Assembly: GCA_961205875.1 (NCBI GenBank) | Contig: OY540809.1 | Location: forward strand, 25,990,267-26,054,266 | DNA length: 64,000 nt | Direction of reading: 5' to 3' | Origin: Sialis fuliginosa | Taxonomy: Eukaryota; Arthropoda; Insecta; Megaloptera; Sialidae | Shown here: one piece after another, positions 1-64,000 of the stretch | Numbering within the stretch: position 1 is the first letter of the stretch | How the letters are laid out: each line of letters opens with the position of its first letter | Position numbers and translations under genes: made by a program | Notes under the pieces: generated by a model | Database searches by the model: none | What the model saw: only the letters and a program-made list of their open reading frames with translations | Told to the model about the DNA's origin: nothing

Positions 1-221
1 CTACCATATAATTTGTCGTGTCTGGTGTTTGGTAGTTTAATGAAATTATTTACTCTGGAAAATATTTCGTATGCATATAACGGGTATATTCATTTTTCGT
101 TGACTTTTCTAAAAGTCGATGGGATTATGCACCCCAAACTTCACATTTTATTGTTATCATACATGTTTCTAGATAAAACATATACTCTGCTGTACTCTCT
201 CTCTGATTATTGACTAATCGA

Positions 222-350
222 AATAACTTAAAGTATACCACTACGAATTAGTGAATATTCACTACTTGAATTAGCGAACAGTTACCTCTTAAGGTATGAC
301 AGAATCTAAGGTTTTTATTTTATTTATTTTTTATGTCAAAAACTGGAGCA
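222..350 (+). repeat. dispersed repeat, copy 1 of 2
   Basis: This stretch matches 22491-22621 in the same orientation. Shared words include TATACCACTA, ATTCACTACTTGAA, GAACAGT, a TTTTATTTTATTTATTTTT run and ATGTCA-AAACTG-AGCAA. The match is interrupted by small differences, so the copies are old. It contains the small palindrome GTGAATATTCAC. The family is not recognised and no coding potential is visible. Confidence 0.6.
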
Positions 351-360
351 ATCTAAAAAA

Positions 361-1302
361 ACTCATTCATTATTTAATCAGCATAAATAGCATGGCTTGG
401 CCATAAAATGCACATTGCACACCCCTTACTTTTTAAACTATCGTTTTTGAAAATGTTTAAAAAAAATGGTAATTTTATTATCGTTACTCACATTTCTTGT
501 AAAAATTGATATATATAGTCTTTAGTACAGGAGTGGTAAACTAAATTTGTGATGTAGTCTACTATTTTCTTCAAGATTATTGTTAAAATTGAATATGTTA
601 ATTATTTCATTTTTAAATCTAGACCGAAATAAAAGCCGCCATAGACCAGTAGATCGCGATCCACTTATTGAATACGCCTGCTCTAGAAGATATGTACTTA
701 AAAATATCATATTTTTATAAAATTTATATTTTAATATATTACATATAAAAGAAACAAAGAAAACGGCGATAAAATATCATAAGTTGTAAAATAAACTGGT
801 ATAGTTATTTGTCGGATGAAATTTTGTAAAGAAATAAGTAATAAAAATAAATATATAAACAAGTTTATTCAATCCCCGAACAATTTAGTGCAATAAATTT
901 CACCAAACTGCTTTTTTCACTGGCTCTCTATTTTCTAATATATTTCCTAAATGAACGCCGATACGGAAATTGTCTATTTAGGCCCTAATTTAGTAAAACA
1001 TTAACCCCGAAAGGCCTATGTTTAGTAACGGATATTAAAGTGATATACTCCTTTATAACTTTGTTTAATTAAATCTAACGACGCATGCAAATGTACGTAT
1101 GTATGTAGTACATGAGTATTTATATCATGGGGGGAGGGGGGGGATTTTCACCTCCTCTTTCACCTGAACACGTAATAACGTAACCTGGAGTTATTGAAAC
1201 TGTGTAATAATCCGATGGGAACAATTTCATTTTTTTTTATTTGAAAATTTAACATTTAAAATTGGTTTCAGTACTTTTGAAGCTAGTATATTGTATATTG
1301 TA
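361..1302. other. no gene seen; AT-rich DNA
   Basis: Only short chance reading frames occur here. A G-rich run (GGGGGGAGGGGGGGG, about 1129-1143) is the only compositional feature. No repeat family from elsewhere in the window was recognised. Confidence 0.5.
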
Positions 1303-1573
1303 TACTCGCGTGGAATACAAATTTCTGTTATGATAGTCGATAAAACAGTTTTTAGTTTCGCATTTACACGCTAGATGTCTCTAAACTAAACCTAACCTAT
1401 CGCGCGTATAGAAGTACTTTTCAACATTTCGAGATACATCCTTCCTCAGAATGCAAGCTATCTCCCTATCAAATTTCTTTAAGATCGGTTGGACGGCTTA
1501 GACGTAACAAGGTAACAAACAGACAGAGAGACAGAGACAGAGACACTTTCGCATTTTATTATATTAGTATGGA
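1303..1573 (-). mobile_element. Helitron-like non-autonomous element, 3'-truncated
   Basis: Read on the minus strand it begins TCCATACTAATA at 1573, then an AAATGCGAAAGTGTCTCTG microsatellite head, a CCGATCTTAAAGAAATTTGA block (the GAACCGATCTTGATGAAATTTGG module of the better copies) and CTTGCATTCTGAGGAAGGA. The module order is the same as in the copies at 20947, 25140 and 43897. The CTAG 3' end is missing or eroded. It lacks coding capacity, as expected of Helitron derivatives mobilised in trans. Confidence 0.7.
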
Positions 1574-2232
1574 TTACATTGATTCTTAACAACTTGAATA
1601 TACTTAAAAAATAATTTTCCTTAATTAAGCAGTATTTAAATGGATTACTTTGGTTAATCAGGCGATTTATAGTATACACGAATTATTATATTAAAGCCAG
1701 ATTCTATCTTTAGTTCACTTTAATGGGAATCGAGTTGTTCAATTTTGATGATACGAGTGTAAACGAAAAAAAATGGATGTGTACTTATATATACACTTTA
1801 GAAGTTACTTATTTGGCGTGATTAAAAAAAACTACGAAAAATTAATCTCAAATATTTTTAAATGCAGGAGAGAAGTGCATCAGTTGAAACGTTTTAAAGA
1901 TAATAAGAGCAAGTGTTCGTTTTTTTTTGGATTAATGGGCTTGTTTTGTATAATTTTCATAAACTCATATTATTTATAACTCTTTATTTAATCAATTTAA
2001 TTACCAAAGTCCGCAAAATAAATTTGTTTTTTAAATTATAGCCTTTTATTTTGTTCATTCTTTTTCTCTAATAATGGCAAAAGTAAAACCAGTAATGAGC
2101 AGGCAGTGATGAACAGTAATGAACACTTGCTAATGATTACAAAATGATAAGTACTACGACACGAAAGATATAAAAGAAAGAATCGTCAAATTTGAAACAA
2201 TGTAAAGCAGTTGCTATGATAATATAATAATT

Positions 2233-2958
2233 AATAAATGTTGCAAAAATAATGCACGTTTTTCCTATGCCTAGATTTAGGTACTATTTTCTCTTAAGGT
2301 TATAACCCAAAGTACTAAGTGTTGTATATCATTTAAAAAAAAATTTACTGACTTCCTTTATTCATTTAAACATTTTTTATAAAATTTCATTTTCACCTAT
2401 CTTAAGGTGATTAAAAAAAGATGTCGAAAAAGGATTTAAAAAAAAATATTTTTGAGTTCAAACTCGGCCGCAATGCAGCGCAAGGGATTATTCCACTATA
2501 ATTTCTTAAATCCTGGTGAAACAATTACAGCAGAAAAGTATTGTCAACAAATTGATGAAATGCATAAAAAATTGGGGTCCATATATCCAGCATTAATCAA
2601 CGGCCACACGTTGCACAAGAAACATTACAAAAGCTGAACAAATTAGGATACGAACCCTTAGCTCACCCATCTTACTCGTCGGACCTCTCACTCACGAATT
2701 ATCACTTTTTCAAGAACCTCGACAACTTTCTACAAGGCAGAGAGTTCAATAATCAAGCAAATGCCAAAAATGCCTTCGAACAATTTGTTGCTTCCAGAAC
2801 TCCCGAGTTTTACGTTAGCGGCATAAACAAACTTGTTTCTAATTGGGAAAAGTATATCGAATCCAATGGTTCTTATTTCGATTAAGTAGTTTAATTATAT
2901 TTTGAAATATGTTTAAAGTTCATAATAAAAAACGTGCATTATTTTTGCAACAACCTAA
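2233..2958 (+). mobile_element. internally deleted mariner, cecropia-like
   Basis: The right end reads (minus strand) TTAGGTTGTTGCAAAAATAA and the left end has the matching GTTGCAAAAATAATGCACG at about 2239. The outermost bases on the left are eroded. The inverted ends resemble the Hsmar1/cecropia mariner terminal repeat TTAGGTTGGTGCAAAAGTAA. A TA follows the right end at 2959. At about 726 bp it is well short of the usual mariner length near 1.3 kb, so much of the transposase N-terminal half is gone. It sits inside a MITE-A copy. Confidence 0.88.
2452..2885 (+). pseudogene. decayed mariner transposase (C-terminal half)
   Basis: This is a remnant of a Tc1/mariner DDD transposase, the nuclear enzyme that cuts and pastes the element at TA. 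Conserved stretches are HYNFLNPGETITAEKY and QQIDEMHKKL in one frame, then RPHVAQETLQKLN, HPSYSSDLSLTNYHFFKNL, DNFLQGREFNN and a C-terminal SNGSYFD before TAA. They closely resemble Hsmar1/SETMAR-type transposases. The DNA-binding domain and first catalytic Asp are absent. A deletion of about 30 bp with a frame change at about 2600 removes the LLHDNA motif that holds the second Asp. The third catalytic position reads N (SLTNYHFF) where active mariners have D. The copy cannot encode an active enzyme. Confidence 0.9.
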
Positions 2959-3143
2959 TAATTAGTGTTCACCATTTTGACACCTATTGGCCGATTGACA
3001 TCAAATCACTCTGTAAGACAGTTAAATGTATATAGATTAATATTCAGAAATGGTAGTAATCAAATATCAACACATACTTCGAATTCAGTACATTTAATTA
3101 AAATTTTTCCATTACTGGGGTCCTTGCCAAGACTGATGAATTT

Positions 3144-5450
3144 AGAGCAATTATCGTCCACACAATAAAGTATTTACGCAAGAAGACGAAAATTCTATGT
3201 CTTACTATTGTATTAAGGCGACCAAAGTTTATTACGGCTTAACAACAGTATTGATTTTATTGTCAAACAATAATTATTATTTAAATAAACATTATTTCAT
3301 TTGGGTTGTTTCTTAATTTTACTTTTTTATTGAAAAATAAACAACTATAACATATGTTTCAATTAACACATGTGGGTGTTTTAATTAACGCTTTCTCGGC
3401 GCCATTTGAAAAACTTCTATTAGCTCTATTTTAGATCGATTCCTACATACACTGGTTCATATTTTGAGAAAATTTGTTTGGTGATTAGAAGTTTAATATA
3501 AGGACTATATTGTGTCCAAATTTTAAATAATTACTAAGTAAAATAACAAAGTTATCATCGAAAACCAAATCACTGTTTCAACTGCAGCACCTCTACCCTA
3601 TTGCTATAATGTAAACGAAATAACACGAATAATAATTCGTGTAAACGTGCAAGGCATACACGCTACCAAAAATATAAAGCACATCGAGTGAATCTCACAG
3701 AAGCAAGCATACGGTAGTGTAAGCCACTGAGAAAGTGAGAGCGTTATGTATTTACAAATACAGTTTTATCTCTCTCGTTCGGCTTCCCGAGTTTACTCGA
3801 AGTGTCACATTTCCAAGCCTGACGAACGACACTTTTAAATGCATAACAAAAATGTCGCGTTACGCCTAAGAAGTATAACTTCAAAAATATTACCAACAAC
3901 GCATTCAATTAAATAGATTCTTCCTCTTATATTATTGTTAGTTCATCGACCAAAGTAATCTATGTATTATAGTTGTGGCTTTAGAAGCAATATAAATAAT
4001 GATATTTACATTATAAATAATGAATATCAAATTAATCGTTGTCAGAATATATTACATAATGGTATTATTTGATACATCTTGACGTCATATTCTTTGTTTC
4101 AATTTTATCGACGATCAATTTATAATAAAATAATTAATTTTTCATAGGTACATTAATCGACATTTATGAACACACCAATAATGTAACAAATATCATTACT
4201 GAATACATTTTATTGACATTTGTTCAACAAGTTCCAATACGTCCAACCACCTGCAGGAGTAGCAGTTCTCAAATGTTATAACAGAGACAGCTAGCGTGTG
4301 TACTCGTCTCTCTCGCAATAGCGGGAGTTATAATGCAGTGCGAGCGAGACGATGCGAGGTGTGCGGAGTTTAATCATGCTCTGTCCTTGCTTTTACACTT
4401 GGATAAAGACGGATAATGTGTATTGTGTTTGTGGTCTTTATCTTACAGTGCGTGATACAAACTGACTGCCAGGGGTTCTGAAAATAAAGAAAGAATAGAC
4501 AGATTAAAAAAAAATTTATAAGACTTTTAATTAAAACATTATTTTCCATTACGTTTAAATTAAATAATTATAAATATCAAAAATTCACAAGAATATATTT
4601 GCGTTTACGGTTTAAGGCTGATCTTCAAAAATATATTGACAATAGTCGACATTTTCAATTTCATAAAACGTTTTAGTTGTAGAGCGTTCGTAGATAGACA
4701 AACATACGCTATTGAAAAAATAGTCGTACTCGATTCAGAGACCCTCAAACTGTTGGAGTATGAATTTGTTAAAAAAATTCATTACTACAAAAATGTAAAA
4801 ATCTTCTAGTAACATTCTCAATTTGTCTTAAAAAAACTTCCTCTGCAATTTGTGACAAAAAGTTAGCCAAAGTATAGACGATTTTTGTTACCGCTGTGAT
4901 AAAAGTAAATTTTATTTTGATACTACTGAATTATATCGTACAATTTTTGCATTAATTCATTTTCTCTTTCGGATGTACTATGGGCTTTATAAGTCGTCTG
5001 CCAGGGTAAAGATCAGAATCGCTTATAACAGATTCGAAAATATTTAGACAAACATCATCGGTTATCTTTTTTTAGGGCGGAGCTTACATATATAGTTACA
5101 TCATTTTAAATAAAAACACAAATATACGTCCATTTCATTAATTAATTTTATATAAAGTTTGACATATTTAAATACTAAAATTCGGAATATCAAATATTTA
5201 TTGCCACAAAATTTATGTACACAATTTTCAATAGATTACATAATAATTTAATCGCACAAATATATATGAGTACCTACTATAAACGAATAGTACTTCTTTA
5301 TCTAGCAAATGAGTTTCAAAATATCTGTCTTTGTTTGGTACATGGAGAAATGATTAAAATATTATAATAATGAAATGGGAGGAGCCTACTAAGTTTGTGA
5401 TAAACGAATATGAATGAAAACTGGTCGACCACTTCTGAAGGCGTCTCTAT
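3144..5450. other. no gene seen; AT-rich DNA with two GC-richer patches
   Basis: No reading frame stands out. Patches at about 3640-3860 (AGAGAAAGTGAGAGCG, CTCTCTCGTTCGGC) and 4250-4400 (TCTCTCTCGCAATAGCGGG, GCGAGCGAGACGATGCG) are less AT-rich than their surroundings. They could be old repeat pieces or regulatory DNA; nothing in them decides. Confidence 0.4.
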
Positions 5451-5655
5451 CCAAGGTATGTAAAGACAATGTAGTCTCAGTAGCTCGGCACGAGACAGAA
5501 AAACACGTCATCTGGGATGCCAAAATGCGGAGAGGGGGAATGATGTCACCAATCATAATAAATATAGCCTTGTAACTCGACGCGAGAAGGGGAAAATACC
5601 TCATCTGGAGTGCCCAAGCTGGTCAAAAGGTACTGAGGCAACCTGTGTATGTACT
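5451..5655 (+). mobile_element. MITE-B copy 1
   Basis: It begins CCAAGGTATGTAAAGACAA and ends in the GGTACTGAGGCAACCTGTGT region. The same family occurs at 33764, 48670 and 56258 (the last two in the opposite orientation). Both ends carry versions of GCCTCAGTAGCT in inverted orientation, and the interior has two direct copies of a module like CCAGATGACGTATTTTCCCC. Compact size, inverted ends and no coding sequence fit a MITE. The superfamily is not identified. Confidence 0.65.
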
Positions 5656-5769
5656 AACCTTGGTCTCTCTTTTATTAATATATTGGATCCGGTGTTACCT
5701 GGGAATATAAATTTAATCAATAATAAAGCTATTAAAATTGTTTTCACTTATCGCTAACTATTTATGCAA

Positions 5770-5960
5770 CACACGCGAAGATACCTCTCCGACGATTTAT
5801 TTTAACTGAAATTTACACAAAATATCCACAAATCATACACATAAATCTCCCTCATGAAACACTATCTATTAGTGAAAACTGGAGTAAAATCCGTTCAGTA
5901 GTTACTGAGAAAATTGTGCACAGATAGACAGACAGACGCGGCGGAAACTGTTTTATATAC
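5770..5960 (+). repeat. interspersed repeat remnant with CAGACAGACAG tail
   Basis: The stretch holds ACACTATCTATTAGTGAAAAC, written here as ACACTATCTATTAGTG then AAAAC, followed by AAAATCCGTTCAGTAGTT, an AGACAGACAGACGCGGCGGAAA segment and TTTTATA. I recall this module order as a widespread arthropod interspersed repeat, but I cannot assign a class. It abuts the 3' end of the Helitron-like element at 5963. Confidence 0.45.
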
Positions 5961-5962
5961 AA

Positions 5963-6340
5963 CTAGCTATGTGCCCGCGGCTTCGGTCGCGTGGACTACG
6001 GAATTATTGTTTAATATAAAATATATAATATAATATAGTTGAAATATTTTAGATCTTTTTATTCTACATTTATTCTTTACTGCATTATAATTTTCAATAT
6101 TTAACTATTTAGGCAGCGTATTGTAAATGAGCGCGCTGGTGACAAACTTTTTTCCGACTTGATTTACTATTATCGTCACTGTTTATTTCTTATGTTACCT
6201 AACATAACCAAACATATACTAAAACCTGGGCAAATAACATATTTGAATTTTTTTAAAATACGTAAATCGGATAAGTACTCCTTGAGTGATAACCGCACTA
6301 ACGGACAGACAGAGAGACGTTGCATTTTTATAATAGGTAT
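5963..6340 (-). mobile_element. second Helitron-like family, copy 1
   Basis: On the minus strand it ends ...GGCACATAGCTAG at 5963, preceded by GTCCACGCGACCGAAGCC. It contains TCTCTCTGTCTGTCCGTTAG and GTCGGAAAAAAGTTTG. The same modules in the same order occur on the plus strand at 54115-55066. Chance translations of the two copies resemble each other only because the DNA does. The CTAG end fits a Helitron 3' terminus; the 5' end is not clear. Confidence 0.55.
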
Positions 6341-6379
6341 AAATAGATTAAAAAAATTACAATATAAAAACAAAATACA

Positions 6380-6515
6380 ATACAAACAAAATTACTTGGC
6401 CAGAGAACATATCTATGAATTAAAAAAAACACGTAAATCGGATAAGTGGTTCTCGAGTGATAAGCACACTAACGGACAGACAGAGAGACTTGGGTTTTAT
6501 ATATATAATAAACAT
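6380..6515 (-). repeat. partial second copy of the 5963 family
   Basis: TTAAAAAAAACACGTAAATC-GGATAAGTGG and ACTAACGGACAGACAGAGAGAC repeat the head of the preceding element (6245-6320) in tandem. A 143-codon frame runs across both pieces, but it is a by-product of the duplication. Confidence 0.6.
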
Positions 6516-6574
6516 AGATATGTGGAAATTCGAGATATATGTATTTATTTATATTTTCTCTTTCGAATAGACCA

Positions 6575-7079
6575 GCGATTCTTAAAGTAGAGTCCGCGGA
6601 CCTCCGGGAGCCCGTGAAACATGTTTGGCATAAATTAAAGTACTTTTACATATTTACCAATGAATAATTACTATCTAACGACCTTCTTTGTTTTTCTGTC
6701 AGGGAGGCAGGGGTTATTTTAGTGTGTAGTTGTAGCTTGTTTCTGCAGTTGTAAAAGCTAATTTGTGTAGGTCAAAAAATTAAAAAAATGTATAATAAAT
6801 AAATAAAATAATAAAATATGTGGAAAAAGGTCATTACAGTTGTAAAAGCAAAAAATGTAAGAAATATAGAGCAAAAAAAAGTTATTGCAATTGTAAAAAC
6901 AAAAGAAATGTAATGCAAAAAACAAAGGTCATTGCAGTTTAAAAGCAAAAATTGTAAGTATGGAGCAAAAAAATACAGTTGTAAAATTTTCTTAAAATAA
7001 TCCCTGCAGGGAGGGGGTCCCTGAAAAATAATTGTTAAAAAGGGGGTCCCTAGACTACATAAGTTTAAGAACCGCTAGG
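6575..7079 (+). mobile_element. hAT-type MITE with 8-bp target duplication
   Basis: Exact 8-bp copies of ATAGACCA flank it at 6567-6574 and 7080-7087. The left end reads GCGATTCTTAAAGT and the right end, reversed, AGCGGTTCTTAAACTT, similar to hAT termini of the CAGNGGTTCTTAAACTT type. GGGGGTCCCT modules lie near the right end. The interior has degenerate tandem units around GTCATTACAGTTGTAAAAGC (about 6830-6990). It is non-coding and needs a hAT transposase in trans. Confidence 0.8.
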
Positions 7080-7087
7080 ATAGACCA

Positions 7088-7300
7088 TTTTGGTTACCAC
7101 TACGAGAACAGTAGCGCGTGTCGTGGTACCGCTGAGCTATACAGTGTGTGACGAGGACGGACGCAGTAGCTCTTTTCGCGTAGCTCAGTTGAAGTGTAGT
7201 GATCTGCTTTCAGTCGTGCCGCCGTAACGTTACGAACGCAACCGAAATTCGCGCGGATTCCACTGTAATGAAGTGAAATCAGTGCAGTGCAAGTGAATTA
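7088..7300 (+). promoter_or_regulatory. candidate promoter / non-coding first exon
   Basis: This block is clearly less AT-rich than its neighbours and rich in CG. It contains several TCAGT-like initiator words (CTCAGTTGAAGTGTAGTG, TTTCAGTCGTGCC, AAATCAGTGCAGTG) and a possible donor CAA^GTGAAT at about 7292. That look is common for insect 5' untranslated exons. It begins immediately after the hAT target duplication. There is no open coding frame. It could equally be a fragment of an unrecognised repeat. Confidence 0.3.
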
Positions 7301-9895
7301 ATTTTTTTAGAACACTACAGGTTATTTTTGTACCTAATTATCAATTAATTTTTAACTATATTTTTTAGGTGTTTAATTTTTTTTTCTGAGCTTCTTCTTT
7401 GCTATATTAGTTTGTCACTTTTCATCTTCATTCTTATATGTTTCTACCCTTTTTTATTTAGATTTTCTAATTGGAATTTACTGTGGAAACTAGTTGTATA
7501 TTTTTTATAAAATTAATGTTCGATGTAAAGTATTTTAGTAAAGTTAAAATGTGATATGCAAAATATAAACATAAAATTGTCGTAAGTAAGTATAGGAGGA
7601 AGATTTTTTAGATAAATTTGATTTTAAGAAAAATACTTTTTTTATTAATCTTAAATATTTTTATAAAAAATAAATAAATAAATAAATAAACAATAGCCAT
7701 TCAAAAACTAAAGCGACTGACTCTATTTTTGAGACCTGAATACTGAAAATTTCTTCAAAAAAAAAACTGAGTATTTTTTTAACAAAAACATTTGATGGAG
7801 TAAATCGTCTTGTATTCTGAACAGCGAATATATTTTTATTCATAATAATAATCTAATAATATATTTAATACTAATATTAAGAAATGTTAAAAATTATAAA
7901 ACAAACTAACAATACAAGGTATGGAAAAAAATTATATTTTGAATACATATGTAAAATATGTACTCATACATATAAATAATACATTTAAAGGTATATACAA
8001 AAAGTAAAAAAGGTAGAATTGATTCAAATCGGGTCTAAATCGCAACTTGAATAAGATAAAAGTTTTCAAAAGTTGAAGTTATTATTTTAATACATATTTT
8101 ATATCACTTTAATATATTTAACAATGTCAAAAATCTTAAAATTTATCAAATATTGGATTCTTATGCATTTCTAATACACAATACCTATACATAGTATTGT
8201 TATTATTTTCACAAAATTGCATGAAGGAGATAAACATTTTATGTTATACCATGCATATTATTATGTACTTTATACATATATCATATCTATTTTGGTATTA
8301 TTTTATCTCCATATATACGATACATTTTCTGCGAGCTATATTTGCCTGTATTATCGTGCAATTTATAGACTTTTAAACATGAAATATCGCATCCCATAAT
8401 CGATATTAATTTTCTAGAGGTGCTTCTTTACATACCATTACTGTTTTTCAGTGAAATATTGAAACGAATTTCCTTTGAAATTTATAATATTATCGTTTTA
8501 TTTGAAAATTTCAGAATGTAGAATCTTATTTGAATATTTTTCCTTTTCTAGATATTATTACAAATGTATTTTCTCTGATTATACATATTCAATTTGATAT
8601 ATTATTATTGTACCATATACCGCCCTCACTCATTCTATTATATCTTAGTTTTGGATAGGATTAAAACTATCGTTATAAAAAATATCAAACTAAATTTTAT
8701 TTTATTTTTTCTTTGGAGATGAAAATTGTATTTGTGTAGCTATGCTATACATTTTAACCTTGTTAATACGTTTTCACTATATTACGTTTTTTTTAGGTCC
8801 CGGAATTCTTCCATGTTAAAATATTTCGTTAGTATGTTTTCCTCGATAGTACGTGTTTTCCCCTCAGTCCCTTCAAAAACGTAGTAACGAAATTCTACTG
8901 TATATACCTCCCCTCCTCTATTTTATCTTTTGAATTCTGGTAAATATTAAAACAGTTTTAATTAAAAACTAAGTTATATAAATCAAGTTTGTTTTCATTT
9001 AAAACATTTTATATACATTTATGTTTTTTTTTTTCTATACTCGTTTTATTATAAATTTTCATGTTGGAGCCACCACTGGTGTCACATTCAGGTTATATTA
9101 TATTATATTACATATCTTTGTTTTTTAGTACGTACAAATGTCTAATGCCATAACATATATAAACTTATTTGTCTCTGGGGGAATATATTACAATATATAT
9201 GAAAATTGAATATACTGTATATAATATACGGTATTATATAGAATATATAGAAAATGTTTACATTATTTATAACTTGTACAATATACTGTACATGTATGTT
9301 GTATATACATAAGTATATAATTTATATTACGTTTGTTGTTTCTTGGCTTCTAAGTACCTTTATGACATTTATAATAACGTATAAAATACCCAGAAACCAA
9401 GAAAAAATTCAAGTTTAATAATTATAAAACATAAATGTAAATCAAAAATCGTGTAATTCGAATACCGCGTAAAACGAGAACGTATTTTATTTTGGTATAT
9501 GATAATTCATAAACCTGTTGAATTCTAGTAGGTATAAATATATACATATATGTACAACATGTGTATATGTATTATATATTGTATATTGTATATATTAAAC
9601 AAAATATATTCTATATATTATGTATATATATATTTGACAGTAAGGATTGCCGAGATATAACGTAGATAATATGTATAATCGAACTCTCATATACATATTT
9701 GTGATTAGTATGTGGCGAATTTACATATTCACTATTATTATGTGTACTGTGAGGGTATCAGGAGCTAATGATATCAAATAATTTTGAGGGCATGTTCATT
9801 TGTGTACAGTTGAATATATTCAGTTGATGAATAATAATTCATTGTATAAATAAATAAACCAACGATTATAAAAGATAGCCAATGTAATGTAGATC
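7301..9895. other. no gene seen; AT-rich with TA-rich tracts
   Basis: Only short frames occur. TA-dinucleotide-rich tracts lie at about 9190-9330 and 9530-9645 (ATATATTATGTATATATATA). No repeat family was recognised. If 7088-7300 is a first exon, this would be the start of its intron. Confidence 0.45.
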
Positions 9896-9945
9896 AAGCG
9901 TGGACAAAAACCACCCCGAAAGCCACATCAGGCCCATTTGATTAC
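9896..9945 (+). mobile_element. hAT terminal remnant
   Basis: CAAGCGTGGACAAAAACCAC followed by CCGAAAGCCACATCAGGCCC matches the general pattern of hAT ends (CAGGGGTGGNCAAACC...GCCACATNNGGCCC). The other end and a target duplication were not found, so this is an eroded terminus only. Confidence 0.45.
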
Positions 9946-10789
9946 TAGTATGGCTTCATTTGTATGTCAAGTAATTAATCTATTCTCTGTACCAATTATT
10001 TGCCCTCCCTTGGTATGAACATTATAAATATTATGTAGAAAACTAACCCCCAGTTTTTTTTAAAAGCCGCTGTGATAAGTCAAAAAATTATTATTGTTTG
10101 GGAATTTTTTTCACAGGTACGAGTATAACTAATTATTTTAGAATCGGATTGAGGACATTTTATTAAGTATATAACTTATTCAATACAAATTTGTATTAAA
10201 ATATATTGAAAATTTACAAAGTTATGTGCCTCGATGTGACGACGAAGTCAAGCGGTCTTAAAAAATAGTAAATATCAAAATTTCAAAAATCGGCTACGCA
10301 CAGACTTAGCCACTACGTTTACGAAAATTTAGAAGAAAAATATTTTTTTAATCGGTTCATTAGTCTGAGGAATTGCTGGAACCAGGTTGAAAAAAGTCGT
10401 TTAGAGGAAAACGCGTTTAAAGTTTTCTGAGGGTCACAACCGGCCACGACGCTATTTGTAACTCAGACAATTTTCGGAATTTTAACTTAATTTTTTTTGC
10501 ATATTTTTGAATATGCATACTTTAAAAAAATGCATAAAAAATTGATTTTTTTTTCATCGCAGTGGCTTTCCCTCCTATTGGTAACATTTGCTATTATACA
10601 GATGTGTAGGTACCAAGCTGACAACATAAACTGGTAGCATAAACATAAAAAATCGGGCGTAGATCTATTATTTTTAACAATCAATAAAATGTTATAAGTA
10701 TTGGTTTCTAGTAAAATATCATTTTTTAAATATAATATAATAATATAAAGATTACGATTATATTCGTTTATATTACAGTGCATACAAAC
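9946..10789. other. no gene seen
   Basis: A minus-strand frame of 112 codons overlaps 10487-10825. It runs into the following MITE, has no recognisable motif and is within reach of chance in DNA this AT-rich. A patch at 10230-10450 is slightly less AT-rich but unassigned. Confidence 0.4.
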
Positions 10790-11320
10790 ACACACTGGCA
10801 CCAGTCTTGGCCGCTTTAAGGGCAAGGTATATTGTTTTTGGGATTGATGGGCTTCTTTTTTGTTATTCTCATGGACTCATAATTACTAATGAAACAAGTA
10901 CCTCTTTATTAAACAATTTTATTACCGAAGTCCACAAATATAATTTGTTTTTTAAATTATGGCTCTTTATTTTGTTTATGTTTTTTCTCCAATAATGAAC
11001 AAAGTAAAACCAGTAATGGGCATCCAGTGATGAACACTTTTTTATAATTACAAAATGATAAGTACTATAATACTAAAGTTATAAAAGAAAGAATCGTCAA
11101 ATTTGAAACAATATAAAGCAGATGCTATGATAATAACATACAATAATTAATAATCAGATTACACTAATAATTAGTTCAAATGTTCACCATTTTCATACCC
11201 ATTGGCCGATTGTTATCGAATTATACTGTTTTACAGTTAAGTGTCTATATGTTAATAAATATTTCTAATTTAATACATTTAATTAAACAAGTGGCCAACA
11301 CTAGGGTTTAATCCAAGATC
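10790..11320 (+). mobile_element. MITE-A, nearly full copy
   Basis: It starts CACTGGCACCAGTCTTGG and follows the MITE-A consensus order: TATATTGTTTTTGGGATTGATGG, written here in pieces TATATTGTTTTTGG and GATTGATGG, then ATTCTCATGGACTCAT, CCGAAGTCCACAAATAT, AAAATGATAAGTACTA and CCCATTGGCCGATTG. The right end is eroded (AATCCAAGATCTTTA). It shows the family without a mariner and so serves as an empty-site reference for the copy at 1868. Confidence 0.75.
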
Positions 11321-11751
11321 TTTATATATTATTTTGAAAATAATCAAAACGAATTCAAAAACGCTTAAAAGGGAAATTTCCATCAAAATATCGATTAAGA
11401 AAATAAATGTAAGCAGTCACTGGTATACAGAACATAGATAAAATAGAACATTGTAAATACACTAATTTCTGTACCATCACTTCTCTGTGTATTAACATTA
11501 AATAAATATTTAATACCAAAGAGTTGTGAATCCAATAAGCTGCTGCGAGCGTTGTAATGATAATAATAATAGCAGTCGAAGATCTAAAGGTCACGTATTC
11601 ACAAACGAGCCGAGGACTGAAATATCACGGAGTTCTAAATAACTGACGACTACTGGGAAAACAGAAGGTCCTTAAAATGTTTTACTGAGTCGTATAGAAT
11701 CATACAGGGGTTATTTAAAGAAAATTTAGGAACTACACAAACAAGTTATAT
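11321..11751. other. no gene seen
   Basis: Short chance frames only; no repeat was recognised between MITE-A and the inverted-repeat element at 11752. Confidence 0.4.
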
Positions 11752-12301
11752 TCCTCAGTACGTCTACCCTTTTGTTAATTTATTACCATATTTCTGAAAC
11801 TTCGTGAGTGGTTTTTTTTTTGACGAGTCTCCCAACTTTTTTATTTACGAAAATTCTTAAAAAAGGAGTATTTTCAAGCGTGCAGCCGCGGAATCTTTCG
11901 GGCGCTGGACTGGAAAAAGGGCCCAAGATATTTGCCGGACAAAATGATGGATTGTAAAAATAATTATTTAATAATTCTACAAATTTCAGGTAGCTGGTAA
12001 TAAACTACAATAACCTCGTTATTTTGACATGTTGGAGCAGACTAGATGACCACTCCACTATTTTTGTTCGATTTTCTCTCCATATTATCTTAGTTACAAT
12101 CCATTGATTATTTTGTCCAACAAATATCTTGAGCCGTTTTTCTAGTCCGGCGCCCGGAAGATTCCGCGGTTATACGCTCGAAAATGCCCCATTTTTAGGA
12201 ATTTTTGCAAATAAAAAAGTTGGAAGACTTCTCAAAAAAAGCCACTCCTGAAGTTTCAGAAGTATAGTAATAAATTAACAAAAGGGTCGACGTACTGAGG
12301 A
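11752..12301. mobile_element. long-armed inverted-repeat MITE (550 bp)
   Basis: The left end TCCTCAGTACGTCTACCCTT matches, inverted, the right end AAGGGTCGACGTACTGAGGA. The arms run about 200 bp each and include AATTTATTACTATACTTCTG-type sequence, CCAACTTTTTTATTT, CCGCGGAATCTTTCGGGCGC and CAAGATATTTGTTGGACAAAAT-like stretches. The short central spacer is about 11980-12095. The arms are visibly diverged. Non-coding; target site and superfamily not determined. Confidence 0.8.
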
Positions 12302-13118
12302 CTATTAGAGTTAAACTCGATCTTGTTCACGTATTCGAGACGAAATTGTAACAGGATGGCTTCAATTTTCACGAGATGGGAAAGTTAGTTGTAAAATTCG
12401 AGACCGAGACGAACTATCGTCTAGTTGTATCTCGTTTTGTAGTTAATTTAATACATTAATAGTAAAATCAATATTATATCAGATATATACAAATATTTAC
12501 TCTCTTGTTCATTGTTTATATAACGCCAAACAAGGAAATATATTTCTTCTTGTTAATTTCATGCTTGGTCCATTCCATATTTACCATCAATTTGAAATTT
12601 TGTCTAGTTTACTTAGACACAATGAAAATTTTACAAATATTATTTTTTTAATTCCTTCAAACTCCGATGTTACTTGACTCTTTTTGGGGTACCGCTGGTG
12701 TAGTGAGAGTGTTGTGTTATATTTAAGGGTATCTTAGAGTTTATTAGCGAGAGTTATTAGGCCACTATGATAGTAATTGCTTCTAACAACCCACATATCC
12801 GTGACTCGTGACGCGAATTCGTGAAATATAAATAATGCAGGTGTGTATTAAGGTGCATTTACTCACATAGCCCGTATGAATACATCTGGGGAGAAATAAA
12901 ATGTTTTTTATATAGTGCTTTTTGTGTGCACTCTTGACAAAAAAATACCAATCAATTTTAAAACTAATTTGTACCCTATATCTAATCGCTTTGGCTTCCG
13001 AACCATTCGTGTATTTTTCAGTACACATTACATTTATTTAATATTATTTAAATAGTAATTTCACGTGTAATTATCAAACAAAAGTTTACCAATTAACAAA
13101 GATATACTTATGTATATA
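12302..13118. other. no gene seen
   Basis: A short frame at 12783-13028 (minus) shows no recognisable motif. No repeat was matched. Confidence 0.4.
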
Positions 13119-13861
13119 CAGTATGTTCCAGAATAGATGTAACAAAAGGTGTAATGAACAAAAAAAAGTTCTACTTGATGTAAAACTAACGTATACCAAA
13201 TATTAGTTGATTTGGTCTTCTACAAGGTGTTTCATAAACAAAGCTGAAAAAATTACCAAGAACAACCTTTATTTTTCAAAATTAGAAAAGTTGTTTGAAA
13301 TGTAATTTTGGCACCTTACACCCAATATCGGAAAAATAATTTAAAAAAATTGAAATGAAAGTAATTCAATAAATTGCATTTTATTTTGGACGATACAATA
13401 AAAATAATTATTGTTTTAATACTTTGGTTTTGAACTTGTTCAACATTGACGACAAATTAAAGATGATGAGATTGACAAGATGAGACAACATCACGTTTGA
13501 CAGATAGTCAATAACAACTACATCTGTCTCTATTATTGTTTCCATACCCTAATTCTCACTTCACAATAAAATATCTACTTCATTTATTGAAAGTGTTAAT
13601 TTTTTATTGCTCTGAAATTCGGTTATTGCCTATTGCATTTTAAACAAACTTTCTTAGTGGATTTTTTTCATATTTTGAAAAAATAGCTAGTTTGTTCTTG
13701 GTTATTTTTACAACTTTACTTATAACACACCTTGTAGAGGACCGAATGGACTGATTATTGGTAGGTATACCTAAGTTTTACATCAAGCAGGACTCTATTC
13801 TGTAATTCCGAAAATTTTTTGTTCATTATACCTCTTGCTACATTTATCCTGGGACACACTG
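13119..13861. mobile_element. long-armed MITE, CAGTRTGTYCC ends, TA/TATA target
   Basis: The left end CAGTATGTTCCAGAATAGAT pairs with the right end, which read inverted is CAGTGTGTCCCAGGATAAAT. The arms continue for about 190 bp with shared words ATGAACAAAAAA, CTTGATGTAAAACT, TACAAGGTGT and ACCAAGAACAA. TATA lies outside both ends (13115-13118 and 13862-13865). Length is 743 bp with no transposase. A terminal fragment of the same family is at 47816-47845. Confidence 0.8.
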
Positions 13862-14590
13862 TATATGATTTCCACTTAGTTTTTCTCGGCTTAAGTAATG
13901 CACTTATAAATATGATATCAGCTTACTCTGATAAACTAATGCTCATCAAATGTCGGGGTTGTTGGTTTAAATCGTCACTATATGAAGTTTTAATTAGTAC
14001 AATTAAACATCAACTTAAATAGAAACTTCGGAACGGATATATTAATGTATTTATAAGAACTAACATCAGAATGAAATAAGTTTGTTTCATTGTTGTATTA
14101 AGTGTTCATATTTCACAGAGATCATCCGTTTAATAAATGTCGAATCATTGAAACGCTCTGCCAACTTAATGCAGTCAACAAGTGGCGTATTTATTCAGCG
14201 ATTAAAATCAGAGAGACATGCATAAGAATGGTAACAATGGAAGTCGTACAATAATAAATATTAAACGGATTAGGTTTTGGGACCAGGCCAAATATAACTG
14301 ATTTAAAACTAACTTCGTTTGGAATCTGTCTTGCGTCAGATGCTCTTAACTTAATAATCTTTTTGAGGGTCCGGAAATCATTTTAAATGAAAATTGAAAA
14401 AAATGAACGTACATTTTTAGGTAGGTACCTAATACTATACAAGCTTGAAATATTTGTTATAACATTTTAAATTGTTTGTAGTTTTGATCGATATTGTCTT
14501 ATAACAGAATACATTTTATGCGAGCCAGATCTTATGCTAACTCGGGAAGCCCTAAAAAAGTTAACAAAAATACAGATATCTCGAGAATCA
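13862..14590. other. no gene seen
   Basis: Short chance frames only; no recognised repeat. Confidence 0.4.
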
Positions 14591-15522
14591 TAAGGTACCT
14601 GCGGTAAATAGGGCCCAGAGTGTAATGAGGCCCATATAAAAAAAATCACATTTTCAATAGTTGGATCGGTCTGGGTTTTTATGTACACATAGAAGATACA
14701 TATACAAAGCTAACTACATACCGATTCGTCTCTCGCCACGCTAACTTTTCGGTATATCCGAGAGATGGTGACGAATGCTAAATTTTATAAAAATAACCAA
14801 CAAATAATCTTAATTTTGTTAAATTTTTAAATGTATTTTTTGTTTCTTATTTGTTCAGTTAATGTTCGATCCTTAAAGTTTATGGTGCAAGTTGATTTCA
14901 ACTGTTTTTTTTAAGTTTCTGCTTTATAAAATAAAATAAAATTTACCGTTACACTTTACAAATAATAAGGCCCACCAAATTTAAGATTGTTTTTTTTTAA
15001 TTATTTATTACAATTCATGATCACATATTTTGTTCTAGATTGGTATGTCATGTTTATTTACTAATAGTTCTATAAAAAAAATCCTCTACAATGAGGAAAT
15101 AACGTCGTCTGGCGAGAGTTTAGCAGCTGCTATGGATGCAGCATCGGTACGTTATGAATAAAAAATAAATATTAAAATAAAATTATTAATTATTTATTTA
15201 TTAGCTCTAATTAAGCAAACATTATGCCAAATGCTGATTTAAACATAGATCCCAAGCAAAATAAAATTATAATTATCTGAAAATGTTTAATTTAGTTAAG
15301 TGGCCTTATTAAACTACCATAGTTTAATAAGGCCCAAAGTTAATTTTTTTAACGATGTCTCAAAAATGAAAAAAACATTAAAGAAATGTTGATTTTCGTA
15401 CTTCTTTAGATTAATAATAAACAAAAATTTATCATTAACATAGTATTTTTAATATAAATTACTTATTACCCGAAATATAGCATTTTTAATTAAGGTGGGC
15501 CTTATTTGCCTCCATGACCTTA
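14591..15522. mobile_element. MITE with GGCCYTATT subterminal repeats
   Basis: The left end TAAGGTACCTGCGGTAAATA pairs with the right end read inverted, TAAGGTCATGGAGGCAAATA. The word AATAAGGCCCA or a close variant recurs at about 14605, 14628, 14964, 15304 (inverted), 15328 and 15493 (inverted). Such repeated subterminal words are typical of transposase binding sites. TA can serve as target at both ends. The interior is AT-rich and non-coding. Confidence 0.65.
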
Positions 15523-16075
15523 GATGATAACGACCTTCAAACATTTAATCATTTTTGACTTAATTCTACTTAAAATTTTAGTTTTTAGCATTTCACTAAT
15601 TAAGTACATAAGTGTACACTAGTGATAAAAGGAGGGTGGGAGAGGGAGTATTCCCTAATCCTTTAAACATTGATAACACATGTGCTCGCACATATAATTT
15701 CAATAGCACTGTTGATAAATAATTCGCAAACATTTGGATATCGCGAATGGTTTTATTGTGCCCTGTTTGCTACCCCCCTACCTTGAAATCCCGTTACAGG
15801 CGCCCAGGGTACAATCTTGTACTAGATACCGCTCTACGACCTGTTTTATTATTCATCCAAATGATAAAACAGTTTGAGATGTGTCAGGAAATGTCTTCCT
15901 TTGTAGACAAAAGCGTGCGAAAGTTTTTTTGGTAAGATCGGGTTGTTTTTATGCGTTGGTGTAACACTCATAGGCGTTCAGGAGCCAAAGTAGAGTAGCC
16001 AATTCGTGCGTATTGAATATTAAAAATAATATAAGGAACATGTTCCTTGACTAATATTTCATTCATAGATTAGAT
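15523..16075. other. no gene seen
   Basis: A 62-codon frame at 15747-15935 shows no family motif. The region is unassigned. Confidence 0.4.
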
Positions 16076-16738
16076 TCTTGGGGGTTCACACGACGCCGTA
16101 TACCGATTATTTCCCGTAACTTTTTTGTATTGTAATGGGCGTGTTCAAACGATACGGATTTTTTACCGTACTTGGAGAAAATTTTATGAATTCTAAAGGA
16201 CCCCGCACAATCCTTATGGAAAATGGGTTTCGGCCATTTTTTTTTGAAACTTTGCAAATTGATAGTTCTCAACAAGCTGATCAAAAGTCTCAATGAACAC
16301 GAAACCCGATAACCCCCCCAAAGTGATTATTGGTCAATTGCCTTACCGAAATATTTAATACTGTAGTCGAACCTATAGTCACCCACACAGTCACAACAAT
16401 TATAACACTCCATACGTGACAGGGGGTGAAATATCAACTCCCGTGCGATGCCGGGACGGGTCCGCTAGTAATATTATAAATTTTAAAATAGTATGAAATG
16501 AAAAAATCAAATTATTCTATTTTTGTGTTTTTTATATTAAATATTTAAAAAGTTCAAATAAACGTTTATTAATAGCTGATATTAAAAAAATTATAAAAAT
16601 AAAATAAATTACCATATATCAACGTATTTTAATTTATTTTGACATCTGGAATATTCTGGAACATAAACTGTAACATGCGGTTTACATTCGATACGGAAAA
16701 TTGCTTTTACGGGAAAAAAAACGTGAAGTGTGAACGCT
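16076..16738. mobile_element. MITE with GTTCACAC ends, interrupted by a Helitron-like tail
   Basis: Left GGGTTCACACGACGCC...GATTATTTCCCGTAA pairs with right TTTTACGGGAAAA...GTGTGAACGCTGTC in inverted orientation, sharing the GTTCACAC, CGTAT and CCCGTAA words. Between them, ending at 16468, lies TGCGATGCCGGGACGGGTC followed by CGCTAGT, which resembles a Helitron-type 3' end. Boundaries are approximate. Confidence 0.5.
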
Positions 16739-17627
16739 GTCTTACTTTATGTGATATTTTAAATATAGCTAGTATTTTTTATTCTCTTTACATCCATAGA
16801 AAATAAATATCATACGCTTGCATACCTAATTTTGATCTGTGACCCCCCCCTCATTTTTTTTTCAAAATTTGTATTAATAGATTTAATTGATATTTTGTCT
16901 AATCAATTTTTTTATAAAAATGTTTGAGAATTTCTGTATAATTGAAAACTAGGTAAAAATTCGTTTAAGCTAAGTAAACATGATCAATAAAAAATCGCTA
17001 GCGTAAGCTTGAACAAAATAAAAGAGAGGGGACGATAAAAACAAGTCCTTCTCTTCAGTGTCCATAAATTTGTACAAAATGCGATTAGTAGAACATCCCC
17101 AAAACATTGTTTTTGTTTTCTTCTTTTTTTGTCAACGCTAGAATCGAATTAACGAATTTTCAACTTCCAGTACGTTCGTTTTAAACTGAATGTATAGAAA
17201 TATAGTTACAATCTCTGGCAAAAATAAATAGCTTTCATAAATATCAGCACTACCTATATTTATAATAAAATTGATTAAAACCGCAGCTTACTTGAATACA
17301 GGAAGGTATTTTTTTTCTATACGAATATAATGTTATTATTTTCATACCATGTATGACAATGAATATGCGTTGAAACATTTTAATGCACAATGTTTTTTTA
17401 TGTATCGATTTGCGCTGTGGTGTATTTTATATCAGTGGGGGTTACGGGAGTTAAAATAAAAATTGGAAAAAATTATAAAGCACTGACATTAGTTGACTAG
17501 TGTTTATTAACTAAAAAATATATATATATTTTGTTATATTTGAAAATAAATGCATTCCAAGAAGTAACTAGTGTACTTACACAGTCACCAATATTTTCAA
17601 ATATTATTTTAAGATATATTTTCTAAG
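16739..17627. other. no gene seen
   Basis: AT-rich DNA with homopolymer runs and no repeat recognised. Confidence 0.4.
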
Positions 17628-17702
17628 AGTGAGAAAGGGTTCCGTTAAAAAGCCTTATAGTTCTAAGGGTTCCATGAGTCGACAAAGTTTGAAGACCGCT
17701 TT
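17628..17702 (+). mobile_element. hAT terminal remnant
   Basis: AGGGTTCCATGAGTCGACAA followed by AGTTTGAAGACCGCT resembles the right end of the hAT MITE at 6575-7079 (GGGGTCCC...AAGTTTAAGAACCGCT). No partner end or target duplication is visible. Confidence 0.4.
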
Positions 17703-17763
17703 TATATCAATTTGTACAGTAAAAATAGAGACTTCGGATATTGGATACATTTTTTCATTTAAA

Positions 17764-17872
17764 CCTGAAAAACTGTTTTACAGTTAGATATCAACAAATA
17801 TTTATAATTTAGTACATTTAATTAAACAAGTGTCCGACACTGAGGTATTGTCCAAGAGTGGTGCCAGTATCT
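17764..17872 (+). mobile_element. MITE-A 3' fragment
   Basis: TACAGTTAGATATCAACAAA, then AGTACATTTAATTAAACAAG and a terminal AAGAGTGGTGCCAGTATCT followed by TA match the right end of MITE-A. The 5' four-fifths are missing. Confidence 0.7.
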
Positions 17873-19183
17873 TATGTTTGAATCTAAATTCAATGCAACA
17901 GTTATAATTAATATATTATAATAACAGTACAATTCAACGCCTACATTATACTAATTCGGTTCATTTATGATCTCTATATTATTATCAAATGTGATGTTAA
18001 CTAAATTCCGCAGAAATGTTGCAAAGTTAGCTATAAAGCATTAACTTTCAGTAACTATGAAATATGATACAATGTTTCATTTTACATCAAAATTTAGTTA
18101 CAACTTCTTGCCTTTACAACTTTCTCAAGATACGAAATGTATGTTTATTGGACGACATTTTTTTCTATTTATAATAAGTAATTTTAGTTAGTTTACTAAC
18201 GTTTTATTAAATAAAGTCTTGAAAGTTTGACTGATCATTAATTATAAATATTTGAAAAAGAATGTCTAATTAGAATAGGGGTTAACAACCTTTTTTAGAA
18301 GAGAGCCACATAATATAAGAGACCGTTGAGTTAAAATATGAAATAAATGTATTTATTTACTGTTGGATCACATATAACAAGTGAAAATTAACGCATAGGG
18401 TTGAAAAGCTATTTAATATTTTATTGGTATAAAATTTATTAAAATAGAAAATTATTTAATGAATTATACTTCCTATAAAATTTTAATACCACGTACAAAA
18501 TAAATACTTATTATGATAATAAAATTATTTGATGCTGCAATGATATATGGTAAATCGAATTTAATAATTTTACTTGGTTTAATTATACATATTAATATAA
18601 TGTTAAATACACCCTTTGGCTGATTAATTATTATAGTATAATTAAGTGTTTTCAGTATAATTATTCATAAAATAAATATGAATTTAATTCCAAACTAAAT
18701 ATTAATAAGTCTAATAAAATTGATAGTTAACATATTTGCATTAAAATTATAATTTCTGATTATAACTTTGAATTTTATTACATATACATACATGCATTTT
18801 ATACATAGATATGCTTATGCATATCAATTACTAACATTTTTTCACATACTACTATGGACAAATTTAAGGATATCTATTATTATATAATATAGGTTATTTT
18901 ATAAATACTGTAGTGATACTTATCTCCGTTGGTAATAATAAGTATTGAAAGACCTTGGTAGTATATGGGTTAAGATATATTTTTAACACTGAATAAGTAA
19001 CTGTAGAATAGTTATAAATTTAATTTTAAGTAAAATAAAGAAAACTTAATTTTATTTTAGAATCAATTCAATACCTAATAATAATTAAATTACCAATTTC
19101 ATTTAATCAAGTTTCAGTTTATTGTGATAATAATCTTATATTGTGAACATATACCATTTAAATTAACCTCGAACATATATTAA
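17873..19183. other. no gene seen; possible hAT end at 18278
   Basis: Strongly AT-rich. At 18278-18335, AGGGGTTAACAACCTTTTTT followed by AGAGCCACAT resembles a hAT terminus but lacks a partner. Confidence 0.4.
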
Positions 19184-19320
19184 CACGTTCACAGCGGTAT
19201 GGGAACTATGCAAATAAAACAAAACGCTGAAATTTTCGTGAGCATACGTTTTCTAATGTCCAGAACGTGAATATTACTAGAGGAGTATATAAATGTGTTA
19301 GTCGTTTCGATTTGAACGTG
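19184..19320. mobile_element. small TTAA-flanked MITE
   Basis: TTAA (19180-19183) then CACGTTCA at the left, and TGAACGTG then TTAA (19321-19324) at the right, make a 137-bp element. TTAA targets are characteristic of piggyBac-type transposases. The inverted repeat is short, so this rests mainly on the flanking tetranucleotides. Confidence 0.5.
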
Positions 19321-19732
19321 TTAATACTGCTGTTGGCAGGGTCCGTAGTACTTATAATGGCTGCTACGTAAATCCCCCGCCTTTATAATTAAATGTTTCA
19401 AAGTTCATTAAATACAAGGACATTAGCGTCCGGCCAAAGTCTATAACAGATTGAGACGAAATCATTTAAATATTGCATGTCTGTAATATAATGTAGTACA
19501 AGCCGTTTCTCGCTTAATGAAGTAAATGCGTTCCAAAACATTAATTCGTTAATCGAAATTTTATAATAGAAAAATTAAAATATTCTACAACCGTTCATCA
19601 AAACTTCGAAATAGATTATTTATATTGAAAATTTATTACAAAAATATGATTTTCATAATTTTTGCAAAATTTTTACTATGCAACTCTATGTCACTAAATA
19701 TCAGATAAATTGTGACAAATAATTAGCCATTA

Positions 19733-20043
19733 GTCTGTTTGTTACAATTTTTCCGGCTAAACCGCTGAACCGATCTTGATGAAATTTTGCAGGGATATAG
19801 CTTACATCCTGAGGAAGGACATAGGCTACTCGGTATTCCGAAATTTAATTAGATAAAAAAATGGGAGTGTGACATTTGTACGCACGACCTGTTTTATCGA
19901 TTATCATAACAGAAATTGGTATTACCTAACCTCCTTCTTCTTCTTCTTATTCTACTACTACTAACCCATGAAGTGGTTTTATGTCTGACAGCTACTATAA
20001 CCTAACTTTACTTCCACACGAACGAATCCGCAGGTAACAGCTA
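19733..20043 (+). mobile_element. Helitron-like element, 5'-truncated
   Basis: GGCTAAACCGCTGAACCGAT, TTGATGAAATTTTGCAGGG, TAGCTTACATCCTGAGGAAGG and ACATAGGCTACTCGG follow the module order of the intact copy at 20947. The right end CAGGTAACAGCTAATAG approximates the CTAG terminus. The TCCATACTAATA head is missing. Confidence 0.65.
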
Positions 20044-20946
20044 ATAGTAAATAAAGTGTATAATAATAAATTGTAGAATCGTTTCTCCTTATTTATCATT
20101 TATCTATATATGCATGAGTATCAAGACTTTATAATCAGACTGTAGGTGCAATAAATAAAATAATGAAGATATACATGATGCTGTAACTAGAATGTGTTAA
20201 TAAAAAACACGCAAACCAAAACATTAAAAATTCCGGATAGCGAGCATTGGACAAAAACGATGCGAAACACATTTGTCCAATGATGATAAATGGAATTCTG
20301 TTTTGGATTTTATTTTTCATCGAACGATACCGGACAAACATACGTAAAATCGGTATCGACAGTGAAAGACAAAGAGAAAGAATAAAACTGACACAGGAAT
20401 AGAAAGAGAAAGATAGATAGGTGCTGTTGTCAGACCCGGATTATAATTATTTGTGAGAAGTTACTATTTAAAACAAAACTCTTTATTTTCATTCAACTAC
20501 CTATATTTTCAATATCGCAGATGAAAGCAGCCGTATCATAATTAAAACGTTTATATTTATTGTACATTTAAAAAGGTGAATTGTCCAGCATATGGTTATA
20601 AAAACTGTAATGATAAATATGAGGCAAATATTTATTTTTACAGGTAATTAAATATTTAATTTATGTATAAAATAAATCCAATTAATCTAAATAAAAATAT
20701 ATTTTGGATTATAACATCGCCATTTTGTCCATATACATAAATTGAAACAATATATTACGAATTTATGCATATGTGATAGTTAAAATTAATCCGTTAAAGC
20801 AGTATTCTCAACCAATGGAACCTGCTGTTCTGGGGGGGGGGGTCATAAGCGATTCTCAGAGGAGGTTTGGACGCTCTTCAGGAATTAGTTTAGTTAGGAG
20901 TTTAGGTGTTTCAAATATACAATACATACATATATTAAAATATTTA
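20044..20946. other. no gene seen
   Basis: Short frames only. A nine-G run lies at about 20833-20841. No repeat was recognised. Confidence 0.4.
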
Positions 20947-21253
20947 TCCATACTGATATTATAAATGCGAAAGTGTCTCTCTCGATATAATATCTCTTTG
21001 ATACCTTTTATCGGCTAACCGCTGAACCGATCTTGACGAAATTTTTGATACTTTGTATCCCGAAAAATGTATTAGATAAAAAAATGTGTGCGCATTATAG
21101 GTTATATTTTTTAGCATAGACATCTAGCGTGTAAATGCGAAACTAAAAACCTGTTTTATTGACTATCATAACAAATCTGTATTATCTATCTGCATTGTGT
21201 TGTTTTCACTAATATAAATTAGTGAAAGCAATGAAGTCACAGGTAACAGCTAG
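20947..21253 (+). mobile_element. Helitron-like element, both ends present
   Basis: It starts TCCATACTGATATTATAAAT immediately after an A (20946) and ends GGTAACAGCTAG just before a T (21254), the A/T insertion expected for a Helitron with TC 5' and CTRR 3' ends. It contains GCGAAAGTGTCTCTC, GCTGAACCGATCTTGACG and a segment with GACATCTAGCGTGTAAATGC. At 307 bp it is non-autonomous. Confidence 0.75.
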
Positions 21254-21287
21254 TTATTAATAAATTAAGATCATGTTTCATGAACCT

Positions 21288-21510
21288 CCTTATTGCTTCT
21301 TCGTAATATCGAAGATACGAGAAGCTTTGTGATGGTTTTAGATTGAGATGAAAAAAATGTTTTCCGATTTCAAAATTTCAAATTGATCTTTCCGTTTCAC
21401 GTCAAGACAAACATTTTTCGTTCCGTGTCTGTCTGTCTGTCCGTCCGTGTGTCTATCCCCTGAATCTTTGTCACACGCATAACTCATGAACCACAGAACC
21501 GATATTATTG
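21288..21510 (+). repeat. dispersed repeat with GTCTGTCTGTC, copy 1
   Basis: This region matches 37325-37475 in opposite orientation. Shared words are ATACGAGAAGCTTTGTGAT, ATGTTTTCCGATTTCAAAAT, a GTCTGTCTGTCCGTCCGTGT tract, CCCCTGAATCT and ATAACTCATGAACCA. A minus-strand frame (21338-21598) translates to a FEILKSENIFF motif also seen from the other copy, which reflects shared DNA rather than a gene. The class is not assigned; the GTCT head recalls the Helitron copies but the rest differs. Confidence 0.65.
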
Positions 21511-22469
21511 AAACTTGGTCGGATGGTTGGGTCTGGCTTGAGGACGATCCCGTTTCAAAATCATCAAAATCGTGTTTAAGGGAGAGAGAGACATCCAAAA
21601 ATATTTATTTTTTCAAGATATCTCAAGAACGATATATGTTACGTAAAAATTTTATAGGATTTTTTTGTAGAGCATTCAATTTCCTATAATATAGGTCTAC
21701 AACGTTTCTTGTAATATATTCCCTTACAAAGATTTATCTCAATTTGCTTTTAAAAATCATGATTTGTTTTTTTAAATTGATATTTACTATAATCAGGTGC
21801 GATTATTATTTATTATTATTATTATTACCTTTAGTGAATTTAGCACGATGAAGCACTGTGCATTTACTTGGAAGATGTTTTTTCTTTGTTTGTGACGTAC
21901 ACCCATACCTGCTTCTTCCGTTGTCATTGTATATTTAGTTAATACAACACTGGTCGCTACTCTGTGGCGATGTCAGAATGGTTTGGGATAAATCAACTTT
22001 GGAAATTTTCAAATCCCTTCAGTTGTAACAATGATTGAGTGAGTTCGCACCAACACAATAGATAAATTGGGGCGGAAAATTAGGGAGGGGGTGAATGTGT
22101 GGTGTAAAGTGGAGGTAGAAGGGGTCTTATCGAAAAAGACGACCCGTTTAGGAAACGAATCTATCATGTTGCCGAGTAGGCGAGAGAATTGTAATATTTT
22201 TTTCTTGTTTTTGTTCTGTTATTTTTATATTTATTTCGGTTTCTCTTTATCTATATGGGTACTTCTGTTTGAAGAGCTGCCCATTTTTTATATGAAATGT
22301 TTTTCTGTAAGATTAAACAAGATTAAAAGGATTGTTTCGATGAATATTTTAAAAATTACATAAATCGTGATAAAGTTGGTTTTAATAAAAAAAGATTTTA
22401 TGGTTTTGACTTCTGAATGATTTAAATATGAAATCTCTCTCTAAAATTGAATTATATATAATTACATCA
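21511..22469. other. no gene seen; short TTA microsatellite
   Basis: A (TTA)n tract lies at about 21806-21829. A 98-codon frame at 22067-22363 is compositionally AT-driven with no recognised motif. Confidence 0.4.
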
Positions 22470-22930
22470 TAGTGAATATTCACTAATTAAAATAGTTTAA
22501 AATATACCACTATGAATATGTGACTATTCACTACTTGAAATAATGAACAGTCACTTTTTAAGTTATAACATCTTAGTTTTTTATTTTATTTATTTTTGAT
22601 GTCACAAACTGAAGCAAAATTATAAGCATAAAAAATTAGAAAATTATCACACATGACAATAATCTCTTATTCATTCATAACTTATAAGTTCGATGTCAGT
22701 TATGAATATATCAATGATCATAGGCTAATTTATGGAAGAATTAAAATTAATGAAAAATGTTTATTGCAAATACTTACCTGATTTATTGTTAATAACTCAC
22801 TCAAAGCAGTTGATTCGTATACGTTGACAAATCGAAGCAAGAATAAATGCCGTATTGGCGCCACTTTAGATTCTAAATAACTATTATTTTAGTGAAGTTT
22901 AAAGTGACTAATTGAATTAGTGAAACAACT
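22470..22930 (+). repeat. dispersed repeat, copy 2 of the 222-350 family; possible MITE
   Basis: 22491-22621 matches 222-350. The left edge ATTCACTAATTAAAATAGTTT and the right edge (inverted) TTCACTAATTCAATTAGTC, written here in part, look like loose terminal inverted repeats. The element limits are therefore tentative. Confidence 0.4.
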
Positions 22931-23422
22931 ACTAATTTAGTTTTAGAGAGCAATTAGGTTTTGTTAATTGAAACGAGTAAATATTAAACTATATCGTGCA
23001 AATTATTGCATTAAACATTTTTTAATAATGCAATAGTTTTTTTTTAATAAATGAAAATACTTCCGACGATAAAATCATATAATCTGGAGTAAAATTCCCT
23101 GGTGATTAAGAACTTACATCAATTTCTACGAACGCATTTGCACAGAAAAACAGGAAGTAATTTTCAAAGTGCAAACACCGTTAAAAAGAAACTATAGAAA
23201 GTATTACCCGATAATTACTTTTACAACGTAGGTAGTTTTATTTCGTTCGTTGTAACGATTGTTGTTTAGATACCATATAGTTACGTTAGTGCTCCGCAAT
23301 GTTCTTTAAATCCTGAGAGATTTGTTGCACTCAAATTGCGGATTTAACTCGAGTAATAACAATGTTTATTGGTGAATTGGTTATTTCTTTTATTTATAAT
23401 ACGACAGGGATGATTTCAATTA
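22931..23422. other. no gene seen
   Basis: Unassigned AT-rich DNA. Confidence 0.4.
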
Positions 23423-24076
23423 CACAAGCCGACAAAAAAATACTTTTGTACTGGTGTCTCTACTTTAGTAAGTGATTTGGAGTTTTTTGACGTGCTGAAA
23501 CCGAATCCGTCACCCGAATTACTCCATCACGTGAGATTTTTGATAAAACCTAACCTAAAAGTGTCCAAAATGACGATTTTGATAATATTTAAGAATTTAT
23601 TACCAAGTAGGTAAATTTTTTGTAAAGTTTTCGTTCATGGTAAGAAATAGTACTATCTTTCCTCTTTAAAACGAATTTTTATTTTTTACTGTACGATTTT
23701 TTTTCACCGAAATATACTAGTTTGAATATTTTCTTAATAGTTTTGACACAGTGACACAATGGACTTTACTATACATTAAATATAACAATAACTAGTTTAT
23801 TTCGGTGAAAAAAATCGTACACTAGAAATTAAACATTTATTGCGAGGAAAGATAGTACTACTTCTTACCATGAACGGAAACTTTAGAAAAAATTTACCTA
23901 CTTGGTAATAAATTTTTAAATATTACCAAAATCGTCATTTTGGACACTTTTAGGTTAGGTTGTATCAAAAAACTGACGCGATGAAACAATTTGGGCAACG
24001 GATTCGGTTTCAGCACGCCAAAAGTCTCCGAAATCACCTATTTAAGTAGAGACACCATAAATGATGTCGGCCTGTG
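23423..24076. mobile_element. long-armed MITE, CACARGCCGAC ends, TTA target
   Basis: The left end CACAAGCCGACA pairs with the right end, inverted CACAGGCCGACATC, and TTA flanks both sides (23420-23422, 24077-24079). The arms of about 300 bp share TAGAGACACC-like sequence, GCTGAAACCGAATCCG, AACCTAACCTAAAAGTGTCC, AAATGACGATTTTG, TACCAAGTAGGTAAATTTTT, GAAAGATAGTACTA and CGATTTTTTTCACCGAAATA. The spacer is short (about 23736-23795), so the element is nearly a full palindrome of 654 bp. Non-coding. Confidence 0.85.
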
Positions 24077-25139
24077 TTATCATTATTGCATTTATTTATA
24101 TTTGAATTACCGTAGAAGAAATATTATTTATATCTTTCAATATAAATATTAAGCGCTAAATAAAAAAGCGTTAATACATACAACTCAAATTATTAAATAA
24201 ATGAGTTCATTAAGTCTTAAACTTTACATTCTATTTTGTGATCTTTAATTCCGACCGGAAGGCATTAAAAAAGGGCACACATATGTACGATTTTTCACGT
24301 TTTGTACTCTATTTCTGACCCTATCACGAAATCTGACAAAATTGTAGAATACATTTTGGTTCTCTATAAAATTACAAAGAAAAAAATTCATTTTTTCGAA
24401 GATCTGATAAATCAAAAATTGATCAAATATGCTCAAAAATATGCCATTTTTTGTATATCGTCTCGCACATTTTTTTAACGATTCGAATGAGAAAATTTTG
24501 ATAGTATTTTTTTATTTGTACCAACTTGGCACGAAAAATACTGAACCGATTTTGATCAAACTTTCATTTTAGGAAAGCCTAACATTCTATAATTACTTAA
24601 GGCTATTTTATAGTTAAAATACCTACATATATAAAGATGAAAAGAAAAATCAAAGATTACTATGATGTTAAAATAATAAAACCGAAAATATATATTTTAG
24701 TATACACGTTACACAGCCTCTTGTTTGGCGACATAGTACTTCGTATCTATAAATCACCTAATGTTTGCTGTATAGTTTGGTATTCGATTAGTTTTTTAGT
24801 AGCAACAGCTTTTTTAAGTACCTACATCCAAAACACTAATATCCGAACAGCAAACAATTTACTAGGTCTATGTTTATACTGCAATTGTTTTTGTATCCAC
24901 AAAATCGCAAAATTGATTTACCAATCATTTTATAATTACTCGATTATTGTTTTTGGAATGGATTAAAAAGATTTTAACATTTTTTTTTATCAACAGTGGT
25001 ATTAAAATTTGTTTACAGTGATAATAAAAGGGTTTTGACATATTTTAGTTAGTTAAATTATTGAAGTATTCTAAAATGGATTAATTTATTATTCGAGTAC
25101 TTTAGTATTTACTAAACAAATTATCGAAATTATTTGAAA
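24077..25139. other. no convincing gene; one 109-codon frame
   Basis: A plus-strand frame at 24637-24966 encodes 109 residues with hydrophobic runs (LVYTLHSLLFGDIVL, IVWYSISFLVATAFLS) and many cysteines. It matches no family I recognise, and a frame of this length can occur by chance once in a window this AT-rich. At 24530-24580, ACTGAACCGATTTTGATCAA resembles a Helitron module. Confidence 0.3.
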
Positions 25140-25462
25140 CTAGCTGATACCCGTGACTTCGTTCGCGTGGAATTTAGGTTAGTGAAAACAACACAATGAA
25201 GTTAGGTTAGATAGATAATACAAATTTCTGTTATTATAATCGATAAAATAGGTTTTTAGTTTCGCATTTGCATGTCTACGCCAAAATGTATACCGTTAGC
25301 GTGTACAAATGTTACACACCCATTTTTGATCTAATAAATTTTCGGGATACAAATTAGCCTATGTCCTTCCTCAGGATGCAAACTATCTCCATGCCAAATT
25401 TCATCAAAATCGGTTCAGTGGCTTAGCTGTGAAAAGGTAACAAACAGACACGTTATAATGGA
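25140..25462 (-). mobile_element. Helitron-like element
   Basis: Minus strand: it ends GGTATCAGCTAG at 25140, with CCACGCGAACGAAGTC upstream of the end. Other modules are ATCCTGAGGAAGGACATAGG, GAACCGATTTTGATGAAATT and TGTCTGTTTGTTACC. The 5' head lacks most of the TACTAATATTATAAATGCG segment but keeps TCCAT at 25462. It is about 320 bp and non-coding. Confidence 0.7.
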
Positions 25463-25818
25463 TTTTAATAGGTAATACCTGAAAATGTTTGATTTAATTT
25501 TTGTTCTATATTATTATTTTTGAATTTCTTTTCATAAACTGTGTTTTATTAAGCTCTTCGCAAATAATTTCCACATTACAGAGGTGATACTTCAGTATAT
25601 TATAATTAATGGGTGCAGTTAATGGGTGCACGTATAATTTATCCTGGCGTAGCTGCGGATGATAATAATGAAACACTTTTACTGTTGAAACTAGAACTGA
25701 ATACTAAATCTCTTAATGAGATATTCCAGGGGTAGTGAAATGGAACTTAAATAGTTCTTAAAATTAATGTGAAATAATATTTTATATTACTTTGCTCTTT
25801 ATTACAAGGTTGGTTATA
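25463..25818. other. no gene seen
   Basis: AT-rich flank of the giant inverted-repeat element. Confidence 0.4.
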
Positions 25819-25844
25819 GGGAAAAGCACTCTGAGATGGCATAC
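25819..25844 (+). repeat. left terminal inverted repeat of the giant element
   Basis: GGGAAAAGCACTCTGAGATG followed by GCATAC matches the inverted right end with only a few differences across 26 positions. The core GAGATGGCATA recurs inside the element. Confidence 0.75.
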
Positions 25845-26007
25845 ATTTTGGAAAACCTTCAATTCTGAAAAAAATTAGAAGTATAAAATAAGTTAAATAT
25901 AACTATCATTTTATTTAATCAATTGTTAATTATTAATAACCGCGAACAAAAATAACAATTACTATTATCATTTTGACGCAAATAAAGAGCAAAAAAAACA
26001 TTCTTAC

Positions 26008-26023
26008 TATGCCATCTCACATG
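26008..26023 (-). repeat. internal copy of the terminal GAGATGGCATA word
   Basis: TATGCCATCTCACATG repeats the terminal word in opposite orientation. Similar copies lie near the right end at 32730-32742, 32773-32788 and 33102-33113. Clustered subterminal copies are what transposase-binding sites look like; this is inference. Confidence 0.5.
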
Positions 26024-26179
26024 ATAGTTCTCTAGTGATGAATAAAAAAATTATAAAAAAATATGAAATAGTGTAACAAATTACCAATTTTGCTGTTTTC
26101 GCTAAACCTATGCAAACGATACACCATACTATGGCACGCCGTTTTACTTTTTAATAGTAAAAAAAAAATTCCGTCAAAA

Positions 26180-26400
26180 TTAAATTACGATCATAAAAAT
26201 GAATTATGTTGTGACATAATTTTAATTCAATGAATTAAAATTATGTCTCGACATAATTTTAATTCCCTATTTTTATTATGTTGCAACATAATAATAATAC
26301 ATCAAATTAAAATTATACTCTGATATTTAATATTTCATTGAATTTTTTTTATGCTACAGCATAAAAATAATAAGAGGAATTAAAATTGTATCTGCATAAA
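26180..26400. repeat. left zone of short palindromes
   Basis: Successive words such as AATTATGTTGTGACATAATT and AAAATTATGTCTCGACATAA are imperfect palindromes about 30-36 bp long, with TTATG...CATAA cores. They grade into the 99-bp array. The mirrored zone on the right is 31880-32580. Confidence 0.7.
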
Positions 26401-27855
26401 AAAAAATTCAGAATTAAAATTATGTACATAATTTTAATTCATGAATTATTATTATGTACATAATTTTAATTCGTGAATTATAATTCAGTAAATAAAAATG
26501 ATGCACGTTATTTTATTTTAGAATTAAAATTATGTACATAATAATAATTCAACGAATTTTTATTTTAGAACTAAAATCATGTACAAAATTTTAATTCTAA
26601 AATAAAAATTACATGCAAAATTTATACTTTATAATTAAAATGATGCACGAATTTTTTTGTTACAATTAAAATTATGTACATAATTTTAATTCTAAAATAA
26701 AAATTACGTGCAGAATTTTTATTTTAAAATTAAAATGATGCACGCATTTTTCTATTACAATTAAAATTATGTACATAATTTTAATTCAAACATTCAATTC
26801 TGTATGTGTAATAATTTTAAATTTAAGAATTAAAATGATACACGAATTTTTTTGTTACAATTAAAATTATGTACATAATTTTAATTCAAACATTCAATTT
26901 TTCACGTGTATTAAATTTTATTAAGAATTAAAATGATACACGAATTTTTTTGTTACAATTAAAATTATGTGCATAATTTTAATTCAAACATTCAATTTTG
27001 CACGTGTAGTAAATTTTATTTTAGAATTAAAATGATACACGAATTTTTTTTTTACATTTAACATTATGTACATAATTTTAATTCAAGCATTCAATTTTGC
27101 ATGTATTTTAGTTTTTTTTTTCGAATTAAAATGATACACGAATTTTTTTGTTACAATTAAAATTATGTACATAATTTTAATTCAAACATTTAATTTTACA
27201 TGTATTTTAATTTTTATTTTAGAATTAAAATGATGTACGAATTTTTATGTTACAATTAAAATTATGTACATAATTTTAATTCAAGCATACAATTTTGCAT
27301 GTATTTTAATTTTTATTTTAGAATTAAAATGATGTACGAATTTTTATGTTACAATTAAAATTATGAACATAATTTTAATTCAAGCATACAATTTTGCATG
27401 TATTTTAATTTTTATTTTAGAATTAAAATGATGTACGAATTTTTATGTTACAATTAAAATTATGTACATAATTTTAATTCAAACATTTAATTTTACATGT
27501 GTAATAATTTTTATTTTAGAATTAAAATGTTACACGAATTTTTATGTTACAATTAAAATTATGTACATAATTTTAATTCAAGCATACAATTTTGCATGTA
27601 TTTTAATTTTTATTTTAGAATTAAAATGATGTACGAATTTTTATGTTACAATTAAAATTATGTACATAATTTTAATTCAAGCATACAATTTTGCATGTAT
27701 TTTAATTTTTATTTTAGAATTAAAATGATGTACGAATTTTTATGTTACAATTAAAATTATGTACATAATTTTAATTCAAGCATACAATTTTGCATGTATT
27801 TTAATTTTAATTTTAGAATTAAAATGATGTACGAATTTTTTAGTTACAATTAAAA
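26401..27855. repeat. left satellite array, 99-bp units
   Basis: The word GAATTAAAATGATGTACGAA recurs at about 27222, 27321, 27420, 27519, 27618, 27717 and 27816, an exact 99-bp spacing. Each unit holds AATTAAAATTATGT plus its mirror ACATAATTTTAATT, a perfect 28-bp palindrome, followed by CAAGCATACAATTTTGCATG. Units become more diverged and less regular toward the outer edge (26400-27000), while central units are nearly identical, suggesting recent amplification or homogenisation nearest the centre. Confidence 0.9.
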
Positions 27856-28794
27856 TCCATACTAATATTATAAATGCGAAAGTGTGTCTGTCTGTGTGTC
27901 TGTCTGTTACCTTTTCACGGCTAAACTACTGAACCGATCTTGATGAAATTTGGCAGTGAGATAGCTTGCATCTCGTGGACGGACATAGGCTACTTCGTAT
28001 CTCGAAAATTCAACCCCTATTGAATTGCAAGGGGGTGGAAATATTTTATTTTTTTCAGTAATTAATATTTTACCCCCCGTTACATATGAAGGGTTGTAAG
28101 TGGTTTAATTAGATCCGGCGGGAAAAATACTACGGGGGTGGGGGTTTTAGGGGGAAAAACAACCCTCTATCTCGCATAGGAGCCGAGATATTTACGATTT
28201 TGTATAATGAAAGAAAACCAAAAATAAGACAATTTTTATATTTTACCCCCTGTCGCATATGAGGGGTTGTCATTGGTTTCGTTTAATCTGTTGGAAAAAA
28301 TACTACAGAAGAGGGGTTATTAGAGGGAAAAATCAAACCCTTATCAGATAATCTCGCATAAGAATCGACACTTATATTATAAATGCGAAAGCGTGTTTCT
28401 CAGTCTGTCTATTTGTTACGTGTTCACGGCTAAACCGCTTTACCGATCTTGATGAAATTTGGCAGCGATATAGATTGCATCCAGAGAAAGTACATAGGCT
28501 ACTTTGTATCTCGAAAATTCAACCCCTATTGAATTGCAAGGGGGTGGAAATATTTTTTTTTTTCAGTAATTAATATTTTACCCCCCGTTACATATGAAGG
28601 GTTGTAAGTGGTTTCATTAGATCCGGTGGGAAAAATACTACGGGGGTGGGGGGTTTAGGGGGAAAAACAACCCTCTATCTCGCATAGGAGCCGAGATATT
28701 TACGATTTTGTATAATGAAGAAAACCAAAAATAAGAATATTTTAATATTTCGTCCCCTGCCACATATGAAGGGTTGTTATTGGTTTCAATTTTG
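27856..28794 (+). mobile_element. Helitron-like pieces, left half of the central inverted pair
   Basis: It begins TCCATACTAATATTATAAAT at 27856 directly after an A in the satellite, with GTGTCTGTCTGTGTGTC, GAACCGATCTTGATGAAATT and CTTGCATCTCGTGGACGG. A second start-like segment (TTATATTATAAATGCGAAAG) begins at about 28369 and repeats the modules. The longer body includes ACCCCCCGTTACATATGAAG and GATCCGGCGGGAAAAATAC. No CTAG 3' end is present; the sequence breaks off at the palindrome centre. Confidence 0.8.
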
Positions 28795-28935
28795 CTTGTA
28801 TTTTAATTTTAATTTTAGAATTAAAATGATACACGCATTTTGATTCTGTTGTATTTTTCCCTCCGGATCTAATGAAACCACTTACAACCCTTCATATGTA
28901 ACGGGGGGTAAAATATTAATTACTAAAAAAAAATA
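28795..28935. repeat. spacer at the palindrome centre
   Basis: About 140 bp separates the mirrored GGTTTCAATTTTGC / GCAAAATTGAAACC points. It contains one satellite scrap (TTAGAATTAAAATGATACAC) and a Helitron-body scrap in right-arm orientation. This asymmetry fits rearrangement at an inverted-repeat centre. Confidence 0.6.
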
Positions 28936-29883
28936 ATGCAAAATTGAAACCAATAACAACCCTTTATATGTGACAGGGGATGAAATATTAAAATATTCTT
29001 ATTTTTGGTTTTCTTTCTTAAGACAAAATCGTAAATATCTCGGCTCCTATGCGAGATAAAGGGTTGTTTTTCCCCCTAAAACCTCCACCCCCGTAGTATT
29101 TTTACCGCCGGATCTAATGAAACCACTTACAACCCTTCATATGTAACGGGGGGTAAAATATTAATTACTAAAAAAAATTAAAATTTTCCACCCCCTTGAA
29201 ATTCCTTAGGGGTTGAAATTTCGAGATACAAAGTAGCCTATGTACTTTCTCTGGATGCAATCTATATCGCTGCCAAATTTCATCAAGATCGGTAAAGCGG
29301 TTTAGCCGTGAACACGTAACAAATAGACAGACTGAGAAACACGCTTTCGCATTTATAATATAAGTGTCGATTCTTATGCGAGATTATCTGATAAGGGTTT
29401 GATTTTTCCCTCTAATAACCCCTCTTCTGTAGTATTTTTTCCAACAGATTAAACGAAACCAATGACAACCCCTCATATGCGACAGGGGGTAAAATATAAA
29501 AATTGTCTTATTTTTGGTTTTCTTTCATTATACAAAATCGTAAATATCTCGGCTCCTATGCGAGATAGAGGGTTGTTTTTCCCCCTAAAACCCCCACCCC
29601 CGTAGTATTTTTCCCGCCGGATCTAATTAAACCACTTACAACCCTTCATATGTAACGGGGGGTAAAATATTAATTACTGAAAAAAATAAAATATTTCCAC
29701 CCCCTTGCAATTCAATAGGGGTTGAATTTTCGAGATACGAAGTAGCCTATGTCCGCCCTCGGGATGCAAGCTATCTCACTGCCAAATTTCATCAAGATCG
29801 GTTCAGTGGTTTAGCCGTGAAAAGGTAACAGACAGACACACAGACAGACAGACACACTTTCGCATTTATAATATTAGTATGGA
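28936..29883 (-). mobile_element. Helitron-like pieces, right half of the central inverted pair
   Basis: This is the reverse complement of 27856-28794, including both start-like segments (about 29369 and 29883) and the same junction with satellite sequence (GGATTTTAATTGTAAC). Many long identical blocks remain, such as CCCACCCCCGTAGTATTTTT and CTCGGCTCCTATGCGAGATA, so the two halves duplicated or were homogenised recently. Confidence 0.85.
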
Positions 29884-31880
29884 TTTTAATTGTAACAAAA
29901 AAATTCGTACATCATTTTAATTCTAAAATAAAAATTAAAATACATGCAAAATTGAATGCTTGAATTAAAATTATGTACATAATTTTAATTGTAACATAAA
30001 AATTCGTACATCATTTTAATTCTAAAATAAAAATTAAAATACATGCAAAATTGAATGCTTGAATTAAAATTATGTACATAATTTTAATTGTAACATAAAA
30101 ATTCGTACATCATTTTAATTCTAAAATAAAAATTAAAATACATGCAAAATTGAATGCTTGAATTAAAATTATGTACATAATTTTAATTGTAACAAAAAAA
30201 TTCGTGTAACATTTTAATTCTAAAATAAAAATTGAAATACATGCAACTTTGAATGTTTGAATTAAAATTATGTACATAATTTTAATTGTAACAAAAAAAT
30301 TCGTGTAACATTTTAATTCTAAAATTAAAATTAAAATACATGCAAAATTGAATGCTTGAATTAAAATTATGTACATAATTTTAATTGTAACATAAAAATT
30401 CGTACATCATTTTAATTCTAAAATAAAAATTAAAATACATGCAAAATTGTATGCTTGAATTAAAATTATGTACATAATTTTAATTGTAACATAAAAATTC
30501 GTACATCATTTTAATTCTAAAATAAAAATTAAAATACATGCAAAATTGTATGCTTGAATTAAAATTATGTACATAATTTTAATTGTAACATAAAAATTCG
30601 TACATCATTTTAATTCTAAAATAAAAATTAAAATACATGCAAAATTGTATGCTTGAATTAAAATTATGTACATAATTTTAATTGTAACATAAAAATTCGT
30701 ACATCATTTTAATTCTAAAATAAAAATTAAAATACATGCAAAATTGAATGCTTGAATTAAAATTATGTACATAATTTTAATTGTAACAAAAAAATTCGTG
30801 TAACATTTTAATTCTAAAATAAAAATTAAAATACATGCAACTTTGAATGTTTGAATTAAAATTATGTACATAATTTTAATTGTAACAAAAAAATTCGTGT
30901 AACATTTTAATTCTAAAATAAAAATTAAAATACATGCAAAATTGAATGCTTGAATTAAAATTATGTACATAATTTTAATTGTAACATAAAAATTCGTACA
31001 TCATTTTAATTGTAAAATAAAAATTAAAATACATGCAAAATTGTATGCTTGAATTAAAATTATGTACATAATTTTAATTGTAACATAAAAATTCGTACAT
31101 CATTTTAATTCTAAAATAAAAATTAAAATACATGCAAAATTGAATGCTTGAATTAATATTATGTACATAATTTTAAATGTAAAAAAAAATTCGTGTAACA
31201 TTTTAATTCTAAAATAAAAATTATTACACATGTAAAATTTAATGTTTGAATTAAAATTATGTACATAATTTTAATTGAAACAAAAAAATTCGTGTATCAT
31301 TTTAATTCGAAAAAAAAACTAAAATACATGCAAAATTGAATGCTTGAATTAAAATTATGTACATAATGTTAAATGTAACAAAAAAATTCGTGTATCATTT
31401 TAATTCTTAATAAAATTTAATACACGTGAAAAATTGAATGTTTGAATTAAAATTATGTACATAATTTTAATTGTAACAAAAAAATTCGTGTATCATTTTA
31501 ATTCTAAAATAAAAATTACTACACGTGCAGAATTGAATGTTTGAATTAAAATTATGTACATAATTTTAATTGTAACAAAAAAATTCGTGTATCATTTTAA
31601 TTCTTAATAAAATTTAATACACGTAAAAAATTGAATGTTTGAATTAAAATTATGTACATAATTTTAATTGTAACATAAAAATGCGTGCATCATTTTAATT
31701 CTAAAATAAAAATTCTGCATTTAATTTTTATTTTAGAATTAAATTTATGTACATAATTTTAATTGTAACAAAAAAATTCGTGTATTATCTTTATTATAAA
31801 ATAAAAATTCTACATGTAATTTTTATTTTAGAATTAAAATTATGTACATAATTTTAATTCACCGTATTTCTATTATAATC
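29884..31880. repeat. right satellite array, 99-bp units in reverse orientation
   Basis: These units are the reverse complement of the left array: TTTTAATTCTAAAATAAAAA, TTAAAATACATGCAAAATTG, then the same 28-bp palindrome. There are roughly a dozen more units than in the left arm, accounting for the arm length difference. Two 88-residue minus-strand frames (30110-30376, 30704-30970) are translations of the array with a 33-residue period and are not genes. Confidence 0.9.
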
Positions 31881-32580
31881 CACATTATTTTGATTCTCGA
31901 ATTAAAATTTTGTACATAATTGAACTGTTATGTCGTAGTATGATTTTAATTCTTTGAATTATTATTATGTACATAAATTTAATTCATGAATTAAAATTAT
32001 GTACATAATTTTAATTCAATGAATTAAAATTATGTCGTGACATAATTTTAATTCGTCGAATTATTATTATGTCGGGACATAATTTTAATTCGCCAAATTG
32101 TTATTATGTTGTAACAATAAAAATTCGGCATTAAATTTATGTCACAACATAATAATAAATCGTTTCAAAGAATAAAATTTATGTCATGACTTAAAAATAA
32201 TTCAATGAATTATTTTTATGTCCTGACATAATATTAATTCGACGAATTAAAATTATGTCACGACATAATTTTAATTCATTGAATTAAAATTATGCTGTGA
32301 CATAATTTTAATTCGTCGTATTTTAATTATGCTGCAACATAATAATAATCGCAGAATTATTATTATGTCGGGACATAATTTTAATTCATTGAATTATTAT
32401 TATGTCGTGACATAATTTTAATGATTTAATTTTATGTTGGGACATAATAAAAATTATTTAAATTTATGTTGTGACATAATAATAATTCAATGAATTTCCT
32501 ATGCTCTCTTATGTATTCGAAATTAATTTTATGTTAAAGCATAATTTTAAATATATTTTATTATGCTGTGACATAATAAA
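31881..32580. repeat. right zone of short palindromes
   Basis: GAATTAAAATTATGTCGTGA, CATAATTTTAATTCGTCGAA, TTATTATTATGTCGGGACAT and similar words tile this zone. Most are self-complementary around a TTATG-CATAA core with spacing of about 35 bp. It mirrors 26180-26400 but is longer. Confidence 0.75.
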
Positions 32581-33118
32581 AATGTGTACAAAAAATTTCG
32601 TTTTTTTTTTAAATTCAAAAACATGTTTTTTATTTTATATGTAAAAATTTTACCATTAAAAAGTAAAACGGCGTGCCATACCATACGTCAACATAATAAA
32701 AAACAAATAATAAATAAATTATCATTCCTCTGAGATGGCATATTAAATTATATTAACTAAATTAAGTATACGTATGTCATCTTACATGAATTCTAATTGT
32801 TGATATAATGCATTTTTTAAATATATTTATTCTATTTTTTATACAAAAAATATATAACTATGATATTAAGAAATGAATACTACACTAAATAAAATTTTCG
32901 TACTTATCAAATTTCAAATAGTTTTAATAATAAAACAAAATTTCAATAGTTTAAAAAAAAATTTTTTTTTAACACAAAAATATATAAAACGGAACAACGT
33001 CGTCATTCACTGTATAGTTTAAAAAAATCATTATTTCATTTATTTGTTGTCCAACATCACCTAGTGTCTTATAGAATAACTACTTTTTGAGTTAAACGGT
33101 TGTATGCCATCTTAGAAA

Positions 33119-33144
33119 GTATGCCGTCTCAGAATACTTTCCCC
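33119..33144 (-). repeat. right terminal inverted repeat of the giant element
   Basis: GTATGCCGTCTCAGAATACT then TTCCCC is the inverted counterpart of 25819-25844. An extra GTATGCCATCTTAG copy lies just inside at 33102. Confidence 0.75.
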
Positions 33145-33151
33145 TACCCAC

Positions 33152-33472
33152 TAGAGATGTATAATTCATGAACGATTCGTTCTTTTGGAACGATTCTTTT
33201 CGGTTAACGAATCGACTCGAGTCAGTATTTTGAATATAAAAGAAAAGATTCATATAATATTGTACAATAATTACAATATATACCTACATAAACAAATTTT
33301 TTATGTGAGCAAAAAAAAGTATAAAAATTTTATAAAAAGGTCTTCAATTTTTCTTTTTGCATATTCTACAAGTGAATGACTCACTGAACGAATCAGTAAG
33401 AACGATTCTTATAACTGAATTGATTCAAATGACTCGAGTCACTAAAAAGACTCATTTTTCCCATCTGTATTA
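33152..33472. mobile_element. hAT-type MITE next to the giant element
   Basis: TACCCAC occurs on both sides (33145-33151, 33473-33479), consistent with a target duplication of 7 bp, or 8 with one mismatch. The left end TAGAGATG and the right end, inverted, TACAGATGGGAAAA share the AGATG word. Subterminal GAACGATTCGTTC and GACTCGAGTCA motifs are repeated in both arms. Short chance frames across it are not genes. Confidence 0.6.
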
Positions 33473-33479
33473 TACCCAC

Positions 33480-34674
33480 AATATCAATGATGGAAAGCAA
33501 AAACCAAATAAGCGACATATTGAATTATATATACCATTAAAATGGATATTTCAAGCCGCATCGAATGGTATATTTTATATTCATCATAACTCTACGAAGA
33601 AAAATATGCCTATTGTATTACAGTAAAAACACTGTCATTTTGATTTTTAAAAGAAAACTCTTACAATAAGCGACATCATATATCACATGGACATTAGTTC
33701 ATTAAAAAATCGTGACTAATTTTAGTAAATGTAAGAAAAAAGTGTTATGTACCTCATCTAAGGTATATAAAGACAAGGTAGTCTCAACAATTCCTTGACC
33801 AATCAGCATTGGCGCGAGAATTGTCGTCACTTGGGGGATGTATTCAAATGCTATAAATGTATAATAGAATATCAATTACACTTTACTTTATTTATTCTTG
33901 TTTTTGTATTTTTTGATATTTTACAACACAATAATCAAATAAGTACAAATTCGACATAGCAAAATCATGAAGAGCTGTCAGAATCACATAACGTATTGCC
34001 AACTTAAGAAAAGTAAAAATGACGCTTCTCGAATAGACCATAAATTATCTGTGACAGCTTTTTAAATGATTTTGCAATGTCGAATTTGTACGTGTTGTGC
34101 TATTATAAATACTAATTAATACGTTACTGATGCCTTGGAAACAAATGCAACTAAATTTAAATTGTTAAATTATAATAATAAAAATAATGTGTTTTATGTT
34201 TTCGAAATTGTAGAAAACTAATATTTATAATACAAAGGGGAGTTTTATTTCTGACAAATCCCAATGAAATTTTTCATATATTAAAAATTATTTAAAAATA
34301 ATTATTTATTTAAGAACATGGAAGTTATGTAGGTATGGTTCTCCACAACGATATGTTTTCATCTCACCTTCGCGTCAATATACATATTTTATAATTGTAA
34401 ATATTATTTTTAAAAATCTATTAATTTTGAAATATACGAATATTTTGTACATTCCTGAATCGCACACCTGCATTTCACTAAGCGGTGTAATGGTTTTCCA
34501 GAAAACGTAATACTTCAAATCCTTTTACCCAACATAGCTTTCGTTTGTAGAACGTAAATTACAGAAATAACATATGTACACAAAATGATATCGTTTATGA
34601 AGTAGTGCATTAAAATTATACTTTTCCTTTTTTACTTTCTCTGTTATCTTATTGTTAGACATCATTAGGGAACG
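33480..34674. other. no gene seen; contains a MITE-B fragment
   Basis: Besides the MITE-B piece at 33764-33842 nothing is recognised. An 89-codon frame (33357-33626) starts in the preceding MITE and has no motif. Confidence 0.4.
33764..33842 (+). mobile_element. MITE-B fragment
   Basis: AAGGTATATAAAGACAAGGT, AGTCTCAACAATTCCTTGAC and CAATCAGCATTGGCGCGAGA join the two ends of MITE-B, with the interior deleted. Confidence 0.5.
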
Positions 34675-34990
34675 TTCATTAATTACGTGGGGGTTTAGGG
34701 GATTCGTAAAATCTTACGAGTCCTTACGAGGGATAGGAGGAGGGGTCAAAAGCGTTAGTTACGTAAGGTTTTCTTTGTAATTACTTATTTTAAAATACGT
34801 TAATTGAAATTTCGGCTGTTGTAATTACTTTTTCGTATATTGAATCAATTACAAATTTTTAATCAATGTACTTTGATACTACTATACATATATTAAAAAA
34901 ACTAATATAATGATGGGGAGGGGATCACTTTATACGATCGGATCCTTATAAGGGAAGGGGGGGGGGTCGAAAATTTGAAAAATCATCCTT
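34675..34990. mobile_element. possible PIF/Harbinger- or ISL2EU-like MITE remnant
   Basis: AGGGAACGTTCATTAATTAC followed by GTGGGGG resembles the GG...CCATAAATTACGTCAC end of the element at 51394. G-rich blocks GGGATAGGAGGAGGGGTC and GGGAAGGGGGGGGGGTCG lie near both edges. The right boundary and target site are unclear. Confidence 0.35.
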
Positions 34991-35357
34991 ACGTATAATA
35001 TTATTATTTTTAATTTGGGAGCTTATATCATCTGTAATTGTATTTTTACAGTTTATTTTATAATTTGTTTATAGTTTAGAGTCTAGACCAACGTTTCGTC
35101 ACACGTTGACTGAATCAACGATAAATAATAAGAATGACTATAGAAGAACAGTAGAAGTCTTGAAGGTTTTAAATTTTAGATGCGAATTCATATTTAAAAA
35201 AATCCATTGTAGATTCTTTTTGATCAAAGTTGTAGTTAAATGTCATGTTCATTTATACCGGAAGCGAAGCAAACAGCGGAACTAGACGTCAAGAGTCTGT
35301 CTCGAACAAAGAGACCAAATTGGTGCTACACTGTTGCACGTTTGAGAGGTTGTACAC
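34991..35357. other. no gene seen
   Basis: Unassigned AT-rich DNA. Confidence 0.35.
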
Positions 35358-35903
35358 CAGTGGTTTCAAATCGGGGTGTCGCGAAAATTCAAAAATTTAA
35401 AATTATCTTTGTTATTTTTTTTATGCGTTTTTTATATATTGCCATGTAGGTAATTACAAAGGGGCCACGGTTGGCCCAGGCTTGCGCCAATGTTAGCCAA
35501 CACTGGGCCAAGATACAAATGATAACTTTATGCAAGACTCGACCAAGAGTTGGCCCAACCTTGGGTACATAATAGGTGACCTGAAGTTCGGTATCTGAAG
35601 GTTGGTCTAGACTGGGATCAATATCGTTGGCAACCAAATATTGGTCCAAGCTTAGACCCATCGTTAAAGCTGGCATTTCCTACATGGGTTGTGGATTTTT
35701 TTGTCAAATTCAACATTTTAACAATTGGTTTTGTTGTAGATTTAAACATAACTGTTCGACATTTTGTGATTTTTTTCAGCGGTGAAAATATATTCTCATG
35801 CAGATGTTTTAAAAGTAAAATATTGATATCAAGATTTAAAACAGAATTTATTCTGGCAGTTCGAAAAAATAAAATTTTATAAAGAAAAGTTTAGGAAGCA
35901 CTG
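35358..35903. mobile_element. hAT-type MITE carrying a nested MITE
   Basis: The left end CAGTGGTTTCAAATCGGGGT continues GTCGCGA and the right end reads AAGTTTAGGAAGCACTG, a CAGTGGTT/CTTCCTAAACTT arrangement typical of hAT derivatives. No target duplication survives. The element at 35443-35686 lies within it. Confidence 0.5.
35443..35686. mobile_element. MITE of the TTGGCCCAA type
   Basis: The ends CATGTAGG (left) and CCTACATG (right) are inverted. The interior is built of GTTGGCCCAGGCTTG, GCCAACACTGGGCCAAG, GAGTTGGCCCAACCTTGGG and TTGGTCCAAGC words, many self-complementary. Such TTGGCCCAA-rich MITEs are common in invertebrates. A 95-codon minus-strand frame here is a by-product. Confidence 0.65.
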
Positions 35904-36110
35904 GTTTAAAATGCGTATGGTGAGTAAGGAGTTGTAGAACAATGTCATTGAGATGACAAAGGACCCTCGATAGAAAAAATGTATTGAAAATAATCCCAAG
36001 AACTTCTGCTCAAAGAGAAAATACAGGAATGAGACAAGGTGTCGGTAGAGTCTCTCTGTCTCTCTCAGTTAAGATGTCAGAATGACTAATTTCATTTAAC
36101 AAACGATTAA

Positions 36111-36601
36111 CCCATTAACGTCCGTCGTACACACTTGTGTATACCTCATTTTATAATTCGTGTTGCTTTCTATGGATATTAATTCACAATATTCCTTAAA
36201 AATCAGATGCTAGTAGTGCAATAAACAAAATCTGTTAACGTTATTAGTTTCATGAGTGTTTAAACGTGTTTTAATTGCTGCGAATTATTTGTATATGAAT
36301 ATATAGAAGCATATGATATGCTAATATATTTTATCCGGCAGAAGTGTGTGATTTCGAATTTTGTTTAAATCATATGGATTAACTTAAATTTACATATAAC
36401 TTGATTTTTAAATGTAATATATCTAAAAAAAATGATATCAGAAAAGCAGTGTCACACAAAATAGACTTCATATCTGCCAAATTTTCTCACTCGAATGCAC
36501 ACCGTTATTTTTTTCTAGTTAAATATATTGTATGTGTAGGTACTTAATTTCATTTAAAAAAATCTTCTGCATGTTTTAGTTTTCTTTTGGGCGTTAATGG
36601 G
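36111..36601. mobile_element. piggyBac-like MITE with TTAA target duplication
   Basis: TTAA at 36107-36110 and 36602-36605 flanks CCCATTAACG at the left and CGTTAATGGG at the right, a perfect 10-bp inverted repeat starting CCC. TTAA duplications with CCC-starting ends are the signature of piggyBac transposases. The 491-bp interior is non-coding. Confidence 0.8.
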
Positions 36602-36605
36602 TTAA

Positions 36606-37324
36606 AGAAAAAAAAATTCACAAAATAAAAGGAAAAATAATATCCACCCCTGATTTAAATGAACATTAATTGTTTCCCATCTCGAAACATACGTGATCAA
36701 TGTCTGGTAGCCCGGAGTCTGTCTGTCTAAGATGAAAAATTTATAAGCCCAAAACATTTCGCATAATATCGAGTGGTATTAAAAAACTTGACTCATTAAA
36801 AGTTTACTTTTGTATCTGTACCGCAAGGTTGCTGTTCTTCTTATTTACCTATCCCCCTCCCTCCCATTCTCTTTCTTTTTATTGTGAAACATTTTCAGAG
36901 TTTTTGTATCGAATGTTTTTTTTGTGTGTTCTTTCGTCTCTTTCATGAATTTTCAAGTTGGTTCGGATACGGTTAATAAAATAGCCTGATTGATTGGTTC
37001 CTGGAACGTATATTGTTTACGAATTATTTACATATTGTTTACGTTGTCATTCGTGAATTTAATTCTCTAGTAATATTGCTTTTGTTAATTTTGATTAGTT
37101 AGAAAATCAAACATATTTATTAGGGTGTTTTTTTAATTTTTATTTTTTCCGTCCCGCAGGTCTATGTTTTAACTTTCGATCAAAAGTTAATTGTCTCAAC
37201 ATTTCAGACTCATAGATCAAACCTGTGGACGGCGCAAACCGAATCTTTTTCCTATTTGATTAACATGGGGAAAATTACTTTTTTACTTACGCGTGAATAT
37301 CTCGCTGAAAAAAATTTTTTTTCA
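36606..37324. other. no gene seen
   Basis: Pyrimidine-rich patches occur at 36850-36880. A less AT-rich segment (37155-37260) may belong to the following repeat. Confidence 0.35.
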
Positions 37325-37475
37325 ACAATATCAGTTCATTGGTTCATGAGTTATTCGTGTGGAGATTCAGGGGACAGACGGACACAAAATTAAAATTTTG
37401 AAATCGGAGAACATTTTTTTGATTCAATCTGAAACGATCACAAAGCTTCTCGTATTTTCGATATTGCGAGGAAGC
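37325..37475 (-). repeat. dispersed repeat of the 21288 family, copy 2
   Basis: This is the reverse complement of 21288-21510 with substitutions. It holds TTGGTTCATGAGTTATTCGT, AGATTCAGGGGACAGACGGA, TTGAAATCGGAGAACATTTT and ATCACAAAGCTTCTCGTATT. Confidence 0.65.
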
Positions 37476-37511
37476 AATATTCAAATAAATATAAATATTC
37501 CTTTTTTAACC

Positions 37512-38152
37512 CGGCACAGTGTGGGTTTAAATGACAAAATTTTACGCGAAATTTAGCTTCAAGCCAATTTTCAAACAATTTGAATGCAGTCGATTTTATT
37601 ATGAGCTAAATAGTTGTAGTTTATGAAAATTACCCCAAGAATAGTATTTTTGCCCCTTAAATATGATTAAACGATAACTTTGTAAATTAAAAAATCTGCT
37701 AATAAATACTGCACAAAAATAAATTTTTAATTTGCTAGTACTGTTTAATATTTTTTTAAATCTATTTAAACATTTCTACAGAATTAGTCGATAGTGTGTA
37801 TTTCTTCGATATATTCTCTCTTTTAAGAGGTAGATAAAAAAATTAAATTGTATATGGTACTCTAATTATAAATGCAGATAGTAAAATTTTATTTCTACCT
37901 TCTTTTAATTTAATTAACTACGTAATTTATGAGATAAAAAATGTAGGTACTTATTAATGATATTAGATATAGAACATATTAAGCAAAAATGTATCATTAA
38001 GATTAAAGAAGGTGAAAAGATAATTAGGAGGGTTAATATACCATTCTTGGGGTAATTTTCATAAACTATAACTACTTATCGACTAATTCAATGGTTGAAA
38101 ATTGGCATAAGCGAAATTTCGCACAATATTTTGTCATTTAACCCACTGTGCG
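37512..38152. mobile_element. MITE with CGCACAGTGGGTTAAATGAC ends
   Basis: The left CGGCACAGTGTGGGTTTAAATGAC region and the right end (inverted) CGCACAGTGGGTTAAATGAC match. The arms continue for about 120 bp with GCCAATTTTCAA, TAGTTTATGAAAATTACC and CCCCAAGAAT. The interior is AT-rich. Target duplication not resolved. Confidence 0.75.
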
Positions 38153-39123
38153 ACAGTGGAAACGTTTGGTCGATCTGATACAACTACATCTATGAAGAAC
38201 TCTATTAACAAAACAAGATTAGTTCTTTACTTATCCGCCAGTCTCTTCAAACTGAATCATGTTGAACAGCTGACATTCATTAGTTTTAATTTATCACAGA
38301 AACGTGGTGTGTTTTCCTCCTCAAACTTGTTAATGGATCAATCTAACCCAACGTTCCCGTTAACATGACTTTTTTAACAACATAGCCGGCTCATTAAGAA
38401 AAAATCAAATTCGAATGATATTGAATTAAATCAATATTCAACCCTTCCGCTACATTTGTTTAAACTTTAAATCATTCAGACATATTTTGTCAATATTGTT
38501 TTGATTAAGATAATGTTAATTTTTATATTTTTTATGTTGTATACTTGCAATAATCTTAGAAATTAAAATAAAAACAATTAGGGTATATTATGTGATTTTG
38601 AGGATCTAATGGCATGTATTACTTAATAATAAAATAATTATGTAATGAAAGAGTTAAAATAGCCCCTAATGTCTAACGGGTCAATTTAACCCAACGTTCC
38701 TACTGACATCAGAATTTTTCACGCCTCCACTGCCGGTTTAACGAAACTATGGACCAAGACGTTTGGTAGGAGGTGAAAAGAATGGAAACTTTCAAACGTC
38801 GAATTTTATTGAGAAATGTTTCAAATATTTTTTGTAGCTCTTAACAAAAATTCCATTGAGGAATTCAATTTATTTGAAAATATTTTTAACTCAATTATTC
38901 TTTAAGTAATGAATATCCTAAAGTTTGTAACATTTTTTTGATCTGCGCGTACGAGATATGTATATTGTATACATATTTAGTTCTCCAGAATTCGAATAAT
39001 AGGTATCCCTGCACTCTAGGATGTAAAAAAAACAATATTTTTATAAATAAGTTAATTTATGACCTAAAATAAATCCTTACCGAAGGATTACCCTGTAGTT
39101 CAATTTTAAGAGGTGCCACAAAG
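38153..39123. repeat. unassigned region with a 341-bp spaced direct repeat
   Basis: AATGGATCAATCTAACCCAA then CGTTCCCGTTAACAT (38332-38366) recurs as AACGGGTCAATTTAACCCAA then CGTTCCTACTGACAT (38675-38708 region). A direct rather than inverted arrangement could mean a tandem duplication or element ends in direct order. No gene was seen. Confidence 0.4.
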
Positions 39124-39649
39124 AGGGGTTCCGTTTCCCATTTAAATAAAATTGAAAAATTATTCTTTATTATTATTATTATTACTGATAACTGTTAAAA
39201 AAAATTAAGGACGTCATTTTGTAAAGAATATAATTATTTTCTAATAATGCCAGTTGTTGGCTGGGTAATTCTTTTTTCGATAGCTCAGTAGTAGGATTAT
39301 ATATTGCTATTTAATTGATATTTAGAGAAAGTTCAAATGTTTATTTTTGTAAAAAATAAATATTTAAAACGCTTACAAGTTTCAATTCATTGCATTTACA
39401 CTTATAATAATAGTTTAGTTATGAGAGCCTTGTAGACGTTCATTTTAAAAAATAAATCACTTACAATGCCTGTTACTTTTAATACGTTGAATTGAGGGTC
39501 ATGACTTTCAATACACTTCTGTAGAGAATTTTGTATTCTACAAAATGATGTCCTTAAAAATTATTCAACAGTTATCATAAATCAGTAATACCAACTTTAG
39601 TACTAAAGAATAATTTCCCCATGTAATTTAAATGGGAAATGGGACCACC
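39124..39649. mobile_element. inverted-repeat MITE with TTTCCCATTTAAAT ends
   Basis: Left GGGGTTCCGTTTCCCATTTA pairs with right, inverted, GGTGGTCCCATTTCCCATTT. The arms continue with TTATTCTTTA, AGTATTACTGAT-like sequence, ATAACTGTTGAATAA and AAGGACATCATTTTGT. The spacer is about 39240-39530. Confidence 0.65.
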
Positions 39650-40466
39650 CAAATTTCCGGTTCAAATTCAACAACATGCAAACTATTTGAGTTCAAGAAT
39701 CGATTTTTTTTAATTCAGTTTCGGATTCAAGTTCAAATTCCTAAAAATTGTTTTATGTATATTTTTTTATCAAGAAGTATCTAAAGAAAGTATTGAAAAT
39801 TTTTTGAAAATGGTTCATATTAATTGCATATAAATATAATAATATTAAACATGCAGAAATGATTTCCATAAAACTTTTAAAAATCAAAAACGATCTTAAA
39901 CCATTTAAAATTAAATTATTTCTAGTAAACCAATAAAATAGTTTTCTCAGATTCAGATTCAGGTCAAATAAAATATCGGCACCCCGATATAAAATAATTC
40001 CTAATACCATAGAAAATCTTCACACCGTTTTTACTCTTAACAAATACGTAATATCGAAAATACTTTATATAATAAAACATACTATACAGAGTACTGATAA
40101 CATGCATTACATAATATTTGAACATTTTCCATTTCCCCCGTTACAATAATGGCCGAAAGTACAAAAGGCGGCAGAGATATCTTTTGAAGAGAATCAAGAA
40201 ATCGGTAACAGGTTCTTCGTTGCTTCAATTCTATCTTTCATTTTCTTATCTGCTTTTATATAAAATTTAATTTCATTTAAGTATACACATGAACATTGGG
40301 AGAAAAGTTTTTTATATTCTATTAAAGAATGCATTATAAATTGTGAGAAGTTTTCTTCTATTAATATACATTTTATATGAGTGAATTTTGTTTAATGTAT
40401 ACAAGGATAACCAATTTATTACGATCAACACTTATAACTTAGATACCAAAATGTTGTAGAAGTATA
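39650..40466. other. no gene seen
   Basis: An 85-codon minus-strand frame (39753-40010) shows no motif; the region is strongly AT-rich. Confidence 0.4.
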
Positions 40467-41012
40467 AGGTACTGGCACCAGTTATGGCTTCTATACGAGC
40501 AAGGTTTACTGTTTTTGTTATTGACGGGCTTCTTTTTTGTAATTCTCATGAACTCATGTTACTTACAAAGTCAGCAAATATAGTTTTTTTTTAATTATAT
40601 GATTTTTTTTTCATTCTTGCTAATGATTACAAAATGATAAGTACTACGACACAAATGATATAAGAGAAAGAATCGTCAAATTTGAAATAATATAAAGCAG
40701 TTGCTATTATATTATAATAATTAATTAATAAATTATACTAATAATTTATTAATTATTGACACCTATTGTCATTAAATCACGCTGTAAGACAGTTACATGT
40801 TCTATATACATGTAACTGTCTTACAGCGTGATTTAATGACAATCGGCCAATAGGTGTCAAAATGGTGGACATTTAAAATAATTAAAACTATAATTATTAT
40901 AGGTAATATTCAGAAATGGTAGTAATCAAATATCAACAAATATTTTTAATACAGTATATTTAATTAGAAAGTAACCATTACTGGGGCCATATGCAAGACG
41001 GAGCCATTATCT
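40467..41012 (+). mobile_element. MITE-A copy with an internal inverted duplication
   Basis: It follows TA and starts AGGTACTGGCACCAGTTATG. It ends GCAAGACGGAGCCATTATCT before TA. The interior follows the family order but is shortened in the middle. At 40756-40860 a segment of the MITE is repeated as its own mirror image (separate entry). Confidence 0.8.
40756..40860. repeat. near-perfect hairpin inside MITE-A
   Basis: TTGACACCTATT...GTCATTAAATCACGCTGTAA...GACAGTTACATGT runs into its reverse complement after a 7-base loop (TCTATAT). The arms are about 45 and 53 bases; the left lacks the GGCCGAT piece. Other MITE-A copies have this sequence only once. Confidence 0.85.
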
Positions 41013-41037
41013 TAGTATATGTTACTATAATACATAG

Positions 41038-41350
41038 TCAAGTGTTTTCTTACGTGAAATAATTCCGTATTTTATGATGTGATCACAGACGCATCTGGTA
41101 CATCTGTCAGTGGTATGACGCCAGAAAATGTATTACACGTCAAAATACTCGATCTCTATTGGTTTGTGAAGTAGCTATTTCGATAGTTCAAAGTCACTAT
41201 ATAAAAATAAAAATAAAACTACTTTTGGCCAGCTTTTCGTGATTTGGCACCACCGTGCGACGTCACGCATACCACGTGACTTTAAGTGAGCGTTTGTAGG
41301 CGGAAAAAAAACGTTGAGAGTATCTATTTACGCACAATTTACAATATATT
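41038..41350 (+). repeat. dispersed repeat with CACGTGA words, copy 1
   Basis: It matches 44574-44900 in the same orientation. Shared words are TCAAGTGTTTT-TTACGTGAAA, GTGATCAC, ACGC-TCTGG/AGCA, TATTGGTT, CGTCACGCATACCACGTGA and CAATTTACAAT. Both copies lack coding frames and clear inverted ends. Class unknown. Confidence 0.6.
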
Positions 41351-41497
41351 TATATAAGTTTTTTCAGTCAGTGCAAATCTAAAATGTTTTGCCAAAAATA
41401 TTGTATCTACACATTGATAAATAAAAACTTCCTTTCGTTTATTACCTTTTTATTTGGATTCGTAAAAAATAAACAGTCAATGTTCGAAATTCATAAT

Positions 41498-41787
41498 TAG
41501 AGATTGGAAAAAATAGTTTTTCAACTATTGCGTAAAAATGCATTTATTGTAATTTTTATTACATATCTCCACCGTTTTCAGAAAACTGGTTTGATTGAAT
41601 ACAATTTGAAATCAACTATTTGCAACTACCTTTCCAACTGTTTAAAAACTATTTGCGACACTTTTTACCGCTTCGTTTGCCTAATTATTAATAAATCGTA
41701 AAAAAAACTATTTACCAACTATTTTCCGAAAAAAAATTCAACTAGTAACTATTTCATTGAAAATAACAACAATTTTTCCAATCTCTA
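41498..41787. mobile_element. hAT MITE with perfect 8-bp target duplication
   Basis: TTCATAAT flanks it exactly (41490-41497, 41788-41795). The inverted ends are TAGAGATTGGAAAAA and TTTTTCCAATCTCTA. Subterminal ACTATT and AACTATTT words recur, a common feature of hAT transposase-binding regions. A 65-codon frame inside is not a hAT protein. Perfect ends and duplication suggest a fairly recent insertion. Confidence 0.9.
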
Positions 41788-41795
41788 TTCATAAT

Positions 41796-42293
41796 TCATT
41801 TTAACTATCAAAAAAGGGCTACAATGACATATTTTCCATACATTATTGCGGTATTTTATAAAGAACCAATTTCATTCTCAAATTTAATTTTGGTTATAAA
41901 GCTGCAGATTCACTGAAGAGACATTTTAGTTTCGAAGAAGTTTCAAAGTAAACATCAAAGACAAAATAGGAACAAAGCGAAATATTTTGTAACTAAAACT
42001 TTAGTCGCATGAGAGGCGACACCGGGTTAATAACTGATTATGTTTCTTATTTATACATACTCGTAAAACATAAATAAGTACTGCAGTTTGTTGCTCCAGT
42101 AGATATACTGTTTATTTTGTTCGCGCAACTAGAAAAAGTGCGACAATCAGAAACGAAATTAAAAAATGTTCTTCATAAATATTTTTTTTGTGTTACATAA
42201 AAGTTTATAATTTTATTAAACCCGTTCCTTTTATTGATCTACAACTTTGTTTTTGTAGTTTTTGGTTCAATTGTAACCAAATAAAGTACCATA
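41796..42293. other. no gene seen
   Basis: Unassigned AT-rich DNA between a hAT MITE and MITE-A. Confidence 0.4.
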
Positions 42294-42628
42294 TCCAGTC
42301 TTGAATATGACTATTTATAAATTAAATGTACTGAATTAGAAATATTTGTTGATATTTGATTACTACCATTTCTGAATATTAGTCTATATACATTTAACTG
42401 TCTTACAGCGTGATTGATGACAATCGGTCAATAGGTGTCAAAACGGTGGACATTTAAACTAATTATTAGTATAATTTATTTATTAATTATTATACATATT
42501 AAGTATTAACATAGCTGCTTTACATTGTTTCAAATTTGACGATTCTTTCTTTCATATATTTTGTGTCGTAGTACTTATCATTTTGTAATCATTAGCTCTT
42601 ATAGCGGCCTTAACAGGTGCCAGTATTT
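42294..42628 (-). mobile_element. MITE-A, internally deleted copy
   Basis: In reverse orientation, with TA next to both ends: left AAGTACCATATCCAGTCTTG and right GGTGCCAGTATTT. It retains CAATCGGTCAATAGGTGTC and the GACGATTCTTTCTTTCAT region but lacks the AATTCTCATGAACTCATG third. Confidence 0.8.
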
Positions 42629-43896
42629 TATGAGTATTGAGCTTTTGTAGCAATTTATAGTTATTTTAACTGTCAGTTATAAAATTTTGTTAGATCGATT
42701 TACTTCGCTGATAATTTAATTTGTATGTTTCTAACCGTATCTAAAAGTAATTATCTATAATATTATGGGCCACATGTTGGGAACCTCTACATATTTCAAT
42801 AAGGTTCATCTTGTTGAAGTATACTACTAAAAAATTTACAAAAAAATTCCCAATTGTATAAAATTGAAAATACAAATTTCAATATACCAATATCATATTT
42901 GTAAGAAAAAGCTTTCAAGATAATATTGATACGAATAAATTCGCCTGTCGAAAACTGAATACAAAGACACTATTATTATTATTGCTTATTGAGTTATTTA
43001 TCTAAAAATACGATTCAATAAAAATGGTATAAAAATGTAATAAAGTATATATTACTTAATATATTATTAATACAATCGCGGTGAAATCGATTCAGTTGAT
43101 GATATTTCTGCTTTTATTCTTTATGATAAAATTTCATATACATAAGCGTGGATATAAAAAGAGAAAAATATATTAAACAATTGTTTTTTTTATCGATCGA
43201 CTCTAAGAAATCATACAACTGAAATAAATATTCATTATTTGAAATCAACAAAAATTGTATATGTAAATAATACCTCCTCTTGGAAATTTAAACCAATAAT
43301 ATTGTCTTTGTTCAAAGTCGATTAATTAAAAAATGCCCCTCTAAGGAAAGAAATCGTTTTTAAAATTAAATTAATTAAGATTTTAATTTAACAAACTCTA
43401 CATAAAAATAATCTACTGCAAAAAAATTACATTGACACCTGTGTACGTATTCTTAGGTGGGCGATGCGTTCTCTTTGAAATACTTATGAATATGAAGTTA
43501 AAAATAATTACTTTTCATTTTATATCTTTTACATTTAATCAATATACATACGATTATAAAATATATGTATAATGTATATGAAAAACGATGATAACGAAAA
43601 TTTTTAACGTCTTTTTTTCACCAAACTGACAAAAATACTTTGTGTAAAAAATGTATATCTATTTTTAAGACTTAAAGACAATTTCCACGGAACGAAATAA
43701 GTATTTTTATCTGTTTGCATATCATTTTCCAAAGTTAAAAAGAATTTTTAATAGATAACAAGTACGATAAAAATTTTAAACAATGTACATAATTTAAACG
43801 GAGCGTAAAATGATAACCATGTTTGTTTTTAAATATAATACAAACGAGTCGCCGTTCAGAGAAAAATAATGTCATAAGATCTGTCTATATTAAATA
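42629..43896. other. no gene seen
   Basis: AT-rich with no recognised repeat. Confidence 0.4.
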
Positions 43897-44178
43897 CTAG
43901 CTGTTACTCGCGACTTCGACTGCGTGGTAATACAGATTTCTGTTTTTTGTATGTTACATTTTCACGCTAGATGTCATTACGCCAAAAAAGTATAAGTATA
44001 AACTTCGCGTGTACTCATTTTTTATCTAATCAATTTTCGGGATACAAAGTAGCCTATGTCCAGCCTTAGGATGCAAGCTATCTCCTTGCCAATTTTCATC
44101 AAGATCGGTTCAGCGGTTTAGCCATGACAAGGTAATAAAGAGACAGAGACACTTTCGAATTTATAATATTAGTATGGA
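43897..44178 (-). mobile_element. Helitron-like element, both ends present
   Basis: Minus strand: TCCATACTAATATTATAAAT at 44178 to AGTAACAGCTAG at 43897, inserted between A (43896) and T (44179). The modules GTGTCTCTGTCTC, GCTGAACCGATCTTGATGAA, CTTGCATCCTAAGGCTGGAC and CCACGCAGTCGAAGTCGCG are all present in order. At 282 bp this is the cleanest copy in the window. Confidence 0.8.
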
Positions 44179-44573
44179 TTATTTTATTGTTTGTACTAGT
44201 TTGTAGTTTTCTTAAAAGTACTTCATTAATCAAGTCTCCGAATTAATTTTTTTTAAAACGGGTATAAATAGAACTGAGTTCCTCTTAATAATATATTCAT
44301 ACGATATTGTGGACAGGAGATACAGAGAAGGTCACATAGACAAAAACGTTTGGAAATTCTGGTTTAGTCAACCCAAATAAACACTCGTACAACGTAATTA
44401 TTGTCGTAAGTATTGTTTTACACTGCTTAGATATATTACAACAGACAAAACCTTCCGGATCGTTATCATGGACGGACCTAAAAATATTTCAAGGAGGGAC
44501 GATTTTTAATTTTTAATTTTGACGAATCTATTTAACTAATTTATTATTAATAACTAATTCGTTTACAATACTA
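44179..44573. other. no gene seen
   Basis: Unassigned. Confidence 0.4.
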
Positions 44574-44900
44574 TATCAAGTGTTTTTTACGTGAAAAACT
44601 TAATTTAAAATTGCAATTTTTAACCTGTTTGTCACGTGATCACGAACGCGTCTAGCAGAACTATCACTGACGTCAGAACACATTAAAAACTTCAGAAAAC
44701 TGGATCCCTATTGGTTGATTTCATTTTACTTAGTAAACAGTTACGTCACGCATACCACGTGATTTTGAATACACGTCTTAGCGGGAATTTTTTGTTTCAA
44801 ATAGAACATATTATTTTCCATACTTTTTCAGCAATATTTTGGAAAAGGATTTTAAATGAATGTATGTATTATAGACATACGTACAATTTACAATTTTTTT
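44574..44900 (+). repeat. dispersed repeat with CACGTGA words, copy 2
   Basis: Partner of 41038-41350. It holds TTACGTGAAAAACTTAA, GTCACGTGATCACGAACGCG, CCCTATTGGTTGATTTC and ACGTCACGCATACCACGTGA. Confidence 0.6.
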
Positions 44901-44905
44901 TTTAA

Positions 44906-46585
44906 ATTTAGTCAAATACCCTAATATGTTTCTCTAATCTTTTGCTTTGAGTAGATTCTTCAGAAGGAGAAGGGGATATCCCCCATTATTCCCCTTAAAT
45001 CCGCCCTTGTTGGTACCTGTGTTTTAGTTCCACGTAAAGCCGCTTGCGGCGACACGGTAGTTGTTTTTAGGTGGCTCTGTCGGTAAAAACGACACCGGCC
45101 TTTGTTAGACAAACACATGCTCAAATTTTCTGGTGGAGAAATCCAAACAATGAAAGCACCGGATCTTAATTTAAAGCAGTAAAAAATCAAGCGTATTAAA
45201 AACAAAATCAAAACTGTAAATTAAATTCTATCAATGTAATTTTATATAATGTATTTGTAAAATAATCCCGATTATTGGCCATGACGTCACTTGTGCGTGT
45301 ATACACGTCATCACACTTGTTGACAATTAGCAGCGGTCTGCGGTAACGCGCGACAGTGTTAAAATATCGCGGAACTCAACCGGAAAATATTATTTCCGTT
45401 TCGGTAATTTCAATTTTAACTTCGTAACTCTCTTGTCAAATTGACACGAATATACTGCAAAATGTAAACGATAATAAAAAATTGTATGAACGTAGGTAAT
45501 AATTAAAAATTGAAATATTTTTATACAAAACATTGAAATTTTATATTTTAGATCAATAATTTCAAATCATTGATAAAATTCTGAACAATAAATTTAAATC
45601 GGAATAAGCTGAAGTGGAATTTATTCGTGTTAAATCAGCCGAAACGAAGATGTCTTGCATTTACAATTTTTTTAAATAAAAAATATCTGCAAGGGAGCCA
45701 CGGGACTTTCTTATACGTAATACAGAGAGTGAACAGTATACGTGTTTTTAATTTTATTGAAAAATATTTCAAACTAATAAAAGAAAGAATAAAATTAATG
45801 GCTCATAGATTATAGATAATAATATCTTCTACATCTACAACATGTATCAAATGATTTTTTTTTAATGAATAGAACAAAAATTATAGATAATAGTATTTCC
45901 TACGATTTTTAACTCGACTGTTTTTCTCTAATTCGCACTGTATTTCGAAAAATTCAAAAATCGATATCAGTAAACATCCATTTCTGGTTGAAAGATCGTT
46001 TTCAAAAATAGGTCTTATTCCCAGACAAAAAAAATAATCTTAAATATAAAATTTCACCCTTCTGCGGTTTGTCATATTTGAGTTACAACTTTTACAGACA
46101 GACTGACAGACATCATGGCGATAATAGAATGGATTCAGGGAAGGTTAAAATGGATAATTCCTTTATTTATTTATATGTATATTTCATATACATATAGTAT
46201 AAGAAAGTAAAAATACAGTTAAAATAAATAAAAATTGATGTTTGTCAGTTTTTCACTTTTAACTTTAAACTTAGATTCATTACGTACATAAATTGTATAT
46301 GTAGCAAATATCACTTTTTATTACTCTGCTTGTTTACAATTTTACTTTTTTAAATTGAAAACATAAACAGCACTACACTGTTGGGAATTCGCATAAATGT
46401 AGATTATTTTTTTGTATTTAGTTTTTATGAGTATTATAAAACTGGAAATTTAAATTTTATCTAAAGTGGCAATTCATATTACTGTTAACAACATTGTAAT
46501 GCAATTATTGAATTAGGTATAAGAAAGTTTTTTGTTTAGCATTTTTATGCTTCAGCCAAATCCAAATATTCGCAAATATTTTACT
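44906..46585. other. no gene seen; GC-richer patches
   Basis: 45000-45130 (CCGCTTGCGGCGACACGG) and 45283-45370 (ATGACGTCACTTGTGCGTGT, CTGCGGTAACGCGCGACAG) are less AT-rich. The second could be an old promoter or repeat piece; there is no linked coding frame. 45960-46140 holds CAGACAGACTGACAGAC, recalling the GTCT-headed repeats. Confidence 0.35.
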
Positions 46586-47144
46586 AAGATACTGGCACCA
46601 GTCTTGAACAATACCCCAGTGTTGAATATTTTTAAATTAAATTTACTGAATTAAAATTATTTATTGATATTTGATTACTACCATTTCTGAATATTAATCT
46701 ATGTATATACATTTAATTGTCTAACAGCGTGATTCGATGACAATCGGTCAATAAGTGTCAAAATGGTGAACATTTAAACTAATTATTAGTATAATTTATT
46801 TATTAATTATTATATTATCATAGCAACTGCTTTACATTGTTTCAAATTTGATGATTCTTTCTTTTTTATCTTTTGCGTTGTAGTACTCGTACTTATCATT
46901 TTGTAATAATTAACAAGTGTCCATTACTGTTTTTACTTTATCCACTACTGGAGAAAAAACATAAACAAAATAAAAGGTTATAATTTAAAAACAAATTATA
47001 TTTGCAGACCTTGGTAATTAAATTGATTAAATAAAAAGTTACCTGTTTTATTAGTAACATGAGCTCATGAGAATTACAAAATAGAACCCCGTCAATCACA
47101 AAAACAGTAAATCTTACTCTTATAGCCTGATGCCAGTACCTTAT
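46586..47144 (-). mobile_element. MITE-A, near full-length copy
   Basis: Left AGATACTGGCACCAGTCTTG; right TGATGCCAGTACCTTAT. Between them are GTGATTCGATGACAATCGGT, AATTTGATGATTCTTTC, TGTCCATTACTG and ATGAGCTCATGAGAATTAC. At about 559 bp it is one of the most complete copies and a good reference for the family. An 83-codon frame inside is not conserved as a protein between copies. Confidence 0.85.
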
Positions 47145-47538
47145 ATTAATTCGAATTAATTTTAATGTTTCCATCAATATATCGTACATACATTTAAAAA
47201 CGAGTATTTAGAAGCCTATTGTCACCAATTTCAAATAAAATAGGTTGTATATAAAACCCACAATTAAAATCAATCAATTACTTCAGATTAAATTACATTT
47301 AACGAAAATGACGCTCTAAAATTCTCTTATACAATTTTCATATGCAAAAGTATCCAACGAACGTGAGTTTCAAACCCTGTTTACGTATACCAGTACCTCC
47401 ACCAAAGAACGCAATTTTCACACAGGGAAAATATATAAATTTACTCTGTATTATTTTTATTTATCATAAAACCTACATTCAAATTCCTAAATTTACATAA
47501 TAGTATGAAAACCAGCTTACTAAACTTACATTTACTTT
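47145..47538. other. no gene seen
   Basis: Unassigned. Confidence 0.35.
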
Positions 47539-47650
47539 TCGTGTGCGTGTGCGTATGTGTGTGTGTTTGTGCATGCGTGTGTGTGTGCATACGTGTGTGT
47601 GTGTGTGTATGTGTGCGTGAATATGTATGCATATGTGTGTGAGTGTGGAG
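47539..47650. repeat. interrupted (GT)n microsatellite
   Basis: GTGTGCGTGTGCGTATGTGT continues as runs of GTGTGT with GCAT, GCGT and TATG interruptions. It produces a His/Thr-rich minus-strand frame that is not a gene. Confidence 0.9.
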
Positions 47651-47930
47651 CTTTCATCTAATTAGTTTAGTTCTGCGTACACCTGCAGCAAGCAGGCTGT
47701 GAAAATCAGATTCATGTATGTAGGTATATTCAGTGCATCTCAATATTTTTTTAAATAATATTTTTATTAAATATTCTTGATGTTTTTCCGTATGATATTT
47801 AAATTGAAATATAGAGTATGCCGCAGGATAGATGTAACAAATCTAAACTAAACTAACATAACGTTTATATTAATAATAACCGGTAATTATTAATAATTCT
47901 CAATTTATTACACTAACCTTAATATATATG
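47651..47930. repeat. unassigned; terminal scrap of the 13119 MITE family
   Basis: AGTATGCCGCAGGATAGATG then TAACAA at 47816-47842 resembles the end of the element at 13119 (CAGTRTGTYCCAGRATARATGTARCAA). Confidence 0.35.
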
Positions 47931-48525
47931 TAGGGTCGAGCGGGGTAAATATGAAACACCAAATAAATGGGGTAAAAGTGAAACAAGCTTGCAACTAAAA
48001 AACGAATTTGTTTATAGGAAAATTATAAAAACTGACATCATCATTAAAGGTTTGTTAAAGCGACCTGAAAATATGAGTGATGTGTCACCCCTACAGATTT
48101 CCCTGTTAGTCGATGTCAAAACGTGTGAATTAAATTTTAATTCTTTGCACATAACTTTCTGTATATCTCAGATATTAATTAAAGTTACAATTTCACATTG
48201 ATATGCCACAAAGAAGATAAATCAAAGATGCCTTTGTAGCTTTTCTTTTAATTTTTCGAGAAATATTTTTCATTAGAGGCCTGTTTCACTTTTTCCCTTA
48301 CCTGTTTTACTTTTTCCCAAATGAGAGGTTAAAAATAAAACACACTGTTTTCATTTTTAAAGTCCGTGTTTTATCGTACAGTTCAAATGACGTAAGTATT
48401 CAAAATGGTTGTTCATAAGTGCATCTAGTAGAAAAAATTAAAGTATATGAATTTGTATCGTTAACTGTCAAAAAACATTAAAGATTTGTATTTTGTTTCA
48501 CTTTTACCCCAGTTGACTCTACCTA
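47931..48525. mobile_element. MITE with repeated GGGGTAAAAGTGAAACA words
   Basis: Left TAGGGTCGAGCGGGGTAAAT then ATGAAACA pairs with right, inverted, TAGGTAGAGTCAACTGGGGT then AAAAGTGAAACA. GGGGTAAAAGTGAAACAAGC at 47970 and TTTCACTTTTTCCCTTACC/TTTTACTTTTTCCCAAATG near 48285-48320 add further copies of the word. A 70-codon frame (47989-48201) inside has no recognised domain. Ends and word repetition support a DNA transposon derivative. Confidence 0.7.
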
Positions 48526-48669
48526 TAGGTATATTATAATAATAATAAATAAATCAACTCATAGTAAGAATACAGCATTAAAAAGTGTTTTTTTTTGTAC
48601 TTATATACACGCGTTAGTAGTTTATTCTTCTTTGGCTTACTTAATTTCATCCTGTTATTCAAGGTTATT

Positions 48670-48865
48670 AAATACACAGGTTGCCTCAGTAGCTTTTGAC
48701 CAATCAGCTTAAGCACCCCAGATGACGTATTTTCCCCTTCTCGCGTCGAATTACAAGGCTATATTTGTTATGATTGGGCACACCATTCCCCCTCCCCACG
48801 TTTGGGCATGCTAGATGACGTATTACCTCTGTCGCACCGAGCTACTGAGGCTAAGTATTTTACAG
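48670..48865 (-). mobile_element. MITE-B copy
   Basis: ACACAGGTTGCCTCAGTAGC, CCCCAGATGACGTATTTTCC, AAGGCTATATTTGTTATGAT, GCTAGATGACGTATTACC and GAGCTACTGAGGCTAAG follow the family order in reverse relative to 5451. Both inverted GCCTCAGTAGCT ends are present. Confidence 0.75.
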
Positions 48866-50937
48866 GGTGCATTACTTTTTCACCCTGATCTAAACGAGTC
48901 TAAAGAAATATAACTTCAAAACGCGCCTAAAAATATATAACATCAAAAATTATGATAATCCATCGTTTAATTTTTAATGTAAAAAGTTTAAATCTACTGG
49001 TATAATTATATAACTAATATCACAAACGAAAATACCCAATTTACTGAACAAATATAAATTTTAACGACCTAATGAAGGGATCGACAACCTTTTTGAACTA
49101 TTTTTGAAATTGCACCCACTATCATTATTCTTGTTTATAGGATAATAAACTTAATAAAACTACCACAGTAACTGCATTCAGAACAATTACAGAGGTACAC
49201 AAACTGTTCTGTATATTTTGTAGCAACACAAAGGATAGATGAGGTATACCTACGAGAAGTTTGTGTTACCATAATTACCTCGTTAGAAGCTCACAGGGTG
49301 GAATAGCTTATGAGATATATCTCTTTCTCTTACAAACACATACACATACACAGTAATACACATACGCAAATGTTCTTGATGTGTAAATGTTACCGTTAAA
49401 AATGATTAAATTGGATGACATCGTCTAAAAAACAAAAATTAGAAATGGAATGAATTATAAAATTATTTTTGGTTTTGAATTTTTTATGTTCAACAACTGT
49501 TTATTGAAATATTTTTTTATATACTGGAAGTTACCATAAACTTTGTTTAGTAGAATTAGTTTATTAAAAATGTAGAATCAACCGGAATTCTGCAGAATTA
49601 TTAATGCTATGCGTCGCACAAAGGCGAAAAAGCGTGAAAATCTGGCAAAAAGTTGTAATGCACAATTCTAAGTTAATCAAATCAGGTAGAATTAAGCTAA
49701 AATATGAATATTTTTAGAAAGATATAAATGTAGTCTAGCAGATTTGATAAGTTTTAATTGCTACAATTTTAACATATGAAGTAAAGTTGTAAGTAATTGG
49801 CTTTGGCCATGTTTTAAGATATTGGTTTTTACGTATTAATAGTTAATTCCTTAAATTTTTACCTCAACATTACGGTAAAAATGGCAAATTTATGAATTTT
49901 TAGTTTTTTTTTATAAATAATAAAATTTAAGGTAATAAAATGATGTTTCATCGTATAAAGTCGACAAAAATCTAGAAGAAGAAGAAACAAAATTTTAATA
50001 TTAATAGTGCACATAGTACAATAAAACACGTGAAAGTACCTATATAAAAAATTAGAACATACAATTTTTACGTTCTCGTTGATAACAAATTTACCGTTAA
50101 AAAAATCAGTATGCAATATAGATAGATGATTTTTTTCAGAATTTTTGGTGAATATTTAAATTGTTCATTGTAATTGTTTATTAATTAAACCAACGCGCCC
50201 AGTCTATTTCTCGAGTCGCATAAAAAACGCATCATTGCGGTCACTCGGGTGTCTCTCACGCTTAAACTAAAAAAGTTAGACATATATTCTCGCTGACTTT
50301 TTGATAGGAAATTTTGTGTTCAATAAAAAAGGTTCCGAGGCTTATTTTCGTATATTGCTTAGTTCTCACTACGTAAGTAGATATAAGTAAACAAATGCCG
50401 TTCATGTTACTTTGATAGTTGTTTCATATATGCACAAGAGTTCTTTAAGAACCTGCACGAACCAAATATATTTTTTCTCATAAAAATTAATGAGGGTAAT
50501 TTTTAAAATCGCCCTGGTCTATAAGTAAAATTGAACTATAGGCTTATACGGTTATTTTCTTAGATATGTACATATATCTATCCACAAAAAGAGTTTAAAT
50601 ATAGTAACATTACAAAACTACCTACTTTAAACGGAACTCAATATATCCTACAAAATCGGCAATTTTGTATCGGTTCATTACGACAGAAACATTGTCCGGC
50701 TATAACCCGCAATGATCTAACCTGTGCGTAGGTGTGGGGACAATAAACCAATATAAAATGCCATAAATCGTCGAACGGTTTAAGCGTGCTTCAAGATGTA
50801 AAACTGTATTTCATCGTTTTTCATCGGACATTTTACGAAATTGTATTTATCGATATTCGTCACATAGTTTCTGTAACTTTGTGTCAATATGACCATATTT
50901 CTGTATCTATTTTGTAAATTTATTGTTAAGGTATTCA
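48866..50937. other. no gene seen
   Basis: AT-rich. AGGGATCGACAACCTTTTTG at 49077 resembles an isolated hAT terminus. Frames at 49859-50116 and 48534-48716 have no motif. Confidence 0.4.
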
Positions 50938-51393
50938 CACCAGTCTTGAACACTTTGAGAGCAAAGTATATTGTATGGACTATTTTTTATAATTCTCATG
51001 AACTCATGTTATTAATAAAACTACTATTTTTTTATTAAATCAATTTAATTATCAAAATCCGGAAATATAGTTTATTTTTTGTAATTATAGCCTTTTTTTG
51101 TATATGTTTTTCCTCCAGTAATGAATAATGTAAAACCAGTAATGAACACCCAGTGATGAATACTTACTAGAGATTACAAAATGATAAGTACTACCACACA
51201 CAAGTTATAAAATAAAGAATCGTAAAATTTAAAACAATGTAAAGTATTTATATAAGAAAATACACTTTTCTGGAGAGTGTACCTAACCGCGATAATTATA
51301 TGTCCATTTTTTTTAAACAAAATAATCAATTGTCATCAAATCACGCTGTAGAACAGTTAAATGTATATACCTACTTAGATTAATATCCAGTAA

Positions 51394-51965
51394 GGATTCA
51401 TCCATAAATTACGTCACACGTTAAAGAAGAGAGGGGGGTCTGCAAAGTGTGACGTGGTGTGACAATGGAGAGGAGTAACAAGCTTCGTGACGTCACATCT
51501 AAAAAATCAAAAAAAAATGTTTTAGTAACTTACGACCTGTGAAGAGTAAAAGTCAATCCAGACTATCGTGCCGGTCTCGGTCCGGTCTCGTTCCAGTCAA
51601 ATATTCAGTATAGTAATACTGTAATTGAGCGTGATTGGACCGAGATCTGAGCGATACCTTCATTGTTTATTCTTTATTTATATTTGATTGGACCGAGACC
51701 GAACCGGGCACGATAGTCTGGAATCTGGATCAACCCTTATTGGGAAAATTTCAAACATGCTTGGAAAAATTTCATATGAATAAAAATAATATAAACAGCA
51801 ATGAAAAAAAATTATTTTCTTTTTTTTCGTTGATTTTGAATACCTACCTAATTATTGTTTCGATTTTTATTTTATGTGACGTCACAACAGGAGGGGAGTC
51901 ACACAAATGTGACAACTTATGGTAAACTCGTGGGGGGATCAAAAAACCATGAAATTTGTGGTCCC
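51394..51965. mobile_element. PIF/Harbinger-like MITE with TAA target duplication
   Basis: TAA flanks both sides (51391-51393, 51966-51968). The ends are GGATTCATCCATAAATTACG and, inverted, GGGACCACAAATTTCATGG, imperfect inverted repeats starting GG. Near both ends lie TGTGACGTCAC and G-rich AGAGGGGGGTC/GGAGGGGAGTC words. A 3-bp TWA duplication with G-rich ends is the PIF/Harbinger pattern. It contains a smaller MITE at 51558-51721. Confidence 0.7.
51558..51721. mobile_element. 164-bp MITE, third nesting level
   Basis: CCAGACTATCGTGCCGGTCT pairs with CCGGGCACGATAGTCTGG at the right, with arms of about 30 bp including GGTCTCGGTC. AAT or a similar trinucleotide lies on each side. A 96-codon frame that crosses its right edge is not a gene. 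Confidence 0.8.
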
Positions 51966-52074
51966 TAATGGCAGTAATCAAATATCAACAAATATTTCTA
52001 ACTCAGTACATTTAATTTAAAAATGTTCAACACTGGGGTATTGTTCAAGACTGGTACCAGTACCTTATGTTATT

Positions 52075-52165
52075 GTGGAGTTTTTGAAGTGAAACTTCTT
52101 TAGCGAAACTAGTGAATTAAAATGATCTCGACACGTTTTTCAAATAAACCAACATGAAACGAGAA
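52075..52165 (+). repeat. 5' fragment of the GAAGTGAAACTTC repeat family
   Basis: GTTTTTGAAGTGAAACTTCT then TTAGCGAAACTAGTGAATT and GATCTCGACACG repeat the head of the element that follows at 52205, giving a local partial duplication. Confidence 0.7.
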
Positions 52166-52204
52166 GGCATATTTCTTGATCTATTTCGCAGATTTATTGT
52201 TGAG

Positions 52205-52590
52205 GTTTTATATGAGGTGTTATTGTAGAGTTTTTGAAGTGGAACTTCTTTAGCGAGACTAGTGAATTTATTTAATTAAATAATCAAATACGAGACATTA
52301 TTAAAATATATGACACATTCTTTTCAAATAATCAAACATGAGAGAGCGATGAGTAGATGAATAAGAGAAATATGAATGAGTAGCGCATGCATACAAGTCA
52401 ACCACGAGCTTAGGAGGGTTTCGATGCATCAGCTCTTGTAAGATACGTGTTTTATATACGGTTTATGCGTTAAAATAATACGTATGATTTTTAATTTAAT
52501 ACGTGTTCAGCTTATTTATTTAATTCGTATGGTTAAAGAAAATAAAACATGTTGCGCCTATGTGGGTGAACCACACTCCACTTTTTTTCT
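52205..52590 (+). repeat. GAAGTGAAACTTC repeat family, full copy
   Basis: It starts GTTTTTGAAGTGGAACTTCT with TTAGCGAGACTAGTGAATT. It continues with GAGTAGATGAATAAGAGAAA, GCGCATGCATACAAGTCAAC, GCGTTAAAATAATACGT, TTATTTATTTAATTCGTATG and ends near TATGTGGGTGAACCACACTC and CCACTTTTTTT. The same order is seen at 58225 and 61078. It is unclassified; there is no coding frame. Confidence 0.75.
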
Positions 52591-53195
52591 TAAAAAACTC
52601 CTACGTAAATAAACAAAAATATTAAATTTAATATATAATATAAATTTAATACATTAGCTCACATATAAAAAGTTGAAATCAACTAACAACGTAAAAACAA
52701 TATTCAAGATTTTAAGGTAGATAAATATTCAACTACACCGTACTGAAAATTTTAAATCTGTCCAACGTCTAGTTATTGTTTTGGAGACTTTAATGATGAT
52801 AAATTAGTTCGCATTCATTTTTAATAATAAATCTGTAGACTCTGTATGTACAATATTAATGCTACTTTTTTAGTCGATATAGGTTCATATACATACATAG
52901 GTATGTCGTTTTACAGTCAACATAATTCATTTTGGTTGTTTTTAGAAATTTTAACTACGTATTTGTTTATTTCAACTTCACATGAACACTACATAACCGA
53001 TTTTCAGGAGATTTTCGCTGTATGAAAGTCGAAGAATTATAGTAAGCCGATATTAGGAGATTTTGCAGTTTTTATTTTCTAATAAAAATATATATAAATT
53101 AAAAGAAACCTAAAATTTATATATAAATTTTATTTTGAACAATTTGATTAGGTTGATATTTTCTAATAAAAAAACTAACAACTTATTACCATATA
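52591..53195. other. no gene seen
   Basis: Unassigned AT-rich DNA. Confidence 0.4.
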
Positions 53196-53616
53196 AAGAT
53201 TTACTGTTTTTGTGATTGACGGGTTTCTTTTTTGTAATTCTCATGAACTCATGTTACTAATAAAACAAGTACCTAACTCTTTATTTAATCAATTTAATTA
53301 CCAAAGTCCGCAAATATAGTTAGTTTTTTAAATTATAGCCTTTTATTTTGTTTATGTTTTTTCTCCAGTAATGGATAAAGTAAAACCAGTAATGAGTATG
53401 CAGTGATGGACACTTGCTAATGATTACAAAATGATAAGTACTACGACACAAAAGATATAAAAGAATCATCTTTGAAACAATGTAAAGCAGTTGCTATGAT
53501 AATATAAAAATTAATAAATAATTTATTCTAATAATTTATTGACACCTATTGGTCGGTTGTCATCAAATCACGCTGTACATTCAATTAAAGAATAGCCAAG
53601 ACTGGTGCCAGTACCT
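53196..53616 (+). mobile_element. MITE-A copy, 5'-truncated
   Basis: It enters at GATTTACTGTTTTTGTGATT and continues AATTCTCATGAACTCATG, AATTACCAAAGTCCGCAAAT and TCACGCTGTACATTCAATTA with a small internal deletion. It ends CCAAGACTGGTGCCAGTACC then T before TA. Confidence 0.8.
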
Positions 53617-54114
53617 TATTATATTATTATTAGGCCGGAAACATAAAAAAAGAAAATGTTTACTTTAAAAAAGAATTTGATTTTAGCATAAGTGCAGGCG
53701 AAGCCAAGTGAAATTCTTGTAAACAATAAAAATTAAAATTGTATAAAGAGTAAGATTACTATTTTTAATTGTGTCCGTATGAAAGGAACCATATCCTGTG
53801 TAACAAAATACTTGTTGAGTGACGTGCTATAACATACAGCGCCTAATGTAACGCCTGTGTAACTTGGCAGCTATTGTGGCAGGAATTATTGATAAGCAAT
53901 CTTCTCCCCCACTCCTCACCTATCCCAAGACAATGGCTTCAAACAAACCACCTGTAGTAACGTATTCGCACCATATAAAATTAAATTAACGTTCGTATAT
54001 ATTTTCAGTGTTTTGTTATAGATCACAATTTATACTCAATGTCAGCGTTTCTCAAACTCAACCTTTAATAAAAATGTTATTTACGTGTACCATCCATCCA
54101 TCTTTAATCTTTAA
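53617..54114. other. no gene seen
   Basis: Slightly less AT-rich at 53800-53960 (ACATACAGCGCCTAATGTAA); unassigned. Confidence 0.35.
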
Positions 54115-55066
54115 TATATGGTATATGAAGCTCAACGTCTCTCTGTCTGTCTGTCTGTCCATTAGTGCGTTTATAACTCGAGAACCACTTATGTTCTTAG
54201 GAAACATAAGGAATAAGCAGTGATAATGATAGTAAAACAAGTCGGAAAAAAGTTTACCTAGACCGTAAAATATTTAACAAAATATTGTAGTAAAGTATCG
54301 TGTAGAATCAAAAGATATAAAATAAAGTCCGCACAGGTAGAAAAGTGACTTAGGCCAAGAAAATCTTGTTTTATAAATAACGAAAACAATATTTTCTTAA
54401 TATAAAAATTTATTCTTAATCCAAGTATATTATTGTTTTCGTTCAACAATATTTCTTTAAATGGAAACAACAATTTTCTGGATTAAGAGTATATTCTTAA
54501 ATTAAGAAAATATTTTTTTCGTTATGTAGAAAACAAGGATTTCTTGGCCCAAGTTAACCTTTCTACCAGTGCGTGGTACCATTTATCTTACTTTTATATT
54601 TAAGCAACAATGACTGTTACAAAGAAAATTACAAATGTTTGGGTTCTGTTTATCGAAATAAATGATTTCATATTCATAAGTACTTAATGTAGATAAAATT
54701 TGTCCTGTACAGCATCCAATTTGGTCTTTTTGTTTAGGAAATAACTTGAAATATTAATAAAGTGACATATTATTCGCGCGAAATAAAGAAGATCCGTGTC
54801 GGGGCTTGGAGCAGAAGGGAGCAATTTGCGTGCGTTCGGCCGGCATTTGGTCCTTATTTTGTTTTCCATAATTAACTTTTAAATTTAAAAAGAACAAAAA
54901 TTATTTGTACTTTTTGTTCTGATTATTTTTTGTAAGGTAATTTAAGTGTTGATTAGTTATTATTATAATCAATAACTAATCGTGTTTGTACCTACTTAAT
55001 TCAACTATATTTTTCTAAAATCCTAAACAATAATTCCGGAGACCACGCGAGCGGCCACAGGTAGCT
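54115..55066 (+). mobile_element. second Helitron-like family, copy 2, with nested MITE
   Basis: It starts near AACGTCTCTCTGTCTGTCTG with CCATTAGTGCGTTTATAACT and GAGAACCACTTAT, passes GTCGGAAAAAAGTTTACC, and ends TAATTCCGGAGACCACGCGA then GCGGCCACAGGTAGCT. It matches the reverse strand of 5963-6340. The middle is interrupted by the MITE at 54330 and further unrelated DNA up to about 54990. Confidence 0.5.
54330..54573. mobile_element. 244-bp MITE with long arms
   Basis: CGCACAGGTAGAAAAGTGAC pairs with the right end, inverted CGCACTGGTAGAAAGGTTAA. The arms share AAGAAATCCTTGTTTT-like sequence, AACGAAAACAATATTTTCTT and TTAAGAATATACTC-like stretches, making most of the element a hairpin. Target duplication unclear. 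Confidence 0.75.
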
Positions 55067-56257
55067 TTGATAAATACGGGTTAATAGTATCATGTAAAAT
55101 GTAGATTATATAGTTTAGATTGGTGGATTGCATAAAGCATCAATCGTTAATTAATTGTCAAACAATAAAATTATCGTTTATCCTTTAGTTAATCATGGTT
55201 AGAAAACGGATGATTAACTAACAGTCATATCGAGTATTATAAACTCGAAAACAAAAGTTATGCTAACGCTATCTGCGAGGTGTCAAATCATTATGAATTT
55301 GCTCGGGATTTTAGAGCAGTGGTAATAAATGTAGGATAATGTAAATGATATGAAGTAAACTTGTCACAATCTTTGATTTCTATTTAACGCGCATGCGTCA
55401 AGGTCATTCAAATAAACGCACTATCAGTAGCTGTCATTTATATTTAATACCCGGTAGATAACTTTTACCTGACAACAAATACCGGATATAAAACTGTTTT
55501 TTCTCATTTTATCGGTGCAATTTACCTTTAAAATTATTATTAATTTTTTACCATCCTGTGTATTGAAATTATCGAACAGTTAATTATACACTCTGCACAT
55601 TAATTCAGAATATGCAGTTTATTTTTCTATATTTTTTTTAATTACAAAAAAAGTTTTAAAAAATAAAAAGATGTTGAGAAACGAATTACAGCGTCATTAT
55701 TCTTTCATTTGAAAAAAACAGTTTTGCAAAAAGTAAATTTTTGACCAAGCTACAAGCATTTGAAAACAGGCTATTTTTAATTAATGTGCATAGTGTACCT
55801 CGGATTCTCAAATGGAAAAATATATTTTTACATTTATGTAGAGTGGTATTAATCTCTACGGCTACCGAACGGCTATGATGTTATTACGATATGAAAATAT
55901 CGTACATAAAAAGGACAGCAATATTTTCAATGAAGTTCACCATGTTATAAGTAAATTGGTCTCTATATTTCATGTTGACAGAAATTACACAGTACATGTT
56001 TTATAACGGCATAACGCTGGGTATATTCACGCAAACATAATTAGTCCGAATGCAATTACACATGTGTTGCGTATGTGTGTATGTGTGTATTGTCCAGTGA
56101 AAAAATCAATAGTGTTAACTGTCGAAATGATGAGTCAGCTGATTAAAAAATATACTACGCAGGTAAATGGAATAAATTACTTTCGCTTTACATATACAAA
56201 CAAATATAACGACCAAATTATTAATTCTTTTTTTACGCGCCGTTATTGTTTAATAAT
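55067..56257. other. no gene seen
   Basis: Unassigned; a 74-codon frame at 56064-56288 runs into MITE-B and is not conserved. Confidence 0.4.
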
Positions 56258-56414
56258 ATGTATCAATCAGCTTGGGCACTCCAGATGACGTATTTTCCCC
56301 TTCTCGCGCCGAGATACAAGGCTATATTTGTTATGATTGGGCATCCCAGATGACGTATTTCCCTTCCTCGCGTCGATGAGCTACTGAGGCTACCTTATAC
56401 TTTACATACCTTGG
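56258..56414 (-). mobile_element. MITE-B copy with the CCAAGGTATGTAAAG end
   Basis: TCAATCAGCTTGGGCACTCC, AGATGACGTATTTTCCCCTT, CAAGGCTATATTTGTTATGA and GAGCTACTGAGGCTACC lead to TACTTTACATACCTTGG, the inverse of the start at 5451. The two direct AGATGACGTATTT modules are clear here. Confidence 0.75.
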
Positions 56415-57069
56415 TATCTAGTAATGTTATGCAGTAGCACCTCGTTATAACGGATAATTCCGTCCGTTTTATAATAAATGGAATAATTAGTTAGTTTGAT
56501 AGATTTTACACTTCAAATGTTTAATTTCACAGAAATATTTTAATTTTATTAATATCAAAGAAATTCTCAAACTAGTCAAAAAGGAAAAAATTAAAATAAA
56601 ATATACCATACTCCCTACTATCAAAATTCAATGTACTGTTTGGAGTACGTACTTTATTTTAAAAGCACTGGTATGTTTATGGTATAAATTAAATATTAAT
56701 TGGCTTTATCAATAGTTACCGGAGGTTCTCGATTCGATAATATATACATATATTTATATATATTTTATGTATGTTGGGACATAACATAAACATTTTTGTT
56801 TGTTTGAAAGAAAATACTCCCGAGGTGGTTCCATATAAATTTTATCAGAATCTGATTATTTACTTCAAAGATACGCCACTCAAAAGGGAAAATAAAAAAC
56901 TTAAGAAAAAAATAAAACCGATATAAAAAAACTAAAAATAGTGAAAAGTTATAATTAATGACAGTTTTTGGTGTCGATGCAAAGCCAATAAAAAACTTTT
57001 TAAGAAAGAAAAAAATAAAATCGACGTCAACGCTTATTTAATTAAGCAGCTTCACCTTCTGTACTCAAC
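56415..57069. other. no gene seen
   Basis: Unassigned AT-rich DNA. Confidence 0.35.
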
Positions 57070-57125
57070 ACTTCACTTCTGAAGAAGACCACGAGATGTT
57101 GGTCGAAACGTCAAGTGACAATATA
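57070..57125 (+). ncRNA. hammerhead-like motif of Penelope type
   Basis: CTGAAGA (57079-57085, fitting the CUGANGA core) is followed by GACC, a ten-base loop, GGTC (stem II, 57087-57104) and GAAACGTC (57105-57112). Penelope-like retroelements are known to carry hammerhead ribozymes with this arrangement. One extra A before stem II and a weak stem III make it a decayed or divergent form. No Penelope reverse transcriptase frame is nearby. It may be only a short terminal relic. Confidence 0.4.
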
Positions 57126-58224
57126 GTGCAACGCGGTATACAACCCTGTAATCAACTGTTTATACGACTTCAAATATTGTTAAATTTAATTTTTTCTAAA
57201 AAGCTTTTTAATATCTTCAAATTTCAATATAGTAATTGTTTGAGGTATGTACATGTTATAGAAGCACTGGTCTCCATTATACTGTACAAGGTTGGTAACA
57301 ATGTATCCAGTTTGATCGTCATATCACACACTGTGTGATATTTGATAGCAACACCTTTGTCGTCTTTATGCTTTGAGAATGTCGACACCTAAAGAACGGT
57401 TTGACATTTCTATATAATAGTGTCTACGTATACAGTTTGGACTATGTAAGTTGAACCTCAAACCAATTTGAATATGTATGAGTTGTTCAGAAGCACAAAC
57501 AACTAACTTCGTTTCTGTAGATTTTATAATTTACATTAATAATAATAAAAAAATAATAATTAACAACTATTTTTTATGCAACAAAAAGAAAAAAATATAA
57601 TATACATAGGTAATATAATATATACATCTGAACTGTAATTTTAAATATCAAAAAAGATTATTATTTAACTAGACAATAGACATAGAGAATGGACTGCGCA
57701 TCTGACTCCAAAATAGAGCCGTGTCAAAAGAAAGAGATAGACAATGGTTTGGGATATTTTTTAAATAGGAGTGTCTATTTCATTCTTATTAGAAAAAGAG
57801 ATAGATATATCCCAAACGTCACCGTATCTCTCTCACTGTTTTGAAGAAATGTTACAGTCACACCATGTCGAACTTTGTAGATCCCCCCTCCCTCTCAACG
57901 TGTGACAAAATTTATGGTTGACCCCTAATCTGTAATATATGTACAATAAATCTAATATTTAGTTTTTTAAACTTTTGTCTAATTTATCTAATCTAATATA
58001 TGAAATAACATATAATTGCCGATGTATGTAATTCTCTATATGTCCCATGTTAAAAGTACTAATTTTGACAATTAATTTATCTTAAACTGTACGGCAGATA
58101 TTTTTCAAATTACATATTTCAATGCACTGGATATTGTTTTACGATATATTTTAATTTCACATTTTTATCTAATAACTCGTCTAGTGTTAGAACCACCTCA
58201 ACCAATATTTAATTTGCCTATAAA
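57126..58224. other. no gene seen; PIF-like fragment at 57843-57925
   Basis: 57843-57925 read in reverse gives GGGGTCAACCATAAATTTTG then TCACACGTTGAGAGGGAGGG and ATGGTGTGAC, closely matching the left end of the element at 51394, again next to TAA. The remainder is unassigned; a 57-kb frame at 57096-57338 begins in the hammerhead-like motif and has no domain. Confidence 0.5.
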
Positions 58225-58458
58225 TAACTTTTTGAAACGAAACTTCATTAGCGAGACTAGTGAATTGGAATGACCTCAACACGTTATTCAAATAATCGAA
58301 CATGAAACGCTAAGGAAGAGAGCGTTGAGTAGATGTATAAGAGAAAGATACCGATGCGTAACAAGTCAACCAAGAGTTTAGGAGGGTGTCGACTCATCAG
58401 CTGTTATATGCTACATGATTGTATACACGGTTTTTGCGTTCAAATAATATGTTTGATT

Positions 58459-58959
58459 CAGTGGCGTAGTAACGGGGGGGGGGGGGGGGGGTGTTGGCGA
58501 CGAAACCTCTTCCGAAATATTCATGTCCGGTATCATAAAGAACCTAACAAATTTGTTAGCTAACAAACACTTTCAACTGAGGTATCAAACATATATGACA
58601 GTTCTTTTGGAGTTTGTTGATGACTTTGACAAGTTTCGCGCACGCGTTGAAGGTAAATACAAACGGTATTAAAACAGTGGTGATGTTATGAAAATTATTT
58701 TGTACGGTCAAAGATGCCAACTGTGTTACAATTAATTGAAGTGTCACTGCTTTAAATTCCATAACTAATCCATAGATACTAGTACAGTATTAATACCCCA
58801 TATGAATGTAATTGCTAGCTAACAAATTTTGTTAGGTCCTTTATAATACCGGGCATCAGTGTTTTAAAAAAAACGTATGTTTTGGTAAAACATCAGTTCA
58901 AGATACCTTCAAAAAATGTATTTATCCCCCCACCGAAAATTTTTCTTACTACGCCACTG
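58459..58959. mobile_element. hAT MITE with perfect GTTTGATT duplication
   Basis: GTTTGATT lies at 58451-58458 and 58960-58967. The inverted ends are CAGTGGCGTAGTAA and TTACTACGCCACTG, exact for 14 bp, with a long G run (58475-58491) just inside the left end. CAGTGGCGTAGTA ends and 8-bp duplications are typical of hAT. Inside, 58525-58566 and 58814-58856 form a second inverted repeat. Confidence 0.92.
58525..58856. mobile_element. inner inverted-repeat unit within the hAT MITE
   Basis: CCGGTATCATAAAGAACCTA then ACAAATTTGTTAGCTAAC mirrors GCTAGCTAACAAATTTTGTT then AGGTCCTTTATAATACCGG. This may be a third-level insertion or part of the hAT MITE itself. The enclosed 58570-58810 is slightly less AT-rich (TTTCGCGCACGCGTTGAAGG) with no gene recognised. 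Confidence 0.55.
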
Positions 58960-59060
58960 GTTTGATTATTAATTTAATACGTTTAGATTTATTTATTTAA
59001 TTCGCACGGTTAACGAAAACAAAAGGAGTCTCACTTCAATTGTCGTGTGATTCTGATTAT

Positions 59061-59520
59061 AAACAATGCTATTTAATATCTTAGAAGCTAAAACGATTAA
59101 ATTTCGACGTAAATTCACAAAGACAAAATGGATGATTCAAGTTTTAACATTTCAGAAAAATATGGAGTTAGTTATTTTAATTTTAAACATATACAAAAAC
59201 AACTTTTAAAGATAACATTTCAAGAAAGAAAATGTATACCTGTGCTGTTTTTTCGTCGCGTTTTTTATTATTGTTTTCAAACAATAGACGTTTACGTGTG
59301 TGTGTACTTCCAGAGCTTCCTGTGATCCTTCAACAGTTTTATCGACGTTTAAAAAGTAAAAATCACACTAGATTTTATATTTGTTTCATTATTTAATTCG
59401 ATTTAAAGAAGTAGTACTGTATAATGTATATATTTATTATTTTTTACAAGACAAATTACGTTTATAAGGTAATGTTATTTGAATTATAGATAGTATATTG
59501 TATATTATAATTACTAATAA
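59061..59520. other. no gene seen
   Basis: A 65-codon frame at 59128-59325 (starting MDDSSFNISEKYG) has a more balanced composition than most but no motif I recognise. Confidence 0.35.
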
Positions 59521-59727
59521 CACAGGTCCACAAAAAAAAAAGTGGTCTGTGCTGGGGTACAGAGCCAACTTTTCACGAGAAACCGGTTTTTATCGTTTTT
59601 TTGGGTTTTCTCGTGATTTTGTTCATCAACCCCCAATTGTGACGACGAATTCGTGTTCAGCGCGAAAAAATACAAAAGAAAAGTTGGGTCTGTACCCCAG
59701 CACAGACCGCTTTTTTTTGGACCTGTG
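59521..59727. mobile_element. 207-bp MITE with nearly identical arms
   Basis: CACAGGTCCACAAAA...GTGGTCTGTGCTGGGGTACA at the left pairs, almost base for base over about 50 bp, with TGTACCCCAGCACAGACCGC...TTTTGGACCTGTG at the right. TAA lies on each side (59518-59520, 59728-59730). A second hairpin sits inside (CACGAGAAA...TTTTCTCGTG, 59575-59617). High arm identity suggests a young insertion. Overlapping frames on both strands are by-products. Confidence 0.88.
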
Positions 59728-61077
59728 TAATTATAATAATATAAATTAAAATGTTTAATATTCTTATGGTTTGATAAACAGAAGATGTACTTTAAGGGTA
59801 ATTGTTGAATAAATGTAATATTAACCCCTACCATTAATTTATAAGTTATCACATATCATTATTTTGCACATTCAGTAGAAAAAACGCAATTTATTATTAT
59901 TAAGTTGCGATTTTGCGACATTCCCCTAAAAATAGCACCAAAATGAAAACATTTTAACAACACAGAAAATTATAAATATTTATTTTTCAACTGTTTTGTT
60001 AAATTGTTTTGGTATATTTATTTTATTTGAATATGAAATAATAATTGAATTTATTTTTGATACATAAAAAAGAAAAACCTCTGTGAATTTTCTAGTGAGA
60101 GACACGTAATAAACAATGTTGAAGAAATTGCGGAGAAAAATTCAAGCCGGAAACACAAGGTGGGAGACATTGTCGCTGAGAATTTAAATTTTAAAACACT
60201 TGTCACATATGCACGTATCTCCCCTCCCCGTTTACCCCCCTATTTTACCTTCCCTATACTTAAATCTACTCTGAATTCTACCCTACTTTTCCATATCTTT
60301 ATCCACATCTACCCTTTTAGTTCTTATTTTCCCTAATGTCCCTTACTTTTTTCCCTTGTTATTTTTTTTATTTTGGGATATAAATTTAAATAAAATTAAC
60401 TTATCTTGAATAATACGTTTTACATTTTCTCAGTATGTCCATTTTTCCATATCGTCCCATAATTTTCCCATTACGTTATTTTTTATTTTGAGTTTAAATT
60501 TAAATAATACACACGAATCTTGAAAAGTATTTATTTTGTACATTTTCCAGTATATGAACTACAAGAATTTTGAGATATGTAATATGTAACCCCATTTAAA
60601 CGTATTTTAATTAAATATTTATATACTATATATTAATATATTATATTTTTTTTTTGTAATGTTCAAGCACCAAAGCGACTAACTTATTTATATAGCTAGT
60701 CGTTTTAGGCTTTTGAACGGCCCCAAAAAAACCAGAAATATTTTTATTTCAAATACTTAAATATCTTTCTTCTATTTCTTATTTTCTTTACACTTACAAG
60801 GCATGCCCCATAGATTATAACAGAACATAGATAAACAATATATACCGCACACACATAGTGTTCTATAACGCTTGCACGATTATTTATTAACTTTAATTTC
60901 ATTATTTATTTCGGTATAGTGGCAATAGTTTAAACTAGCTATGTAGAGTTTTTCTTAATAATTTTGTAGAATTATTACGAAAAGTAGTTTTTGTAGATTT
61001 AAATTTAAATTGTGAAAAATATAAGTACTTTTATTATAGAAGCTGGCTAAAAAAATTCAAACATTCGTGTATCAAAT
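59728..61077. other. no gene seen; pyrimidine-rich tract and local duplication
   Basis: 60215-60365 is strongly pyrimidine-rich (TCTCCCCTCCCCGTTTACCC). At 60370-60430 and 60487-60553, TATAAATTTAAATAAAATTA/AGTTTAAATTTAAATAATAC with ATCTTGAA and ACATTTTC-CAGTAT words form a degenerate direct duplication about 120 bp apart. Confidence 0.4.
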
Positions 61078-61470
61078 GTTTTTGAAGTGAAACTTCTTTA
61101 ACGAGATCAGTGAATTGGAATGACCTCGACAGATTTTAAAATTCGATACGTTTTAAAGATGAAACGCTAAGGAAAGTGTGCATATGCGTGAGTAGATCTA
61201 TAAGAGAAAAGTGGACGAATAGCGCATGCATACAAGTCACTTTACGTCGGTTATGCGTGTGAGAGAGAGAGAGAGAGAGAGAAATGAATAAATGTATAAG
61301 AGAAAGATGGATGAATGCGTACAGGTCAGTTTTTGTGTTAAAATAATACGTTGGATTAATAATTTTATAATCGTTTATTTTATTTGTTTAATTTGCATGC
61401 TTAATGAAAACAAAAGAAGTTTCACTTCAACCGTGCACTTATGTGGGTGAGGCACAAACCACTTTTTTAG
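61078..61470 (+). repeat. GAAGTGAAACTTC repeat family, full copy with (GA)n
   Basis: TTTTTGAAGTGAAACTTCTT, GAATTGGAATGACCTCGACA, GCGCATGCATACAAGTCACT and a (GA)n tract at 61260-61282. It then has TTGTGTTAAAATAATACG, AAACAAAAGAAGTTTCACTT and CAACCGTGCACTTATGTGGG then TGAGGCACAAACCACTTTTT. This copy shows AAGAAGTTTCACTTC as the inverted partner of the head GAAGTGAAACTTCTT, so the ends are inverted repeats. Confidence 0.8.
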
Positions 61471-62483
61471 CCTTCTATCTATATTATTATCAAACAACAG
61501 TTTCAGAAACAAATCGAGCTTTTCTTTTCTAAAGTTATAATGTTAGTATCTGCAGAAAGTTTTTCACCAAAGTTTTTACAAAACGTATTAAAATTTATTT
61601 AAAATCATAAAAAATAATTAATTATTAATAGTACAGTAACAAGTAAACGAATTGAGTGAAAATTGTATAAAGTTATATTTTAATCTTACCCATTCATTAA
61701 ATTGTTATCGTAATTTCATACTAGCTGTTATTTTCAATCATGAAATGTCGTTTAATTCCTTGTTTCTCAATTTATATTAACTTATCTTCAACGCTGTTTT
61801 CTTTAGTCTTTAACATTTTTATACCAAATGACGTATTACTTTGCTCTACTTTATTTTATGAATAAATCATACATAATCTACTTTACGACGAAATAAGGCA
61901 GGAAAGTTGTGTTTTATAATTTTATTATCAACATATACTATATATTTTTATTACAGAATTCAACACAAATATTTTATACTTTTTGTGATTTCAAAAAAAT
62001 CTTTGATTATTTTCGACATTTATATTGTTCAGAAACCAAGCGACCAGTTTTTAAATTATTATGTCAGAGACACATTGAAATATTGGATAAAACTTTTTTC
62101 AATAATTTTTTACTGAAATATACTTAACGAAACGTTTAACTAAGAAGACATGGTTTGTTTTATTAAACTGGAAAAATCACTGATTCAAATCTTTTTTTAC
62201 AATATCTTTAAACGGTTACGTTATTTTATACAATACGAACTTTTTTATGTCTAGCATAAAATCGCTCGATTTATCAGGAAGGGTTACTTTGTTGTTAAAA
62301 AAACGCTTTAGGGTTCGTTTAGTAACATCATGTTCGTAAAAAGTGGTATGTTTTGTACCATTAAATTTTATAAAAACTATATAGGTTCATGTTTAGGAAT
62401 ATATATACCGAAATCTTACGACATAAATTAAATATAAAAACTAGAAGAAGAATAATCTTTAAATAAGAAAAAAATTTTTTTTA
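61471..62483. other. no gene seen
   Basis: Two overlapping frames of about 70 codons at 61907-62127 lie in different phases of AT-rich DNA, so neither is favoured. Confidence 0.4.
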
Positions 62484-62982
62484 GTGTTCCATGCCAAACG
62501 GAAAATTTATAGAATCACATCGGTGTCCATCCGTCCGTCTGTCACAGGCGATTTTCTATGAATATTTCGACGTAAAAATTTGAAATTTTAAAAGAGATAA
62601 AGTGTAGTGGCCCAGTTATAAAATTGAAGTATAAAAAGTTGAATTTTGATTCTGAGAGTTAATTTCAGAGGGTAAATTGGGTAATGGAAAAAAATTCAAG
62701 GCTATTGTATAGGGTGTCAAATAAAAGTACGAATTCGACAATATATAACAAAAGGATCGTTCAGAAAAAACATTGAGAATTAGATGTAGATTGAGCCAAA
62801 ATTATCAGAATTGAAAAATTCTAGCGCTATCAATTGTTATAAACAATTTAATTGTTTACTTACTTTTAGAGAAAAGGGTTTTCAACAAAAAGTATTTCTC
62901 ACGATGTAAGGAACAACTTTTGTCCTTACACATTTAAAAAAATTGTCTATCATTTAAGTGGGGGGCTGCTGGCACGGAACAC
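62484..62982. mobile_element. MITE with GTGTTCCRTGCCA ends and TA target
   Basis: Left GTGTTCCATGCCAAACGG and right, inverted, GTGTTCCGTGCCAGCAG, with TA on each side (62482-62483, 62983-62984). The interior has CATCCGTCCGTCTGTCACAG and is non-coding. Superfamily not assigned. Confidence 0.7.
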
Positions 62983-64000
62983 TAATAGGCATGATGCCTA
63001 ATTTTTAAAAATTATTTTATGATGATCTTACGTGTCTCTTATTTCCAAAAAAATGCTTATTTCTGCAGAAAATAAAGGTTTAATCACAAAAATTGACCCT
63101 TTTAAAACTAATTTTTAATTTGACGCCAAAACGCTCGCAGATGCCATGGCGCATTTTTGACATCACGCCTATGTAAACACTACTTGTCAACTATAATAAA
63201 TCCTTGTTCTATCGCTAATGTTTCTCGGTTTTACTTTTGGTAATACAAAACTAAGCAAATTGATAATTTAAAACCACAAAATAATTTATAAGCAGTGCAG
63301 ATATTAATGAAACAAAAATGACATTTACGTAACCGTGACGTCATCCACTCTGACTGGTGTTTTATCAAACATGGCAGATTGCTGTATTTTGCATTTTTTT
63401 TAAATCATATTAATCTCGCTTTTAATATAAAAATAAATACATTTTTTAGAATCTTTTTAACTTATTTCATTATTTAAAATCATAATTTCAGTGATATTTT
63501 GTTACTGGCATCATGCATATTGTGCAAGTATAACTTGCACTTCTCTTAATTTTTTTATTTTACTGAGCCTGTATGATAATATTTACATATAACACAAAAT
63601 ATACATATAAATAGTATTGATTAAAATTTATAACATACCTATTGATGTACATTTTGGACATCCTTGGACGCAATAATCCGGCCGATTAATTTAATTTTAT
63701 TGCGCCTTGGAGATTTGCAGGAATCAATTCACAGAGAGAGAGAGAATGCAAATTTAATGGCGGTCTTCTAACAGGGAATGTCTCAATTTGAATCCGCTGT
63801 TAGAACAATTCCTTTGAAGATCTATGTACATTAAACGGTATTATTGCTCTCAGAATTTTCATAATGTTGTTATTGCATTGAGTGAAAATTGTTCAGCTTT
63901 ATTAACGTTTCAGTATTTAATTAGGGAAACATAAATAGTCTTGAAGATGAAGAATCGTTAAATTGAATTGGCGTCTTTTATAACTTGGCTTATACCCAGA
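62983..64000. other. no gene seen
   Basis: 63120-63180 and 63340-63390 are less AT-rich and contain GATGCCATGGCGCA and GTGACGTCATCC (a CRE-like TGACGTCA). They might be regulatory DNA or a weathered repeat. A short GAGAGAGAGAGA lies at 63735. Confidence 0.35.

Follow-up and report, generated by a model that had tools for sequence, protein, structure and literature searches.

The mirrored block at positions 25819–33144 of the window is two nested mobile elements, a foldback element being inserted into an older outer element. The window is the whole stretch of 64,000 nt of contig OY540809.1 from the Sialis fuliginosa assembly GCA_961205875.1 that was analysed, and coordinates are positions in it unless another contig is named. 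The inner element (26130–32680) is, with good confidence, one copy of a young family of non-autonomous foldback DNA transposons, which have arms built of a satellite and IS3EU/GingerRoot-like ends.

Structure of the nested elements

The inner element and the outer element around it comprise the following features.

26130–32680, no strand: complete inner foldback copy (6551 bp), with inverted ends and a 6-bp duplication; paired ends at 14 other loci
26124–26129, forward: left target-site duplication CCATAC; single copy at the L073 empty site
32681–32686, forward: right target-site duplication CCATAC; single copy at the L073 empty site
26130–26161, forward: left terminal inverted repeat of the foldback; 31 of 32 positions equal to the right end
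32649–32680, reverse: right terminal inverted repeat of the foldback; 31 of 32 positions equal to the left end
26552–27856, forward: left arm, tandem array of a 99-bp unit, 13.3 copies, 91% matches
27848–27882, forward: left satellite-to-module junction; 35-mer recurring in other copies
27857–29882, no strand: core, a dispersed-repeat module present as an inverted pair (98% complementarity across 682 nt)
29857–29891, reverse: right satellite-to-module junction, inverted; 35-mer recurring in other copies
29883–31859, reverse: right arm, the 99-bp unit of the left arm inverted, 20.1 copies, 93% matches
31928–32422, reverse: right subterminal array of approximately 37-bp palindrome-bearing repeats
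25819–26129, forward: outer element, left part, with ends GGGRAAAG...; end matches elsewhere
32687–33144, forward: outer element, right part; end matches elsewhere
25817–25818, forward: left TA duplication of the outer element, seen in the sequence; TA in 14 of 16 end matches found
33145–33146, forward: right TA duplication of the outer element, seen in the sequence; TA in 14 of 16 end matches found

The sequence-only reading had treated 25819–33144 as a single foldback element with TA duplications, a terminal GAGATGGCATA word and the arrays as its arms. True ends do adjoin TA at exactly those coordinates, but it is the older outer element that carries the GAGATGGCATA word and the TA duplication, and the foldback has ends of its own, TATGGCACGCC..., with a 6-bp duplication. 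These inner ends (TATGGCACGCCGTTTTACTTTTTAATRGTAAA) are flanked on both sides by CCATAC, and the outer and inner ends represent two families, with duplications of TA and of 6 bp, respectively. A search with the outer ends recovered pairs and TA elsewhere, but the three copies with both ends enclose only 0.9–1.1 kb, and the 99-bp unit was present in 0 of 14 outer-family loci. The inner ends, in turn, occur at 14 further loci within other flanks, and L073, a related outer copy, contains an uninterrupted site with one CCATAC where the window foldback inserted. The interpretation of the whole block as one element is extremely improbable, being ruled out by this empty site and by the independent inner copies.

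The internal architecture described earlier was partly borne out. The opposite orientation of the 99-bp arrays was confirmed; the arms of the window copy are 95% complementary across 992 nt, and the central pair (27882–28563 and 29172–29853) shows 98% complementarity over 682 nt. The mirrored sequence GGCACGCCGTTTTACTTTTT is present in the window as an inverted pair, with 2 occurrences at 0 mismatches and 0 expected. The description of the block as coding-free also holds for the element, where only two stop-to-stop frames of at least 90 aa were found, both within the satellite array. Rfam gave 0 matches across the window, and no Pfam match above the cut-off was obtained for window frames (sets of 5 and 7, with one frame common to both).

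The name Helitron for the core module is a label of the sequence-only reading only. Among the best 40 of 5190 candidates, 31 full-length matches of the module at 90–100% were all situated in family loci, and the matches listed outside these loci reached at most 88%. Five of 8 copies contain the junction 35-mer, 14 times in all, in both orientations and with no more than one mismatch. Copies of the terminal tip in the subterminal palindromes were considered as secondary binding sites, but the signal was too weak to claim (3 matches in the window copy versus 0–2 in 10 shuffles, and 3 in copy C11 versus 0–1 in 10 shuffles).

The foldback family in the genome

Paired and inverted foldback ends were found at 15 loci, with spans of 2.3–22.7 kb. 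The target duplications are exact at 6 bp in 12 of the 15; the remainder comprise one of 8 bp, one of 5 bp and one matching at 5 of 6 positions. The search with the 23-bp end (up to 3 mismatches) returned 32 matches, 31 of them family ends, whereas the reversed control yielded 4. The mobile family proposed earlier was thus recovered, but by the inner ends and not by those originally put forward. Clear paralogous empty sites with a single target copy were identified for four insertions (the window copy, C1b, C3b and C5). The candidate empty site of C8 is ambiguous, lying within a T run, and for 9 of the 13 copies checked no empty site was present among the sequences compared. The right-end 470 bp is 98.9–100% identical in 7 of 8 fully read copies, which indicates that the family is young.

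Of the 15 paired copies, 14 carry opposed 99-bp arrays, the right array being missing in C10; the count consists of 11 copies listed with both array orientations, to which C11, C3d and C2 were added. This upholds the suggestion of a satellite-carrying foldback DNA transposon, and the predicted variability of array length and carriage of the satellite to new loci are likewise seen in the foldback family. The inverted arms are known here from one assembly alone, and array sizes may be inexact. The 2.5-kb middle of C10 consists of a further palindromic insertion flanked by TA, and the 8 kb read (L087) from the middle of the 22.7-kb copy include a retroelement-like frame and other repeats.

Palindromes and satellites are difficult to assemble, and the mirrored arrangement might be an artefact in which a palindrome was collapsed or expanded from the reads. 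However, the 15 loci differ in flanks and lengths and yet show matching or near-matching duplications, which an assembler would not invent, and the same difference between the left and right subterminal sequences recurs from copy to copy. An assembly origin of the arrangement is highly improbable. The mean likeness of monomers is 91.7 of 99 between arms, compared with 91.0 and 92.6 within arms. When ties are counted, the nearest neighbours of 130 monomers lie in the corresponding arm of a different copy in 110 cases and in the opposite arm of their own copy in 40 cases. This indicates that exchange between arms is infrequent.

It could also be supposed that the satellite arrays spread by themselves, e.g., by circle reintegration, and that mobile ends were captured at the array edges. 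The tandem unit does have many copies (at least 483 matches, with the best 40 of 61 candidates listed), and one array locus, C14:5628004–5636118, is without recognised ends. Nevertheless, all other arrays among the matches listed sit between paired ends or beside one family end, and the target duplications are located at the transposon ends. Self-spreading of the arrays is very unlikely, although free arrays may exist beyond the matches listed.

A 98-aa open reading frame with three occurrences in C3d was examined as a captured gene and rejected. It is found at no fewer than 150 places in the genome, its own three included (best 150 of 423 candidates), which identifies it as a dispersed repeat. 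The search of viral contigs gave 0 matches. Bacterial records among the prokaryote contigs gave 12 single 18-mer matches, which were taken as chance. A literature search with the terminal 11-mer returned matches from two immunology papers.

Provisional superfamily placement and proposed mechanism

The foldback termini are of the TA..TA type (TATGG...CCATA). According to the consulted parts of the literature, IS3EU/GingerRoot elements end in TA..TA and in most cases duplicate 6 bp of the target (PMC10045372), and their assignment is based on the alignment of terminal positions 1–11 to a Repbase member (PMC4455052). The termini and duplications of the foldback fit IS3EU/GingerRoot, and this placement, made from the sequence, is provisional because no transposase was found. 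None was detected inside the paired elements (8 copies fully read, and only part of several large middles). The rva_4 profile gave 0 matches, and control genomes likewise gave none; 33 matches of the rve_3 profile and at least 62 of the IS481 model (best 62 of 571 candidates) all lie outside paired elements. Two transposase-model regions that were read (L088 and L089) appeared by eye to be copia-type retroelement polyproteins. In the search for an autonomous partner, the exact 11-mer gave 45 matches and no new inverted pairs beyond the left end of C3d. The 17-mer with up to 2 mismatches gave 51, of which 31 are family ends and 20 are others, none paired nearby. The latter look like chance matches, since the reversed-pattern control gave 40.

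It is possible, though we would not call it probable, that the foldback belongs to another superfamily, Mutator-like or an unnamed lineage, and that the match with IS3EU/GingerRoot is convergence. Neither a transposase nor an end-matched autonomous partner was found, foldbacks are mostly said to be Mutator-like, and the duplications vary slightly (5–8 bp). On the other hand, most duplications are exactly 6 bp, only one having 8 bp within the 8–10 bp range of Tetris and Mutator foldbacks, and the termini are TA..TA. The 7-bp duplication of Galileo (P superfamily) was not found exactly at any of the 15 loci.

In the mechanism proposed for the IS3EU/GingerRoot-like foldback, the short inverted ends TATGGCACGCCGTTTTACTTTTTAATRGTAAA are probably recognised by a transposase acting in trans. 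Inward from the ends lie the subterminal palindromic repeats, the opposed 99-bp arms and a variable, often mirror-symmetric core. Insertion with a 6-bp target duplication would most likely proceed by cut-and-paste, a chemistry that we infer, and each jump would deliver the satellite to a fresh site. Array length and core content may be altered after or between jumps by tandem or inverted exchange. The window copy entered the older TA-flanked element at CCATAC.

A further possibility, which we consider less likely than not, is a foldback lineage outside the usual foldback groups, moved by an IS3EU/GingerRoot-type transposase, in which the satellite exists only as transposon arms and mirror-image growth is built in. 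If so, inverted duplication of the arm and core module would follow from replication or repair of palindromic copies, and the element would create new satellite and palindrome while spreading. The family bears on the question of how satellites reach dispersed places, the satellite here being moved as arms of a DNA transposon. It is young, with at least 15 insertions, several having paralogous empty sites, and arrays of differing length in copies of one family make spread and array growth separable for study. If the IS3EU/GingerRoot placement is true, more superfamilies would be known as foldback sources.

Comparison with known systems

The FB element of Drosophila melanogaster possesses inverted arms of short tandem repeats, a variable middle and a 9-bp duplication. 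The foldback described here is similar in its arms and variable middle and differs in duplication length and in sequence.

In architecture, Tetris of Drosophila virilis is the closest analogue. As far as the sections of PMC4079207 consulted describe it, Tetris is also non-autonomous, with long inverted arms containing internal tandem repeats, a variable middle without apparent coding capacity and rearranged copies; its repeat is a satellite building block, and no transposase is identified for it. Tetris, however, has 8–10 bp duplications and a unit of about 220 bp, in contrast to mostly 6 bp and 99 bp here; three structurally complete copies were reported, compared with 15 paired copies here, and a Mutator affiliation was proposed, whereas the present termini are TA..TA (PMC4079207). 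The co-amplified mirrored core module also sets the foldback apart from Tetris as presented there (PMC4079207).

Galileo, a member of the P superfamily, resembles the foldback in its long, internally repetitive inverted repeats, in the variation of tandem-repeat number between arms and copies, and in the occurrence of two-arm-only copies, but has 7-bp duplications and a P-type transposase, according to portions of PMC3573991 and PMC3688188. Transposase binding to the repeats has been tested for Galileo (PMC3573991, PMC3688188), whereas for the present foldback it is predicted from sequence. IS3EU/GingerRoot elements share the TA..TA termini and 6-bp target duplications, and foldback or satellite-armed members are not mentioned in the consulted portion of PMC10045372. 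In the Pacific oyster, satellite-like arrays are likewise dispersed by a mobile element, as outlined in the parts of PMC7492417 consulted; the carrier there is a Helentron, in contrast to the present foldback DNA transposon and its inverted arms.

Nested elements in the window

The interval 25819-33144, which the sequence-only reading had taken as one foldback element, is composite: a younger foldback has inserted into an older TA-flanked element. The main features of the window are the following.

25819-33144: outer element, bounded by an inverted repeat that begins GGGRAAAGYAYTCTGAGAYGGCATAC, with TA on either side
26130-32680: inner foldback element (6551 bp), which has separate ends and a separate duplication, CCATAC
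26552-27856 and 29883-31859: 99-bp arrays in opposite orientation, revealed by repeat finding

The mirrored arrays and the central inverted pair described earlier were borne out by repeat finding and complementarity: the inverted arms show 95% complementarity across 992 nt, and the pair between them 98% across 682 nt. The mirrored block GGCACGCCGTTTTACTTTTT was likewise recovered, with exactly two inverted occurrences in the window and none expected by chance. The proposed ends next to TA are real, but they belong to the outer element, and those of the foldback lie at 26130 and 32680.

The nested structure follows from the searches of the assembly (392 Mb, 20 contigs), in which the left and right end regions of 25819-33144 were separate queries, because each query produced two sets of matches that adjoin at the inner boundary. 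The set from the outer part ends there; the set from the inner part starts there and overruns the boundary by at most 11 bases. It follows also from the inner ends with their CCATAC duplication, from the 99-bp unit, which was found in none of the 14 outer-family loci searched, and from a related outer copy (L073), where the same site is uninterrupted and carries one CCATAC. By the pattern used, 11 of these 14 loci show at least one outer end (none in L081, L082 and L085), and three show both (L074, L075 and L077; 0.93-1.11 kb). Among 16 outer end matches, including the window, T precedes 15 and an intact TA 14; the TA is not intact at L078 and at a match with seven mismatches in L079.

The foldback family, its target sites and its age

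The 23-bp inner end has 32 genome matches with up to three mismatches, 31 of them family ends, compared with four for a reversed control. Both ends occur inverted at 15 loci, counting C3d, whose left end was recovered by an 11-mer; the shortest element is 2342 bp (C11) and the longest 22.7 kb (C8). The foldback is a mobile family; the ends originally proposed are paired, by the pattern used, at three other loci that hold no 99-bp unit, and the foldback pairs are formed by the inner ends. TA flanks the outer element; the foldback duplications, at the 15 loci, are exactly 6 bp in 12, 8 bp in C1b, 5 bp in C3c and alike at five of six positions in C3d. By our own arithmetic, assuming about 68% A+T, the probability that 6 bp match by chance at any one locus is about 5 in 10,000. 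Four incomplete loci were excluded from the 15.

C2:24562448: left end only
C9:87622: likewise only a left end
C11:879419: only a right end
C14:5628004-5636118: arms present, neither end recognised

The one-ended copy on C9 (locus C9:87322-97300) adjoins a histone cluster, with H3 identified by Pfam and H4-like and H1-like frames by eye. The one-ended copy on C11 (locus C11:879118-889000) is more diverged; a frame matching the XK-related family (Pfam) comes within the next 7 kb or so and may lie inside the element.

For 13 paired copies (all except the window copy and C3d), uninterrupted relatives of the flanks were sought among the sequences retrieved and were present for four: C1b, C3b, C5 and C8. 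Empty sites were found at paralogous positions, with a clear single target copy for C1b, C3b, C5 and, in L073, the window copy. For C8 the site is ambiguous, because it falls within a run of T; for the window copy, L078 adds support for the empty site, but on its right side alone. The repeats that received the C3b and C8 insertions have uninterrupted relatives in the window itself, at 62990-63521 and 48312-48521 respectively. A stretch of about 127 kb (C3:32281031-32408286) contains three of the 15 paired copies, and on C1 two more begin some 245 kb from each other (29.84 and 30.09 Mb); this clustering suggests either local transposition or a hot spot for insertion.

Judged by right-end identity, the foldback family is young: over 470 bp, all pairs among seven of the eight fully read copies are 98.9-100% identical. 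The right end of C3d contains extra sequence and aligns at only about 61-62%, its last 116 bases being 99-100% identical. Within a copy, the left and right ends share 31 of 32 positions in six of the eight cases and 30 in C10; a 5-bp insertion in the left end of C3d reduces its ungapped agreement with the right end to 18 of 32.

Arms and core module

The anatomy was derived from the same eight copies. C11 is nearly pure arm, with short ends and subterminal palindromic repeats followed by satellite in one and then the other orientation. Opposed arrays are present in seven of the eight, C10 having the left array only, and C10 is also the one exception among all 15 pairs (11 of the other 14 by genome listing; C11, C3d and C2 by direct check). 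The matches to the 99-bp unit that were listed (part of 483; the best 40 of 61 candidates) all lie in paired elements, in the C9 copy with a single end or at the C14 locus.

Monomers from opposite arms are as alike (mean of 91.7 matches of 99) as monomers within arms (91.0 and 92.6), yet for 110 of 130 monomers, ties counted, the nearest neighbour sits in the corresponding arm of a different copy, versus 40 of 130 with a nearest neighbour across the same copy, in its other arm. Both arms therefore share one monomer pool, but a monomer's place along its arm is for the most part passed on with the copy, and exchange between arms is occasional. Five of 62 distinct monomers (130 monomers, eight copies) occur in both orientations.

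The core module of about 930 bp is absent in C11 and C3d and present in the cores of the other read copies (n = 8 read), in C10 interrupted by another insertion. The 35-base satellite-to-module junction, searched with up to four mismatches, occurs 14 times in five of the eight copies, in both orientations and with at most one mismatch; C11, C10 and C3d gave no match at this tolerance. Among the best 40 of 5190 candidates genome-wide, the 31 best (90-100% identity over more than 900 of 934 bases) are all in family loci, including one each at the incomplete loci C2:24.56 Mb and C14:5.63 Mb, and the next full-length ones, at 88% identity or less, lie outside the family. The simplest reading of these sequences would be a single acquisition of the module, then copied within the family, including inverted copying. 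The module is a putative Helitron piece, as the sequence-only reading suggested. Diverged relatives (87-88%), in units about 500 bp apart, occur outside the family at C11:1653882-1656443 and similar loci.

In the C10 copy (C10:913368-918505), a large TA-flanked palindrome starting CACTGCTTGTCACAATTAGTGGGACAC is inserted in the module (element positions ~1200-3698); the middle of this foldback thus holds a further, foldback-like element. C3d contains an identical 98-aa open frame three times (L070, minus strand, 4737-5030, 6934-7227 and 8382-8675). It has no Pfam match and at least 150 matching places genome-wide, and represents a dispersed repeat whose short frame is conserved.

Probable mechanism, provisional placement and related systems

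Insertion with a 6-bp duplication, inverted arms, variation in array length and a junction common to both orientations are shown by the sequences. A transposase from elsewhere would cut at the TATGGC...GCCATA ends, and the element would be pasted at a target opened by a 6-bp stagger. Afterwards the palindromic copy might change in length when tandem units recombine unequally and, occasionally, when the opposed arms recombine or switch template with each other, which would mirror the core as well. Secondary binding may take place at the subterminal palindromes, by analogy with Galileo (PMC3688188); they gave three matches to the terminal tip versus 0-2 in 10 shuffles, a weak test.

The family has both features of IS3EU/GingerRoot, TA..TA termini and 6-bp duplications (PMC10045372). 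None of the searches linked a transposase to it; the one with rva_4 ran without a positive control, and several of the large copies were read only outside their middles. The placement is provisional, its chances being a little above even. Integrase-model matches are frequent on C14 (16.8 Mb), which may be repeat-rich or a sex chromosome.

The open-access literature yielded nothing joining satellite DNA, butterfly, foldback and transposon, and for IS3EU with Lepidoptera only papers whose titles concern a catfish and a tree; the module start sequence had no match in open-access papers, and the terminal 11-mer turns up in two immunology papers. A 2022 review mentions foldbacks, satellites and Lepidoptera (PMC9659126). 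Judging by the assembly and the kinds of repeat, the host was guessed to be a moth or butterfly. The nearest relative in architecture is Tetris, which is also non-autonomous; its long inverted arms contain tandem repeats, its middle varies, and its transposase is described as unknown (PMC4079207). Tetris differs in its 8-10 bp duplications and another repeat unit (PMC4079207), and Galileo in its 7-bp duplications and P-type transposase (PMC3573991).
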